Positions 1 to 64,000 of a stretch of DNA of 64,000 bases are shown piece after piece. Numbering within the stretch: the stretch's first letter is position 1; the number at the start of each line of letters is the position of its first letter. The stretch comes from Sphingomonadaceae bacterium (GTDB lineage: Bacteria; Pseudomonadota; Alphaproteobacteria; Sphingomonadales; Sphingomonadaceae). Location: contig JASBUR010000031.1 of NCBI GenBank assembly GCA_030147805.1, positions 1 to 64,000 on the forward strand, read 5' to 3'. The notes under the pieces were generated by a model. It had not been told where the DNA came from. It ran no database searches and saw only the letters and a list, made by a program, of their open reading frames with translations. The position numbers were made by a program, and so were the translations under genes.

Positions 1-133
1 TAAGCTCTATCAGCTCTTCGACTGCGGTGTCCGGGGCGTCCGGCCGGAACGCGGGGAGGCAATCAGCGAAATCCCACAATGCGAAGTGGTCGTCGAGCAG
101 GTGGTCAAGGACATGGAGTTGGCTCTCCGTCAT
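1..133 (-). CDS. Hypothetical protein, N-terminal part, runs off the left edge
   Basis: Minus-strand reading from ATG at 133: MTESQLHVLDHLLDDHFALWDFADCLPAFRPDAPDTAVEELIEL, open to the window edge. Confidence 0.5.
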   Translation of the reverse strand, partial: MTESQLHVLDHLLDDHFALWDFADCLPAFRPDAPDTAVEELIEL

Positions 134-284
134 TTCCCTAACCTACCAATGCTCAGCGCGCTCACAATACCTGGATCTCAACGATCGCGGATATCGACGT
201 CCCGTAGTTCAGCTGCAGCTGATACTTCTTTCCGAAGAACACACTGATAAGTTGCTCAAATCTAAAAATAGTTTTCGTCGGCAC

Positions 285-3263
285 TTATAAACCAAGATCA
301 TCGATGCTCAGAAGGCTGGCATTTCCCCCGGCGCTCGTCGTGTCGATCGACACCGTCCGCTCCAGCGCGAAGCGGTAGAGATAGTGCGGGCCGCCCGCCT
401 TCGGGCCTGTCCCCGACAGCCCTTCGCCGCCAAACGGCTGGCTTCCGACCACCGCGCCGATCATCGAGCGGTTGACGTAGAGGTTGCCGACCTTGGCCTC
501 GGCCATCACCCGGTCGGCCGCCGAGGCGATGCGGCTGTGGAGGCCCATCGTCAGGCCATAGCCCTTGGCGTTGACGCGGCGGACCGTCTCCTCGAGCGCG
601 CCCGACTTCCAGGTCGCGACGTGGAGGATCGGGCCGAACCACTCCTGTGTCAGCGCCTCGATCTCGCCGAGGCGGATGATCGTCGGCGGCACGAAGCGGT
701 CGATGCCGGCGGGCGCGTCCAGCGCATGCACCCATTGGTCGCGCTTCGACTGGCGATAGCTCTCGAGCCGCTGATAGGCGGCGTCGTCGATCACCGGGCC
801 GACATCGGTGCGAATGTCGCCGGGGTCGCCGAGGATCAGCGTGTCCATGCCGCCCTTGAGCATATGCAGCGTCCGCTCGGCGATCTCCTCCTGCAGCAGC
901 AGCAGCCTGAGCGCCGAGCAGCGCTGGCCGGCGCTGCGGAACGCCGAGGTGATGACGTCGGCGACCACCTGTTCGGGAAGCGCGGTCGAATCGACGATCA
1001 TCGCGTTGATGCCGCCGGTCTCGGCGATCAGCGGCACGATCGGCCGCGCATCGTCCTCGAGCAGCGAGCGGGCGATCGCCTTCGCCGTGGCGGTCGATCC
1101 GGTGAAGGCGACGCCGGCGATGCGCGGGTCGGCGACCAGCGCGCGGCCGACCTCGGGCCCGCCGGGCACGAAGCGCAGCACGTCGCGCGGAATGCCCGCC
1201 TCATAGGCCAGCTCGACGGCGCGCTGCGCGATGAGCGGGGTCTGCGGCGCCGGCTTGGCGACGACGGCATTGCCGGCGACGAGCGCGGCGGCGACCTGGC
1301 CGATGAAGATCGCCAGCGGGAAATTCCACGGCGCGATGGCGGCGAACACGCCGCGCCCGGCCAGCCGCAGCTCGTTGCGCTCGCCGGTCGGGCCGGGGAG
1401 GGGCATGACCGCGAACTGCGCCCGGGCGTTCACGGCATAATAGCGGCAGAAGTCGACCGCCTCGCGCACCTCGGCGAGCGCGTCGGGGATGGTCTTCTTC
1501 GCTTCCTTGACGCAGATCGCCATCAGCTCGCTGCGGTGCGTCTCCATCAGGTTGGCGAGCCGGTCGAGGCAGGCGGCGCGCGCCTCGACCGCCACGGCGT
1601 TCCACGCGTCGGCGGCGGCATGTGCGCGGGTGATCGCCCCGTCGATCTCATGCCCCTTCGCGGCGGCGGGCAGCGGCGTCGCCGCCAGTTCGGCGGCGAG
1701 CGGATGGACCACCTCGGCATCGTGCAGGTCGAGGCCCGCCGAATTGGCGCGGCCGGGGAAGATGTCGCGCGGCGCCGGGATGCTCGGGTGCGGCGTGCCG
1801 CCGATGCGCGCGATCTTCGCCGCCGGATCGGCGAGCAGGTCGGCCTCGGTGACATTGGGGTCGGCGAGCTGATGCACGAAGCTAGAATTGGCGCCATTCT
1901 CGAGCAGGCGACGAACCAGATAGGCTAAGAGATCGCGGTGGCCGCCGACCGGCGCGTAGATGCGGCACCGATAGCCTTCTTCCTGCACCAGCCGCTCGTA
2001 GAGTCCGCCGCCCATCCCGTGCAGCCGCTGGAACTCGAAGTCGCGCCGTGGCCCCGCCCAGTCGAGGATCGTCGCGACGGTCAGCGCATTGTGGCTGGCG
2101 AACGCCGGGAAGAGATTGGGCGCGGCGAGCATGTCCTTCGCCACCGCGAGATAGGCGACGTCGGTCGCCGCCTTGCGCGTGAACAGCGGATAGTCGGCGA
2201 GTCCGGCCTCCTGCGTGCGCTTGATCTCGCTGTCCCAATAGGCGCCCTTGACCAGCCGCACGGTCATCTTGCGCTGCGTCTCGGCGGCGAGGTGTTGCGC
2301 CCAGGAAATCACCGCGCTGGCACGTTTGCCATAGGCCTGCGCCGCCATGCCGAAGCCGTCCCAGCCGGCGAGGCGCGGGGCGGTCGCGACGCCCTCGATG
2401 ATGTCGAGCGACATCATCAGCCGCTCCGACTCCTCGGCGTCGACGGTCAGGCCAATGCCCGCCTCGGCGGCCTGTACCGCCAGCGCGAGCGTCATCTCGA
2501 TCAGCTCGGGGACGCAGCGGTCAGCGTGGCTGGTCTCGTAGCGCGGGTGCAGCGCCGACAGCTTCACCGAGATCGAATGATCCTTGCTGGTGTTCGAGGC
2601 GCCGACGCGCGCGATGGCGTCGCGGTAGCTTTCGAAATAGCGCTGGGCGTCTTCGTACGTCCGCGCGGCCTCGCCAAGCATGTCGAAGCTGGCGGTGAAG
2701 CCGCGATAATCATCCTCATCGGCGCGAGCGAGCGCCTCGTCGATGGTGCGGCCCATCACGAATACCTGGCCCATCAACCGCATCGCGGTGCCGACGGCGG
2801 TGCGAACGAACGGCTCGCCGGCGCGCTGGACGAGACGGCGCAAGGTGCCCGCCTTCTCGCTCTCGCCGACGACGGCGCGGGTGAGCACCAGTCCCCAGGT
2901 TGCCGAATTGACCAGCAGCGAATCGGACTGGCCAGCATGCGCCGACCAGTCGGCGGTGCCGAGCTTGTCGCGAATCAGCAGGTCGGCGGTCTCGGGATCC
3001 GGAACGCGCAGGAACGCCTCGGCGAGCGCCAGCAGCGCCACGCCTTCCTGCGTGTTGAGCCGGTACTGGTGGAGGAAGCGGTTGACCCAGCCTTCGCTCT
3101 GCGCGCCGCGCAGGTCGCCGAGCAGGCCGCGCGCGGTGTCGACGACTCGCGCCCGCGCCGCGTCGTCGAGCGTCGCCGCGGGCAGCAGCTCGCGCAGCAC
3201 CTCGGGCTCGGGCGCGCGGTGCAGGCGGCTCATGCGGGCGCGGGCGGCGGCGCGGTCGGTCAT
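285..3263 (-). CDS. putA: Bifunctional proline dehydrogenase / L-glutamate gamma-semialdehyde dehydrogenase
   Basis: 992 aa ORF with a PRODH domain and an ALDH domain (AIAPWNFPLAIFIGQVAAALVAGNAVVAKPAPQTPL, FRSAGQRCSALR). Confidence 0.97.
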   Translation of the reverse strand: MTDRAAARARMSRLHRAPEPEVLRELLPAATLDDAARARVVDTARGLLGDLRGAQSEGWVNRFLHQYRLNTQEGVALLALAEAFLRVPDPETADLLIRDKLGTADWSAHAGQSDSLLVNSATWGLVLTRAVVGESEKAGTLRRLVQRAGEPFVRTAVGTAMRLMGQVFVMGRTIDEALARADEDDYRGFTASFDMLGEAARTYEDAQRYFESYRDAIARVGASNTSKDHSISVKLSALHPRYETSHADRCVPELIEMTLALAVQAAEAGIGLTVDAEESERLMMSLDIIEGVATAPRLAGWDGFGMAAQAYGKRASAVISWAQHLAAETQRKMTVRLVKGAYWDSEIKRTQEAGLADYPLFTRKAATDVAYLAVAKDMLAAPNLFPAFASHNALTVATILDWAGPRRDFEFQRLHGMGGGLYERLVQEEGYRCRIYAPVGGHRDLLAYLVRRLLENGANSSFVHQLADPNVTEADLLADPAAKIARIGGTPHPSIPAPRDIFPGRANSAGLDLHDAEVVHPLAAELAATPLPAAAKGHEIDGAITRAHAAADAWNAVAVEARAACLDRLANLMETHRSELMAICVKEAKKTIPDALAEVREAVDFCRYYAVNARAQFAVMPLPGPTGERNELRLAGRGVFAAIAPWNFPLAIFIGQVAAALVAGNAVVAKPAPQTPLIAQRAVELAYEAGIPRDVLRFVPGGPEVGRALVADPRIAGVAFTGSTATAKAIARSLLEDDARPIVPLIAETGGINAMIVDSTALPEQVVADVITSAFRSAGQRCSALRLLLLQEEIAERTLHMLKGGMDTLILGDPGDIRTDVGPVIDDAAYQRLESYRQSKRDQWVHALDAPAGIDRFVPPTIIRLGEIEALTQEWFGPILHVATWKSGALEETVRRVNAKGYGLTMGLHSRIASAADRVMAEAKVGNLYVNRSMIGAVVGSQPFGGEGLSGTGPKAGGPHYLYRFALERTVSIDTTSAGGNASLLSIDDLGL

Positions 3264-3387
3264 CAGGCGTCACTCCATCAGGATCGTCGCTAAATGCCGC
3301 GTTTCGATCCGAAGGTGCTTGTTATCTTCGCAGCGTCGTCCGATGATTTGCCTAGATTTGGCTCTTTAGCCCGAAGGATGTTCGGAC

Positions 3388-3843
3388 ATGCTCGACGAGA
3401 CCGACCGGCGCATCCTGCGCACGCTACAGACCGACGGGCGCATTACCAACCAGGCGCTCGCCGACGCCTGCCACATCTCGCCTGCCGCCTGCTTCGACCG
3501 GGTGAAGCGGCTGCGGGCGAAGGGCTATATCGTCGGCACGATGGCGGTGCTCGACCCGGCGCTGCTCGATCGCGCGCTGCTGATCTTCATCGAGGTCGTG
3601 CTCGACCGCACGACGGGCGAGATGTTCGAGGAGTTCGCCACCGCGGTGCGCCGTCATCCCGAGATCATGGAGTGCCACATGGTGGCGGGCGGCTTCGACT
3701 ACCTGATCAAAGCGAGAGTGAAGGACATGGCGGCCTATCGGGCATTCCTCGGCGACACGCTGGTGACGCTGCCGGGGGTTCGCGAGACGCGGACCTATGC
3801 GGTCCTCGAGGAAGTGAAGAGCACGATGGCTCTTCCCGTTTGA
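3388..3843 (+). CDS. Lrp/AsnC family transcriptional regulator, divergent from putA (PutR-like)
   Basis: LDETDRRILRTLQTDGRITNQALADACHISPAACFDRVKRLRAKGYI HTH plus an AsnC ligand-binding domain. Confidence 0.93.
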   Translation: MLDETDRRILRTLQTDGRITNQALADACHISPAACFDRVKRLRAKGYIVGTMAVLDPALLDRALLIFIEVVLDRTTGEMFEEFATAVRRHPEIMECHMVAGGFDYLIKARVKDMAAYRAFLGDTLVTLPGVRETRTYAVLEEVKSTMALPV

Positions 3844-3891
3844 CGCGGCGGATGCTTAAGGGTGCGGGAAATCAAGCAAGGGGAGAGGGCG

Positions 3892-4356
3892 ATGACGCGA
3901 TCGCGCACGTTGTCGAAGGCCGATTATCAGGCGCAGGTGGGGCAGGAGATCGGCGTTTCGGACTGGATGCTCGTCGATCAGGCGCGCATCGACGCCTTCG
4001 CCGAATGCACCGACGATCGCCAGTTCATCCACATCGATCCGGCGAAGGCGGCGGCGACGCCGTTCGGCACCACGATCGCGCACGGCTATCTGACGCTCTC
4101 GCTGCTGTCGGCGATGGCCTATGACGCGATGCCGGGCATCGAGGGCGCGAAGATGGGCGTCAACTACGGGCTCAACAAGGTGCGCTTCATGGCGCCGGTG
4201 AAGTCGGGCAAGCGCATCCGCGGCCGCTTCAAGATGCTCGACGTCAGCGAGCGGTCGCCGGGCGTGATGCAGTCGACCGTCGAGGTCTCGGTCGAGATCG
4301 AGGACGAGGCGAAGCCGGCGCTCATCGCCGAGTGGGTGACGCTGTCCTACGTATAA
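3892..4356 (+). CDS. MaoC family dehydratase
   Basis: MTRSRTLSKADYQAQVGQEIGVSDW...FIHIDPAKAAATPFGTTIAHGYLTLSLL hot-dog fold motif; ggggagagg upstream of ATG 3892. Confidence 0.9.
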   Translation: MTRSRTLSKADYQAQVGQEIGVSDWMLVDQARIDAFAECTDDRQFIHIDPAKAAATPFGTTIAHGYLTLSLLSAMAYDAMPGIEGAKMGVNYGLNKVRFMAPVKSGKRIRGRFKMLDVSERSPGVMQSTVEVSVEIEDEAKPALIAEWVTLSYV

Positions 4357-4361
4357 TTTCC

Positions 4362-4457
4362 GTCATCCCCGCAAAGGCGGGGACCCGGCACGGAAGCGAG
4401 CGCCCGCGGTAGCGGGCATGTATTTGAGGACTGGATCCCCGCCTGCGCGGGGATGAC
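4362..4457. repeat. Dispersed palindromic repeat (GTCATCCCCGC...GCGGGGATGAC outer arms)
   Basis: cgtcatccccgcaaaggcggggaccc ... ggatccccgcctgcgcggggatgac; the same arms recur at 35557 and 40285. Confidence 0.8.
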
Positions 4458-4475
4458 GATCGAGAAAGAAATCCC

Positions 4476-5654
4476 ATGCGCGAAGCCGTCATCGTTTCCA
4501 CCGCCCGCACCCCGATCGGCAAGGCCTATCGCGGCGCGTTCAACGCCACCCCGTCGCCGACGCTCGCCGGCCACGCCATCGCCAACGCCGTCAAGCGCGC
4601 CGGGGTCGATCCCGCCGAGGTCGACGACGTCATCATCGGCGCCTCGATCCAGCAGGGCGTCCAGGCGCCGAACATCGGCCGTCTCGCGGCGCTGCGCGCC
4701 GGGCTGCCGACCTCGATCGCCGGCCAGTCGGTCGACCGGCAGTGCGCCTCGGGGCTGATGGCGATCTCGATGGCGGCCAAGCAGATCATCGTCGACAACA
4801 TGGTCGTCGCGGTCGGCGGCGGCGTCGAATCGATCTCGATGGTGCAGACCGACAAGATGCGCGTCGAGCCCGACATGAGCCTCGTCGAGATGCACAAGAA
4901 CGCCTACATGCCGATGATCGACACCGCCGAGGTCGTCGCCAAGCGCTACAACGTCGATCGCGACGTCTGCGACGAATATGCCTTCCAGTCGCAGCAGCGC
5001 ACCGCCGCTGCGCAGCAGGCGGGCCGCTTCGACGCCGAGATCGTGCCGCTGCCCAGCCGCATGGCGATGGTCAACAAGGAGACCAAGGAGGTCAGCTGGC
5101 ACGAGGTGACGCTCGAGAAGGACGAAGGCAACCGTCCCGAGACGACGCTCGAAGGCCTCAAGGGGCTGACCCCGGTCCGCGGCCCGGGCATGAACGTCAC
5201 CGCCGGTAACGCCAGCCAGCTCTCCGACGGCGCCTCGGCGAGCGTGCTGATGGAAGCGAAGGAAGCCGAGCGCCGCGGGCTGCAGCCGCTCGGCCGCTAC
5301 GTCGGCATCGCCGTCGCCGGCCTCGATCCCGACGAGATGGGCATCGGTCCCGTCTACGCCATCCCCAAGCTTTTGAAGGCCAATGGCCTCAAGATGGACG
5401 ACATCGGCCTGTGGGAATTGAACGAGGCGTTCGCGGTGCAGGTCGTCTACTGCCGCGACAAGCTCGGCATTCCGAACGAGCTGCTCAACGTCAACGGCGG
5501 CGCGATCTCGGTCGGCCACCCCTACGGCATGTCGGGCGCGCGCCTCACCGGCCACGCGCTGATCGAGGGCAAGCGCCGCGGCGCCAAATATGTCGTCGTC
5601 ACGATGTGCGTCGGCGGCGGCCAGGGCGCGGCGGGGCTGTTCGAGGTCTACTGA
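4476..5654 (+). CDS. Acetyl-CoA C-acyltransferase (thiolase)
   Basis: [23 protein letters not shown]...[11 protein letters not shown]...[23 protein letters not shown]...[13 protein letters not shown]. Confidence 0.96.
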
Positions 5655-5721
5655 TCGCCCGTCCGGTTTGGCACTTCTCCGGTCAGCGCCTAGATTGGCC
5701 CGACCGGAGGAGAGCCAGCCG

Positions 5722-6054
5722 ATGCAGAAGATCAGCAGCTTCGACCAATTCTGGCCGATCTACCTGCGCGCGCACGCCCACCCGGCGTGTCGGGCGCTGC
5801 ACTATGCGGCGTCGGTCAGCGGCCTCGCTGCGCTGGCGCTGGTACTGCTCACCGGCAGCGGCTGGTGGCTGCTAGCCGGCCTGCTGCTGTCCTACGGCTT
5901 CGCCTGGGTCGGCCATTTCAGAATCGAGAACAACGTGCCGCTGACCTTCCAGCACCCCTGGTGGTCGCTCGTCGCCGACTATCGCATGTTCTTCCTGTGG
6001 CTGATGGGGCAGCTGCCGCGCCACCTGCGCGCCGCCGGAGTCGAGCCGGCATGA
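5722..6054 (+). CDS. DUF962/Mpo1-like membrane protein
   Basis: MQKISSFDQFWPIYLRAHAHPACRALHYAASVSG...GFAWVGHFRIENNVPLTFQHPWWSLVADYRMF. Confidence 0.85.
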   Translation: MQKISSFDQFWPIYLRAHAHPACRALHYAASVSGLAALALVLLTGSGWWLLAGLLLSYGFAWVGHFRIENNVPLTFQHPWWSLVADYRMFFLWLMGQLPRHLRAAGVEPA

Positions 6055-6425
6055 GCCTGCGCGAGCGCGCCCATGCGCTGCGCGTCGACGTGCACGCCGT
6101 CTGGCTGTCGGCCCGCGATCGGCGGGTGCCCTGGTATGCCAAGCTGCTCGGGCTGATCGTCACCGGCTATGCGCTGTCGCCGATCGACCTCATTCCCGAT
6201 TTCGTCCCCGTGCTGGGCCTGCTCGACGATGCGATCCTCATCCCGGCCGGGATCTGGCTGATGCTCCGGCTGATCCCCGACGAGGTGTTCGCCGAGCACC
6301 GCGCCGCGGCCGAGGTCGCCAGCCACCGGCCGGTGAGCCGCGCCGGCGCGGCCGTCGTCGTGCTGCTGTGGCTGGCGATCGTCGCGAGCGTCGGCTGGTC
6401 GATCTGGTCCTACCGCTATTGGTGA
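6051..6425 (+). CDS. YkvA/DUF1232 family membrane protein
   Basis: YAKLLGLIVTGYALSPIDLIPDFVPVLGLLDDAILIPAGIWLMLRLIP; ATGA overlap with the preceding CDS. Confidence 0.88.
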   Translation: MSLRERAHALRVDVHAVWLSARDRRVPWYAKLLGLIVTGYALSPIDLIPDFVPVLGLLDDAILIPAGIWLMLRLIPDEVFAEHRAAAEVASHRPVSRAGAAVVVLLWLAIVASVGWSIWSYRYW

Positions 6426-6455
6426 GCGGCCGTTGCAACGCGTGAAAGGCTCGAC

Positions 6456-6758
6456 ATGAGCGAAGACGAGAAGGTCGAGCTGGATCCGGTGGTGACGGTG
6501 GCGCGGATCACCGCGCTCGAAATGCTGATGCGCCAGCTGATGATCATCCAGCTGCGCGTCCTGAACGAACTCGGCCACATCGAGCTGACGCCCGACTATG
6601 TGAAGAATCTCGCCAACGTCTACACCGAGAAGGTCGACGAATCGAAGATCATCGAATCCTCGTCCCCCGACGTGAACTACGAGTTCAAGGTCAACGTCAT
6701 CCACAATCTCGAGCGCTTCTTCGACGAGATCGTCGATCACGTGAAGCGCAACCCGTAG
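6456..6758 (+). CDS. Conserved hypothetical protein
   Basis: 100 aa ORF MSEDEKVELDPVVTVARITALEMLMRQL..., non-overlapping and in operon context. Confidence 0.7.
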   Translation: MSEDEKVELDPVVTVARITALEMLMRQLMIIQLRVLNELGHIELTPDYVKNLANVYTEKVDESKIIESSSPDVNYEFKVNVIHNLERFFDEIVDHVKRNP

Positions 6759-6764
6759 GACGGG

Positions 6765-8024
6765 TCAGGCCGGCTGGACGCGGTCGGCGCTCAGCTTCAG
6801 CGCCAGCGGGATGACGAGAAGATTGGCGATGCCGACGCCGAGGATGACGTCGAGCACCCGCAGCCCCGCGCCGATCATCGCCGCGGCGACGAGCGACGCC
6901 GCCACCATGAACGCCGAGTTGACGATGTTGTTGGCAGCGATGGTGCGCGCCCGCTCGCTGGGGTCGCATTCGGTCTGCAGCATCGCATAGAGCGGCACGA
7001 CGAAGATGCCGGCCGAGCCGGCGAGGCCGAACAGCGCCAGCAGGATGTGCCACGATCCCGGCTGGCCGAGGAAGGTCGCGATGCCCGCCTGTCCCGGCGC
7101 GACCGTGTAGAAGTGCACCGCCGCGACGAGGTAGCCGACGAAGAGCGTCACCGCGACCGCAGCGAGCGGCGTGTGCCGCGCCGACACCGCGCCGCCGAGC
7201 ATCCGGCTGACCGCCATCGAGCCGAGCGCCACGCCGATCGAGAACATCGTCAGGAACAGCGTCGCAACGGCTTCGCCGGCCTGCAGCCGGTCCTTGACCA
7301 GCGGCACGAACTGCGTGGTCAGCACCGCGCCCATCGCCCAGAACCACGAAACCGCCAGCACCGTCATCAGCAGCCGCCGGTCCTCGGCGACGTGCGCGAT
7401 CATCCGCCAGGACGAGGTGAGGATGTTGCGATGGACCCTGATCGACTTGGTCGGCGGTGCCGGCGGCACCTGCCGCCCGGTCAACCAGCCGACGAGCGCC
7501 ACGGCGACCACCGCCCAGGCGGCGTGCGCGCCGAGGATGCCGCCGGCGATCTGGCCGGTGAGGATCGCGACATAGGTGCCCGCCTCGACGAGCCCGGTGC
7601 CGCCGAGCAGTTCGTCGGCGCGCAGATGCTGCGGCAGGATCGCGTATTTGATCGGCCCGAAGAAGGTCGAATGCACCCCCATGCCGAACAGGACCACCAT
7701 CAGCAGCGCGATCGAATCATGAGTCAGCGCGAAGGCGCCGACGATCATGATGGCGATCTCGGCGAGCTTCACCAGCCGCACCACGCGCGCCTTGTCGATG
7801 CTGTCGGCGATCTCGCCCGCGAGGCTCGAGAACAGCAGGAACGGCAGGATGAACACGCCGCCGGCGAGCGTCACCATCACCGCCGCATCCTCCGGCCGGT
7901 GCGCCAGCAGGTGGTAGGTGATGAGGAACAGCATCGCCGTCTTGTAGAGATTGTCGTTGAACGCCCCGAGGAACTGGGTGACGAACAGGGGCCCGAAGCG
8001 TCGGGTCGACAGGATATGAAGCAT
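6765..8024 (-). CDS. MFS transporter (LplT-like)
   Basis: [37 protein letters not shown]..., many TM segments; start set at the internal Met. Confidence 0.88.
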
Positions 8025-8142
8025 CGGCGCGTACCCTAGCGAGACCGTGGAGCGGGCGAAAGGGGAGGCGATGCGGCCTCCGCTCCGACGAAATCGGGCG
8101 TCAAACCTTGGTGAACGGCGCCGGAGGCCGCATATCGGCCGC

Positions 8143-9141
8143 ATGACAGCCTATTCGCTCCTCGACCTCGCCCCGATCGTCGCCGGCGGCGACGTCCGCC
8201 AGGCACTCGACAACGCCCGCGACCTCGCGCGTCACGCCGAGGCGTGGGGCTACACGCGCTTCTGGCTGGCCGAGCATCACAACATGCCGGGCGTCGCCAG
8301 CGCCGCGACCGCGCTGGCCATCGCGCACGTCGCCGCCGGCACCTCGACGATTCGCGTCGGCGCCGGCGGCATCATGTTGCCTAACCATGCGCCGCTGATG
8401 ATCGCCGAGCAGTTCGGCACGCTCGCGGCGCTGCACCCGGGGCGCATCGACCTCGGCGTCGGGCGCGCGCCGGGAACCGACCAGGTGACGGCGCAGGCGC
8501 TGCGCCGAACGCTCGCCGGCGCGGTCGACGGCTTCCCGAACGACGTCGCCGAGCTGATGGCCTTTCTCGGCCCGTCCGAGCCCGGCCAGCGCGTGCGCGC
8601 CATCCCGGGGGAGGGCAGCGACATCCCGATCTGGATCCTGGGATCGAGCCTCTACGGCGCGCAGCTCGCCGCCGCGTTCGGCCTGCCCTATGCGTTCGCG
8701 TCGCACTTCGCGCCGGCGGCGCTCGACGAGGCGATCGAAATCTATCGGCACCGCTTCAAACCGTCGGCGCAGCTCGGCCACCCGTACGTCATGGTGGGCG
8801 CCAACGTCTTCGCCGCCGACAGCGAGGCCGAGGCGCGCCGGCTGCTCAGTTCGGTGCAGCAGGCCTTCCTCAACCTGCGCCGCGGCACGCCGGCGCCGCT
8901 GCCGCCGCCGATCGACGATTTTGAGGCGCAGCTGACGCCGATGGAGCGCGCCGGGCTCGACCAGGCGCTGTCCTGCTCGGCGGTCGGCACGCCCGACCAG
9001 GTCGAGGCGCAGCTGCGGGCGATCGTCGCGCGAACCGGCGCCGACGAATTGATGATCACCGCGCAGATCTACGATCATGGCGCGCGGCTGCGGTCGTTCG
9101 AGCTTGCCGCCGCGGCGATGAGGAAGGCGATCGGCGCATAG
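8143..9141 (+). CDS. LLM class flavin-dependent oxidoreductase (luciferase-like)
   Basis: [22 protein letters not shown]...[75 protein letters not shown]. Confidence 0.95.
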
Positions 9142-9202
9142 CCGTCGCGCCGCGCGCCGCTTTGGGCTAGAAGGGGCGCGCAATCAGTCGAAGGCCGAAG
9201 AG

Positions 9203-9796
9203 ATGCGCCGCACGCTCCACACGCTCGCCCTGACCGCGCTGACGCTCGCGATGCTCGGCGGCGACGTCGCCAGTCTGTCGTTCCGACCCGCCGCGGCCGA
9301 AGCGCACTGGCGACCGGGCGGTATCGGCTACGGCTATGGCTATCGCGGCCGCTACGGCCACATCGGCTACTACCGGCACCGCGCCTCGGTCGGCGACGTC
9401 ATCGCCACCGCGGCGGTGATCGCCGGCGTCGCCGCGGTCGCCTCGTCGATCAGCCGCGACCGCCGCGGTGACGGCGGCTGGGACGATCGCGACCGCGACG
9501 ACCGCGGCCGGGATCGGCGCCGGGACCGCCAGGAGGACATCGCCATCGACGAATGCCGCGACGAAGCCGAGCAGCAGGCGCGCAGCTACGGCACCAGCGC
9601 CTCGATCCGCGACATCTTCGACGTCGACAGCCGCGGCCGCGACGTGCGGGTACGGGGACTCGTCGAGATCGCGACCACTGCGGTCGTCGCGGGCGGCACC
9701 GAGCGGCGGCTGAGCAGCGAACGCTTCACCTGCGTGGTCAGCGACGGCTTCGTCGAATCATACCAGCTCGAAACCGGCGGCTTCGCGTCGCGCTGA
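9203..9796 (+). CDS. Hypothetical secreted protein with Asp/Arg-rich region
   Basis: MRRTLHTLALTALTLAMLGGDVASLSF signal-like N-terminus; GYGYGYRGRYG and DRDDRGRDRRRDR low-complexity segments. Confidence 0.7.
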   Translation: MRRTLHTLALTALTLAMLGGDVASLSFRPAAAEAHWRPGGIGYGYGYRGRYGHIGYYRHRASVGDVIATAAVIAGVAAVASSISRDRRGDGGWDDRDRDDRGRDRRRDRQEDIAIDECRDEAEQQARSYGTSASIRDIFDVDSRGRDVRVRGLVEIATTAVVAGGTERRLSSERFTCVVSDGFVESYQLETGGFASR

Positions 9797-9979
9797 ACCG
9801 CCGCAGCGACCGGCCGCTGGGCAGCGCCGCGGCGCACCGCGCAGCGACCGAAATCGGACACTTCTGTCCGCGGCCGAACAGCGGGGTGACGGATAACCGT
9901 CACCTGCACTGAGTAAATTCAATGAGTTAGCGTTTGGCACGAAGCCTGCTGTCACCGGCGCATGACCGCTGACGCGAAT

Positions 9980-10053
9980 TGGAGGCCCGAGCCGGAATCG
10001 AACCGGCGTGCAAGGATTTGCAGTCCTCTGCGTAACCACTCCGCCATCGGGCC
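9980..10053 (-). tRNA. tRNA-Cys (GCA)
   Basis: Minus strand GGCCCGATGGCGGAGTGGTTACGCAGAGGACTGCAAATCCTTGCACGCCGGTTCGATTCCGGCTCGGGCCT-CCA; 7-bp acceptor, anticodon GCA, encoded CCA. Confidence 0.95.
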
Positions 10054-10195
10054 TCGAGGCGTGGGGGCGCTATCTAGCAATGCAGCTTGGCGGTTGCAAC
10101 GCGCACGGCTAAATGCGGCGGCGCCGAACGCGGCAAATCTTGCATCGGGGGTGTGTTATGAATATACATCACCCCGAAAACGGGAACGGAACAGC

Positions 10196-10858
<663 letters not shown>

Positions 10859-10882
10859 GGATTTTTGAAAGAGCGGTGGGAA

Positions 10883-12319
10883 ATGTCGATGAAGCGTAAC
10901 TGGTCTTTGCGCGCCCTCGCGGCCGCGTTGCTGGCGTCGACCCCGCTCGGCGCCGCGAGCGCCGATACTCTGCAGGAGGCGCTCGCCTCGGCCTATCTCA
11001 CCAACCCCGAGCTCACCGCGCAGCGTGCCGCGCAGCGGGCGATCGACGAATCGGTGGCGCTCGCCAATTCGAATTTCCGCCCGACGCTCGGGACGCAGGC
11101 GACCTTCAACCAGGACTTCACCGAGCCCGGTCGCCTCGACGAGGACGACGGCCGCCAGCTCAACGTCGGCCTGCGGCTGTCGCAGGACGTCTACACCGGC
11201 GGCTCCAACATGGCGACGCTGCGCGCCGCCGACCAGCGCGTGCTGTCGGGGCGGCAGAATCTGCGCGGCACCGAAAACCGCATCCTGCTCAACGCCGTCA
11301 CCGCCTACAACGACGTGCTACGCGATCAGGGTCTGGTCGAGCTCAACACCAACCAGGTCAGCGTGCTCGAGCAGCAGCTGCGCGCCAGCCGCGACCGCTT
11401 CGAGGTCGGCGACGTCACGCGTACCGACGTGGCGCAGAGCGATGCGCGCCTCGCCAATGCGCGCAGCCAGCGCATCGCCGCGATCGCCCGCCTGACCGCC
11501 AGCCGCGAGGCCTATCGTCGCACCGTCGGGCGCGCGCCGGTCGATCTGGCGGCGCCGCCGCCGCTGCCGCCGCTGCCGGGTACCGTCGAACAGGCGATCG
11601 ACATCGCGCATGCCGAAAACCCGTCGCTGATCTCGGCACGTTTCGTCGAGGCCGCGGCGCGCTACGATGTGCGTCTCGCCGAATCGGGCCGGCTGCCGAC
11701 GCTGGGCGTGTCGACCGACATCGGCTACCAGAACGTGCAGCTCGGCAGCTCGAACGCCAACCAGGGCTTCAGCATCACCGACTTCGGCCAGAGCATCGGC
11801 GCGACGCTCGTCGTGCCCTTCTATTCGGGCGGCGCGGTCTCGGCGCGTGTTCGCGAGGCGAAGGCGCGGCGCAGCCAGGCGATGGAGAATATCGTCGCGG
11901 TCGAGCGGCAGGTGACCGAGAACGTCCGCAATGCGTGGGAGCAGATCCAGACGGCGCGCGCCACCATCGAGGCGGCGCAGGTCGCGGTCAGCGCCAACGA
12001 ACTGGCGGTCGAGGGCACGCAGCAGGAAAATCTCGTCGGGTCGCGCAACATCCTCGATGTGCTCAACGCGCAGCAGGAGCTGCTGCTGGCGCAGACCAAT
12101 CTGGTGACCGCGCGCCGCGACGAATATGTCGCCGGCTATGCGTTGCTGGCGGCGCTCGGCCGTGTCGAGGCCGGCGCGCTCAGCCTGCCCGTCGAGGCCT
12201 ATGACCCGAAGGTCTATTACGACAGCGTTCGCGGCAAATGGGCCGGCGCCAACGGCCGCATCCCGGCGTCGGGGTCGACCGCGGTCGGCACCTCCGAAGT
12301 GACAAAGCCGGCCAACTAG
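10883..12319 (+). CDS. tolC: TolC family outer membrane efflux protein
   Basis: Signal peptide, DTLQEALASAYLTNPELTAQRAAQRAIDESVALANSNFRPTLG..., QENLVGSRNILDVLNAQQELLLAQTNLVTARRDEYVAGYALLAALG. Confidence 0.95.
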   Translation: MSMKRNWSLRALAAALLASTPLGAASADTLQEALASAYLTNPELTAQRAAQRAIDESVALANSNFRPTLGTQATFNQDFTEPGRLDEDDGRQLNVGLRLSQDVYTGGSNMATLRAADQRVLSGRQNLRGTENRILLNAVTAYNDVLRDQGLVELNTNQVSVLEQQLRASRDRFEVGDVTRTDVAQSDARLANARSQRIAAIARLTASREAYRRTVGRAPVDLAAPPPLPPLPGTVEQAIDIAHAENPSLISARFVEAAARYDVRLAESGRLPTLGVSTDIGYQNVQLGSSNANQGFSITDFGQSIGATLVVPFYSGGAVSARVREAKARRSQAMENIVAVERQVTENVRNAWEQIQTARATIEAAQVAVSANELAVEGTQQENLVGSRNILDVLNAQQELLLAQTNLVTARRDEYVAGYALLAALGRVEAGALSLPVEAYDPKVYYDSVRGKWAGANGRIPASGSTAVGTSEVTKPAN

Positions 12320-12334
12320 GCGAGAGTGGTCCGC

Positions 12335-12760
12335 ATGGCCGATACGCGCGAACCATCGATGGAGGAGATTCTCGCCTCCATCCGCCGCATCATCACCGAG
12401 GATGGCGAGGGGTCGCCGCCCGCGGGAGCGATTACCGTCGCCGCGCCGGCGGCGGATGACGGGGCGGGGGACGACGCGATCATCGCGCCGGCCGCCGACG
12501 TCCTCGAGCTGACGCAGCCGCTTCCCGAGCTCGTTGCCGGCGCCGGCCTGCTGTCCGAGACCACCGCGGCGGTTGCGTCGCAGTCGCTGTCGGCGCTCTC
12601 CGGGCTGGTGGTCCGCAACTATGAGGGCGCGGAAAACACGCTCGAGGGCCTGGTGCGCGAGATGCTGCGGCCGATGCTGCGCGAATGGCTCGACGCCAAC
12701 CTGCCCGAGCTCGTCGAGCGCATCGTCGCGCGCGAGGTCGAACGGATCACGCGACCCTAG
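12335..12760 (+). CDS. DUF2497 / PopZ-like polar organizing protein
   Basis: N-terminal EPSMEEILASIRRIITED and C-terminal LEGLVREMLRPMLREWLDANLPELVERIVAREVERI, as in the PopZ/DUF2497 family. Confidence 0.85.
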   Translation: MADTREPSMEEILASIRRIITEDGEGSPPAGAITVAAPAADDGAGDDAIIAPAADVLELTQPLPELVAGAGLLSETTAAVASQSLSALSGLVVRNYEGAENTLEGLVREMLRPMLREWLDANLPELVERIVAREVERITRP

Positions 12761-12830
12761 CCGTCGATTGATCGGCGGCGCGCCGCGGCGTCGCTTGCTC
12801 CTTCGCGCCGCGCGCCGCTAAAGGGGCGGC

Positions 12831-15476
12831 ATGACGATCGACAAGACCTATTCGCCCGCCGACATCGAGGCCCGCTGGTACCCGCATTGGGAGCAGTCGG
12901 GCGCGTTCCGTCCCGAACGGCCCGACGCCGAGCCGTTCACGATCGTCATTCCGCCGCCCAACGTCACCGGGTCGCTGCACATCGGCCACGCGCTCGACAA
13001 CACGCTGCAGGACGTGCTGATCCGCTACCACCGGCTGAAGGGCCGCGACGCGCTGTGGGTCGTCGGCACCGACCATGCCGGCATCGCGACGCAGCAGGTG
13101 GTCGAGCGCACGATCGCCGGGCAGGGGCTGACGCGCCAGTCGATGGGCCGCGACGCCTTCGTCAAGACGGTGTGGGAATGGAAGGAGCATTCGGGCGGCA
13201 CGATCACCCGGCAGCTCCGCCGTCTCGGCGCGTCGTGCGACTGGTCGAACGAGCGCTTCACCATGGACGAAGGCTTCAGCCGCGCCGTCCTCAAGGTGTT
13301 CGTCGATCTCTACCGCCAGGGCCTGCTCTACAAGGACAAGCGGCTGGTCAACTGGGACCCGAAGCTGCGCACCGCGATCTCCGATCTCGAGGTCGAACAG
13401 AAGGAAGTGCAGGGGAGCTTCACGCATTTCCGCTACCCGCTCGCCGACGGCTCGGGCCACATCGTCGTCGCGACGACGCGGCCCGAGACGATGCTCGCCG
13501 ACATGGCGGTCGCGGTGCATCCCGACGACGAACGCTACAAGGCGTGGATCGGCCAGCATATCGCGCAGCCGTTGACCGGGCGCCTCATCCCGATCGTCGC
13601 CGACGAACACGCCGACCCCGAGCTGGGTTCGGGCGCGGTCAAGATCACGCCGGGGCATGACTTCAACGATTTCGAGGTCGGGCGCCGCATCGGCATCGCC
13701 GCCGCCGACATGCTCAGCATGTTCGACCTCGACGGCAAGGTCCAGCAGACTGCCGACGGCCGCGTCCCGGCGAAATATCTCGGCATGGACCGCTTCGACG
13801 CGCGCAAGGCGATCGTCGCCGACATGGAGGAAGCCGGCTTCGTCGAGGCGATCGAGGACAAGACGATCCAGATGCCCTACGGCGACCGCTCGGGTGTCCC
13901 GATCGAGCCGCTGCTCACCGACCAATGGTATGTCGACGCCGCGACGCTGGCCAAGCCCGCGATCGAGGCGGTACGCAGCGGCCATACCAAATTCGTCCCC
14001 GCCACCTGGGAGAAGACCTATTTCAACTGGATGGAGAACATCCAGCCCTGGTGCGTGTCGCGCCAGTTGTGGTGGGGACATCAGATCCCGGCCTGGTACG
14101 ACGAAGACGGCAAGGTCTATGTCGCCGAGACCGAGGCCGAGGCGCAGGCCCAGGCGGGCGACAAGGCGCTGACGCGCGACCCCGATGTGCTCGACACCTG
14201 GTTCTCGTCGGGTCTATGGCCGTTCGGCACGCTCGGCTGGCCCGACGATACGCCGGCGTTGCGGCGCCATTATCCCAATTCGGTGCTTGTCACCGGCTTC
14301 GACATCATCTTCTTCTGGGTCGCCCGGATGATGATGCAGGGCCAGCATCTGATGGGCGAGCCGCCGTTCGCCACCGTCTACTGCCACGGTCTGGTGCGCG
14401 ACGCGAAGGGGCAGAAGATGTCCAAGTCGCGCGGCAACACCGTCGACCCGTTGGTGCTCATCAACCAATATGGCGCCGATGCGCTGCGCTTCACCATGAC
14501 CGCGATGGGGACGCAGGGCCGCGACATCAAACTCAGCGAAAAACGCGTCGAGGGCTATCGCAACTTCGGCACCAAGCTGTGGAACGCCGCGCGCTTCGCG
14601 CAATCGAACGGCATCGGGGCGTCGCAGCAGATCGGGCCGCCCGAGGCCAGCCTGCCGGTCAATCGCTGGATCATCGGCGAGGTGGCGAAGACCACGCAGG
14701 CGCTCGACCTGGCGATGGCCGAATTCCGCTTCGACGCCTATGCCGACACCATCTACCAGTTCGTCTGGAGCCGCTTCTGCGACTGGTATCTCGAGCTCAC
14801 CAAGCCGGTGCTCGGCGACGGGGCCACGGGTCCGGCCGCCGACGAAACCCGCGCGGTCGCCGGCTGGGCGCTCGACCAAATCCTCGTCATGCTCCACCCG
14901 GTGATGCCGTTCATCACCGAGGAGCTGTGGCACGCGCTCGGCGAGCGTCCCTATGACCTCATCCTCGCCAAATGGGTTGAGGCCGACGCCCATTCGATCG
15001 ATGCCGAGGCCGGCCCCGAGGTCGACTGGCTGATCAGGCTGGTCAGCGAGTTGCGTACGGCGCGCAACGAGCTGAACGTCCCCGCAGGCGCCAAGCTGCC
15101 GCTGTTCGTGCGTGAGGCGTCGCCCGAGACGGCGGCGCGGCTGTCGCGCAACGCTGCGGCGATCGAGCGGCTGGCGCGCATCCAGGGCATCAGCCACGAG
15201 GCGGCGCCCGCCGGCGGCGCCGCGCAGGTGGTGGTCGGCGAGGCGACCTTCGTGCTGCCGCTCGAAGGCGTCATCGATCTGGCGGCGGAGAAGGCCCGGC
15301 TCGAGAAGGCGGCGACCGCCGCCGAGAAGGAGCGCGATGCGCTCGCCGGCCGGCTCGGCAACCCCGGCTTCGTCGAACGTGCCAAGCCCGAGGCGGTCGA
15401 GAAGGCGCGTAGCGACCATGCCGAGCACAGCGAGAATGCCGCGCGCATCCGCTCGGCGCTTGCGCGTCTAGGCTGA
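12831..15476 (+). CDS. valS: Valine--tRNA ligase
   Basis: [29 protein letters not shown]-terminal coiled coil; 881 aa. Confidence 0.98.
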
Positions 15477-15578
15477 CACCCAGACGAGGAAGGCGAGCAG
15501 CAGCGCTCCCGCGACGCCGCCGGCGATGACCAGGCGGCGTTCGCGCCGGAGGGTGGGGGGCTTGCGCTTGCGGGCCAT
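15468..15578 (-). CDS. Small single-TM hypothetical protein (36 aa)
   Basis: Minus-strand reading [36 protein letters not shown]; basic N-terminus plus one TM; stop overlaps the 3' end of valS. Confidence 0.4.
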
Positions 15579-15654
15579 GGCGGCAGGCTATCGCATCCGC
15601 CAGCGGGCGTCATCCCCGCGTGACGCTGCCGATGGCGTGCGCTAAGCCAGCGCC

Positions 15655-16804
15655 GTGGACCTCGATCTCATCCTCGTCGGCGGCGGGCTCGCGAACGGGC
15701 TCATCGCGCTGAAGCTGGCAAAGGTGCGCCCCGAGCTTCGCGTCGCGATCGTCGAGGCGGCCGACCGGATCGGCGGCAACCACACCTGGTCGTCGTTCGA
15801 CGGCGACCTGCGCAGCGCGCAGCGCGCGTGGACCGCGCGGCTCTACGTCAAGCAATGGCGCGGCTATGTCGTGGCCTTCCCCGGCTACCGGCGGACGCTC
15901 GGCCTCGGCTACGCCAGCGCGACCAGCGACCGGCTCGATGCCGAGGTGCGCGGCGTCGTGCCGCCCGAGCGGCTGTTCTTCGGCCAGCCGGTGACCGCGA
16001 TCACCCCGACCTCGGTGACTCTCGCCGACCAGACGACGCTCCGCGCCAAGGCGGTGATCGACGGGCGCGGCGCGCTGCCCAGCCGCCATCTCGACCTGCG
16101 CTGGCAGAAATTCGTCGGCCAGCATGTCGAGCTTGCCGAGCCGCACGGCCTGTCGCACCCGATCGTCATGGATGCGACCGTCGCCCAGCAGGACGGCTAT
16201 CGCTTCGTCTACGTGCTGCCGTTCGGCAACCGCGAGCTGCTGATCGAGGATACCTATTATAGCGACGGTGCCGATCTCGATCCCGAGGCGCTTCGCGCGC
16301 GCATCGCCGACTATGCGGCGAACCGGGGCTGGAAGATCGCGCGGCTGATCCGCGAGGAGCAGGGGGTGCTGCCGATCGCGCTCGGCGGCGACATCGCCGC
16401 TTTCTGGGACGAAGGCGAGGCGGGGGTGCCGCGGACCGGCCTGCGCGCCGCGATGTTTCACCCGACGACCGGCTACAGCTTCCCCGACGCGGCGCGCGTT
16501 GCCGACCTGATCGCCGGCATCAAGAACCTCGATGCGCCGAAGCTCTACGCGGCGTTACGCCGGCACAGCGAGGCGGCGTGGAAGGCGCGCGGCTTCTACC
16601 GGCTGCTCAATCGCATGCTGTTTCTCGCCGCCGAGCCGGGCCGGCGCTATGCGATCCTCGAACGCTTCTACCGGCTCGACGAGGGGCTGATCGCCCGCTT
16701 CTACGCCGGCACCTCGACGCTGTTCGACAAGGCGCGAATCCTCGTCGGCAAACCGCCCGTGCCGATCCGGCGCGCGCTCAAGGTCATGAAGGAAAAGCCG
16801 CGGC

Positions 16805-16812
<8 letters not shown>
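15655..16812 (+). CDS. crtY: Lycopene beta-cyclase
   Basis: DLILVGGGLANGLIALKLAKVRPELRVAIVEAADRIGGNHTWSSFDGDL...ALGGDIAAFWDEGEAGVPRTGLRAAMFHPTTGYSFPDA; GTG start. Confidence 0.96.
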
Positions 16813-18286
<1,474 letters not shown>

Positions 18287-18386
18287 GCGCCATCGGTCGG
18301 GCTTGGTCGAGAGTGGCTCCCCGCCTTCGCGGGGATGACGACATATGCAGCGTGGAACTCCCCGTTCGCAGCAGGCTTCATCAGCC

Positions 18387-19334
18387 ATGATCCCGCGCCA
18401 CACCCAGCATGACCATCTGGTCGACAAGAGCCGCGCCGCGATCGCCAAGGGCTCGAAGAGCTTCGCGCTCGCGGCGATGCTGTTCGACGCGAAGACGCGC
18501 GAGCGCGCGTGGCTGCTCTATGCCTGGTGCCGCCACTGCGACGACGTCATCGACGCGCAGATCGGCGGGCACGGCCATGTCGAGCCCGCCGACGACATCG
18601 ATACGCGGCTGGCGCATATCGAGGGACTCACGCGCCGCGCCCTCGCCGGCGAGACCACCGGCGACTGGCCGTTCGATGCGCTGGGGCGCGTCGCCGCCGA
18701 GACCGGCCTGCCGGCGCGCTATCCGCTCGAGCTCATCGCCGGCTTCGCGATGGACGCGCGCGAGCGCAACTACCGCAGCTTCGACGACACGCTCGACTAT
18801 TGCTACCATGTCGCCGGCGTGGTCGGGGTGATGATGGCGATCGTCATGGGGGTGGACCCCGACGACCGCGCGACGCTCGAGCGCGCCGCCGACCTCGGGC
18901 TCGCCTTCCAGCTCAACAACATCGTCCGCGACATCTTCGACGATGCGAAGATCGGCCGCTGCTATCTGCCCGACGAATGGCTGACCGACGCCGACATCCC
19001 GCCCGGCGAGTTCGACAAGCCGAACTTCGCCCGCGCGCTCGCCGAGGTCGTCGCGCGCATCGTCGCGGAGGGCGAGCGCTATGCCGATTCGGCGCGCTAC
19101 GGCACGCCCGCGCTGCCGTTCCGATCGGCGTGGGCGGTGCTGTCGGCCGCCGACATCTATGCCGGGATCGGCCGCGAGGTGCGCCGCCTCGGCCCCGATG
19201 CCTGGCGCACGCGCGTTTCGACGCCCAAGCCCGCCAAGCTGGCCGCGGTCGCCAAGGCGCTGCCGCAGGCGGCGGCGCGGCATCTGCTCTACGCCGGCGC
19301 TAGCCCGCGCGACGGGCTGTGGACGATGCCCTGA
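18387..19334 (+). CDS. crtB: Phytoene synthase
   Basis: SFALAAMLFDAKTRERAWLLYAWCRHCDDVIDAQ...DLGLAFQLNNIVRDIFDDAKIGRCYLPDEWL. Confidence 0.96.
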   Translation: MIPRHTQHDHLVDKSRAAIAKGSKSFALAAMLFDAKTRERAWLLYAWCRHCDDVIDAQIGGHGHVEPADDIDTRLAHIEGLTRRALAGETTGDWPFDALGRVAAETGLPARYPLELIAGFAMDARERNYRSFDDTLDYCYHVAGVVGVMMAIVMGVDPDDRATLERAADLGLAFQLNNIVRDIFDDAKIGRCYLPDEWLTDADIPPGEFDKPNFARALAEVVARIVAEGERYADSARYGTPALPFRSAWAVLSAADIYAGIGREVRRLGPDAWRTRVSTPKPAKLAAVAKALPQAAARHLLYAGASPRDGLWTMP

Positions 19335-19812
19335 GCCGTACCTGCTCGTTCGACGCCAGCTCGGCCTTCAGCCGGCGTACCGGCGGCGCGTAGAGGAAGC
19401 CGAACGACACCGTACCCTGCTTGGTCTCGGCGGCATGATGCAGCCGGTGCGCCTGGACGATGCGGCGCATATAGGCGCTCTTGGGGCGCCAGCCGTGCTT
19501 GAGCCGACGATGGACGATGACGTCGTGGAAGCCGAAATAGATCATCCCGTAACCAGCGACGCCGGCCCCCGCCCAGGCGAATCCCGGCGACAGCCCGCCC
19601 TGCGTACCGAGATAGATCAGCAGGATCGACGGCAGCGCGAAGATGAAGGCGAACCAGTCGTTCGCCTCGAACCAGCCGCGGCGCGGCCGGTGATGCGACT
19701 CGTGCAGGAACCACATGAAGCCGTGCATCACCCAGCGGTGCATCGCATAGGCGAAGCCCTCCATGAACGCGATCGTCGCGACGAGGATCAGAAGGCCGGT
19801 GCCGAGAGTCAT
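19300..19812 (-). CDS. crtZ: Beta-carotene hydroxylase (CrtZ type, sterol desaturase superfamily)
   Basis: EGFAYAMHRWVMHGFMWFLHESHHRPRRGWFEANDWFAFIFALPSILLIYLG...FHDVIVHRR...AHRLHHA histidine motifs. Confidence 0.92.
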   Translation of the reverse strand: MTLGTGLLILVATIAFMEGFAYAMHRWVMHGFMWFLHESHHRPRRGWFEANDWFAFIFALPSILLIYLGTQGGLSPGFAWAGAGVAGYGMIYFGFHDVIVHRRLKHGWRPKSAYMRRIVQAHRLHHAAETKQGTVSFGFLYAPPVRRLKAELASNEQVRLRASSTARRAG

Positions 19813-19892
19813 GGCCGCCGCTATAGCGCGCCCGACCGCCTATTGGACAGCCCGCGCTTCCCTTCGCCGCGGCAAAGGCCTAGCGCGGGCGG

Positions 19893-20609
19893 ATGACCGC
19901 GCGGCAGCAGACGATGATGAGCCTGGCGCTGGGGACGACGATCCACGCCGGCTGGCTGCTGCTGCACGTCGTCGGCATCTTCGTCTACGAGCTGCCCGGC
20001 TCGCCCGCGCTCGTCGCCGCCGTGATTCTCGTCCAGACCTGGCTGTCGGCCGGGATGTTCATCGTCATGCACGATTGCATCCACGGCAGCTTCGCGCCGG
20101 GCCGGCCGCGGCTCAACCGCGCCATCGGCCGGCTGTGCGCCGCGCTCTACGCCGGCTTCGCCTATGGCGGACTGGCGACCAACCACCACCGGCACCATCG
20201 CCATCCCGGTACCGCCGACGATCCCGACTTCGACGCTCGTGACCCGCGCGCCTTCGTGCGCTGGTACGTCCACTTCTTCGCCGGCTATTATTCGCACGGC
20301 CAGATCCTGCGGATCACCGCGATGGCGCTGGCTTATCTGGCGCTCGGCGCCAGCCTCGCCAACATCGTGGTCTTCTGGGCGGTGCCGGCGCTGCTGTCGT
20401 CGGTGCAGCTGTTCCTGTTCGGCACCTGGCTGCCGCACCGGCACGGCGACGCACCCTTCGCCGATCGGCACAATGCGCGCAGCACGCCGGTCGGCTGGCT
20501 GGGCTCGCTGGTCAGCTGCTTCCACTTCGGCGGCTTCCACCACGAGCATCATCTTCACCCGGCGCTGCCGTGGTGGGCGCTGCCTCAGGCGAGGAAGCGC
20601 GCCGCATAG
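19893..20609 (+). CDS. crtW: Beta-carotene ketolase (CrtW type)
   Basis: FIVMHDCIHGSFAPG, NHHRHHRHPGTADDPDF, FGTWLPHRHGDAPFADRHNARSTPVGWLGSLVSCFHFGGFHHEHHLHPALPWWALP. Confidence 0.9.
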   Translation: MTARQQTMMSLALGTTIHAGWLLLHVVGIFVYELPGSPALVAAVILVQTWLSAGMFIVMHDCIHGSFAPGRPRLNRAIGRLCAALYAGFAYGGLATNHHRHHRHPGTADDPDFDARDPRAFVRWYVHFFAGYYSHGQILRITAMALAYLALGASLANIVVFWAVPALLSSVQLFLFGTWLPHRHGDAPFADRHNARSTPVGWLGSLVSCFHFGGFHHEHHLHPALPWWALPQARKRAA

Positions 20610-21829
20610 CCGGCGAAGCGCTCGCGCACCTCGCGCGCGTCGATCCCGAAATCGGCGAGATCATAGCGGTGCGTCGCATAGGGGTGTTCGCGTGCCGCGC
20701 GCTCGAGATAGGCGGTCATCGGCGCGACCGCCGGGGCGATGTCGAGATCGAGGAAGTCGTAGATCGCGCTCATCGTGCCGCGCCAGTCGCGGTTCATTTC
20801 CTCGAAGCCGACATCGAGCTGCTGGCCCGGCCCCAGCTGCGCGCGCACCGCGAGGCAGCGGTTCATCCGGTGCCCGGTCTTGTGCAGCCACTCCGCGCCG
20901 ATCCAGTGCGGATCGACGTCGTCGCTCTGCACGACCATCTGATGCCAGGCGAGCGAGCAGGCCGAGCCGACGACGCTGACCGGATCGCGGTGCGTGAAGA
21001 TGAGGCGCGCGTCGGGGAACACGCTGAGCAGCGCGTCGAGATCCTGCATATGCTGCGGCGTCTTGAGCACCCAGGGCTTGGCCGGATCCTCGCCGCGGAA
21101 CCAGCCGGTGAGCCGCAGCAGGTCGGCGAGATGCGTATAGGCGGGCGTCGCATCCTGCGCCTCGCACCAGCGCGCATAGCTCGGCACGCGCCGCTGCGCC
21201 TCGATCTGCGCGCCCCAGACGCTGTTCTCGAGCAGGCCGAGCTCCTCGTCGGGTTCGAGCGGGCCGGTCGGGTGGACGGCGGCATTGGCCGGGTTGATCC
21301 AGTTGAGCGCCTTCCAACCGCGCGCGGTGTAGGCGATGCGCGGATCGCGGCGGCGGCGGAAGCTCGATGGCCAGGGCACCGGGCACAGAGCCTCGTAGAG
21401 GCGGAGATGCGCGAAGCGCGCGTCGCAGGCGAGCAGCCGGTGCAGCCGTGTCGTGCCCGAGCGCATCGGCCCGACGATGACCACCGGCGCGGCGAGCGGG
21501 CGGGCGCGGATCTCGGGGTGGCGCGCGAACAGCGCCTCGGCCCACAGCCGTTCCTTCAGCAGCTTGAGCAGCGAGCCATGCGCGATCGTCCGCCCGATCG
21601 GGTTGAGCCGTGCCTCGTCGCGCAGCGCCGGCAGCAGCTGGCGCAAGGGCGCGCGGAACCACGTGTCGCCGAAGTCGTCGAGCCCGGTCGCGCGTCTCGC
21701 CTGGCGGTCGAGCGTCGCCTCTTCGAGGTCGGGCGGCGGCAGCAGGCGCCGCTCCCACAGCTTCGGCAGCACGCGATTGGCATGCCGCACCAGCATCGGG
21801 CGATAGGCGGTGGCGGGCGGCAACGGCAT
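20585..21829 (-). CDS. Sulfotransferase family protein
   Basis: PVVIVGPMRSGTTRLHRLLACDARFAHLRLYEALCPVPWPS (PAPS-binding-like) and LLSVFPDARLIFTHRDPVSVVGSACSL. Confidence 0.9.
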   Translation of the reverse strand: MPLPPATAYRPMLVRHANRVLPKLWERRLLPPPDLEEATLDRQARRATGLDDFGDTWFRAPLRQLLPALRDEARLNPIGRTIAHGSLLKLLKERLWAEALFARHPEIRARPLAAPVVIVGPMRSGTTRLHRLLACDARFAHLRLYEALCPVPWPSSFRRRRDPRIAYTARGWKALNWINPANAAVHPTGPLEPDEELGLLENSVWGAQIEAQRRVPSYARWCEAQDATPAYTHLADLLRLTGWFRGEDPAKPWVLKTPQHMQDLDALLSVFPDARLIFTHRDPVSVVGSACSLAWHQMVVQSDDVDPHWIGAEWLHKTGHRMNRCLAVRAQLGPGQQLDVGFEEMNRDWRGTMSAIYDFLDLDIAPAVAPMTAYLERAAREHPYATHRYDLADFGIDAREVRERFAGYAARFLA

Positions 21830-21930
21830 CGGCGCCGCTTCTAGCCGAGCGCGAGGCGTTCGTCAGCGCCGGTTCAGGCGACGGCGAACATCTTGAGGCA
21901 CCGCACGTTTGCGTCGCGAAGGAGTCGACG

Positions 21931-22254
21931 ATGAAGCCGATCTGGATCCTGCCGATAGCCGCGGTGCTGGCGATCGGCGCCTGCGCCTCGCCCGAGGTGC
22001 GCATTTCGCAAAAGCTGATGGAGTATGGCTTCGATCGCTCGACGGCGACCTGCGTCGGCAGCGAGCTCGACGACCGGCTGTCGAACCGGCAGCTGCGCAC
22101 GCTCGCCGACATCGTCACCGGCATGACGCGCAACGGGCGCGACATCCGCGACATGACGGTGCGCGACCTTGCCGATCACGTCCGCCGCAGCGGCGACCCC
22201 GAACTGTTCGCGGTGCTGACCCGCGCCGGAATCGGCTGCGCCGTCCTCGGCTAG
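21931..22254 (+). CDS. Hypothetical putative lipoprotein
   Basis: MKPIWILPIAAVLAIGACASPEVR lipobox-like N-terminus; 107 aa. Confidence 0.7.
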   Translation: MKPIWILPIAAVLAIGACASPEVRISQKLMEYGFDRSTATCVGSELDDRLSNRQLRTLADIVTGMTRNGRDIRDMTVRDLADHVRRSGDPELFAVLTRAGIGCAVLG

Positions 22255-22439
22255 AACAGGCTCAGGATTCCGCGCAGCCGGCTGTGCAGCGGCGGCCGCG
22301 GCCGGCGGTAGCCGCCGCGCATCGCCCAACCCATGAAACGCATATACAGGCACTGGTCCACGGTAGATCCCCTCGGCCGTGTCGTCGCGCAGGGATAACC
22401 ACGAGTCGGTTGCGGTGCTGTGACAGTCGGCGTGACCGC

Positions 22440-24644
<2,205 letters not shown>

Positions 24645-24721
24645 GCCAGCAATATGGCGGCTGGACATGCTTTGTTCCAGCGGTAGCATGCGCTTCGGGA
24701 CATAATTGCGGGAGGCAAGGG

Positions 24722-25123
24722 ATGATCGGCTATTCGACCATCGGCAGCAATGACATGGCGGCGGCGCGCGCCTTCTTCGACGAGCTGCTCGCACCGCTCG
24801 GTGCGAAACGCATCATGGAGTTCGGCGACGACCTCGGCGGCTTCACCATGTGGGGCGTGAGCTGGGACAAGCCGGGGCTGGCGGTGACGCGTCCCTACAA
24901 CCGGGAGCGGGCGACGCCCGGCAATGGCACCATGGTCGCGCTGACCGTCGATACCCGCGCCCGGGTCGATGAGCTTCACGCGAAGGCGCTGTCGCTCGGC
25001 GGCACCGATGAAGGCGCCCCCGGCCTGCGCGGCGACGAGGGGCCGCAAGCCTTCTATGCCGCCTATTTCCGCGACCTCGACGGCAACAAGTTCTGCGCGT
25101 TCAGGATGGGACCGGCGACCTAG
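24722..25123 (+). CDS. VOC (glyoxalase-like) family protein
   Basis: [37 protein letters not shown]...[19 protein letters not shown]. Confidence 0.88.
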
Positions 25124-26196
25124 TCGCCGGCGCGCAACGGCGGCACCGTCATCGCCTCGCCCGGCGCCAGCGCCGGGAAGCGCGCCGGCGCGATGCCGGC
25201 GGTCGCGAGCGCCGTCGCGAGATCGTCGCGCGGCGCCTCGATGCCCTCGTCGGTCAGCTGCCACACGCCCCAATGGATGCCGATGGCAGTGTCGGCGCCG
25301 AGGTCGGCGAACGCCTGCACCGCCTCCGCCGGGTTCATGTGGCTCGCCTTCATGAACCAGCGCGGCTCATAGGCGCCGACGGGCAGCAGCGCGAGGCGGT
25401 AGGGGCCGCGCGCCGCGGCGGTCGCCGCGAAGGCGTTGCTGTAGCCGCAGTCGCCGGCGAAATAGATCGCGCCGCCCGGCGTCGACACGGTGAAGCCGCC
25501 CCATAGCGCCCGGTTGGTGTCGGCGCTCCAGCGCGACGACCAGTGCTGGACGCGCTCGACGGTGACGGTCACGTCCTCGCGCACCCCGACGCTCTCGCCC
25601 CAGTCGCGCGCGAAGGCGGTGATGCCACGCCGCGCCATCAGCGCGCCGTTGCCGAGCGGCGTGACGATGATCGGCTTGTCGCGCTCCCACAGCCGCTGCA
25701 GCGTGTCGAGGTCGAGATGGTCGTAATGATTGTGGCTGACGAGCACGACGTCGATCTTCGGCAGGTCCTCGAAGCGCACGCCGGGAGCGCGGACGCGTAG
25801 CGGGCCGACCGATTTGAACGGGCTGACGCGCTCCGCCCACACCGGATCGGTCAGGATGTTGAGCCCGGCGGTCTGCACCAGCACGCTGGCATGGCCGACC
25901 GCGGTGGCGACCATCGCGTCGCCGTCGACGCGCGCCGCGGGTCTGACCGGCGCTACCGGGACCTGTGCGGGCCAGTCGGCGCGGTCTGCGGTCAGCCGCC
26001 AGCGCAGCACCGCGCCCAGGCCCTTCGTCGCGGCGGCGCGGCCGGGATTGAAAAAGCGCTCGCCATCATAGTGATCGCTGACCGGCCCGATATAGTAGCG
26101 GTCGTCGAGCAGTCGGGGGAGAATGAGGATGGCCGCCACGAGGACAGCTGCCGTGATTGCCAGTCCCACCGTCCACCGCCTCGCGCGCCTGCTCAT
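25120..26196 (-). CDS. MBL-fold metallo-hydrolase (NAPE-PLD/UlaG-like), N-terminally membrane anchored
   Basis: VGHASVLVQTAGLNILTDPVWAERVSP...VLVSHNHYDHLDLDTL...IYFAGDCGYSNAF...IGIHWGVW. Confidence 0.92.
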   Translation of the reverse strand: MSRRARRWTVGLAITAAVLVAAILILPRLLDDRYYIGPVSDHYDGERFFNPGRAAATKGLGAVLRWRLTADRADWPAQVPVAPVRPAARVDGDAMVATAVGHASVLVQTAGLNILTDPVWAERVSPFKSVGPLRVRAPGVRFEDLPKIDVVLVSHNHYDHLDLDTLQRLWERDKPIIVTPLGNGALMARRGITAFARDWGESVGVREDVTVTVERVQHWSSRWSADTNRALWGGFTVSTPGGAIYFAGDCGYSNAFAATAAARGPYRLALLPVGAYEPRWFMKASHMNPAEAVQAFADLGADTAIGIHWGVWQLTDEGIEAPRDDLATALATAGIAPARFPALAPGEAMTVPPLRAGD

Positions 26197-27460
26197 CGCG
26201 CTCGTATGCGGGGGTGCGGCGCTGCTCGCAAGCGGCTGCGCGCCCCGCAGCGCTGCCGGCGATCCGCTGCAGGCGCTGGTCGACGGCCAGCCCGGCGTCA
26301 GTCCGGGTCTGTCGGGCCTCGCCGCGGTCGTCGTCGACCGCGCCGGCGAGCGCCGCGCCGCGGCGCGGGGGCTCGCGGTGGTCGATGTCGCTGCATCGCG
26401 CCCGATGAGCGTCGACGCGCCGCTGCGCGTCGCCTCGGTATCGAAGCTGGTGACGACGCTCGGCGTGCTGCGGCTGGTCGAACAGGGCGTGCTCGATCTC
26501 GACCGCGACGTCTCCGACTATCTCGGCTGGCGGCTGCGCAATCCCGCGCACCCCGATACGCCGGTCACCTTGCGGCTGCTGCTGTCGCACCGGTCGAGTC
26601 TCCTCGACGACGGCGGCTATTTCTTCCCGCTCGGCGCGACGCTGCAGGGCTCGCTGTCGGCGAAGAGCTGGCACGCGCAGCCGCCGGGCACGCGCTTCAG
26701 CTACACCAACCTCAACTTCGGCGTCGCCGCGAGCGTGATGGAGAAGGCGACCGGCGAGCGCTTCGACCGGCTGATGCGGCGGCTGGTGCTCGAACCGCTG
26801 GCGGTCGACGCCTGCTTCAACTGGTCGGGCTGCTCCGACGCCGCCATCGCCCGTGCCGCGGTGCTGTACCGCAAGAGCCTCGATGCCGAGCGCTGGACGC
26901 CAAGTCCGGCCTGGGTGGCGCAGGTCGACGATCTGCGCGGGCGGCCGCCGGCGTGCGCGGTGCGGCTGGCGTCGCCCGACGCCGCCTGCGACCTCGCCGG
27001 CTACCGGCCCGGCGACAACGGCACGCTGTTCGCGCCGCAGGGCGGGCTGCGCATCTCGATCCGCGATCTCGGCCGCGTCGCGCGGCTGCTGCTGAACGAG
27101 GGCGAGCTCGACGGCGTGCGGCTGCTGCGGCCCGCGAGCGTGCGGCAGATGCTGGCGCCGCTGTGGCGGGAGGGCGAGGGGGCGACGGGCGAAAGCTACG
27201 GCGGGCTGATGCGCTGCTACGGCCTGTCGGTGCAGTGCCTGATCGGCGGCGGCGACCAGCCCGTCGACGGCGACCCGCGCTGGTTCGGCCACATGGGCGA
27301 GGCCTATGGGCTGTGGAGCGGTATCTGGATCGATCCGGCGGCAGGGCGGGGGGTTGCCTACGCCGTCACCGGGACCGCGGCGGACCCGGCGGGCTATGCG
27401 GGGAAGCGGTCGAATTTCCGGGCGTACGAGGAGGCGCTGCTGGAGGAGCTGACGCGCTGA
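26123..27460 (+). CDS. Serine hydrolase (beta-lactamase class C family), putative lipoprotein
   Basis: Lipobox LLASGC; APLRVASVSKLVTTLGVLRLVEQGVLDLDRDVSDYLGWRLRNP (SxxK). Confidence 0.9.
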   Translation: MRMAATRTAAVIASPTVHRLARLLIALVCGGAALLASGCAPRSAAGDPLQALVDGQPGVSPGLSGLAAVVVDRAGERRAAARGLAVVDVAASRPMSVDAPLRVASVSKLVTTLGVLRLVEQGVLDLDRDVSDYLGWRLRNPAHPDTPVTLRLLLSHRSSLLDDGGYFFPLGATLQGSLSAKSWHAQPPGTRFSYTNLNFGVAASVMEKATGERFDRLMRRLVLEPLAVDACFNWSGCSDAAIARAAVLYRKSLDAERWTPSPAWVAQVDDLRGRPPACAVRLASPDAACDLAGYRPGDNGTLFAPQGGLRISIRDLGRVARLLLNEGELDGVRLLRPASVRQMLAPLWREGEGATGESYGGLMRCYGLSVQCLIGGGDQPVDGDPRWFGHMGEAYGLWSGIWIDPAAGRGVAYAVTGTAADPAGYAGKRSNFRAYEEALLEELTR

Positions 27461-27502
27461 CGGCCGAACACCCGGCCGCCCTCATCCCTCGTCAACACAG
27501 GC

Positions 27503-27568
27503 CGTCATCCTGACGAAAGTCAGGATCTCCCAAGATTATGAAAGATCCTGACTTGCGTCAGGATGACG
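27503..27568. repeat. Two-hairpin palindromic repeat (ATCCTGAC-GAAA-GTCAGGAT / ATCCTGAC-TTGC-GTCAGGAT)
   Basis: cgtcatcctgacgaaagtcaggatctccc...agatcctgacttgcgtcaggatgacg; related copy at 41992-42073. Confidence 0.85.
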
Positions 27569-27594
27569 AGGTATGGGGGTAGTGGCCGCCGCGC

Positions 27595-29118
27595 CTACTC
27601 CGCCATCTCCAGCAGCTTCTCGCGCGCGATCTTGTCGCGCCAGACCAGCGGCGCGCTGTGGTGGACCGACTCGCCGGTCGAATCGACTGCCACCGTCACC
27701 GGCATGTCGCGCACGTCGAACTCGTAGATTGCCTCCATGCCGAGATCCTCGAACGCCAGCACGCGGCTGCCCTTGATCGCCTTCGACACCAGATAGGCGG
27801 CGCCGCCGACCGCCATCAGATAGGCGGCCTTGTGCTTCCTGATCGCCTCGATCGCGACCGGGCCGCGCTCGGCCTTGCCGACCATCGCGATGAGGCCGGT
27901 CTCGGCGAGCATCGTCTCGGTGAACTTGTCCATGCGCGTCGCCGTGGTCGGGCCGGCGGGCCCGACGACCTCGTCGCGCACCGGATCGACCGGGCCGACA
28001 TAATAGATGACGCGGTTCTTGAAGCTGACCGGCAGCGGCTCGCCGCGCGCCAGCATGTCGGTCATCCGCTTGTGCGCGGCGTCGCGCCCGGTGAGCATCT
28101 TGCCGTTCAGGAGCAGCCGGTCGCCCGGCTTCCACGAGGCGACGACCTCGGGGGTCAGGTTGTCGAGGTCGACGCGGATCGCCTCCTTCGACGGCTTCCA
28201 GTCGACCTGGGGCCATTCGGCGAGGTTGGGCGCCTCGAGCTGCGCCGGGCCCGAGCCGTCGAGCGTGAAATGCGCGTGGCGCGTCGCGGCGCAATTGGGG
28301 ATCATCGCGATCGGCTTCGACGCGGCATGCGTCGGCGTGTCGAGGATCTTGACGTCGAGGATCGTCGACAGCCCGCCCAGGCCCTGCGCGCCGATGCCGA
28401 GCGCATTGACCTTGTCGTAGAGCTCGATGCGCAGTTCCTCGATCTTCGACTGCGGTCCGCGCGCCTTCAGCTCGCCCATGTCGATCGGCAGCATCAGCGA
28501 TTCCTTCGCCATCAGCATCGCCTTTTCGGCCGAGCCGCCGATGCCGATGCCGAGCATGCCCGGCGGGCACCAGCCGGCGCCCATCTTCGGGACCATCTCG
28601 AGCACCCAGTCGACGATCGATTCGGACGGGTTGAGCAGCGCGAACTTGGTCTTGTTCTCGCTGCCGCCGCCCTTCGCCGCGACGGTGATCTCGACATGGT
28701 CGCCGGGGACGAACTCGATATGAGTCACCGCCGGCGTGTTGTCGCGGGTGTTGGTGCGGCCGAACGCCGGGTCGGCGACGATCGAGGCGCGCAGGCGATT
28801 GTCGGGGTGAAGATAGGCGCGGCGCACGCCCTCGTTGATCATTTCCTCAACCGTCATCGTGGCTTGCCAGGTGACGTTCATCCCGACCTTCACGAAGGCG
28901 ACGACGATGCCGGTGTCCTGGCAGATCGGCCGGTGCCCCTCGGCGCACATCCGGCTGTTGGTGAGGATCTGCGCGATCGCGTCCTTCGCCGCCGGTCCCT
29001 GCTCGAGCTCGTAGGCGCGGCCCAGCGCGCGGATATAGTCCATCGGATGATAATAGGAGATGTACTGCAGCGCGTCGGCGACCGAGTCGATGACGTCTTC
29101 CTGGCGAATTACGGTCAC
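27595..29118 (-). CDS. Fumarate hydratase, class I
   Basis: CQDTGIVVAFVKVGMNVTWQ...GAGWCPPGMLGIGIGGSAEKAMLMAKESL...YYVGPVDPVRDEVVGPAGPTTATRMDKFTE. Confidence 0.95.
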   Translation of the reverse strand: MTVIRQEDVIDSVADALQYISYYHPMDYIRALGRAYELEQGPAAKDAIAQILTNSRMCAEGHRPICQDTGIVVAFVKVGMNVTWQATMTVEEMINEGVRRAYLHPDNRLRASIVADPAFGRTNTRDNTPAVTHIEFVPGDHVEITVAAKGGGSENKTKFALLNPSESIVDWVLEMVPKMGAGWCPPGMLGIGIGGSAEKAMLMAKESLMLPIDMGELKARGPQSKIEELRIELYDKVNALGIGAQGLGGLSTILDVKILDTPTHAASKPIAMIPNCAATRHAHFTLDGSGPAQLEAPNLAEWPQVDWKPSKEAIRVDLDNLTPEVVASWKPGDRLLLNGKMLTGRDAAHKRMTDMLARGEPLPVSFKNRVIYYVGPVDPVRDEVVGPAGPTTATRMDKFTETMLAETGLIAMVGKAERGPVAIEAIRKHKAAYLMAVGGAAYLVSKAIKGSRVLAFEDLGMEAIYEFDVRDMPVTVAVDSTGESVHHSAPLVWRDKIAREKLLEMAE

Positions 29119-29386
29119 TTGCCGTCCCCCGTTCGTTCAGCGTTGAAGGCGCTCTTAGCGCGAGGCGAAATCGCGGTCCATTAACGATGCTTGACGGCTC
29201 GTCGCGCTAGCGCATTGCCTTGTCTTGGAAATCAAAAAATTAAGATTCGGGGCCTTGCGGCGTCCCCGGATTAGGCACAGGATGTGGTTCTGGGACTGGG
29301 GGGTCACCACCATATCATGTGGATGTCGCGGAAAGCTTCTCGACGATTCGCGGCGGTGACTCCGAAAGCCCCGGAAGGCTTTGGCC

Positions 29387-29413
29387 TGTGGATAGCGAGG
29401 ATATCGGGGATGG
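29387..29413 (-). promoter_or_regulatory. Triple 9-mer DnaA-box-like array upstream of nrdA
   Basis: Minus strand CCATCCCCG-ATATCCTCG-CTATCCACA, three contiguous 9-mers, 63 bp upstream of nrdA ATG; near-identical array at 41513-41539. Confidence 0.45.
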
Positions 29414-29476
29414 CGCGAATGCGCCGTCGACCCGGACTGAAGCCTCATCCATAGCGCCGTATCGAAGGAGCGTCTT

Positions 29477-31363
29477 ATGGATTTCAGCGGCAACGAAGCG
29501 GCGATGACCGCCACCCTGACCGGGGTGTCGGGTACGCCGCCCGAGCCCAAGGCGATGATCCACAAGCCGCGCTTCGACGTCGTCACCGATCCGTCGCGCG
29601 ATTCGCTGCTGACCGACTTCGGCAAGGACACGCTCAACGACCGCTATCTGCTGCCGGGCGAATCCTATCAGGATCTGTTCGCGCGCGTCGCCGCCGCCTA
29701 TGCCGACGATGCCGACCATGCGCAGCGCGTCTACGACTATATCTCGAAGCTGTGGTTCATGCCGGCGACGCCGGTGCTGTCGAACGGCGGCACCGGGCGC
29801 GGCCTGCCGATCAGCTGCTATCTGAACTCGGTTGACGACAGCCTCGACGCCATCGTCAACACCTGGAACGAGAATGTCTGGCTCGCCTCGCGCGGCGGCG
29901 GCATCGGCACCTACTGGGGCAACGTCCGCGGCATCGGCGAGCCGGTCGGCCTCAACGGCAAGACCAGCGGCATCATCCCGTTCGTGCGCGTCATGGATTC
30001 GCTGACGCTCGCCATCAGCCAGGGCTCGCTGCGCCGCGGCTCGGCCGCGGTCTATCTCGATGTCAACCATCCCGAGATCGAGGAATTCCTCGAGATCCGC
30101 AAACCGTCGGGCGACTTCAACCGCAAGGCCTTGAACCTCCATCACGGCGTCCTCATCACCGACGCCTTCATGGAGGCGGTGCGCAACGGCGAGCCGTTCG
30201 ACCTCGTCTCTCCCAAGACCGGCGAAAAGCGCGGCGAGGTCGATGCCCGCTCGCTGTTCATCAAGCTCGTCGAGACGCGGCTGGCGACCGGCGAGCCCTA
30301 CATCATCTTCGCCGACACCGTGAACCGCACGATGCCCAAGCATCATCGCGACCTGGGCTTGAAGGTCTCGACCTCGAACCTCTGCTCGGAGATCACGCTG
30401 CCGACCGGGCGCGACCATCTCGGCGTCCACCGCACCGCGGTGTGCTGCCTGTCGTCGCTCGGGCTCGAGACCTGGGACGAGTGGAACGGCGACAAGCAGT
30501 TCATCGAGGACGTGATGCGCTTCCTCGACAATGTGCTCAGCGACTATATCGAGCGGGCGCCCGACGACATGGCGCGCGCCAAATATTCGGCGATGCGCGA
30601 GCGCTCGGTCGGCCTCGGCGTCATGGGCTATCACAGCTTCCTGCAGGCGCGCGGCGTGCCGTTCGAAAGCGCGATGGCCAAGTCGTGGAACATGAAGATC
30701 TTCCGCCACATCCGCAGCAAGGTCGACGAGGCGTCGATGACGCTCGCCACCGAGCGCGGCGCCTGCCCCGACGCCGCCGACATGGGGGTGATGGAGCGCT
30801 TCAGCTGCAAGATGGCGATCGCGCCGACCGCGTCGATCTCGATCATCTGCGGCGGCACCTCGGCGTGCATCGAGCCGATCCCGGCGAACATCTACACGCA
30901 CAAGACGCTGTCGGGCAGCTTCTCGATCAAGAACCCCTATCTCGAGAAGCTGCTGATCGAGAAGGCGAAGAATTCGGACGCGGTCTGGAACTCGATCCTC
31001 GAGCAGGGCGGCTCGGTCCAGCATCTCGACTTCCTGACCGTCGACGAGAAGGCGACCTACAAGACCGCGTTCGAGATCGACCAGCGCTGGCTCTTGGAGC
31101 TCGCCGCCGACCGCACGCCCTATATCGACCAGGCGCAGTCGCTCAATCTCTACATCCCCGCCGACATCGAGAAGTGGGACCTGCTGATGCTGCACTTCCG
31201 CGCCTGGGAGCTCGGCATCAAGTCGCTCTATTATTGCCGGTCGAAGAGCATCCAGCGCGCGGGCTTCGCCGGCGGGGTGGAAACGGACAACACGTCGGAG
31301 CTGCGCGCCGTCGACTTCGAGGTCGAGCGCAAGGACTACGACGAATGCTTGGCGTGCCAATAA
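29477..31363 (+). CDS. nrdA: Ribonucleoside-diphosphate reductase alpha subunit (class I)
   Basis: GRGLPISCYLNSVDDSLDAI, STSNLCSEITLPTGRD, C-terminal CLACQ; GAAGGAG SD; no N-terminal ATP-cone visible. Confidence 0.95.
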   Translation: MDFSGNEAAMTATLTGVSGTPPEPKAMIHKPRFDVVTDPSRDSLLTDFGKDTLNDRYLLPGESYQDLFARVAAAYADDADHAQRVYDYISKLWFMPATPVLSNGGTGRGLPISCYLNSVDDSLDAIVNTWNENVWLASRGGGIGTYWGNVRGIGEPVGLNGKTSGIIPFVRVMDSLTLAISQGSLRRGSAAVYLDVNHPEIEEFLEIRKPSGDFNRKALNLHHGVLITDAFMEAVRNGEPFDLVSPKTGEKRGEVDARSLFIKLVETRLATGEPYIIFADTVNRTMPKHHRDLGLKVSTSNLCSEITLPTGRDHLGVHRTAVCCLSSLGLETWDEWNGDKQFIEDVMRFLDNVLSDYIERAPDDMARAKYSAMRERSVGLGVMGYHSFLQARGVPFESAMAKSWNMKIFRHIRSKVDEASMTLATERGACPDAADMGVMERFSCKMAIAPTASISIICGGTSACIEPIPANIYTHKTLSGSFSIKNPYLEKLLIEKAKNSDAVWNSILEQGGSVQHLDFLTVDEKATYKTAFEIDQRWLLELAADRTPYIDQAQSLNLYIPADIEKWDLLMLHFRAWELGIKSLYYCRSKSIQRAGFAGGVETDNTSELRAVDFEVERKDYDECLACQ

Positions 31364-31488
31364 CACGCCGGTCAACCCGGCGCCGCCCTTCGGGGCACGC
31401 CGGGTAGGGCGGGGGTGAAGCCGAGCCGGACACCGATCTTTTCAATTGAACCGACCGGCGTCTGCTTCACCCCTGCCATCCAATGAGG

Positions 31489-31513
31489 TCCGTCAAAGCG
31501 GTACTTTGACGGA
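31489..31513. other. 10-bp hairpin in the nrdA-nrdB intergenic region
   Basis: TCCGTCAAAG-cggta-CTTTGACGGA. Confidence 0.6.
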
Positions 31514-31527
31514 GGAAGAATGCTCCA

Positions 31528-31655
31528 ACCCTCGCCCCTCCGGGGAGAGGGAGGGGCCCACGAAGTGGGAGGGAGAGGGGCCTCTCAGCGCATGCGAAAG
31601 CTCGCGGCGCTCGCGCCCCTCTCCCCGACCCTCTCCCCAACGGGGCGAGGGAGGT
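31528..31655. repeat. Dispersed C-rich palindromic repeat within the nrdA-nrdB spacer
   Basis: cctcgcccctccggggagagggaggggcccacgaagtgggagggagagggg...cccctctccccgaccctctccccaacggggcgaggga. Confidence 0.65.
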
Positions 31656-31674
31656 TGAGGATGGAGTGATTGCG

Positions 31675-32739
31675 ATGGGTCTGCTGGAAGCCAGGAAGAG
31701 CTACAAGCCGTTCGAATACCCCTGGGCGTTCGACATGTGGAAGCGCCAGCAGCAGATCCACTGGATGCCCGAGGAGGTGCCGCTCGGCGAGGATTGCCGC
31801 GACTGGGCGCAGAAGCTCTCCGATCATGAGCGCAACCTGCTGACGCAGATCTTCCGCTTCTTCACCCAGGCCGACGTCGAGGTGCAGGACTGCTACCACG
31901 ACAAGTACGGCCGCGTGTTCAAGCCGACCGAGATCAAGATGATGCTCGCCGCCTTCTCCAACATGGAGACGGTGCACATCGCCGCCTACAGCCATCTGCT
32001 CGACACCATCGGCATGCCCGAGAGCGAGTACGGCATGTTCCTTCAGTATAAGGAAATGCGCGACAAGCACGACTTCATGAACACCTTCGGCGTCGACAGC
32101 GATGCCGACATCGCGCGCACGCTGGCGATGTTCGGCGGCTTCACCGAGGGGCTGCAGCTGTTCGCCAGCTTCGCGATGCTGATGAACTTCCCGCGCTTCA
32201 ACAAGATGAAGGGCATGGGGCAGATCGTCAGCTGGTCGGTGCGCGACGAGAGCCTGCACTGCGAAGGCATCATCAAGCTGTTCCACACCTTCACCAAGGA
32301 GCGCAACTGCCTGACCAAGGCGGTGAAGGAAGACATCATCGACGTCTGCCAGAAGGTCGTCCGTTTGGAGGACGCCTTCATCGACCTCGCCTTCGAAATG
32401 GGTCCGGTCTCGGGAATGACGCCGAAGGAAATCAAGAAATACATCCGCTTCGTCGCCGACTGGCGCCTCCAGCAGCTCGGCCTGCCGGCGATCTACCTGA
32501 TCGACGAGCATCCGCTGCCCTGGCTGCAGCCGCTGCTGAACGGCGTCGAGCACGCCAATTTCTTCGAGACGCGCGCCACCGAATATTCGAAGGCTGCGAC
32601 CAAGGGCAATTGGAACGAGGTCTGGGACGCCTTCGACCGCCGCAAGAACGCCAACAAGGTGGCGGCGGCCAACGAGACCGGCGACGGCGAAACCGGCGAG
32701 CTGCTGACGGGCGCGGGTGGGATGGTTGCCGCGGAGTAG
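31675..32739 (+). CDS. nrdB: Ribonucleoside-diphosphate reductase beta subunit (class I)
   Basis: MGLLEARKSYKPFEYPWAFDMWKRQQQIHW...NMETVHIAAYSHLLDTIG...WSVRDESLHCEG. Confidence 0.96.
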   Translation: MGLLEARKSYKPFEYPWAFDMWKRQQQIHWMPEEVPLGEDCRDWAQKLSDHERNLLTQIFRFFTQADVEVQDCYHDKYGRVFKPTEIKMMLAAFSNMETVHIAAYSHLLDTIGMPESEYGMFLQYKEMRDKHDFMNTFGVDSDADIARTLAMFGGFTEGLQLFASFAMLMNFPRFNKMKGMGQIVSWSVRDESLHCEGIIKLFHTFTKERNCLTKAVKEDIIDVCQKVVRLEDAFIDLAFEMGPVSGMTPKEIKKYIRFVADWRLQQLGLPAIYLIDEHPLPWLQPLLNGVEHANFFETRATEYSKAATKGNWNEVWDAFDRRKNANKVAAANETGDGETGELLTGAGGMVAAE

Positions 32740-32750
32740 GCGGCGCAAGG

Positions 32751-33518
32751 TTGGGTATCTACCAACCGGACGTAAGGCTCACAGAGCAGGACAAGCGGCT
32801 TATCGTCCTGCTTGCGGGACTGCTTACGCAATCGGCCAGCGGCGGTGAGGGTAATCTGCCGGATACGCGCGCTGTAATTAATGATTCTGAGTGCGCGCAG
32901 TTAGTCCAGCTCCTTGAGGAATTCGTTGAAAGTAAGAAGTTCATAGAATCTGCTTACTTCGTCGAGAATATTACCCTGGGGTCAGCTCGTCCGAACGAGC
33001 AGTTGCGAGAGATTTATCTTAGCTGGCGCTCAAGGTACGGACGGCGACGAGCGCTTTCCTCCGCGCATTGGCAAGAGTTTCTCAACCGGCTCGGCGTAGA
33101 GGCCCGCTATGGGGGCTACCAGGCGGCGAGTACCGAAATTCGAGCTCGTATGATGCCAATTCCATACTTCGTTCGAATGGAACAGATGCTGCTCGAAAAC
33201 TCGGCGGTAGACCCTCGCGTGAGGCGTCTCATCATGGCCGTGTTAACGAAACATCTCGACGCCGTGGATGCCGCACGAAAGGGCGAGAATCCGCTAGCGG
33301 CTCGATCGGTGTCGAAAGTACCGATCGGCCTGCTGAACTTTCTTCGGCAAGATCGAGGTGCAGCTCTTAAGATGGGAAGCGTTTCAATAGCGAGGATCGC
33401 GAGCGTGATGGCGTTGGTGGCAGACACCTCGGTCATGTTCACCACGCGGGATTGGGGTGTAACCGGTACGCTCTCTTCCATTGCATCATCCCTGGCGTTC
33501 AGCGTGGCGGATGAATGA
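32751..33518 (+). CDS. Hypothetical protein, AT-richer than its neighbours
   Basis: Open frame from TTG 32751; protein has no family I recognise; stop overlaps the next start (ATGA at 33515). Confidence 0.6.
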   Translation: MGIYQPDVRLTEQDKRLIVLLAGLLTQSASGGEGNLPDTRAVINDSECAQLVQLLEEFVESKKFIESAYFVENITLGSARPNEQLREIYLSWRSRYGRRRALSSAHWQEFLNRLGVEARYGGYQAASTEIRARMMPIPYFVRMEQMLLENSAVDPRVRRLIMAVLTKHLDAVDAARKGENPLAARSVSKVPIGLLNFLRQDRGAALKMGSVSIARIASVMALVADTSVMFTTRDWGVTGTLSSIASSLAFSVADE

Positions 33519-34051
33519 ATGTCGTCGCTCTTCACGCTGGGGCCGACGTCGCACTGTCCAAGCTATCCTGCTCATCGGTCAACTTAGTTACCGAACACGG
33601 CATCGACGGCGACCGCCATGCCGGCGCCACGCGCCGCCACCGCGCGCGCTTTCGGCCGACCGTCGAGGTGCCCAACCTCCGGCAGGTGCACCTGATCCAG
33701 TCCGAGCTGTTCGCCGAGCTCGCCGCCAAGGGCTTCGCGGTGGCGCCGGGCGAGATGGGCGAGAATGTCACCACCTCGGGGATCGACCTGCTGGCGCTGC
33801 CGACCGGCACGCGGCTGCGGCTCGGCGACGCCGCGGTGATCGAGCTGACCGGGCTGCGCACGCCCTGCTTCAAGCTCGACCGCTGGCAGCCGGGGCTCAA
33901 GCTCGCGACGATCGAGCGCGGCGCGCGCAACCAGATCCTCCTCAAGGCCGGGGTGATGGCGATCGTCGCCGCGGGCGGCGCGGTGCGCGCCGGCGACGCG
34001 ATCGCGGTCGCGCTGCCGCCCGAACCGCATGCGCGGCTGAAGCCGGTCTAG
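33515..34051 (+). CDS. MOSC domain-containing protein
   Basis: GIDGDRHAG...NLRQVHLIQSELFAELAAKGFAVAPGEMGENVTTSGIDLLALPTGTRLRLG...GLRTPCFKLD. Confidence 0.93.
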   Translation: MNVVALHAGADVALSKLSCSSVNLVTEHGIDGDRHAGATRRHRARFRPTVEVPNLRQVHLIQSELFAELAAKGFAVAPGEMGENVTTSGIDLLALPTGTRLRLGDAAVIELTGLRTPCFKLDRWQPGLKLATIERGARNQILLKAGVMAIVAAGGAVRAGDAIAVALPPEPHARLKPV

Positions 34052-34171
34052 CCGCCGCGTCGGGGCGGCCGGCGATGGAACTCGTAACGGAACCGATTCC
34101 AGCGGTTCGCCGTTGACTTCGGGAGCCCCGTTCGGGCTCGCGATGTTCTTTGCGTATGCGGTGACGATGCC

Positions 34172-34354
34172 ATGGCCGACTATCGGCTCTATTTTCTCAA
34201 TGCGAACAATCGGATCGTTCGCGCCGAGGACCTCGACTGCGCCGACGATGCCGCGGCGGTGGCGGCGGCCCAGGCGCTCGACCATGCCGCGTCGATCGAG
34301 ATCTGGAACCGGCTGCGGCTGGTCGGCCGCGTCGATCCCGCCGACCGGTCCTGA
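34172..34354 (+). CDS. Hypothetical small protein
   Basis: MADYRLYFLNANNRIVRAEDLDCADDAAAVAAAQALDHAASIEIWNRLRLVGRVD. Confidence 0.7.
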   Translation: MADYRLYFLNANNRIVRAEDLDCADDAAAVAAAQALDHAASIEIWNRLRLVGRVDPADRS

Positions 34355-34411
34355 GCCGCGGCGCTACGCCCGGCTTGGCAAGTGCGCCGCGGGCGCGCAA
34401 ACATCCGTTCC

Positions 34412-34918
34412 ATGTCAGCGATGCTCGCCGCCCTCATGCTCCTGCAGGCCGCCGGCCTGCCGCCCGCGCCGCAGTGGCGGCCCGACGCGCCGATCCCGCC
34501 GCCGAGCTCGATGGAACGGCCGCGCCCCGGCGCGGCCGGCGCCGCGGTCGGCGTGTCGAGCCGGCGCATCGCGCGCTCGCCCGACGGCCATTTCTACGCC
34601 GACGGGCTGGTCAACGGCGTCGGGGTGCGCTTCATCGTCGACACCGGCGCCGGGATGGTGATGCTGACGCCGCACGACGCGATGCGCGCCGGGATCGTCG
34701 TGGCGCCGGACGACTTCCGCATGCAGGCGCGCACCGCCGGCGGCACCACCGACGTCGCGCCGGTGACGCTGAAGCAAGTGGCGGTCGGCGAGCGGCAGGC
34801 GCGCGACGTCGCGGCGGTGGTGGCGAGCGTCGACACCGGCATCTCGCTGCTCGGGATGAGCTTCCTCCGCCACCTGAAGCGCGTCACCATCGAAAATGAC
34901 GTGCTCCACCTCGAATGA
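34412..34918 (+). CDS. Retropepsin-like aspartic protease (clan AA)
   Basis: GHFYADGLVNGVGVRFIVDTGAGMVMLTPHDAMRAGI; DTG motif; C-terminal SLLGMSFLRHL. Confidence 0.85.
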   Translation: MSAMLAALMLLQAAGLPPAPQWRPDAPIPPPSSMERPRPGAAGAAVGVSSRRIARSPDGHFYADGLVNGVGVRFIVDTGAGMVMLTPHDAMRAGIVVAPDDFRMQARTAGGTTDVAPVTLKQVAVGERQARDVAAVVASVDTGISLLGMSFLRHLKRVTIENDVLHLE

Positions 34919-35271
34919 CCGGCGCGATCGACGCCGACCATGTCGAGGCGCTGCTGCAGGCGTCGGCGCGCGCCGGGCAGGCGATGACCTATGGCGAGGT
35001 GCTGGCCGCGGTCGGCCTGAGCTTCTCGCGCCCCAAGATGCGCGCGCTGTGCAAGCTGCTCGACGACATCGACGCCGCGGCGCGCGGGCGCGGCGAACCC
35101 GAGCTGGCGGTGCTGGTGGTGCGCCAGTCGGACGGGCTGCCGGGGCAGGGCTGGTGGCTCGGCGGCCGGCCGCGCGCCGACGGCTATGCCGGGCCGTGGG
35201 AAGGCCCCGAGGCCGCCGCCTATGTTCGCCGCGTCCAGCGCGAGACCTTCGATTTCTGGAACGCGCGTTAA
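34915..35271 (+). CDS. Hypothetical protein
   Basis: MTGAIDADHVEALLQASARAGQAMTYGEVLAAVGLSFSRPKMRALCKLLDDID...; ATGA overlap with the protease. Confidence 0.75.
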   Translation: MTGAIDADHVEALLQASARAGQAMTYGEVLAAVGLSFSRPKMRALCKLLDDIDAAARGRGEPELAVLVVRQSDGLPGQGWWLGGRPRADGYAGPWEGPEAAAYVRRVQRETFDFWNAR

Positions 35272-35319
35272 CCGAACCGGCTAACCGATTGTTAGCGCGG
35301 ACACGCGATACCGGGCGGC

Positions 35320-35532
35320 ATGCGTCACTACGAACGCCTCTTCCCGATCGCGATGCTCGCCAGCATCGCCGCGGGCGCCTGGTGCTTCGTCCAGGCCGAC
35401 GCGCTCGCCGCCACGCATAATTTTCTTGCCGCCGCCTTCGGGCTGCGGCTCGACGAGCGGATGCGCCAGCGCTGGTGGATCGTCGAGGACGACAGCGAAG
35501 AGGAGTGGTTGCGGTTGCGGACGCCGCGGTAG
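35320..35532 (+). CDS. Hypothetical small membrane protein
   Basis: MRHYERLFPIAMLASIAAGAWCFVQADALAATHNFLAAAFGLRLDERMRQRWW. Confidence 0.65.
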   Translation: MRHYERLFPIAMLASIAAGAWCFVQADALAATHNFLAAAFGLRLDERMRQRWWIVEDDSEEEWLRLRTPR

Positions 35533-35556
35533 GGGGCTTACGTTCTCGTAAACATT

Positions 35557-35731
35557 GTCATCCCCGCGAAGGCGGGGACCCGCGGCTGCACACCCCAGGC
35601 GCTCATGCTGAGCTTGTCGAAGCAGGGTTGGCGCGCTGGGACGCTTCGGCAAGCTCGCCCTTCGACAAGCTCAGGGTGAGCGCAAAGGGAGGCGCTTGGT
35701 CCGAAGTGGATCCCCGCCTGCGCGGGGATGC
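35557..35731. repeat. Composite nested palindromic repeat
   Basis: Outer gtcatccccgcgaaggcgggga...ggatccccgcctgcgcggggatg; inner gctcatgctgagcttgtcgaagcagg...cccttcgacaagctcagggtgagcgc. Confidence 0.85.
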
Positions 35732-35760
35732 CGGGGCAGGGCGCGGCGCGCTTCGGCCCC

Positions 35761-36630
35761 CTACAGCGTCCGCGCCGCGAAGGTGTCGCAGGCCGCGACG
35801 CTGCCCTCCTTGTAGCCGACATTGAACCAGCGCATCCGCTGCACCGAGGTGCCGTGGGTGAAGCTGTCGGGCACGACGCGGCCCTGCGCCTGGCGCTGCA
35901 GCGTGTCGTCGCCGATCGCCGCGGCGGCATCGAGCGCCTCCTCGACGTCGCCGGGTTCGAGCCGCTCGGCATTGTCGCGGGCCCACAGGCCGGCGTAGCA
36001 GTCGGCCTGCAGCTCCATGCGCACCTGCAGCGCATTGGCCTCGGCCTCGCCGGCCTGCGCCTGCGCGCGGCGGACGCTGTCGGAGATGCCGGTCACCGTC
36101 TGGACATGGTGACCGACCTCGTGCGCGATGACATAGGCCTGCGCGAAGTCGCCCGGCGCGCCGAAGCGCTGCGACAGCTCGTCGAAGAAGCTGGTGTCGA
36201 GATAGAGTTTCTGGTCGGCCGGGCAGTAGAAGGGCCCCGTCGCCGCCTGCGCCGCGCCGCAGCCCGACTGGCCATAGCCGTCGTAGAGCACCAGCGTCGG
36301 CTCGGGATAATCCTGGCCTTCGGCGGCGAAGATCTTGCTCCAGGTCGTCTCGGTGGTTTCGAGCACGCGCGCCGAGAACTGGTCGGCGGCGCCGGGGGCG
36401 CCCGCCGGCTGGCCGACCTGCTGGCCGACCGGCTGCCGCGGCGCGCCGCCGCCGCCGCCAAGCCCGCCGAAGACGAAGAACAGGATTCCGACGACCACCA
36501 GGCCGCCGAGGCCGAGCCCGCGGCCCATGAACAGCAGCGGCAGCAGCCCGCCCAAGCCGCCGCCCAAGCCGCCGCCGCCGCCGGCCTGCCGTTCGATGTT
36601 GCTGCTGCCCTTCAGGTCGTCGAGGCGCAT
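35761..36630 (-). CDS. YpfJ-like neutral zinc metallopeptidase
   Basis: MRLDDLKGSSNIERQ...AYVIAHEVGHHVQTVTGI...ELQADCYAGLWARDN. Confidence 0.94.
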   Translation of the reverse strand: MRLDDLKGSSNIERQAGGGGGLGGGLGGLLPLLFMGRGLGLGGLVVVGILFFVFGGLGGGGGAPRQPVGQQVGQPAGAPGAADQFSARVLETTETTWSKIFAAEGQDYPEPTLVLYDGYGQSGCGAAQAATGPFYCPADQKLYLDTSFFDELSQRFGAPGDFAQAYVIAHEVGHHVQTVTGISDSVRRAQAQAGEAEANALQVRMELQADCYAGLWARDNAERLEPGDVEEALDAAAAIGDDTLQRQAQGRVVPDSFTHGTSVQRMRWFNVGYKEGSVAACDTFAARTL

Positions 36631-36716
36631 CGTCTGTCTCCGCTGGCGTCGCTGGATGAACCGGAACGCCGGCCAAAGGTTGCTCCACCCGAAGCGCTTT
36701 GCAAGAAATGACCGTC

Positions 36717-37172
36717 ATGAACCAGATCACCAGCGTCTCCGCCGTCGCGCACATCATCCAGCTCGCGGTGGCACCGGTGTTCCTGCTCGCCGGTATCGGC
36801 TCGATCCTCAACGTGCTGACCGCGCGGCTCGGCCGCGTCATCGACCGCGCGCGCGGCCTCGAGGCGCAGCTCGCCGAAACGCCTTCCGCGCAGCGCGCGC
36901 CGATGCTCGCGATGCTGCACGCGCTCGACCGCCGCATGGCGGTGGCGCATTGGGCGATCAGCTGCTGCACCGCCTCGGCGCTGTTCGTCTGCCTGGTGGT
37001 CGCGGTGCTGTTCCTTGGCGACATGACCGATCGCGGCTCGGCGCGGCTCGTCGCCGGCATGTTCATCGCCGCGATGGCGCTGATCGTGGCGGGACTCAGC
37101 CTGTTCCTGATCGAGGTCAACATCGCCACCCGCTCGGTGCGCGTCAGCCGCGAATGGCTGCCGCGCAAATGA
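36717..37172 (+). CDS. DUF2721 domain-containing membrane protein
   Basis: MNQITSVSAVAHIIQLAVAPVFLLAGIGSILNVLTARLGRVIDRAR... Confidence 0.85.
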   Translation: MNQITSVSAVAHIIQLAVAPVFLLAGIGSILNVLTARLGRVIDRARGLEAQLAETPSAQRAPMLAMLHALDRRMAVAHWAISCCTASALFVCLVVAVLFLGDMTDRGSARLVAGMFIAAMALIVAGLSLFLIEVNIATRSVRVSREWLPRK

Positions 37173-37339
37173 GGCTACCGTAACCAACCGGGGTGCCGTT
37201 CATTTCGGCTTCATCGTAACATGGTCTATAACCGGCGCATCGGAAGGGCGCGTCCGTTGACACCGCGATATTTGCGGCGCCCTGGGTTTTCCGACGATCT
37301 GGCGCCCGCTCGGGCGCACGGCCGCCGCAACGGTCCGGT

Positions 37340-37555
37340 ATGGTGATTGACATGACGACTTCGGACATCCGCTCGCTCGAGGGCCTCCTCGGGCAGATCC
37401 GCACCATCCACGAGGAGCTGGCCGAGCGCCACGCCGGCCTCGCGGTGCTGCACATGGATGCTGCGATGGCCGCGCTCGAAAGCCACATCCGCCGCCAGCG
37501 CGACGGCAGCGACGGCACGTTGCGCCCCACCGCCTCACGCGAGATGCGCGCCTGA
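37340..37555 (+). CDS. Hypothetical small protein
   Basis: MVIDMTTSDIRSLEGLLGQIRTIHEELAERHAGLAVLHMDAAMAALESHIRRQ. Confidence 0.65.
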   Translation: MVIDMTTSDIRSLEGLLGQIRTIHEELAERHAGLAVLHMDAAMAALESHIRRQRDGSDGTLRPTASREMRA

Positions 37556-37623
37556 CCGCCCGCGGCGCGCTTCCGCGTCGCACCGTCTCGCTTTCGGCAT
37601 CGAAGACTGGCATGGGCGCCGGC

Positions 37624-38487
37624 ATGAAGCTCGCCCGTCTCCTGCTCGCGCTCTGCGCGCTCGCTCTGCTGCCCCGTCCCGCCTTCGCCTGGGGCGAATA
37701 TGGCCACCGCACGCTCGCCAGCATCGCCTGGGCGCATCTGACGCCAGCGGCGAAGGCCGAGGTGACTCGGCTGCTCAAGGCCGAGGTGCAGGTCGAGACG
37801 CCCGAATGCCCGCTGCGGACGATCGAGGATGCCAGCTACTGGCCCGACTGCATCCGCGGCATGGGCGACCGCTTCAACTATTCCTTCCCCTGGCATTATC
37901 AGAACATCCACGTCTGCAAGGACTTCGACGCCAAGGCGAACTGCCCCGACGGCAATTGCGTCTCGGCGCAGGTCACCCGCCACGCCAAGCTCATCGCCAG
38001 CCCGAAGATCCCCGACCGCGAGAAACTGATGTCGCTCGCCTGGCTCGTGCATTTCGTCGGCGACATGCACCAGCCGATGCATTCGGGCGACGCCGCCGAC
38101 CGCGGCGGCAACAACGTCAAGGCGGCCTATGGCTACAAGGCGCCCGAGCGGATGAACCTGCACCGCATCTGGGATTCGGAGCTCGCCGAGCGGTCGCTCA
38201 GCGAGCCGCCGGGCGACGTCGCCGGACTGCTGTCGCAGATCACCCCGGCGCTCGCCGACCAGTGGCGGCAGGGCGGCGTCGCCGACTGGCTCAGGGACGG
38301 CTGGCAGGCGTCGAAGACCTACACCTATGGCAAGCTGCCGGCGGTCGACGTCTGCGTGGCGCCGCCGACCGCGCGCGTGCTGATCGACGAAGCCTATGTC
38401 GCCGCGACTCGCGAGACGGTGCGCGAGCAGACCAAGAAGGGCGGCGTCCGGCTGGCGAAGATGCTCAACGAGGCGTTCGCGAAGTAG
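37624..38487 (+). CDS. S1/P1 nuclease
   Basis: Signal peptide then WGEYGHRTLASIAWAHL...LMSLAWLVHFVGDMHQPMHSGDAADRGGNNV. Confidence 0.95.
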   Translation: MKLARLLLALCALALLPRPAFAWGEYGHRTLASIAWAHLTPAAKAEVTRLLKAEVQVETPECPLRTIEDASYWPDCIRGMGDRFNYSFPWHYQNIHVCKDFDAKANCPDGNCVSAQVTRHAKLIASPKIPDREKLMSLAWLVHFVGDMHQPMHSGDAADRGGNNVKAAYGYKAPERMNLHRIWDSELAERSLSEPPGDVAGLLSQITPALADQWRQGGVADWLRDGWQASKTYTYGKLPAVDVCVAPPTARVLIDEAYVAATRETVREQTKKGGVRLAKMLNEAFAK

Positions 38488-38530
38488 GCGGGGCGGGGGA
38501 TCGCGGGCCAGTACCGACGACGCCCGCCGT

Positions 38531-38621
38531 TCGCGCTCACCCTGAGCTTGTCGAAGGGCGAGCTTGCCGAGGCGCCGCAGCGCGCCAATCCTGCTTCGAC
38601 AAGCTCAGCATGAGCGCTGGG
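38531..38621. repeat. Inner module of the nested repeat, without outer arms
   Basis: tcgcgctcaccctgagcttgtcgaagggcgagcttgccg...cgccaatcctgcttcgacaagctcagcatgagcgctgg. Confidence 0.85.
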
Positions 38622-38755
38622 GGGTGAGAGGGTGGCGTGCCAGTTCGCCCGGAAGTGGCAGCAGGGTAAGCGCCCCCCCGCCCACCCATATGGCTAGGCT
38701 GTTCGCCCCCACCGCCGCGGGTTACGCTCCGGCGAAACGACCGGGGAGGGGTTGC

Positions 38756-40273
38756 ATGGCGGAGGCCGATCCACGCGCAGGTGCAGCGGCGGAGGCGACG
38801 CGCGTCACCGCGGTGATCGTCGGCGCCGGCATGTCGGGGCTGCTCGCCGGCATCAAGCTGAAGGAGCGCGGCATCGACGATTTCGTCATCCTCGAACGCT
38901 CCGACTCGGTCGGCGGCACTTGGTACGACAACTGCTATCCCGGCGCCTCGTGCGACGTGCCGAGCCACCTCTACAGCTACAGCTTCGCCCCCAACCCCAA
39001 CTGGACGCGCGCCTTCGCGCGCCAGCCCGAGATCCTCGCCTATTTCCGCGACATCGCCGATCGCTACGGCCTCAACGCGCACATCGGCTTCGGCACCGAG
39101 GTGGCGGGCGCCGCCTTCGACGAGACCGCGGGCACCTGGCGCGTCGCCGCCGCCGACGGCCGCCGCTGGACGGCGCGCATCCTCATCGTCGGCGCCGGGC
39201 AATTGAACCGGCCCTGGACCCCCGACATCCCCGGCAAGGACGGCTTCGCCGGGGTGCAGTTCCACTCGGCGCGCTGGAACCGCGACATCGACCTCACCGG
39301 CCAGCGCGTCGCCTCGATCGGCAACGGCGCCAGCGCCGTCCAGTACATCCCCGAGATCGCGCCGCTCGCCGAAAAGCTCACGATCTTCCAGCGCTCGTCG
39401 AACTGGATCATCCCGCGCCCCGACGAGGAGATCACCCCGGCGCAGCACGCGCGCTTCCGCCGCTTCCCGATCCTTCGGAAGGCGCTCAGGCTGCTGATCT
39501 ATTCGATCAACGAGAGCCGCTGGGGCGCCTTCGCCCGCGCGGGCAGCTGGGCGTCGAAGCGGCTCGAGAAGATGGCGCGCGACCATCTCGCCGCGCAGGT
39601 CCACGATCCGAAGCTGCGCGAGACGCTGACCCCCGACTATCCGATCGGCTGCAAGCGCATCCTGATCACCGACGATTACTACCCCGCGGTCTGCCGCCCC
39701 AACGTCGAGATCGTCACCGAACCGATCGCGCGCATCGTGCCCGAGGGCATCGAGACCGCATCGGGGCGCCGCATCCCGCTTGACGTCATCGTCTGGGGCA
39801 CCGGCTTCGAGACCGCGGGCTTCCTGATGCCGATCGACATCACCGGCCGCGCCGGGCAGCGGCTGCACGACGTCTGGGCGAAGGGCGCCGAGGCCTATCG
39901 CGGCGTCACCGTCACCGGCTTCCCCAACATGTTCGTGATGTACGGCCCCAACACCAACCTCGGCCACAACAGCATCATCTTCATGTCCGAACGGCAGATG
40001 GATTACATCCTGCCGCTGATCGACACGATCCTGGCGCGCGACCTCGTGCTGCTCGACGTCAAGCCCGAGGTGCAGGCCGCCTACAACCGCCGCCTGCAGG
40101 ACCGGCTCGCCTCGACCGTCTGGGCGGCCGATTGCGGCAGCTGGTACAAGCACGACGGCAAGATCACCAACAACTGGTCGGGATCGACGATCGAGTTCTG
40201 GCGGCAGATGCGCCGCGTCGACCTCGACAGCTACGAGCTGGTGCCGCGCGAACGGTCCAAGGCGGCGGCGTAG
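38756..40273 (+). CDS. Flavin-containing monooxygenase / Baeyer-Villiger monooxygenase family
   Basis: VIVGAGMSGLLAGIKLKERGIDDFVILERSDSVGGTWYDNCYPGASCDVPSHLYSYSF...FHSARWNRDIDLTGQRVASIGNGASAVQ. Confidence 0.95.
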   Translation: MAEADPRAGAAAEATRVTAVIVGAGMSGLLAGIKLKERGIDDFVILERSDSVGGTWYDNCYPGASCDVPSHLYSYSFAPNPNWTRAFARQPEILAYFRDIADRYGLNAHIGFGTEVAGAAFDETAGTWRVAAADGRRWTARILIVGAGQLNRPWTPDIPGKDGFAGVQFHSARWNRDIDLTGQRVASIGNGASAVQYIPEIAPLAEKLTIFQRSSNWIIPRPDEEITPAQHARFRRFPILRKALRLLIYSINESRWGAFARAGSWASKRLEKMARDHLAAQVHDPKLRETLTPDYPIGCKRILITDDYYPAVCRPNVEIVTEPIARIVPEGIETASGRRIPLDVIVWGTGFETAGFLMPIDITGRAGQRLHDVWAKGAEAYRGVTVTGFPNMFVMYGPNTNLGHNSIIFMSERQMDYILPLIDTILARDLVLLDVKPEVQAAYNRRLQDRLASTVWAADCGSWYKHDGKITNNWSGSTIEFWRQMRRVDLDSYELVPRERSKAAA

Positions 40274-40284
40274 CGGCCCAGCCT

Positions 40285-40460
40285 TCATCCCCGCGAAGGC
40301 GGGGACCCACCCGAGACCAAGCTCTACCCTTTGCGCTCACCCTGAGCATGCCGAAGGGCGAGCTTGCTCCACCCCCTCGGCGCGCCAACCCTGCTTCGAC
40401 AAGCTCAGCATGAGCGCTTGGGGTGTGCTGGAGTGGGTCCCCGCCTGCGCGGGGATGACA
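40285..40460. repeat. Composite nested palindromic repeat (inner module inverted relative to 35557 copy)
   Basis: tcatccccgcgaaggcgggga...ctcaccctgagcatgccgaagggcgagcttgc...ctgcttcgacaagctcagcatgagcgc...ccccgcctgcgcggggatgaca. Confidence 0.85.
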
Positions 40461-40491
40461 GGCAAGGGGGGAAGGGCGGAGTCAGGGGCCC

Positions 40492-41391
40492 TCACTCGGC
40501 GATATAGCGCCACGCTCCCGTCGCATCGCGCTTCCACACGGTGAAGAACGGGACCTTGTCGGGCTGGCCGGCGGGCGGCTTCGCCTTGGCGCGGATATGG
40601 CCGAAGGTCACGCCGAGGTCGCCGCCCGGCGCCACCAGCACGCCGGCGTCGGGGCCCCAGTCGAGCGGGCTCTCGGTCTCGGGGCCGAAGTTGCTCGCCG
40701 CGATCGTCGCCGCGCCGATCGCGAAGCCGGCGCCGCCGCCCATGTTCATCGCGTCGTCATGGCCCCATTTGGCGAAGGCGGCGCGCAGCCCGATCACCTG
40801 CGCCTCGGCGGCGAAGGCGCGTTCGGCGGCGGCGAGCGCCTGCGCCGCGTCGCCGGCGCTCGCCGGCGCGCCGGCGGGCAGCGAGGGCGGCAGCATCGCC
40901 GTCGACACCGCGCCCGCCGGCCGCGGCACGCGCTTGTAGGCGGCGACGCGCCAGCCCTCGGGCTGCCGCACCCAATAGGCGAGATACTTGCCCGGCCGCT
41001 CGGGCTTGCCCGGCTCGCGCGTGGTGATGAAGCCGAAGCTGAAGCCGTGGCTGCCGTCGGCCGACACGCCGCCGCGCACCGGTGCCCAGCCGACGCGCGC
41101 CACCTTGTTCGCCGGGTTCGAGCCGAGCAGCGCCACCGCGTCGGCCTTCGACGCGGTGAAGCCGCCCGCCGGCGTCGGCATCCGCACGTCGTCGGCGAAC
41201 ATCGCCGACAGCGCGGTGACGACGTCGACCTCGGCCGCCGCCGCCGCGAACGCGCGGTCGGCGGCGAGCAGCGACTCGACCGCCGCCTGCGCCGCGGCGG
41301 GCGCCGTCGGGGCCGCGGCGGGCTGCGCGGCGACGGGGGCGGGGAGGAGCGCGGCGAGCGCCAGCGCCGCGGCGGCAGAAAAAAGCTTCAT
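40492..41391 (-). CDS. Secreted DUF4440/SnoaL-like protein with two tandem domains
   Basis: MKLFSAAAALALAALLPAPVAAQ signal peptide; two related segments (ESLLAADRAFAAAAAEV..., ALAAAERAFAAEAQV...). Confidence 0.85.
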   Translation of the reverse strand: MKLFSAAAALALAALLPAPVAAQPAAAPTAPAAAQAAVESLLAADRAFAAAAAEVDVVTALSAMFADDVRMPTPAGGFTASKADAVALLGSNPANKVARVGWAPVRGGVSADGSHGFSFGFITTREPGKPERPGKYLAYWVRQPEGWRVAAYKRVPRPAGAVSTAMLPPSLPAGAPASAGDAAQALAAAERAFAAEAQVIGLRAAFAKWGHDDAMNMGGGAGFAIGAATIAASNFGPETESPLDWGPDAGVLVAPGGDLGVTFGHIRAKAKPPAGQPDKVPFFTVWKRDATGAWRYIAE

Positions 41392-41512
41392 CTCTCGGGC
41401 CTTCTTTGCTAGGAGGCCGCCGCACCCGCCGGCCCGCCTCGTCGATGCCGCGCTTTTGGTGCGATTAGGACTAAATGGCGAGCCGGTTTCGGCACATGCC
41501 ACTGGTCGATTC

Positions 41513-41539
41513 TTATCCCCGTTATCCTCGTTATCCACA
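41513..41539 (+). promoter_or_regulatory. Triple 9-mer DnaA-box-like array
   Basis: TTATCCCCG-TTATCCTCG-TTATCCACA, contiguous 9-mers; the last is the consensus DnaA box. Confidence 0.5.
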
Positions 41540-41580
41540 GGCCCGCGACGCGATTTTGCGCTCGCGCGACTCGGCGCGTC

Positions 41581-41932
41581 ATGAGAGCTTTCGGATGTGG
41601 CCGGGGACGGCGACGGAGGCGGAAACGCCGAAGGCGCCAACAACCGGACACCGCGGAGCCGACCAGCCGCCCGAACGCCCGCAAGGGCGAACGGAACGCT
41701 CGAAGCGCCGGAGACGCCGACCCGAGGCGACGCGGGTACCGGAAGCGCAAGCGGACGGTGCCAGACGAACCAGGGCACGGCGGGAGCGAGACGCACTGAC
41801 CCCCCGTGGCCAAGGCGTCGAGCCACGCCGGGACGAACGGGCGAGCCGCCCGCTGCCGCAAGGCACCGAGAGGCCGACGACCGGGACCCCCGACGAAGTG
41901 GGGGCTGGCAGCAATGCCGGCCCCCATTTTCC
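41581..41932 (+). ncRNA. Candidate structured non-coding RNA
   Basis: Plus-strand GNRA hairpins GGCG-GAAA-CGCC (41618), CGCCC-GCAA-GGGCG (41676), TGCC-GCAA-GGCA (41854), GGGGGCTGGCA-GCAA-TGCCGGCCCCC (41900); no recognisable protein in any frame. Confidence 0.45.
41900..41932 (+). terminator. Terminator-like hairpin, 11-bp stem with GCAA loop followed by ATTTTCC
   Basis: GGGGGCTGGCA GCAA TGCCGGCCCCC ATTTTCC; one G-U pair, otherwise perfect. Confidence 0.55.
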
Positions 41933-41991
41933 GTTCGGGGGCTGCAGGCGCGGCGGATGTGCCGTAGCGCCACGCCCCGCTCGGTCCAGCC

Positions 41992-42073
41992 CGTCATCCC
42001 GACGAAAGTCAGGATCTCCATCCGCTTTGCACCGGGTCCCGTTTCGGGAGATCCTGACGGTCGTCAGGATGAC
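41992..42073. repeat. Palindromic repeat related to 27503-27568
   Basis: gtcatcccgacgaaagtcaggatctcc...gggagatcctgacggtcgtcaggatgac. Confidence 0.8.
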
Positions 42074-42356
42074 TTGGCGGGAAAGGGCACGTCCTCCTTC
42101 CGATCGGCCAGCTCGCCATTCGGCGTCGCGCCCACCGGCAGGTCGACAACCAGCGCTGCCCCACGACCGCTGCGCCGGCGCCACCGCAGCCCTAAACGCT
42201 CAGCTCCCGCGCTTGCCAGTCAGGGCTATCGCCTCCAGCAAGGCCCGCTTGGATGCCGTTCGCGGCGCATCGCTCGCGCGCGGCGTCGACGGCGGCAGCG
42301 CCGATCCGAGCCGGGCACGTCGGCCCGCCAGCCGCGCCGCATATTCCGCGAGCGGC

Positions 42357-42932
42357 TCACCGGGGGGCAGCGAGGTCGGCGAGGCTGTAGTCGCCGAGGC
42401 TTTCGGTTTGGATTCGCGCATCGAGATAGGCCTCGTCCACCGTTTCAGCGGTCGCGTATAGCAGACGCGCCTGCCCCAACATAACAGGATCGCCGCCTGA
42501 TGCCGCCGCCGCCTGGCCCATCCGGTCAGCGATCAGATCCTCGATCCCGATGACGAGGATTTCGCCGCCATCATCAAGGGTGAAACGGCGGCGGCGCAAC
42601 GGATCGGCTGAGCCTCCCATCATCGACGATCCAACGACTTCGACCCCCATCGGCAGCGTCGAATGGATGAACCCGCGCAGCGACCGTCCCCGGCCGCCGG
42701 GTCGTTCGAAGCCGAGTTCGGCCAATACCGTCTCGAACTCGGCCTGCGCCACGGTCACGAGGTCGAAGTCCCCCGTCGCGACGGCTCCCGCCGTATAGAG
42801 CTCGACAGCCGCCCCGCCGACGAGCGTCGGCTGATACGCGCCACGCTCACGGAGGCGGCGCATGGCTTCGCCCAGCAGGCGCAGGCCGGCCAGGAACGGG
42901 AGGCGATAGGGCGAAGCGTCGGTCACGGGCAC
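42357..42932 (-). CDS. Nucleotidyltransferase-superfamily protein (AbiEii/DUF6036-like), possibly frameshifted at the C-terminus
   Basis: LVGGAAVELYTAGAVATGDFDLVTVAQAEFETVLAELGF: nucleotidyltransferase-type G-G and D-x-D signature. Confidence 0.75.
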   Translation of the reverse strand: MPVTDASPYRLPFLAGLRLLGEAMRRLRERGAYQPTLVGGAAVELYTAGAVATGDFDLVTVAQAEFETVLAELGFERPGGRGRSLRGFIHSTLPMGVEVVGSSMMGGSADPLRRRRFTLDDGGEILVIGIEDLIADRMGQAAAASGGDPVMLGQARLLYATAETVDEAYLDARIQTESLGDYSLADLAAPR

Positions 42933-43160
42933 AGGTTAACCAAGACCGCGCCCTCGACAAGCGTCGGCAATCAGGAAGCGTGGGGCGGCCAGCGTACCCC
43001 GCTGCCCTTTGCGTTACCCGCTGCCCAAACCGTCATCCCCCGCGCGCGCCCAGCCATTCGACCAGTGCCATTCGTCGCTGCCCGCTTGCCGGCACGCGCG
43101 CCTCACCTGATACGAATCGGACCAGATCGCCCGCCGATCGCCCCCGCCGCCGGAGCCCGA

Positions 43161-43703
43161 ATGACCCTCACCATCCCCCGCGTCCTCCTCGCCGCCGCCG
43201 CGCTGGCGCTGCTGTCCGCCGCGGCGCCCGCCGGCACCGCCGCCGGTCCCGCCACCGACGTCGGCGTCAACGCCATCTACGAACGGATGGCCACCGCGCT
43301 CGCCAGCGGCGACGCGGCGATGTCACGCCTTACCTATGCCGACGACGCGATCTTCCTGCCGGCGCAGCCGGTCGGCATCGACGGCGGCGCCGCGATGCAC
43401 GGCAAGATGGCGGCGGGCGTCGCGCGGATGAAGGCCGACGGCATCGGCTTCAGGATCGCCTACCGCGTCGTCAGCCGGCGCAGGGTCGGCGACGGTCTGG
43501 CGATCGACGCCGGCTATTACCGCACCGAGATGACGCGCCCCGCCGACGCTGCGCAGCCCGTCACGCGCTACCACAAGATGCTCGTCGTCGCGGCCAAGCA
43601 GCCCGACGGCCGCTGGCTGATCACCCATGACGCCAGCGTCGCGTCGAGCCAGGCGGCGTTCGAGGCGGCGACGCCGCAGCCGGGGCTGAGGTTCGACAGC
43701 TAG
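43161..43703 (+). CDS. Secreted DUF4440/SnoaL-like protein
   Basis: Signal peptide MTLTIPRVLLAAAALALLSAAAPAGTAA; DVGVNAIYERMATALASGDAAMSRLTYADDAIFLP. Confidence 0.8.
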   Translation: MTLTIPRVLLAAAALALLSAAAPAGTAAGPATDVGVNAIYERMATALASGDAAMSRLTYADDAIFLPAQPVGIDGGAAMHGKMAAGVARMKADGIGFRIAYRVVSRRRVGDGLAIDAGYYRTEMTRPADAAQPVTRYHKMLVVAAKQPDGRWLITHDASVASSQAAFEAATPQPGLRFDS

Positions 43704-43943
43704 CGGCGATCGCCACCGCGCGCGCTGACGCCCCGCCGCCGGTCTTTCGGGGGCCGGCGGTGCGCGAACCTCCCGCGTCCCGCCCCGCTGTCGGCCGCGC
43801 TTACACTTCGCCCGCCGGGCGGCGGCGCCCGCGCCGCAGGAATCGGCCTCGCCGGCCGTTTTCAGTGACTTGGCCCGAAACCTGCTCCTTGCCCGCCACA
43901 GGGGTTCGGCGCGAGGGGCGCCGGCCCGCAGGGGGACGACCAC

Positions 43944-44537
43944 GTGACCACCAGGATCAGCCTGCTCCTACTCGGCGCACTCGCGACGCTCGGCGTTTCG
44001 GCGCCCGCCGCGGCGACCGCGACCTTCACCGGCCTGTCGGGGGGAAGCTGCCCGAGCGCCGGCGCCTATACGTCGGACGGCTATCTGTTCACCAGCGCCA
44101 CCAACCATTTCCACGTCTGCGCCGCCAATCAGAACAGCAACAGCACCAACGGCACCGAGACGCTCGTCACCGACACCACCGCGTTCACCGTGACGAAGGT
44201 CGGCGGCGGGCTGTTCGACCTGTTCAGCTTCGACGCCGCCGAATGGTCCAACTTCGGCGCGGGCCGTACCGTGTCGGTGCTCGGCACCTATGCCGGCGGC
44301 GCCACCACCAGCGCCTCGTTCGGGCTCGACGGCATCATGGGCGCCAACGCCTTCCAGACCTTTACGCTGGCCAACAGCTTCCGCAACCTCGCCTCGGCGC
44401 GCTTCAGCTTCTCGAACAACATCGCGCAGTTCGACAATTTCGTCACCGAAGCCGCGGTGCCCGAGCCCGCCGCGCTGGCGCTGTTCGGCCTCGGCGTCGC
44501 CGGCCTCGCCGCGCGCCGCCGCCGCAAGGCGGCCTGA
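43944..44537 (+). CDS. PEP-CTERM sorting domain protein
   Basis: Signal peptide and C-terminus VPEPAALALFGLGVAGLAARRRRKAA; GTG start. Confidence 0.93.
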   Translation: MTTRISLLLLGALATLGVSAPAAATATFTGLSGGSCPSAGAYTSDGYLFTSATNHFHVCAANQNSNSTNGTETLVTDTTAFTVTKVGGGLFDLFSFDAAEWSNFGAGRTVSVLGTYAGGATTSASFGLDGIMGANAFQTFTLANSFRNLASARFSFSNNIAQFDNFVTEAAVPEPAALALFGLGVAGLAARRRRKAA

Positions 44538-44563
44538 GGCTTCGCGCTTTCGGCCTGCGTAGA

Positions 44564-44595
44564 AGGGGGCGCTCCCGCGAGGGGGCGCCCCTTTT
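44564..44595 (+). terminator. Rho-independent terminator after the PEP-CTERM gene
   Basis: gggggcgctcccgcgagggggcgccccttttc: GGGGCGC/GCGCCCC stem then TTTT. Confidence 0.75.
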
Positions 44596-44627
44596 CGGTG
44601 GGTGAGCGGCGCCTGCGCAGCCTGTGC

Positions 44628-44960
44628 TCAGCGCCGCAGGCTGCGCCCGATCATCCGCAGGTGCAGCCCGTGCATCGCGACGAGCCCGCCGCCGATCAGC
44701 AGCAGCACCGGCGTCACCAGCCCTTCCTGCCCGGGGCGCGGCGTCAGCCCCCAGGCCGAGGCCGCCGTGGCGAGCATCACCAGCGTGCCGAGCGCCGGGG
44801 TGACGGCGAGCGCCACGCGGCGCGGCGCCGTCCAGTTGACGCTGCCGCCCAGCGACCATTGCATCGGCAGCCGGTCGTGGCGGGCGAAGCGGCGCTCGGC
44901 GCGCCACGACAGCGCGGCCAGCGCGCTGACGGTTACGACGAGGATGAGCAGCTCGAGCAT
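44628..44960 (-). CDS. Hypothetical membrane protein
   Basis: MLELLILVVTVSALAALSWRAERRFARHDRLPMQWSLGGSVNWTAPRRVALAVTPALGTLVMLATAASAWGLTP... Confidence 0.75.
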   Translation of the reverse strand: MLELLILVVTVSALAALSWRAERRFARHDRLPMQWSLGGSVNWTAPRRVALAVTPALGTLVMLATAASAWGLTPRPGQEGLVTPVLLLIGGGLVAMHGLHLRMIGRSLRR

Positions 44961-45143
44961 CGCAGGTTCCTCCCGCGGCGAGCTTAGCCGATGTCGCCGA
45001 TTCCGGCATCCATCGCCGCGCCGCGCGGGCCGCGCCGGTCATGCGAGGCCAGAATGACGGGAAAGGAACGGGGAGGGCGGGATAGAGCACCGCAGTGGCG
45101 GCAAGGCGCGTCAGCGATCGCCGCCGCCCCGCCGCCCGCCGGC

Positions 45144-45700
45144 CTATCGCCGGCAGAGCATTTCGCGCAGCGGGAACGCGCAGCCGCGTGCCGCACTGCG
45201 CGTCGACGATGTTCGACACCTGCGCGCACGCCCGGCCGGCATAGGCGGCGCCGCCAAAGCCGGCGCGCTCGCAGAACGCGCGCGCCGCGGTCAGGTCGTT
45301 GGTGCCCGCCGACACCTGGATGCGGCCGAGCGTCGGCCGCGCGAAGAAGGTCACATCCTTCCCGCTGACGCCGTCGCCGGCATCGAGCTGGTCGAGGTCG
45401 ATGCCCGGCGCGTCGACGCCTAAGCCCTCGTCCGCGGTAGCGCGGGTCGGCCGCAGCGAGGCGACCGCGGTGCGGCGCAGATAGGGCCGGTTGCTCGTCG
45501 TGTAGCTCTGGCAGCCGCCGGCATAGCTCGCCGCACCGCAGATCTCCCACTCGCCGACGATGCGCGCGCTCTGCGCCCGCCGGGGCGAAGCCCAGCGGCG
45601 CGAGATCGGGGGAAGTGGCGGGGTGACCACCACCGAGCGGCCGAGAAAGCCGGGCAGTTCGTAGAGCGTGACGCTCGGCGTGGTGCCGGTCTCTGCCGCG
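45144..45700 (-). pseudogene. Beta/gamma-crystallin-like domain protein, apparently frameshifted and missing its native N-terminus
   Basis: SVTLYELPGFLGRSVVV...ARIVGEWEICGAASYAGGCQSYTTSNRPYLRRTAVASLRP; conserved-looking C-terminus VPLREMLCRR* is in another frame. Confidence 0.6.
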
Positions 45701-45709
45701 GCTCTTCCG

Positions 45710-46168
45710 TTAGTTAGGAAATGCGACGCTAGGACCGCGCTTATCGTAACAGACCACCGTGCTATTGTCGGTCCCAAATCCCCTCTCGTAGCCGACTCCC
45801 CTGCAAAATTTCTCGGCAGCGTCGTTGGCGAAGTTTTGGCGGTTCAGGTCTTTTGTTGTGCAGCCGCCCTCGCACACTGCTCCCGAAATCTGAATCGCAG
45901 ACTTTGTGGACACGTAATTTCGAACATTTGCCAAATCTTCTCGCATGACGGACACATGCGGGACCATTTTGGCGGCGTCCGAGGCAACCGAGTCAAGCCT
46001 CAGCCTGGCAGTCGAAAGCTCTGTTTTGATAGATAACAGGTCAGCCTTCATGGCGGCTACGGCAGCTCGGAGTGCCCTCACTTCTGACAGGAGTCCGCCA
46101 TCGTCGGGTGCCGCCAACGCGGGATAAGCACAAACGCCTACCATTACTGCGAACAATGCCAATTTCAT
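45710..46168 (-). CDS. Hypothetical secreted coiled-coil protein with C-terminal Cys-containing domain
   Basis: MKLALFAVMVGVCAYPALAAPDDGGLLSEVRALRAAVAAMKADLLSIKTELSTARLRLDS...AVCEGGCTTKD...EKFCRGVGY...TVVCYDKR; lower GC than flanks. Confidence 0.65.
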   Translation of the reverse strand: MKLALFAVMVGVCAYPALAAPDDGGLLSEVRALRAAVAAMKADLLSIKTELSTARLRLDSVASDAAKMVPHVSVMREDLANVRNYVSTKSAIQISGAVCEGGCTTKDLNRQNFANDAAEKFCRGVGYERGFGTDNSTVVCYDKRGPSVAFPN

Positions 46169-46309
46169 GCTCTGGACCTTTCGCAGATGAGGAAAGAAGA
46201 TTGGCATGGCGTGAAGCTGGGCCACCATACGTTCGATTACGGTAGGTATTCGGCGGCCCATTAGAGATTTGCGGAGGCGCGACTTGCTGCCGAAAGGTGT
46301 AGACGTACA

Positions 46310-46536
46310 CTAACTAGCCAACGCGCCGCACACCTGGTACTCGCCGCTGACCGGAGCGCTCTGTTCCCAGTTGGCGAAGCCCTGCGTCGCAAGATCGCGG
46401 GGGGAGGCGGTGATGGTCGCCGAGCGCCCGAGAAAGCACGGCAGCTCATAGAGCGTGAAACTCGACGCGGTGGTCTGCGCCGTGGCGATCCCAAGCGGCG
46501 GCGCGACACGGCGGCGGCGAGGATCGGGATAGGCAT
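46310..46536 (-). pseudogene. Truncated beta/gamma-crystallin-like gene remnant
   Basis: Minus-strand frame IATAQTTASSFTLYELPCFLGRSATITASPRDLATQGFANWEQSAPVSGEYQVCGALAS*, paralogous to the 45.1-45.7 kb product, out of frame with the upstream ATG. Confidence 0.6.
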
Positions 46537-46627
46537 GTTACCCTCCTTGCGGTTTGGGCAGAAAGAGAACGCGGTGATAAGTTTGAGGTTCAAAAATCTA
46601 ACTTAAAGAGGGATGAGCGGATCCAGC

Positions 46628-47254
46628 CTAGTCCTCTTTCGCTACGACTCCGGTTATCTCAGGCTTTCGATCATAAATTTTGTAAGTCAGATAATACAAG
46701 CTTCTTCCGCTTGTTAGTACGAGGTGAGAGATCGGCACTAAGCACAATAGTTTCGCTAGAAATGATGACACATCGTAGGCAGGTATCGAAAAATTACCAA
46801 TGATGAGATATTTGCCATGTATTGCGCTCGCCAATGCTGAAGATAAACCCGAGCAAGCTGCAGAAAGAAGGGATAATAACAAGCTTAGAAACGCTAGATA
46901 CCCAAACATGGAAAGGACGTAATCCCTTCGGGTGAGCTTAACTCGATCTGTGTTCGGCCTTCCCCAGAAGGCCTCTCCAGTTTCGATGTGATCGTCGAGT
47001 GTTGATCCTGCGATTAAAAAAGTAGCAACTGCTAAGAGTCCAGCGATGTAGAATCCCGTCAACGCTGATGCAAGCGATCCTATCCGATCAAGGAAACCAT
47101 CAGTAGAAAAAAAGGCGGAATGAGGCATCAAATGAAACAGAGTTGCAATTAATGTGGAGACGATCAGGATTATCCACAAATCACGGACAACAAAAAGCCT
47201 TCCGTCATCACTGCGGATCTTGAGATATCTAAAACTGAAGAGCATCATTGGCAT
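46628..47254 (-). CDS. Hypothetical membrane protein with about four TM segments
   Basis: DLWIILIVSTLIATLFHLMP, ASALTGFYIAGLLAVATFLIA, VLSMFGYLAFLSLLLSLLSAA, FLAKLLCLVPISHLVLTSG; AT-richer than flanks. Confidence 0.75.
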   Translation of the reverse strand: MPMMLFSFRYLKIRSDDGRLFVVRDLWIILIVSTLIATLFHLMPHSAFFSTDGFLDRIGSLASALTGFYIAGLLAVATFLIAGSTLDDHIETGEAFWGRPNTDRVKLTRRDYVLSMFGYLAFLSLLLSLLSAACSGLSSALASAIHGKYLIIGNFSIPAYDVSSFLAKLLCLVPISHLVLTSGRSLYYLTYKIYDRKPEITGVVAKED

Positions 47255-47260
47255 GATGTT

Positions 47261-48193
47261 TTAAATCGCTCTAATCGCCTTTGAGATGAAATCATCGACA
47301 ACCTTGTCAGTACATACTGCCAGGTCAACCGTTGTGTTAACTTCCGCCGATCTTATAAAGAGGACCTCTTTAGCCTCCTCCCCTCTGGCGATAGATATGC
47401 GCCTCGATCTTTCGTCATCGAGTTCAATATCAATCTGAAAATCCTCCCAGCCGGCGCGTCTAGCGCTCTTTGCTAAATTGCCGATTTTTTCTGCCCAATC
47501 CTTTGGGCTAACCTTGCCTTTGACTCTAATCTTCATCTTTTCATGAACCGGCTTGAAGAAATCTTCAGAATCGATGAATTTAGCGCGAGCCGGCCTGCTA
47601 AGCGTTATAAAGCCAAAATTTCCAGTCTTCAGTGCATTAGTAACTGACTCAGATTTGACGCCTTCAGGTCGAAAGACTGTGTAAGTGCTCTGGTCATCAC
47701 CGCGATTATCTTTGTAGTTATAATCGTAATCGCGAAGAACCTTTCCGATGATGGGTTGGACCAAACTCATGCTTAGGCCGGGAATTTCTTCTAGGATGGC
47801 GTCATAAACGCCATTGCGCACCGCCTTCGGCAGAATGATGAGATGCGCCGAAACCGATTGTTCCTCGTCGGGCTTCTTATTGACAGTGCGAAGATGAAGG
47901 GCGGCGCGGGCCTTTCGACGGTACATGGGATCGGCAGCCTTCGGACTCGCTCTGTGAATGAGCGCCACAATGGCGCCTGTCGCGGCGTGTACGTCGATGC
48001 TCATCATTTCGATAACGTCGCTGTTTGGGCGAACGTCGATGGCCTTGTTTCGCCTAACAGCCTGCTGCAGTGCTGCGAGGATGCTCGGCTTACCTGTAGC
48101 ATCGACAAGCGGAAGCGTCGGACCACTCTTGCGCCGCGGCACGAACGAGAATCTGTAATGCCGTATGAACCGGTGTCTTTTCTCCAGAAACAC
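47261..48193 (-). CDS. Hypothetical soluble protein, 310 aa, first gene of a two-gene module
   Basis: GTG start with GGGGGGG upstream; 6-nt gap to the membrane-protein gene; no family recognised. Confidence 0.75.
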   Translation of the reverse strand: MFLEKRHRFIRHYRFSFVPRRKSGPTLPLVDATGKPSILAALQQAVRRNKAIDVRPNSDVIEMMSIDVHAATGAIVALIHRASPKAADPMYRRKARAALHLRTVNKKPDEEQSVSAHLIILPKAVRNGVYDAILEEIPGLSMSLVQPIIGKVLRDYDYNYKDNRGDDQSTYTVFRPEGVKSESVTNALKTGNFGFITLSRPARAKFIDSEDFFKPVHEKMKIRVKGKVSPKDWAEKIGNLAKSARRAGWEDFQIDIELDDERSRRISIARGEEAKEVLFIRSAEVNTTVDLAVCTDKVVDDFISKAIRAI

Positions 48194-48297
48194 AGATTCC
48201 CCCCCTTTGTTAGAAGCTGGGAGACTTCACAGTTCCGACATAGTGGTCAACGCTTGATCACATCCAGACAGCCATTTTGATCCGGTTCGGAGCCTTC

Positions 48298-51200
48298 TTA
48301 CTCCGCCGCCACCCGCTCCGCCGCCGCCGCCTTCTTCCCCAGCAACGGCTTCAAATACCCGCCCGTATAGCTCCGCGCCGTCGCCGCCACCTGTTCGGGC
48401 GTCCCCTGCGCGACGATCTCGCCGCCCTTGGTGCCGCCCTCGGGCCCCAGGTCGATGATCCAGTCGGCGGTCTTGATGACCTCGAGATTGTGCTCGATCA
48501 CCACGACGGTATTGCCCTGCTCGACGAGCGTGTGCAGCACCTCGAGCAGCTTTCGCACATCCTCGAAATGCAGCCCGGTGGTCGGCTCGTCGAGGATGTA
48601 GAGCGTGTTGCCGGTGGCGCGCCTGGACAGTTCCTTGGCGAGCTTGACGCGCTGCGCCTCGCCGCCCGACAAGGTCGTCGCCTGCTGGCCGACCTTGACG
48701 TAGCCGAGGCCGACCTCGTGCAGCATCGCCATCTTCTCGCGGATGCTCGGCACCGCCTTGAAGAATTCGACCGCCTCCTCGACGTTCATGTCGAGCACGT
48801 CGGCGATGCTCTTGCCCTTGAAGGTGACCTCCAAGGTCTCGCGGTTGTAGCGCTTGCCGTGGCAGACGTCGCAGGTAACGTAGACGTCGGGCAGGAAGTG
48901 CATCTCGATCTTGAGCACGCCGTCGCCCTGGCACGCCTCGCAGCGGCCGCCCTTGACGTTGAAGCTGAAGCGCCCGGCCTTGTAGCCGCGCGCCGCTGAC
49001 TCGGGCAGGCCGGCGAACCAGTCGCGGATCTGGGTGAACGATCCGGTGTAGGTCGCGGGGTTGGCGCGCGGGGTGCGGCCGATCGGCGACTGGTCGATGT
49101 CGATGACCTTGTCGAGATATTGCAGCCCCTCGATGCTGTCGTGCGCACCGGCGTGGATGCGCGCACCGTTCAGGCTGCGCGCCGCGGCGGCATAGAGCGT
49201 GTCGATGGTGAAGGTCGACTTGCCCGATCCCGACACGCCGGTGATGCAGGTGAAGGTGCCCAAGGGGATCGAGGCGCTGACGTTCTGGAGGTTGTTCGAG
49301 CGGGCGCCCTTCACCGTCAACTTCCTGCCATTGCCCTTGCGGCGCTTGGCCGGCACGGGGACGGCGCGGCGGCCGGCGAGATAGTCGCCGGTGATGCTGT
49401 CGGGGTTCGCGAGGATCGCCTCGAGAGTACCCTCGGCGATGACATGGCCGCCGTGGATGCCGGCGCCCGGCCCCATGTCGACGATGTGGTCGGCGCTGCG
49501 GATCGCGTCCTCGTCATGCTCGACGACGAGCACGGTGTTGCCGAGGTCGCGGAGGCGCTTGAGCGTTTCGAGCAGCCGGTCGTTGTCGCGCTGGTGCAGT
49601 CCGATCGACGGCTCGTCGAGCACGTAGAGCACGCCCGACAGCCCCGAGCCGATCTGGCTGGCGAGGCGGATGCGCTGGCTCTCGCCGCCCGACAAGGTCC
49701 CCGACTTGCGGTCGAGGTTCAGATATTCGAGGCCGACGTTGCACAGGAAGCCGAGCCGCTCGACAATCTCCTTCAGGACGCGCTCGGCGATCTGCCGGTC
49801 CTTGTCGCTGAGCTTGGGCATCAGCTCGCTCGCCCAGCCGAACGCCTCGGAGACCGGGCGGCGCGCCGCGTCGGCGATGGTCTCGCCGTCGATCTTCACC
49901 GCCAGCGCCTCGGGCTTGAGGCGGGCGCCGTCGCAGACCTCGCAGGCGCGCGCCGCCTGATATTGCGCCAGCTCGTCGCGGACGGTCGCGCTCTCGGTGT
50001 CGCGCCAGCGCTTCTCGACATTGGCGATGACGCCCTCGAACGCCTTCTTCACCTCGTAGGATTTGCGGCCGTCCTCGAAGCGGAGCGCAATGGGCGTGCC
50101 CTTGGTGCCGTGCAGCACCGCCGCGCGCATCTCGGGCGACAGATCCTTCCACGGCGTCTTGAGATCGGCGCCGAAGTGACGTGCGACACTGGACAAAACC
50201 TGCATGTAATAGGGCGAGGGCGGGTTCGATTTCGCCCAGGGCATCACCGCGCCGGCGGCGATCGACAGCCCCTCGTTGGGCACCACCAGCTCGGGATCGA
50301 AATAGAGTTTTTCGCCGAGACCGTCGCAGCTCGGGCAGGCGCCGTGCGGGCTATTGAACGAGAACAGCCGCGGCTCGATCTCGGGGATGGTGAAGCCCGA
50401 GACCGGGCAGGCGAATTTCTCCGAGAACAGCATGCGGCGGGGACCCCCACCACCCGGCTGCGCCGGGTCCCCCTCCCCCTGAGGGGGAGGATTACCCGCT
50501 CCTCCCCCCTTGGGGGAGGGGGACCGCGAAGCGGTGGAGGGGGCGCCGTCGCCCGGCGAATCGGCGAATTCGAGCACGGCGAGCCCGTCGGCGAGCTTCA
50601 GCGCGGTCTCGAAACTGTCGGCGAGCCGCGTCTCGATGCCCTCGCGCACCACCAGCCGGTCGACGACGACGTCGATGTCATGCTTGTACTTCTTGTCGAG
50701 CGCCGGCGCCTCGTCGATGTCGTAGAACTCGCCGTTGACCTTGACGCGCTGGAAGCCGGTCTTCTTCCACTCGGCGAATTCCTTGCGATACTCGCCCTTG
50801 CGGCCGCGCACGACGGGGGCGAGCAGGTAGAGGCGCGTGCCCTCGGGCTGCTCCATCACCCGGTCGACCATCTGGCTGACCTGCTGCGCCGAGATGGGGA
50901 GGCCGGTGGCGGGCGAATAGGGCACGCCGATGCGCGCCCACAGCAGGCGCATGTAATCATAGATCTCGGTGACGGTGCCGACGGTCGAGCGCGGGTTCTT
51001 CGAGGTCGTCTTCTGCTCGATCGAGATCGCCGGGGAGAGGCCCTCGATATGGTCGACGTCGGGCTTCTGCATGAGCTCGAGGAACTGGCGCGCATAGGCG
51101 GAGAGCGACTCGACGTAGCGGCGCTGCCCCTCGGCATAGATGGTGTCGAAGGCGAGGCTCGATTTGCCCGACCCCGACAGGCCGGTGATCACCACCAGCT

Positions 51201-51336
51201 TGTCGCGCGGCAGGTCGAGATCGACGTTCTTGAGATTATGCTCGCGCGCGCCGCGTACCGAGATGTGCGTCAGCATCGATGTTCCCGCTGTGTTCCGGCC
51301 GAAGAAGGAGGTGACGCAGCCAGCGACGCGAGTCAA
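48298..51336 (-). CDS. uvrA: Excinuclease ABC subunit A (start may be at [17 protein letters not shown])
   Basis: [65 protein letters not shown]...[16 protein letters not shown]. Confidence 0.97.
50437..50555. repeat. C-rich palindromic repeat inserted in frame within uvrA
   Basis: acccccaccacccggctgcgccgggtccccctccccctgagggggagg...ctcctccccccttgggggagggggaccgcgaagcggtggaggggg. Confidence 0.75.
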
Positions 51337-51489
51337 GCGGGCCGTCGGTCAGCGCGCAAGATGGGGAGGGGCGCGCCCGATTGCGAGGGGCGGCAGGCGG
51401 TCGTTTTGCCGCCGTGACGGACTGCCGGCGGGCCTCCCTCTCCCGCAAGGGGAGAGGGGATAAGCGCGCGTGGCCGCTACGCCTTGTCC

Positions 51490-52323
51490 TTAGCTCGCCT
51501 TGCGGTTCCCGCCGCCGAGGAAGCTGCCGATGATCTTGTAGTAGCTCACCGGGAACAGCCGGGTCAGCCGGTCGATCATCCGCGCGTCCGCGCCGATCAG
51601 CACGCGGTGCTGGCCGCGCTCCATGCCGCGGATGATGGTCTCGGCGGCCTGCTCGGGGGTGGTCTTCGCCGCCTTTTCGAACTCCTCGCCATTGTCGAGC
51701 GCCATCGTCGAGCCGTCGAGGCCGCGGATGAACTTGGCGTTGCGCGCGACATTGGTCTTGATGCCGCCGGGGTGGACGCGGATCACCGTCACATGCGGGT
51801 CGGTCTGCGCCAGTTCGAGATGCATCGCCTCGGTGAGGCCGCGGACGGCATATTTCGACGCGTTGTACGCCGATTGCGTCGGATAGCCCATCATCCCGAA
51901 CACCGAGGAGATGTTGACGATCCAGCCTTTCTCGCTCTGGCGGACATGCGGCAGCGCCAGCCGGCAGCCAGCGACGACGGCGTCGAAATTGACCGCCATG
52001 ACGCGGTTGAAATCTTCTGCGGGGCAGTCGGCGAAGGGGGCGACCACCGACAGGCCGGCGTTGTTGATGATGCCGTTCAAGGCGCCATATTCCTCGACGG
52101 CGCGGTCGATCCAGCCCTTGAGCTTCGCATGGTCGGTGACGTCGAAGCCCTCGGAGAAATGCGGGTAGTTGCCGAGCATCCGCGAGGTTTCGAACAGCCC
52201 GGCCTCGTCCTTGTCGGCGAGCGCGAGCTTCGCGCCGCGCTTGGCGAGGGCGATCGCCAGCGCGCGGCCGATGCCGCTGCCGGCGCCGGTCACCGCGATC
52301 ACGCGTCCCGATAGATCGTGCAT
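51490..52323 (-). CDS. SDR family NAD(P)-dependent oxidoreductase
   Basis: GRVIAVTGAGSGIGRALAIALAKRGAKLALADKD...IINNAGLS...YPTQSAYNASKYAVRGLTEAM. Confidence 0.95.
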   Translation of the reverse strand: MHDLSGRVIAVTGAGSGIGRALAIALAKRGAKLALADKDEAGLFETSRMLGNYPHFSEGFDVTDHAKLKGWIDRAVEEYGALNGIINNAGLSVVAPFADCPAEDFNRVMAVNFDAVVAGCRLALPHVRQSEKGWIVNISSVFGMMGYPTQSAYNASKYAVRGLTEAMHLELAQTDPHVTVIRVHPGGIKTNVARNAKFIRGLDGSTMALDNGEEFEKAAKTTPEQAAETIIRGMERGQHRVLIGADARMIDRLTRLFPVSYYKIIGSFLGGGNRKAS

Positions 52324-52407
52324 TGCCGTCCCCCCTTGCCTTTGCGCATCGCGCCCCGGCGTCCTATCTCATCAGCCTAACCGAGCCGCCCCTCCCGGAG
52401 AAGCATC

Positions 52408-52569
52408 ATGGCCAGCGAACCGAAGCCCGAAAATCCGTCCAAGCCCGTCGAGCCGCCGCTGCCGCCCAACGTGCCGCTGCCGCCCGATGTCGAACTCGGC
52501 GGCCGCAAGGGTCTCGAGCCGACGCGCTACGGAGATTGGGAGAAGGGCGGCATCGCCGTCGACTTCTGA
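52408..52569 (+). CDS. DUF1674 / SDHAF4-like succinate dehydrogenase assembly protein
   Basis: 53 aa MASEPKPENPSKPVEPPLPPNVPLPPDVELGGRKGLEPTRYGDWEKGGIAVDF. Confidence 0.9.
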   Translation: MASEPKPENPSKPVEPPLPPNVPLPPDVELGGRKGLEPTRYGDWEKGGIAVDF

Positions 52570-52582
52570 ATAAAGAGGGGAA

Positions 52583-52795
52583 ATGAGCCTGCGCTATTAT
52601 CTGGGCGGGCGCGAAACCAGCCGCCGCCTGGCGCTCGCCGAGTGGCTGCGCCTCGCCACCGGGGAGGGCGCGGTGCGCGCGCGGCGCATCTTCGAGCTCG
52701 CCGAACATGGCCGCGCGCGGCCGGGTGAAGTGGCGCAGGCGCAGGGCGAACTGCACGCGCGCGGCATCGTCATCACCGGGGTCGCGGGGCTATAG
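52583..52795 (+). CDS. Hypothetical small protein
   Basis: MSLRYYLGGRETSRRLALAEWLRLATGEGAVRARRIFELAEHGRARPGEVAQAQGELHARGIVITGVAGL. Confidence 0.65.
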   Translation: MSLRYYLGGRETSRRLALAEWLRLATGEGAVRARRIFELAEHGRARPGEVAQAQGELHARGIVITGVAGL

Positions 52796-52847
52796 GGCCC
52801 GCTTCGGCCGATTCGGCCGCCCGACTCGCTTCACGCACGAGGACTTC

Positions 52848-53057
52848 ATGACCGACATCAATCTCACCCTGACCGAGGACGAAGCCGACATCGTGCTCAG
52901 CGCGCTCGAGGAAGACCGCGAAAATTATCTCGAATCGGCGCGCGCCGCCTTCGCCGACGGCGACAAGGCGTCGGGCCAGGCGTTCGGCGAGGCCGCCGAC
53001 CGCATCAAGCTGGTGATCGAGAAGGTCAAGCCGCTGCTCGGCGACATGGATCGCTAG
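52848..53057 (+). CDS. Hypothetical small protein
   Basis: MTDINLTLTEDEADIVLSALEEDRENYLESARAAFADGDKASGQAFGEAADRIKLVIEKVKPLLG. Confidence 0.7.
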   Translation: MTDINLTLTEDEADIVLSALEEDRENYLESARAAFADGDKASGQAFGEAADRIKLVIEKVKPLLGDMDR

Positions 53058-53066
53058 CTTCGGGCG

Positions 53067-54047
53067 CTAGACGCCTTCGGCGCGCAGCGGCCGGGTAAGC
53101 AGCCGGTCGATCACCGCGCCGATCGCGTCGCCGGCGAGCAGGTCGACCACCGCCTCGGTGATCGGCATGTCGACGCCCAGCTGGCGCGCGGCGGCGAGCA
53201 GCACCGGCGCGGTGTGCGCGCCTTCGGCGACGGTGCGACGCTCGGCCAGCAGCTCGGCGGCGCTGCGGCCCTGGCCGAGCCCCATCCCCAGACTCATGTT
53301 GCGCGACTGCGGGCTCGAACAGGTCAGCACGAGGTCGCCGAGGCCCGACAGGCCGCCCAAGGTCGCGGCCTGCGCGCCCTTGGCGAGGCCGAAGCGCAGC
53401 ATCTCGGCGAAGCCGCGCGCGATCAGCGCCGCCTTGGCATTCTCGCCCAATTGGCGGCCGACGACGGCGCCGCAGGCGATCGCCAGCACATTCTTGACCG
53501 CGCCGCCGACCTCGGCGCCGACGACGTCGTCGGCGGCATAGGGGCGGAAGGTCGGCTGCGCGAGCCGGTCGGCGAGCGCGGCGCCCGCCGCCGCGTCGGT
53601 GCAGGCAAGCGTCACCGCGGTCGGCAGCCCCTTCGCCACCTCGTGCGCGAAGGTCGGTCCCGACAGCACCGCGATCGGCGCGCCGGGCACCGCCTCGGCG
53701 GCGACCTCTGACATCAGCTCGCCGGTCCCCGCCTCGATGCCCTTCGAGCAGAGCACGAGCGGCCGCGCTGCGTGCGTCGGCGCGCCGGCGAGCACCTGGC
53801 GCAGGAACTGCGCCGGCGTCACCACCAGCCAGGCGTCGCAGGCGGCGAGGTCGCCGAGATTGGCGGTGGCGCGGATCTCGGGCGAGAGCGGCACGCCGGC
53901 GAGGAAGGCGTCGTTGACATGGCGCGCGTTGATGCCCGCGACGACCTCGGGCTCGCGCGCCCACAGCGTCACCGGCCCGCCGGCGGCGGCCACCTGCGCC
54001 AGCGCGGTGCCCCAGGCGCCGCCCCCAATCACGCCGATATGCTTCAT
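53067..54047 (-). CDS. gpsA: NAD(P)H-dependent glycerol-3-phosphate dehydrogenase
   Basis: [33 protein letters not shown]...[22 protein letters not shown]...[31 protein letters not shown]. Confidence 0.96.
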
Positions 54048-55084
54048 GCCTTCACTCCCGCGCCGCGTGCCGGCGCCGCCTCGGGATCGAGCGGCCAGCG
54101 CGGCCGCGCCGGCGCGTCGAGGCCGTCGGTCAGCCCCGCCGCCAGCCGCTCGGCGCCCGCCCAGGCGATCATCGCCGCATTGTCGGTGCACAGCCAGCCC
54201 GGCGGCGCGACGAATTTGAGCGCGCGCGCGTCGGCGAGCCCGGTTAGCGCCGCGCGGATCGCCGCGTTCGAGGCGACGCCGCCGGCGACGACCAGCGCGG
54301 TGACGTCGGGCGCCGCGGCGAGCGCCTTCAGCGTGCGGTCGGTCAGGCAGTCGATGACCGCGGCCTGGAAGCTCGCGGCGATATCGGCGGCGGCGTGCGG
54401 GTTGGCCTGAAAGGTGCGCAGCACCGCGGTCTTGAGCCCCGCGAAGGAGAAATGCGGCTCATCGGTGCCCGACAGCGGCCGCGGCAGCTTGAACGCCTTC
54501 GGGTTGCCGTCCTTCGCGCAGCGTTCGACCGCCGGGCCGCCGGGAAAGCCGAGCCCCATGATCTTCGCCACCTTGTCGAACGCCTCGCCGACCGCATCGT
54601 CGATCGTCGTCGCGAGGCGGCGGTAGCGCCCCACCCCCTGGACCTCGAGCAGCTGGCAATGGCCGCCCGACACCAGCAGCAGCAGATAGGGGAATTCGAG
54701 ATCGGGATCGACGAGCCGCGGGCTCAAGGCATGGCCCTCGAGATGGTTGACCGCGACGAGCGGCTTGTCCGCCGCCAGCGCCAGCGCCTTGCCGGTGACC
54801 AGCCCGACCATCACGCCGCCGATGAGGCCGGGGCCGGCGGTGGCGGCGATCGCGTCGACCTCGGCGAGCCCGACGCCGGCTTCGGCGAGCACCGCCTCGA
54901 TCATCGGCGCGAGCGCCTCGACATGCGCGCGCGCCGCGATCTCGGGGACGACACCGCCGTAGATGCGGTGCGCGTCGTCCTGGCTGGCGATGCGCTGCGC
55001 GACGATGGTGCGGCCGCGCAGCAGCGCCGCCGCGGTCTCGTCGCAGCTCGATTCGATACCGAGAATAAGCGGGGCGTCGGTCAT
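54044..55084 (-). CDS. tsaD: tRNA (adenosine(37)-N6)-threonylcarbamoyltransferase complex subunit TsaD
   Basis: [17 protein letters not shown]...[16 protein letters not shown]...[17 protein letters not shown] overlap with gpsA. Confidence 0.97.
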
Positions 55085-55137
55085 TCGGTTCCTTGTCACT
55101 TGCCGCCGCCCTAGCATAGAGCGGGGCGGTGGAGACA

Positions 55138-56037
55138 ATGGTGAAGCTCGGCACGCGCGGCAGCCCGCTGGCGCTGACGCAGGCGCGGATGGTCGCCGAA
55201 GCGCTGTGCGCGGCGCACGGCTGGCGCGAAGATGCGGTGGCGATCGTCGCGATCAAGACCACCGGCGACCGCGTGCAGGACCGGCCGCTCGCCGAGATCG
55301 GCGGCAAGGCGCTGTGGACCAAGGAGCTCGAGGCGGCGCTCGCCGACGGGCGAATCGACGTCGCGGTGCATTCGATGAAGGACGTCGAGACCTGGCGTCC
55401 CGACACGCTGGCGCTCGCCGCGATGCTGCCGCGCGCCGACGTGCGCGACCGGCTGGTGGCGAACGACTGCGACGATTTCATGTGCCTGGCGCACGGTGCG
55501 CGGCTCGGCACGTCGAGCCCGCGGCGCGGCGCGCAGGCGCGGTTCGCGCGGCCCGACCTCCAGGTGGTGTCGTTCCGCGGCAACGTCGACACGCGGTTGT
55601 CGAAGCTCCGGAGCGGCGAGGCCGACGCGACCCTGCTGGCGGCGGCGGGGCTCGACCGGCTCGGCCGCCCCGACGTCGGCACGCCGATCCCCCCCGACCT
55701 GTTCCTGCCGGCACCGGCGCAGGGCGCGGTCGGCATCGAGCTGCGGCGCGAGGACGAGGCGATGCACGCGCTGATGGCGGCGATCGACCATGCCCCGACC
55801 TCGACCGCGGTGTTCGCCGAGCGCGCGCTGCTCGCCGCGCTCAACGGCTCGTGCCACTCGCCGGTGGCGGCGCATGCGGCGCCCGGCGGCGGGATCCGCG
55901 CCGAAATCCTGCTGCCCGACGGCTCGGAGCGCGTGGCCGCGGCGCGCGACGCCACCGATGCGGCGGCGGTGCGCGACCTCGCCGACGAGCTGCTGCGCCG
56001 CGCCAGCCCGGCGCTGCGCGCGCTGTTCGGGAGCTGA
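55138..56037 (+). CDS. hemC: Hydroxymethylbilane synthase
   Basis: [18 protein letters not shown]...FTKELEAAL-type [24 protein letters not shown]...[10 protein letters not shown]. Confidence 0.97.
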
Positions 56038-56040
56038 GCG

Positions 56041-56736
56041 ATCGCGCGAATCCTCGTCACGCGCCCGCCGCCGCTCGCCGCGGAGACCGCCGAACGGCTG
56101 GCGGCGCGCGGCCATGACGTCATCGTCTCGCCGCTGCTCGCCCCGGTGGCGCGCGACTGGCAGCCGCCCGCCGCGCCTGTCGACGCGCTGATCTTCACCA
56201 GCCCGCAGGCGCCGGCCTTCGCCGGCGCGGCGGCGGCGCGCTACGCATCGCTGCCCGCCTATGCGGTCGGGGCGCGCACCGCGCTCGCGGCACGGGCGGC
56301 GGGCTTCGCCGAGGTGCGCGAGGCGGGCGGCGACGTCGCGGCGCTGCTCGCCACCGTCGCGGCGGCGGGGCATGCGCGCGTGCTGCACCTCGCCGGCACG
56401 CATCGCACCCCGGCGGCGGTGCCCGCGACGCTGCAGGTGGTCGTTCGCGCCGTCTACGAAGCCGAACTCGCGCCGCTGAACGCCGCGGCCAAGGCGGCGC
56501 TGCACGCCGCGGCGGTCGACTGGGCGCTGCTGTTCTCGACGCGCAGCGCCGCGCATTTCGCAGACCTGTTCGATACGCTCGGCGCCGATCGGGCGACGCT
56601 GTCGATCGCGACGATCAGCGCGCGGGCGCTGGCGGCGGCGGGCGGCGGCTGGCGGCGCGCGGTGGCGGCGGCGACGCCCGACGAGGCGGGCATCTTGGCG
56701 GCGAGCGGCCTGTCGTGCGACAAGGCCCCGGCGTGA
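56041..56736 (+). CDS. hemD: Uroporphyrinogen-III synthase
   Basis: IARILVTRPPPLAAETAERLAARGHDVIVSPLLAPVARDWQPPAAP...DALIFTSPQAPAFAG; N-terminus precedes the first conventional start (GTG 56146). Confidence 0.8.
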   Translation: MARILVTRPPPLAAETAERLAARGHDVIVSPLLAPVARDWQPPAAPVDALIFTSPQAPAFAGAAAARYASLPAYAVGARTALAARAAGFAEVREAGGDVAALLATVAAAGHARVLHLAGTHRTPAAVPATLQVVVRAVYEAELAPLNAAAKAALHAAAVDWALLFSTRSAAHFADLFDTLGADRATLSIATISARALAAAGGGWRRAVAAATPDEAGILAASGLSCDKAPA

Positions 56737-56755
56737 GGGGCCGGAGGAACAGCAG

Positions 56756-57766
56756 ATGATCGACGATACCCCCGACCGCCTGGGCGGCGACCGCGTGATT
56801 CCCGAGCGGCCGGTCTATGGGTCGATCCACGGCGCCCCCGCCGACATGGCGGCGCCGCGGCGCCGGCCGATCGCCGCCTGGCTGATCGCCGCGGTGGCGG
56901 TGGCCTTCGCGATCGGACTGCTCGCCAACCCGTGGTTCGAACGCAACGTCCGCTCGCGGCTGCCCGGCATGCGCTCGACGGCGAGCGACGTCGCGGCGTC
57001 GCAGACGATCGCCGCGCTGCAGGCGCGGATCGACTCGCTCGAGGCGCGGCAGGGGGCCCCGGCGCAGCCTGCCCTCAACGACCCGACCGCGATGTCCGCC
57101 GAGGTGGCGGGCGTGGCCGAAGCGCAGGAAACCACCGAGACCGATCTCGCCGAGTTGCGTGCCCAGGTCGCCGAGCTGCGCGGCCGTACCGATTCGACCG
57201 CCGCCGCCGCTGCCGAGGGCGCCGAGCGCGCGCAGACCGCACTGCTCGTCTCGGCGCTTCGCCGCGCGGTCGAGACCGGCCGCCGCCTCGACGCCTATGA
57301 GCCGGCGCTGCGCGCGCGCTTCGGCGCCAGCCATCCCAACGAGGTCGCGGCGCTGCTGTCGCTCGGCGAGCGGCCGGTCGAGGGGGGAACGCTGTCGCGC
57401 GACCTGGCACGCGCGCTCCCTGCGATCGAGCGCGCCGACGCCGAAGGCCGCAACTGGTGGGAATCGTTCCGCCACGGGCTCGCCGGCATCGTCGCGGTGC
57501 GCCGCGCCGACGATGCGCCGGTCGACGCGCAATCGCGCGTGCGGCTGGCGATGCAGCGCGCCGCGGCAGGCGACGTCGACGCCGCGCTGCGTACCGTCGC
57601 GACGCTGCCGCCGCCGGCGCGCACCGCGCTCGCCGGCTGGACGGGCGAGGCGCGGCGCTATGCGGCGGGGATGAACGCGCTGGCGACGCTCGAGGCAGCG
57701 GCGCTCAATCCGGCGCCCGCCGCGGCGGTGCCGCCCCCGGCGGCCGCCGGGACGACGACTCTCTAG
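56756..57766 (+). CDS. Mitofilin/Mic60-like inner membrane protein
   Basis: N-terminal TM, coiled coil, C-terminal helical domain; located after hemC-hemD as is typical of alphaproteobacterial Mic60 homologs. Confidence 0.7.
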   Translation: MIDDTPDRLGGDRVIPERPVYGSIHGAPADMAAPRRRPIAAWLIAAVAVAFAIGLLANPWFERNVRSRLPGMRSTASDVAASQTIAALQARIDSLEARQGAPAQPALNDPTAMSAEVAGVAEAQETTETDLAELRAQVAELRGRTDSTAAAAAEGAERAQTALLVSALRRAVETGRRLDAYEPALRARFGASHPNEVAALLSLGERPVEGGTLSRDLARALPAIERADAEGRNWWESFRHGLAGIVAVRRADDAPVDAQSRVRLAMQRAAAGDVDAALRTVATLPPPARTALAGWTGEARRYAAGMNALATLEAAALNPAPAAAVPPPAAAGTTTL

Positions 57767-57811
57767 CCCGCGCGACGCTTCGCGGTCGGCGCGACCGGCT
57801 GCTGCCGGGCG

Positions 57812-58057
57812 TCAGACCCGCCGCGCCCAGCCATCGGCGGCGATGGCGTCGATGTCGCCGATCGAGTGCGCGCAGCCCTCGCGGCGTCGCACCGCGGCGG
57901 TCGCATCGGCGCCCGCCCCCGGCACGGGCATGATCTCGAGTCGGCCATCGGGCCGCGCGTCGATGCTGACGCGATCGCCGGGACCGACGCCGAGATGCTG
58001 CAGGATGTCCGGGCCGAGGATGATCCGGCCCGTCGCCGTCACGATATGCATGCTCAT
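57812..58057 (-). CDS. AbrB/MazE/SpoVT-family DNA-binding domain protein
   Basis: MHIVTATGRIILGPDILQHLGVGPGDRVSIDARPDGRLEIMPV. Confidence 0.8.
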   Translation of the reverse strand: MSMHIVTATGRIILGPDILQHLGVGPGDRVSIDARPDGRLEIMPVPGAGADATAAVRRREGCAHSIGDIDAIAADGWARRV

Positions 58058-58173
58058 CGAAGCCTCCCCCGGAAAGGTGGGAGGCCATCGCCGGCGGACA
58101 AGGGGGGCGGGCGCCGGTGCCGCGACGGCGCGCGGCTGCCGGGCGACAGCATCTGGCTGATGGTGAAGGCAAC

Positions 58174-58248
58174 TGGAGCGGGCGAAGGGATTCGAACCCT
58201 CGACTTCAACCTTGGCAAGGTTGCGCTCTACCCCTGAGCTACGCCCGC
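58174..58248 (-). tRNA. tRNA-Gly (GCC)
   Basis: Minus strand GCGGGCGTAGCTCAGGGGTAGAGCGCAACCTTGCCAAGGTTGAAGTCGAGGGTTCGAATCCCTTCGCCCGCT-CCA; anticodon GCC. Confidence 0.96.
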
Positions 58249-58421
58249 ATCGCGGAGCCGCTCCAAATGAGCGGCAGGTCCAGTTGAGGCCGGGCTGCTA
58301 TCATAGCGCCCGAGCGGCACGCAAGCGGTAAATGTGCGGCGCGGTCGGCGGCGTTGGCCTTGGCAGTGCGGGGGCTGCGGTCCCATATGGGCGCGACGAG
58401 CAACAGACGAAGGGTGCGAGC

Positions 58422-59333
58422 GTGGCGAGCCTAACCACCACAGCCAGCGAACGGGCGAGTATCGAGGCGTTCCGCCGCGACGTGCTCGACGCGTCGATGA
58501 CCGCGCTGGTGATCCTGCAGTTCACCGCCGAATGGTGCGGGCCGTGCAAGGCGCTGAACCCGATCCTCGACAAGGTCGCCGCCGACTATGCGGCGAAGGG
58601 CGTCACGCGCGTGGCGATCGACGTCGACAAGAATCAGACGATCGCCGCGCAATTCCGCATCCAGTCGGTGCCGACGGTCTATGCGGTATTCCAGGGGCAG
58701 CCGGTCGCCGACCTGACGCCGGCGCGTACCGAGGCGCAGCTCAAGAAATTCCTCGACGAGATCCTGGCGCAGCTGCCGGTCGGCGCCGGCGGCGGCGATG
58801 ACGCCGCAGCCGACGTCGAGCCGCTGGTCGAGGCCGGACAGGCGGCGCTCGCCGACGGCGCGCACGAGGAGGCCTACCGGATCTTCACCGCGCTCGCCGC
58901 CGAGGTGCCCGAGCGCCTCGACGTCGTCGCCGGCATCGCGCGCGCGCTGATCGGCCTCGGGCGGATCGACGAGGCCGAGGGCGTCATGGCGGGCGTTCCC
59001 GCCGAGGCGAAGGACGCCGGCGTCGCGCAGGCCCGCGCGGCGCTGGCGCTGGCGAAGGAGGCGGCGCCGGTCGACGATCTCGAGGGCTTGCGCCAGCGAT
59101 CGGCGGCAGCCCCCGACGACCTGGCGCTGCGCTACGAACTCGCCGGCGGGCTGATGGCGCGCGGCGACCGCGACGCGGCCGCCGACGAGCTGCTCGAGAT
59201 GATCCGCCTCGACCGGACCTGGCAGGAGGGGGCGGCGCGCGAGCGGCTGCTGAAGCTGTTCGAGGCGGTCGGGCTCGAGGATCCCTGGGTGATGGCGACA
59301 CGCCGGCGGCTGTCGACCATCCTGTTCTCATGA
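58422..59333 (+). CDS. YbbN/CnoX-like thioredoxin with TPR-like C-terminus
   Basis: VILQFTAEWCGPCKALNPILDKVAADYAAKGVTRVAIDVDKNQTIAAQFRIQSVPTVYAVFQGQPV. Confidence 0.92.
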   Translation: MASLTTTASERASIEAFRRDVLDASMTALVILQFTAEWCGPCKALNPILDKVAADYAAKGVTRVAIDVDKNQTIAAQFRIQSVPTVYAVFQGQPVADLTPARTEAQLKKFLDEILAQLPVGAGGGDDAAADVEPLVEAGQAALADGAHEEAYRIFTALAAEVPERLDVVAGIARALIGLGRIDEAEGVMAGVPAEAKDAGVAQARAALALAKEAAPVDDLEGLRQRSAAAPDDLALRYELAGGLMARGDRDAAADELLEMIRLDRTWQEGAARERLLKLFEAVGLEDPWVMATRRRLSTILFS

Positions 59334-59974
59334 CCGCTTACTACAGCGCCGAGAGCCTGCCGGCGGTGATCCCGGTGTTCCCGCTCGCCGGAGCGCTGGT
59401 GCTGCCGCGCGGCGAGCTGCCCTTGAACATCTTCGAGCCGCGCTACCTGGCGATGGTGCGCGACGCGATGGCGGGCGACAAGCTGATCGGCATGATCCAG
59501 CCCAAGGACGAGCGCGAGCCGCCCGAGCTCTACGGCGTCGGCGGCGTGGGGCGGATCACGCAATTCTCCGAAACCGGCGACGGCCGCATTTTGATCACGC
59601 TGGCCGGGTTGACGCGCTTCCGCATCGTCGAGGAGCTGCGCGTCGACACGCCCTATCGGCAGGTGCGCGCCGACTATGCGCCCTTCGTCGCCGACTGGCG
59701 CGACGGCGACCCGCTGGCGGCGGCGGTGCGCGCCGACCTCGAAAATTCGCTGCGCGCCTATCTCGACAGCCAGGGGCTGTCGGCCGACTGGGACGCGGTG
59801 GCGGGCGCCGACGACGAATCGCTGGTCAACACGCTGACCGCGGTCTGCCCGTTCGACATCGCCGAGAAGCAGGCGCTACTCGAGGCGCCGGGCTTGCGCG
59901 ACCGCGCCGGCGTGCTGGCGACGCTGATGGCGTTCGCGGTGCCCGCCGCCGAAGAGCAGGTGACGTTGCATTGA
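59330..59974 (+). CDS. LON peptidase substrate-binding domain protein
   Basis: [49 protein letters not shown] overlap with the upstream gene. Confidence 0.93.
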
Positions 59975-59987
59975 GGAAGGCCCGCCG

Positions 59988-60167
59988 ATGAGCATGATCG
60001 ATCCGCGGCTGCTCGACATCCTCGTCTGTCCGCTCACCAAGACGCGGCTGCGTTACGACGAGGCCGCACAGGAACTGGTCAGCGACGCCGCCGGTCTCGC
60101 CTATCCGGTGCGCGACGGCGTGCCGATCATGCTCGTCGAGGAAGCGCGGGAGCTTCCCCAGAGCTGA
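59988..60167 (+). CDS. Trm112 family protein
   Basis: 59 aa [59 protein letters not shown]. Confidence 0.92.
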
Positions 60168-60197
60168 CGCCCTCTCCCCGGCGCGGCGAGGGGGAGT

Positions 60198-61427
60198 CTA
60201 AACCGTCAGGCCCTGCAGCAGCTTGGGAAGATCGCCCGTCTCGCCGCGCGCCTCGGCCATGAAGAAGCGTTTCAGCGGCGGGATGCGCTCGACCGCCGCC
60301 AGCCCGAGCCGGCGCGCGGCGGCGGCGGGGCGGCCGGGGATGGCGAACAGCCGGTTGAGCGCATCGGTGACGCTCGCCACGAGGCCGTTGTCGAGCCGGC
60401 GCCAGGTCTGGTAGCGCGCCAGCAGCTGCGGATCGCCGAGGTCGAGCCCGAGCCGGGCGCCGTCGACGAGCACCTCGGCGAGCGAAGCGACGTCGCGCAG
60501 CCCCATGTTGAGCCCCTGGCCGGCGATCGGGTGGATGCCGTGCGCGGCGTCGCCGACCAGCACCAGCCGCTCGCCGACGTAGGATTCGGCGTGATGGAAG
60601 CCGAGCGGATAGGAGGTGGCGGGGGCGATCAGCGTCACCTCGCCGAGAAAGCCGCCCATGCGCTTGGCGATCTCGGCGGCGAGCGCGCGCGGCGGCAGGC
60701 CGAGATAGGCGGGCGCGTCGTCGCTGCCCACGCTCCAGACGATCGCCGAGCGCGTGCCGGGCGCGGCATCGCCGGTCGCCTTCATCGGCAGGATCGCGAA
60801 CGGTCCCGACGGATAGAAGAGCTCGAAGGCGACGCCGCCGTGCGAGCGCTCATGCTCGATCATCGTGACGATCGCGGTGTGCGGGTAGCGCCACTGGCCG
60901 ACGCGGATTCCCGCCGCCTCGCGCAGCGGCGAGCGCCGGCCGTCGGCCGCGACGACGAGCGGCGCGGCGAGGACGGTGCCGTCGTCGAGCGTCACGCGCG
61001 CCCCGGTGGCGCCGCGTTCGACCGCTGTGGTGCGCGCCGGCGCGTGAACCGACAGGTTGGCCGCCTGCGCCGCCGCGGCGAGCAGCGCGGTGCGCAGGAC
61101 GCGATTCTCGAACATATAGCCGAGCGGTCCGGTGTCGGCGTCGCGCGAATCGAAGTGCAGGTGGAGTGGCGACAGCCCGTCGGTGACGCGGATTTCGTCG
61201 ATCGCGCAACCGTGCGGCTCGATCGCCTCCCACAGCCCGATCGCGCGCAGCATGCGCGCCGAGGCGCTGGCGATCGCCGAGGCGCGGCCGTCGAATCCCG
61301 GCGCGATCGTCGCCGGCAGGTCGGCGGCGTCGACCACCGCCGACGACAGGCCGTGGCGGTCGAGCGCCAGCGCCAGCGTCATGCCGACGAGGCCGCCGCC
61401 GATGATGATCACGTCGCTGTGTTTCAT
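60198..61427 (-). CDS. UbiH/UbiF/VisC/COQ6-family FAD-dependent hydroxylase
   Basis: DVIIIGGGLVGMTLALALDRHGLSSAVVDA...LVLVGDAAHGIHPIAGQGLNMGLRDVASLAEVL. Confidence 0.93.
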   Translation of the reverse strand: MKHSDVIIIGGGLVGMTLALALDRHGLSSAVVDAADLPATIAPGFDGRASAIASASARMLRAIGLWEAIEPHGCAIDEIRVTDGLSPLHLHFDSRDADTGPLGYMFENRVLRTALLAAAAQAANLSVHAPARTTAVERGATGARVTLDDGTVLAAPLVVAADGRRSPLREAAGIRVGQWRYPHTAIVTMIEHERSHGGVAFELFYPSGPFAILPMKATGDAAPGTRSAIVWSVGSDDAPAYLGLPPRALAAEIAKRMGGFLGEVTLIAPATSYPLGFHHAESYVGERLVLVGDAAHGIHPIAGQGLNMGLRDVASLAEVLVDGARLGLDLGDPQLLARYQTWRRLDNGLVASVTDALNRLFAIPGRPAAAARRLGLAAVERIPPLKRFFMAEARGETGDLPKLLQGLTV

Positions 61428-61591
61428 GCGCTTCTCCTACGCCGCGCCGGCGAAAATCCCAAGCGACGCCAGGGCTGCCCACGAAATAGGCAGCCCTATG
61501 CGCATGCTTATTTTGTAGCCAGATTTCGGTCCATTCGACCGCCGGCGCCGCTGGAGATGCGGGTTGGCACGCTAGTTGAAGAGGAGCCGTC

Positions 61592-61676
61592 CGGATGCCT
61601 TTTGCGTCCATTGCTCGCTCAGGGGCCTTTACCGGCCACAACTGTCGGCCGGGAGTCACACTCCCGGCCGTTTTTT
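61592..61676 (+). ncRNA. Candidate small RNA ending in an orphan terminator (5' end uncertain)
   Basis: No plus-strand CDS precedes the strong terminator at 61646; 5' boundary is inferred only from a weak promoter-like sequence. Confidence 0.35.
61646..61676 (+). terminator. Rho-independent terminator
   Basis: CGGCCGGGAG-TCACA-CTCCCGGCCG-TTTTTT: perfect 10-bp stem and six Ts. Confidence 0.9.
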
Positions 61677-61755
61677 CAGACGCGCCGCCCGCGCGCTTGA
61701 CCGTTAACCATCGTTGACAGCAGAATCGGCGGCTCACGGGGGATGCGGGGGAATC

Positions 61756-64000
61756 ATGGCCAAGGCACAGGCGGTGCGGCGATCGTCGCTGATACCCGCG
61801 GCATGGGTCGAGGCGATGCGCCACGCGGCGACGGTGGCGGCGGGCGCCGCCTTCGTCGTCCTGGCGCTCGCCCTGGCGCTGGCGCTGGCCAGCTACGACG
61901 CCGCCGACCCGTCGCTCAATCATGCGACCTCGCGCGTGCCGTCGAACTGGCTCGGCGGCTTCGGCGCCGGCTTCGCCGACCTGCTGCTGCAGACCGTCGG
62001 GCTCGGCGCGGTGCTGCTGCTGCCGCTGGTCGCCGCGGTCGGCGTGCGTATCGTGCGCGGCCAGCCGGTCGACCGCTGGCGGCGCTACCTCGCGGCGACG
62101 CTTGCGGCGAGTCTCGCCGCCGCGGTGGCGCTGGGCGGCAGCGGCGTCGACGTCGGCTGGCTCCCCGCGGGACTCGGCGGCGCGGTCGGCTTCGTCGGCC
62201 GCGGGCTGCTCGACGGCGCGATGGCGCTGCTGCCCCCCGAGGTGCCGCCGCTCGCGGTGTCGATCGTCCCGGTGGCGCTGCTCGCACTCGCCGCCGCGAC
62301 GCTGTTCGTGTGGGGGCTGGGCGTCGACCGCGCCGACTGGCGCGAGCTGTTCGCGCGGCTGCGGCGCGCGCCGGCGTTCGACGACGACGACGAGCTGTTC
62401 GACGACGAGGAGGACGCGGCGGCCGAGGCAGCGCCGGCGCGGCCGCGCGTCCGCACCGCGAGCGTCGACGACGGCGAGTCGGAGAGCCCGGCGGCGCCGC
62501 GCGCGCGCATCCTCGGCCGCACGCCGGCGCCGGCACCGTCCAAGCGCGTCGCCAAGGAGCGGCAGTCGTCGCTCGACCTCGGCGACACCTTCAAGCTGCC
62601 GCCGCTGTCGCTGCTCGCCGAGCCGCCCAAGAACGTCGGCATCAAGGTCGACGCCGCGGCGCTCGAGCAGAATGCCCGGCTGCTCGAATCGGTGCTCGAG
62701 GATTTCGGCGTGAAGGGCGAGATCGTCGAGGTGCGCCCCGGCCCGGTCGTCACGATGTACGAGCTCGAGCCGGCCCCCGGCATCAAGGCGAGCCGCGTCA
62801 TCGGCCTCGCCGACGACATCGCGCGCTCGATGAGCGCGATCTCGGCGCGCGTCGCCGTCGTCCCTGGGCGCAACGTCATCGGCATCGAGCTGCCCAACGC
62901 GCGGCGCGAGATGGTGTCGCTGTCGCAGCTGATGTCGTCGTCGGCGTTCGAGGACCGCGCGGTGGCGCTGCCGCTGATCCTCGGCAAGAACATCGCCGGC
63001 GACCCGGTCGTCGCCGACCTCGCGCCGATGCCGCATCTGCTGATCGCCGGCACCACCGGCTCGGGCAAGTCGGTCGGCCTCAACGCCATGATCCTGTCGC
63101 TGCTCTACCGGCTGACGCCCGAGCAGTGCCGGATGATCATGATCGACCCCAAGATGCTCGAGCTGTCGGTCTATGATGGCATCCCGCACCTGCTGTCGCC
63201 CGTCGTGACCGAGCCGGCGAAGGCGATCCGGGCGCTGAAATGGGCGGTCGAGCAGATGGAGGACCGCTACCGGATGATGGCGAGCATCAACGTGCGCTCG
63301 CTCGCCGGTTTCAACCAGAAGGTGCGCGAGGCCGCCGCCAAGAACCAGCCGTTCACGCGGCGGATCCATACCGGCTATGATTCGGAGACCGGCCAGCCGG
63401 TCTACGAGGTCGAGACGCTCGAGTTCGAGCCGCTGCCGCTGGTGGTGGTCGTCGTCGACGAGCTCGCCGACCTGATGATGACCGCCGGCAAGGAGGTCGA
63501 GTTCCTGATCCAGCGGCTGGCGCAGAAGGCGCGCGCCGCCGGCATCCACCTCATCATGGCGACGCAGCGCCCGTCGGTCGACGTCATCACCGGCGTCATC
63601 AAGGCCAACCTGCCGACGCGCATCAGCTTCCAGGTGACCTCGAAGATCGACAGCCGCACGATCCTCGGCGAGCAGGGCGCCGAGCAGCTGCTCGGCAAGG
63701 GCGACATGCTCTACATGCCCGGCGGCAAGCAGATCATCCGCGTCCACGGGCCGTTCGTGTCCGACGAGGAGGTCGAGGGCGTCGCCGCGCATTGGAAGGA
63801 CCAGGGCTTCCCCGATTACATCGCGGCGGTGACCGAGGAGCCCGCCGAGGGCGGCGAGTTCGGGCTCGACCTCGACGGCGACGACGAGGAGGCCGATCTC
63901 TACCGCCGCGCCATCCAGGTGGTCGCCGAGAGCCAGAAGGCGTCGACGAGCTATATCCAGCGCCAGCTGCGCATCGGCTACAACAATGCCGCGCGGCTCA
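61756..64000 (+). CDS. ftsK: DNA translocase FtsK, truncated by the window edge
   Basis: Four N-terminal TM segments; HLLIAGTTGSGKSVGLNAMILSLLYRLTPEQCRMIMIDPKMLELSVYDGIPHLLSPVVT...VVDELADLMM. Confidence 0.96.
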   Translation, partial: MAKAQAVRRSSLIPAAWVEAMRHAATVAAGAAFVVLALALALALASYDAADPSLNHATSRVPSNWLGGFGAGFADLLLQTVGLGAVLLLPLVAAVGVRIVRGQPVDRWRRYLAATLAASLAAAVALGGSGVDVGWLPAGLGGAVGFVGRGLLDGAMALLPPEVPPLAVSIVPVALLALAAATLFVWGLGVDRADWRELFARLRRAPAFDDDDELFDDEEDAAAEAAPARPRVRTASVDDGESESPAAPRARILGRTPAPAPSKRVAKERQSSLDLGDTFKLPPLSLLAEPPKNVGIKVDAAALEQNARLLESVLEDFGVKGEIVEVRPGPVVTMYELEPAPGIKASRVIGLADDIARSMSAISARVAVVPGRNVIGIELPNARREMVSLSQLMSSSAFEDRAVALPLILGKNIAGDPVVADLAPMPHLLIAGTTGSGKSVGLNAMILSLLYRLTPEQCRMIMIDPKMLELSVYDGIPHLLSPVVTEPAKAIRALKWAVEQMEDRYRMMASINVRSLAGFNQKVREAAAKNQPFTRRIHTGYDSETGQPVYEVETLEFEPLPLVVVVVDELADLMMTAGKEVEFLIQRLAQKARAAGIHLIMATQRPSVDVITGVIKANLPTRISFQVTSKIDSRTILGEQGAEQLLGKGDMLYMPGGKQIIRVHGPFVSDEEVEGVAAHWKDQGFPDYIAAVTEEPAEGGEFGLDLDGDDEEADLYRRAIQVVAESQKASTSYIQRQLRIGYNNAARL

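Follow-up and report, generated by a model that had tools for sequence, protein, structure and literature searches.

A structured RNA gene family of the Sphingomonadaceae with a predicted replication-linked promoter

An earlier note on a 64,000-nt stretch of a Sphingomonadaceae genome (hereafter the window, which lies on the contig called C14 here) had picked out positions 41581-41932 as a candidate plus-strand, structured non-coding RNA (ncRNA) of ~350 nt, rich in hairpins capped by GNRA loops. This raises the question of whether the locus is an RNA gene in its own right, where such a gene would begin and end, and what its product might do. We approached it through the statistics of the window copy, its relatives in other genomes, and the anatomy of the DNA at its two ends.

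Results

A strand-specific excess of GNRA hairpins

Each of the hairpins named in the earlier note was located on the plus strand by direct reading, and the features of the locus are collected in Table 1. When perfect stems with 4 or more Watson-Crick pairs closed by a GNRA loop are counted, the interval 41581-41932 has five in the plus sense; the mean of 500 dinucleotide-preserving shuffles is 0.14, and none of them reached five. The minus strand of the same interval holds none, in agreement with the claim that such loops occur in the plus sense only. The GNRA hairpin content of this interval is far beyond chance and strand-specific. When folded, the RNA region had a minimum free energy (MFE) z-score of -3.1 in the plus sense, against -0.9 in the minus sense. 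Its excess of A over T is one that only 3 of 3183 segments of the window reach, and the window copy also contains a CCCCCC run at 41800-41805.

The RNA proposed for this interval stood, but its bounds did not. The ATG at 41581 falls within the promoter, at about the -10 position, with the start of the RNA predicted near 41597, and the promoter module (41508-41590) begins 5′ of the interval originally drawn.

Table 1. Features at and around the predicted RNA gene; positions are those of the window.
Feature	Position	Strand	Remark
DUF4440 gene	40492-41391	-	divergent from the RNA; flanks the locus
Additional GANTC site, GATTC	41508..41512	+	just 5′ of the array; read directly in the window copy
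Three tandem 9-bp DnaA-box-like repeats, TTATCCCCG-TTATCCTCG-TTATCCACA	41513..41539	+	read directly; conserved in the family
-35-like element CTCGCG	41561..41566	+	family consensus CTTGGC or TTTGAC; inferred by alignment
GACTC, a GANTC (CcrM-type) site	41568..41572	+	abuts the -35; context CGACTCG
-10-like element GAGCTT	~41585..41590	+	family consensus TGACAGCAT; inferred by alignment
Predicted RNA gene	41597..41930	+	~334 nt; promoter-to-terminator interval; start predicted
GNRA hairpin GCCG-GGGA-CGGC	41600..41611	+	additional to those of the earlier note
GNRA hairpin GGCG-GAAA-CGCC	41618..41629	+	
GNRA hairpin CGCCC-GCAA-GGGCG	41676..41689	+	
6-bp hairpin CGGGCG-AGC-CGCCCG	41838..41852	+	read directly in the sequence
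GNRA hairpin TGCC-GCAA-GGCA	41854..41865	+	
Intrinsic terminator, 12-bp stem TGGGGGCTGGCA-GCAA-TGCCGGCCCCCA then TTTT	41899..41930 (stem-loop 41899-41926)	+	kept family-wide
Unassigned ORF	42357-42932	-	other flank

Some other features of the surrounding DNA are recorded here. About 60 bp past the terminator lies a 27-nt inverted repeat of 89% complementarity (41993-42073), possibly a REP-like palindrome, and another inverted pair with 31-nt arms is found at 40285-40458. The segment 46001-48000 has a G+C content of 0.505 against a background of ~0.69 and may have been acquired recently.

Relatives of the locus in the Sphingomonadaceae

About 100 related loci were found, almost all of them in Sphingomonadaceae. 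The first DNA search for relatives yielded two informative kinds of short match, one to the segment ~41515-41574 and the other to the terminal hairpin. Both ends, promoter segment and hairpin, are present 0.4 kb apart at one locus (G028), and in G021 the hairpin match is accompanied by the upstream motif at the corresponding distance. This motif, ATCCNCNNTATCCACAG-N(20-32)-GCGACTC, was present in 29 of 401 family genomes, while the reversed control pattern gave 0; in ~85,000 species genomes it was found in 81 stretches, nearly all from Sphingomonas, Sphingosinicella, Hephaestia, Sphingobium and similar genera.

A sequence model built for the promoter (R1) picked out 16 of 119 family genomes at E < 1e-10; the window copy scored E = 7e-19, a value that is not independent because this copy was among the 56 sequences used to build R1. 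No strong R1 match occurred among ~47 genomes from other families of the order, and the RNA family therefore looks restricted to the Sphingomonadaceae.

By pairwise scores the window copy is nearest to Sphingosinicella-type RNAs. Culturable carriers of the gene include Sphingomonas baiyangensis (L084), Sphingobium boeckii (L096) and Sphingosinicella microcystinivorans (L089). Two tandem copies of it, ~440 bp apart and each having a promoter array and a terminator of its own, are carried by Sphingomonas sp. LaA6.9 (L086:6203-7021) and S. cavernae (L104:6616-7425). In a second genome group (L028-L032) the gene upstream of the RNA is argG-like, as judged by sequence reading; TTATCCAC boxes replace the tandem array there, and several loci carry an inverted TTATCCAC/GTGGATAA pair. 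The neighbours vary between homolog groups, among them genes for OsmC and glycine-zipper proteins, UvrD and a cupin (all by sequence reading) as well as trpF, and thus no single gene accompanies the RNA throughout.

Covariation and coding potential

Across the family (n = 101) each RNA carries on average 2.01 GNRA hairpins on the plus strand. Shuffled sequences average 0.14, which makes the enrichment ~14-fold, and the minus strand averages 0.08. Covariation among sphingomonad homologs, which the earlier note had put forward as a check, proved strong in class I, the best-aligned subclass (14 sequences). Its five-helix consensus is paired in 97.4% of cells, with 44 cells changed on both sides against 14.3 in shuffles. 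The covariation score was 0.312 against 0.148 for shuffles (0 of 500), and sliding controls gave 0.02-0.09. Helix 1 is invariant and speaks neither for nor against structure. Many compensatory pairs were also seen in a larger set of related sequences. The purine-rich internal loop of class I, GGAAG / CCAAGAA, is almost invariant.

The RNA body evolves fast, and the class I core motif is not common to all subclasses. A motif search does not find the core (GGCGCCGGA / CCAAGAAGGGCC / GACGCCTGAG) in the window copy, and the class I covariance model (R2) detects no core there, matching its 3′ end only (E = 7e-9); the window copy is not, therefore, counted as a member of the class I core. Its internal structure rests on thermodynamics and GNRA statistics, not on covariation of its own. 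It would equally be expected that the interior of such a locus evolves fast if selection acted on the act of transcription and not on the RNA product, but the GNRA enrichment and the covariation both argue against this.

The long overlapping ORFs that run through this GC-rich DNA would be in keeping with a protein-coding region. However, indels between close homologs are blind to codon phase (25, 147 and 69 with lengths of 0, 1 and 2 modulo 3, respectively), stops occur in nearly all frames of most homologs, and the covariation favours an RNA. The indel pattern in practice refutes a coding function, to which we would give next to no chance. Homologs in many genera that share the promoter and terminator, GNRA enrichment, subclass covariation, codon-phase-blind indels and the lack of any Rfam match (see below) all uphold a plus-strand structured ncRNA of about the proposed length.

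A conserved terminator and the question of an antiterminator

The terminator corresponds to helix 5 of the class I alignment, where it shows compensatory changes. A strong terminator lies 286-670 nt downstream of GCGACTC in 68 of the 91 extracted loci, often as GTGGGGGCTGGCAGCAATGCCGGCCCCCATTT or a near-identical sequence. Every newly examined strong R1 match except L170 has one 306-740 nt downstream; most of the weaker, array-only matches are without. One narrow DNA pattern for the terminator, run over 161 genomes, returned few cases because the spacing of the stem varies. A strict promoter/terminator scan of the window locus gave no match, the -10 being weak and the U-tract only four long. 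The arrangement shared within the family, consisting of a DnaA array, GANTC at -35 and a GNRA-capped terminator 0.3-0.7 kb downstream, is present in the window copy.

It had also been suggested that a CCCCC just upstream could pair with the GGGGG of the terminal stem. In the window copy these stretches (41887-41891 and 41900-41904) are able to pair, as they would in a cis-acting, riboswitch-like leader or attenuator that used them as an antiterminator. In aligned relatives, however, CCCCC is absent from the equivalent place, and the suggested antiterminator was abandoned. The differing neighbour genes of the homolog groups and the minus-strand orientation of the next notable ORF (42357-42932) also count against a leader, which we regard as highly improbable.

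Promoter anatomy

Comparison across the family shows the parts of what is predicted to be an independent transcription unit, namely a conserved promoter module, a GNRA-rich, purine-looped body and a GNRA-capped terminator. Within the upstream array, the last repeat (TTATCCACA) fits the DnaA consensus TTATNCACA, and its neighbours are weaker but keep the 9-bp register. The -10-like GAGCTT of the window copy is a weak fit to the sigma70 consensus; a clear -35 is seen in L167-L169, as TTTGAC-GACTC.

Counts of GANTC conservation taken from the pattern search are biased, as the pattern itself required GCGACTC. Independent evidence is provided by L028-L032, five loci found via the terminator alone, which combine TTATCCAC boxes with GACTC, GATTC or GAATC at the -35 place, and more weakly by L165, with GAATC at the GANTC position. 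Such variation of N within a retained GANTC is expected of a CcrM methylation site.

In the window copy the site stands within CGACTCG. Read as its reverse complement, this fits YGAKTCG, the extended GcrA motif that PMC7987155 cites for promoters activated by GcrA, and the genome from which the window comes has a gene for GcrA. At ctrAP1 of Caulobacter, GcrA covers the -35 and the adjacent GAnTC on hemimethylated DNA (PMC3667746). With a GANTC in the -35/-10 region (41568-41572), the promoter resembles in sequence the GcrA/CcrM-dependent sigma70 promoters (PMC3667746, PMC7987155); unlike these, it adds an upstream DnaA-box array (41513-41539), placed relative to the promoter as in members of the DnaA regulon. 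Together, the DnaA boxes and GANTC suggest that the RNA may be switched on at chromosome replication.

The DnaA-box array at other sites

If up to 1 mismatch is allowed, four places in the window's own genome carry the array pattern, the RNA locus included. One lies on contig C45, in the region that separates hemE from PPSR beside maf; as established for Caulobacter, this is the classic origin neighbourhood of alphaproteobacteria. Another lies in the window at ~29376-29413 (minus strand), with the pattern match at 29386-29402, between the fumarase and ribonucleotide reductase (RNR) genes, and the fourth, with 1 mismatch, falls in a region of overlapping ORFs and looks like chance. At the fumarase/RNR array a GAGTC is found 32 nt downstream of a TATCCAC box, a spacing that resembles the geometry of the RNA promoter.

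Exact matches to the composite array/GACTC motif were also found in other alphaproteobacteria: between PPSR and hemE, at the presumed oriC, in a metagenome-assembled alphaproteobacterium (L077:899-949), upstream of dnaB (L091) and next to dcd (L088). By our estimate a collection of that size would yield one or two matches by chance, but the contexts of those found are striking.

As the array is shared with the genome's own oriC-like region and with the fumarase/RNR site, the RNA looks like a member of the DnaA, and probably also the GcrA/CcrM, cell-cycle regulon. In Caulobacter, DnaA directly activates the gcrA, hdaA, ftsZ and mipZ promoters (PMC3193534). The array is like DnaA-regulated promoters and oriC clusters in having a TTATCCACA box accompanied by weaker ones at 9-bp steps and in recurring at the genome's own oriC and RNR sites; it is unlike the DnaA-regulated promoters of replication proteins in that it appears to drive an RNA gene. 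The RNA locus was also considered as a replication origin and rejected, there being no clear GC-skew switch and the hemE/PPSR origin region lying on a different contig.

The same array could make the locus mainly a DNA element which titrates or reloads DnaA in the manner of datA or DARS, the RNA being a by-product. The likeness to DnaA boxes, the presence of the array at oriC and the rapid evolution of the RNA body would all be in keeping with this. However, GNRA hairpins are enriched specifically in the RNA sense, compensatory changes occur in the RNA, and promoter geometry and terminator are both conserved. We therefore think a pure DNA element unlikely.

Comparison with known RNA families

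No Rfam 15 family matched the window RNA or 16 homologous loci at curated or gathering thresholds, and a search of L090 up to E = 1 also gave no match. Matches that appeared at relaxed E values (eukaryotic miRNA, IRES and Pseudomonas P2 families) were chance-like. The exclusion of RNase P, tmRNA and SRP in the earlier note agrees with this. The RNase P RNA of the genome (RF00010) lies at C27:18074-18453 (306 bits), with none in the window, and tmRNA was found in the window by neither ARAGORN nor Rfam. No match to 6S RNA (RF00013) was found in the genome itself; three other genomes that carry the present RNA family (G021, G011 and G020) have their 6S at separate loci.

In size class and GNRA-rich architecture the sphingomonad RNA is like the large bacterial RNAs of Rfam (6S, RNase P, tmRNA and others), from which it differs in having no Rfam match at the gathering threshold. 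Such an RNA was described in none of the open-licence papers searched. We rate it as a new, uncatalogued family of structured ncRNA with a putatively replication-linked promoter.

Discussion

The locus is best explained, we consider with somewhat better than even confidence, as an independently transcribed structured ncRNA of a Sphingomonadaceae family, linked to S phase and acting in trans. DnaA would bind the promoter array, and GcrA with sigma70 would act at the CcrM-methylated GANTC. Control of this kind would tie transcription to replication initiation or fork passage, that is, to S phase. With less certainty, the free RNA may then bind mRNAs or a protein and in this way act in trans on some function in replication or the cell cycle.

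The nearest functional analogue would be CcnA, a 182-nt cell-cycle ncRNA of Caulobacter crescentus that is located in the origin itself and has a CtrA box; its unpaired CCCC loop pairs with GGGG in the 5′ UTRs of ctrA and gcrA (PMC8959179). The sphingomonad RNA is somewhat like CcnA in being an alphaproteobacterial ncRNA linked to replication or cell-cycle regulators and to DnaA-box DNA, and no homology is claimed. It is longer (~334 nt in the window, 286-740 nt in the family) and has DnaA boxes and GANTC in place of a CtrA box. Nor is it transcribed from the origin as CcnA is: the RNA gene lies on C14, whereas the oriC-like region of its own genome (hemE/PPSR/maf) is on C45.

One branch of the trans-acting explanation is that the RNA, still under cell-cycle control, binds a protein as a sponge or scaffold and does not pair with mRNAs. 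Its compact GNRA-capped hairpins and the nearly invariant purine-rich loop of class I would suit such a role, and we noticed no conserved long single-stranded seed. Against it, the core motif is absent from some subclasses; protein binding is a possibility to which we give less than even weight. About as tentative is the proposal that the RNA provides feedback on replication initiation, with the promoter fired by DnaA and GcrA as S phase begins and the product tuning cell-cycle regulators or a replication protein.

We know of almost no RNA regulators wired into the DnaA/GcrA/CcrM circuit, CcnA of Caulobacter being the main precedent that we found. The significance of the locus lies in a conserved, uncatalogued RNA gene in environmentally important bacteria, whose promoter sites resemble those of the replication initiator. 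If the feedback proposal were true, this RNA would form an RNA arm of the cell cycle in alphaproteobacteria, and would have evolved independently as a counterpart to CcnA.

Follow-up and report, generated by a model that had tools for sequence, protein, structure and literature searches.

The two genes located directly downstream of uvrA in the Sphingomonadaceae contig JASBUR010000031.1 very probably encode a RexAB-type abortive-infection system of the PDC-M53 / RexABpp family. The analyzed stretch of DNA comprises 64,000 nucleotides and is referred to here as the window. Established at the level of sequence are the family membership, the strict pairing and order of the two genes, the four transmembrane segments of the second protein, the frequent carriage of relatives on prophages and the position in a low-GC defence hotspot. 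The mode of action is assigned more cautiously, by comparison with a pair from Pseudomonas putida.

The gene pair and its surroundings

The two genes, here called A and B, had been described in a first-pass annotation made from the sequence alone. Its coordinates, strand, protein lengths (310 and 208 aa) and the 6-nt gap between the genes all proved exact (Table 1). Genes A and B have GC contents of 0.504 and 0.440, respectively, compared to 0.673 for uvrA, and the corresponding GC3 values are 0.55, 0.44 and 0.92. The whole 1,566-bp A-B block has a GC content of 0.478, which agrees with the earlier description of the pair as lower in GC than the flanking core genes. It is also far below the window mean of 0.688. 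Among 1,249 overlapping blocks of this length in the window it takes rank 4 from the low end, which is practically the minimum. The pair follows uvrA on the same strand after 104 nt. The GTG start codon of gene A is preceded by a strong Shine-Dalgarno-like run, AAAGGGGGGG, at a spacing of 5 nt.

Hydropathy analysis predicts four transmembrane segments in protein B (residues about 26-44, 64-82, 113-131 and 162-180) and no transmembrane or hydrophobic segment in protein A, so that the reading as a soluble protein plus a four-segment membrane protein holds. No phage genes were recognized by eye among the ORFs neighbouring the pair, and a recognizable prophage is absent around it. All tRNAs of the window are distant from the pair.

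Table 1 Features of the gene pair and its surroundings in the window
Feature	Position	Strand	Basis
Gene A, putative soluble RexA-like sensor (PDC-M53A family), 310 aa, GTG start	47261..48193	-	PADLOC, AlphaFold
Gene B, putative four-TM RexB-like membrane effector (PDC-M53B family), 208 aa, ATG start	46628..47254	-	PADLOC, BLASTP, hydropathy
Shine-Dalgarno-like run AAAGGGGGGG before gene A	48199..48208	-	Sequence read directly
Gap between A and B, 6 nt	47255..47260	-	Family: median 7 nt, interquartile range 1-12
Junction between uvrA 3' end and module, 104 nt, GC 0.51; upstream edge of the variable site	48194..48297	.	Position variable in 73 genomes of the bacterial family
uvrA, core gene anchoring the hotspot, outside the module	48298..51336	-	ORF; C-terminal 126 aa used as anchor for relatives

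Membership in the PDC-M53 family

Protein A matches three of the PDC-M53A models of PADLOC (2e-14, 9e-6 and 6e-5), and protein B matches PDC-M53B with 4.4e-18 over residues 5-194. The same assignment is obtained for the aligned homologues, with 59 of 59 B proteins and 52 of 53 A proteins matching PDC-M53 in PADLOC. The earlier statement that no family is recognizable in either protein has therefore to be revised, since curated candidate-defence profiles exist in PADLOC for both. PDC-M53 is listed there only as a candidate, without a function. It was named in no paper found in our literature search. Neither protein has a significant match in Pfam or NCBIfam, and an affiliation to a housekeeping family, which the first-pass annotation had named as the opposing case, was accordingly not found in these databases. 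A weak match to SLATT_4 (E 0.07) is below the cut-off and was set aside. Among the solved structures, none matching A or B was found by sequence.

In 147 of 150 non-redundant loci, gene A is located directly upstream of gene B on the same strand, with a median gap of 7 nt. The count of 150 covers the B genes for which sufficient upstream sequence was available, with near-identical copies excluded. The pairing indicates that A and B form one unit, and the co-occurrence of both genes, on which the earlier defence proposal depended, is thereby confirmed. Nine columns of protein A are conserved to at least 90% over 53 homologues (R8, L78, P89, R102, E110, H117, E135, G139 and D208), and all nine are kept in the window. 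Protein B of the window keeps the invariant residues L65, G67, F68, A71, F117 and L120 as well as the near-invariant Y10, D87, L107, R109 and R110, while one near-invariant proline is replaced by S7.

PDC-M53 and RexABpp of Pseudomonas putida

For P. putida, the genes PP_5643/PP_5644 of prophage P1 were described in 2026 as the RexAB-type defence system RexABpp (PMC12894663). Both genes are required against certain phages, and deletion of either sensitizes the host. RexApp binds DNA without sequence preference. An excess of RexApp makes RexBpp toxic, whereby growth stops and the membrane leaks, rather than outright lysis taking place (PMC12894663). This toxicity needs RexB, and suppressor mutations map to RexB. 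Expression of its CI gene is not changed by RexApp, and binding between RexApp and RexBpp was not detected in a two-hybrid assay (PMC12894663). Seven residues of RexBpp were published, and according to the same paper only five RexAB-like systems have been described so far (PMC12894663).

A fingerprint of the published RexBpp residues found nothing in the first locus sets. Five of the seven residues are present in register in a Pseudomonas M53B protein, and a scan with this protein as query recovered the IMG/VR contig 637000222_000004 (L291). It carries a CI-like repressor gene, two small genes, an A gene, a B gene and then hicAB-like genes. The A protein has 330 aa and 36.6 kDa (published for RexApp: 37.5 kDa with His tag). 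The B protein has 188 aa and shows 6 of the 7 published residues in position; T103 is D103 here, with T at position 102. Based on these features and the IMG genome number, which is presumably that of KT2440, we take this contig to be P. putida prophage P1 with PP_5643/PP_5644.

The two proteins of this contig match PDC-M53A with 8.4e-157 and PDC-M53B with 2.8e-72. Protein B of the window is similar to RexBpp with a BLASTP value of 5e-10, and the pairwise comparison of protein A with RexApp gave only 22% identity and an E value of 0.026. With family profiles, hhalign yielded 99.4% for RexApp and 99.9% for RexBpp. On the strength of these matches PDC-M53 and RexABpp are one family, a homology claim that depends on the identity of the contig with PP_5643/PP_5644. 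No paper equating PDC-M53 with RexABpp was found, and the RexABpp paper mentions neither PADLOC nor PDC. The identity of the two is possibly new, as far as the literature was searched. By joining them, one of the five described RexAB-like systems becomes a family of more than 150 non-redundant relatives, and a defence candidate reported by annotation tools without a function receives a name and a testable mechanism.

As a homologous pair, RexABpp shares with the pair in the window the gene order, the protein sizes, the four-TM protein B and the organization as a two-gene operon. The identity over the aligned parts is about 22% for A and about 30% for B. RexABpp is located in a prophage, two genes after the CI repressor, whereas the pair in the window stands alone after uvrA and has no CI-like repressor next to it.

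Relation to RexA and RexB of phage lambda

In phage lambda, RexA and RexB are likewise a soluble protein followed by a four-TM protein, and in many phages such pairs are found near the repressor. Neither A nor B matched the Pfam families RexA (PF15969) and RexB (PF15968) or the RexA and RexB profiles of PADLOC up to an E value of 10, whereas the lambda proteins, used as control, matched the RexA and RexB profiles with 1e-97 and 8e-92. Direct sequence homology was also not supported by profile-profile comparison (E 0.075 for A and 0.12 for B, not significant in several settings). The score of lambda RexA against RdgC, its accepted structural relative, is no better than that of A against RexA. 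We therefore describe the pair as Rex-like in its action and as belonging to the RexABpp family, a wording that stops short of shared descent with lambda RexAB.

The AlphaFold model of protein A has a pLDDT of 90. That of protein B (pLDDT 91) consists of four long helices and a short N-terminal helix. The best match of model A among solved structures is the yeast kinetochore protein CHL4 (Foldseek probability 0.54), a weak match with a low TM-score. Among viral models, phage RdgC was matched (probability 0.69, also weak) as the first protein after four uncharacterized phage proteins, which presumably are homologues of A. The TM-scores with these remote fold matches are 0.2-0.3. The 50 PDB matches listed for model A do not include the RexA structure 8TWQ, and model B has no match in the PDB by fold. 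For lambda RexA, the structural relatives reported are RdgC, IML3 and CHL4 (PMC11077077), so that the weak fold matches of model A fall on neighbours of RexA. Furthermore, G139 of protein A, which is conserved to 93%, is found at the place of the G140 hinge of RexA, judged by sequence position. Protein B of the window differs from lambda RexB in being about 60 aa longer.

Two-gene prophage defence systems with a RexA-like and a membrane protein are also known from actinophages (Sbash gp30/gp31, CarolAnn gp44/gp43 and Butters gp30/gp31; PMC11077077, PMC12894663). Their purified RexA-like proteins, with 337-372 aa, are longer than protein A, and the pairs are set beside the pair in the window by description.

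Distribution of the relatives

Scans of phages, plasmids and genome contigs with single proteins gave little, and alignments were required. When IMG/VR was searched with six aligned B proteins, 76 viral loci were obtained, to which later scans added more. The non-redundant relatives belong almost all to Proteobacteria, and prophages carry many of them. Salmonella phage F1055, for example, has the pair immediately ahead of its holin and endolysin genes. According to a PHROG scan of the neighbours, the genes upstream of the pair include repressors and Q-type antiterminators, and those downstream include Q-type as well as holin and endolysin genes. When three conservative repressor seeds were used, 11 of 65 viral loci had a CI-like gene on the same strand in the 2.5 kb upstream of the pair, compared to 2 of 65 downstream. 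Among whole genomes the family was found in 2 of 399 in a phylum sample and in 3 of 61 relatives, the genome of the window being counted in both. Such a rare and scattered occurrence fits a mobile module. The pair in the window has its nearest relatives in other alphaproteobacteria (Parvibaculum, Rhodovulum and Pararhizobium) and on viral contigs.

Some loci deviate from the common arrangement. In enterobacterial prophages (L026-L058), the pair is often placed between a Q-like antiterminator and a holin gene, which is a late-region cargo slot and not a position beside the repressor. A prophage copy (L071:6922-8549) has an A gene that is apparently truncated or frameshifted (268 aa, 248 nt before B), and its B protein may be without its activator. 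On a Microvirga plasmid (L002:12001-12594), no A gene was detected upstream of the B gene, which is a possible orphan.

The 3' end of uvrA as a site for defence genes

The region downstream of uvrA was surveyed in 73 genomes of the bacterial family to which the window belongs (loci L340-L347, L350, L352, L354 and L357-L419). Over these 73 genomes, the mean GC content at 0.5-2 kb from the 3' end of uvrA is 8-9.5 points below that of the far part, and beyond 3 kb it is equal. In 37 of 71 genomes the near part is at least 8 GC points below the far part, while the reverse was found in one (Wilcoxon p 6e-10). The drop is confined to within about 2.5 kb after uvrA, and the low-GC genes located there vary from genome to genome. 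In PADLOC, 86 near low-GC proteins match 439 profiles and 86 proteins located 3.5-7 kb further match 7, a comparison that is indicative only, because the control set is partly redundant, PADLOC profiles overlap and families rather than proteins are counted. The defence profiles matched near uvrA include Old, GajA, AriA, PD-T4-2, PtuA, NsnA, AbiLi and type II methyltransferases. The enrichment of defence genes around the pair, which had been proposed as a check, is present as a hotspot in this bacterial family. A nucleotide comparison of the window DNA downstream of uvrA with relatives gave only short, scattered matches and no clean empty site.

A second M53AB pair was identified at the 3' site of uvrA in a genome of another genus (G547, L418:4822-6335), with a PADLOC value of 1.5e-20 for A. 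Relative to uvrA it has the opposite orientation to the pair in the window, and in the tree the two are distant from each other. This distance, and the fact that the window pair has its closest relatives elsewhere, argue for two separate arrivals at the uvrA site. The 3' end of uvrA is likely to be an undescribed, family-wide integration hotspot for small defence modules. Rex-type pairs, usually prophage cargo, would have been recruited there on at least two independent occasions, in the window and in G547 at L418, to provide stand-alone immunity on the chromosome. No description of this hotspot was found in the literature, and as far as searched it is possibly new. With uvrA as an easily located anchor, new defence systems could be looked for throughout a large environmental family.

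Further genes were noticed by eye at this site, namely an HD-domain protein with a small partner (L350:6118-8008), a NACHT-like protein (L352:5969-7825) and a C5-methyltransferase with a possible nuclease (L401:182-2256). They are regarded as candidate defence modules.

Proposed function

The first-pass annotation had suggested a horizontally acquired defence module. This view is strengthened by the assignment of both genes to one two-gene family of defence candidates, their constant pairing, the relatives on prophages, the tested relative in P. putida and the hotspot site. By analogy, we infer that the copy in the window works as RexABpp does. It appears to have left its phage context and to serve the cell now as a stand-alone chromosomal module. 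Protein A would be the sensor, probably a DNA-binding one, which recognizes a phage-made DNA or protein-DNA state and then engages and activates protein B at the membrane. Protein B, a small four-helix membrane protein, would oligomerize and open or disrupt the inner membrane. The infected cell would stop growing, the phage burst would fail and the infection would be aborted. Each of these molecular steps is put forward with less confidence than the assignment to the class. The diverse set of relatives allows testing of the conserved residues R102, K106, E110, H117, E135 and D208 in A and of the GFxxA and LTRR motifs in B. Such tests bear on the 70-year-old question of how RexA senses an infection and opens RexB.

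Prophage carriage would also fit a different role, in which the pair mainly tunes the switch between lysogenic and lytic growth, or the host membrane, for the benefit of the phage. Exclusion of other phages would then be a by-product and the copy in the window a stranded leftover. Such a role was proposed for lambda RexA, which biases the CI-Cro switch (PMC11077077), and it is compatible with the position of the pair between Q-like antiterminators and holin or endolysin genes in enterobacterial prophages and next to repressor genes elsewhere. We consider it unlikely, as RexApp has no effect on CI gene expression and the loss of either gene sensitized P. putida to phages (PMC12894663). In addition, both genes in the window are intact and keep the conserved residues with no recognized phage genes nearby, and in relatives the site is filled by other defence genes.

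The first-pass annotation had also compared the pair with Kiwa. The likeness in protein sizes (soluble protein of about 310 aa, four-TM protein of about 200 aa) and layout stands, as does the opposite gene order, while a kinship is not supported. Protein A has no match to KwaB (PF16162) and protein B none to KwaA in PADLOC and Pfam, and the profile-profile scores are not significant (hhalign E 0.34 and 0.19). The window and 147 of 150 relatives have the opposite of the Kiwa order, in which the membrane gene comes first. A Kiwa-like system, in which B senses phage attachment or injection like KwaA and A acts on phage DNA like KwaB, would retain a similar split of roles, and the soluble partner of Kiwa is linked with DNA as in Rex-type pairs. 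In view of the missing profile matches, the gene order and the tested relative RexABpp, in which B acts as the toxic effector and is activated by A, this reading is very improbable. RexAB is the better analogue, as it shares the order of a soluble RexA followed by a four-TM RexB. Equally improbable is an arrangement as reported for gp30/gp31 of mycobacteriophage Butters (PMC12894663), with A as the antiviral, cytotoxic protein that B sequesters at the membrane until infection, since the toxicity seen with the homologous P. putida pair depended on RexB, which is also where the suppressor mutations were located.

DNA adjoining the module

Next to the module, a short coding stretch is present twice, at positions 45584-45685 and 46373-46472 of the window. 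The two copies have diverged (78-82% identity) and are separated by 787 bp. They are consistent with the decayed crystallin-like genes of the first-pass annotation and are apparently a decayed tandem duplication. Between the fragments, a 183-aa ORF of intermediate GC content (0.545) is located on the minus strand (45710-46261). It has a signal-peptide-like segment and a coiled-coil-like stretch, and could be part of the inserted DNA.
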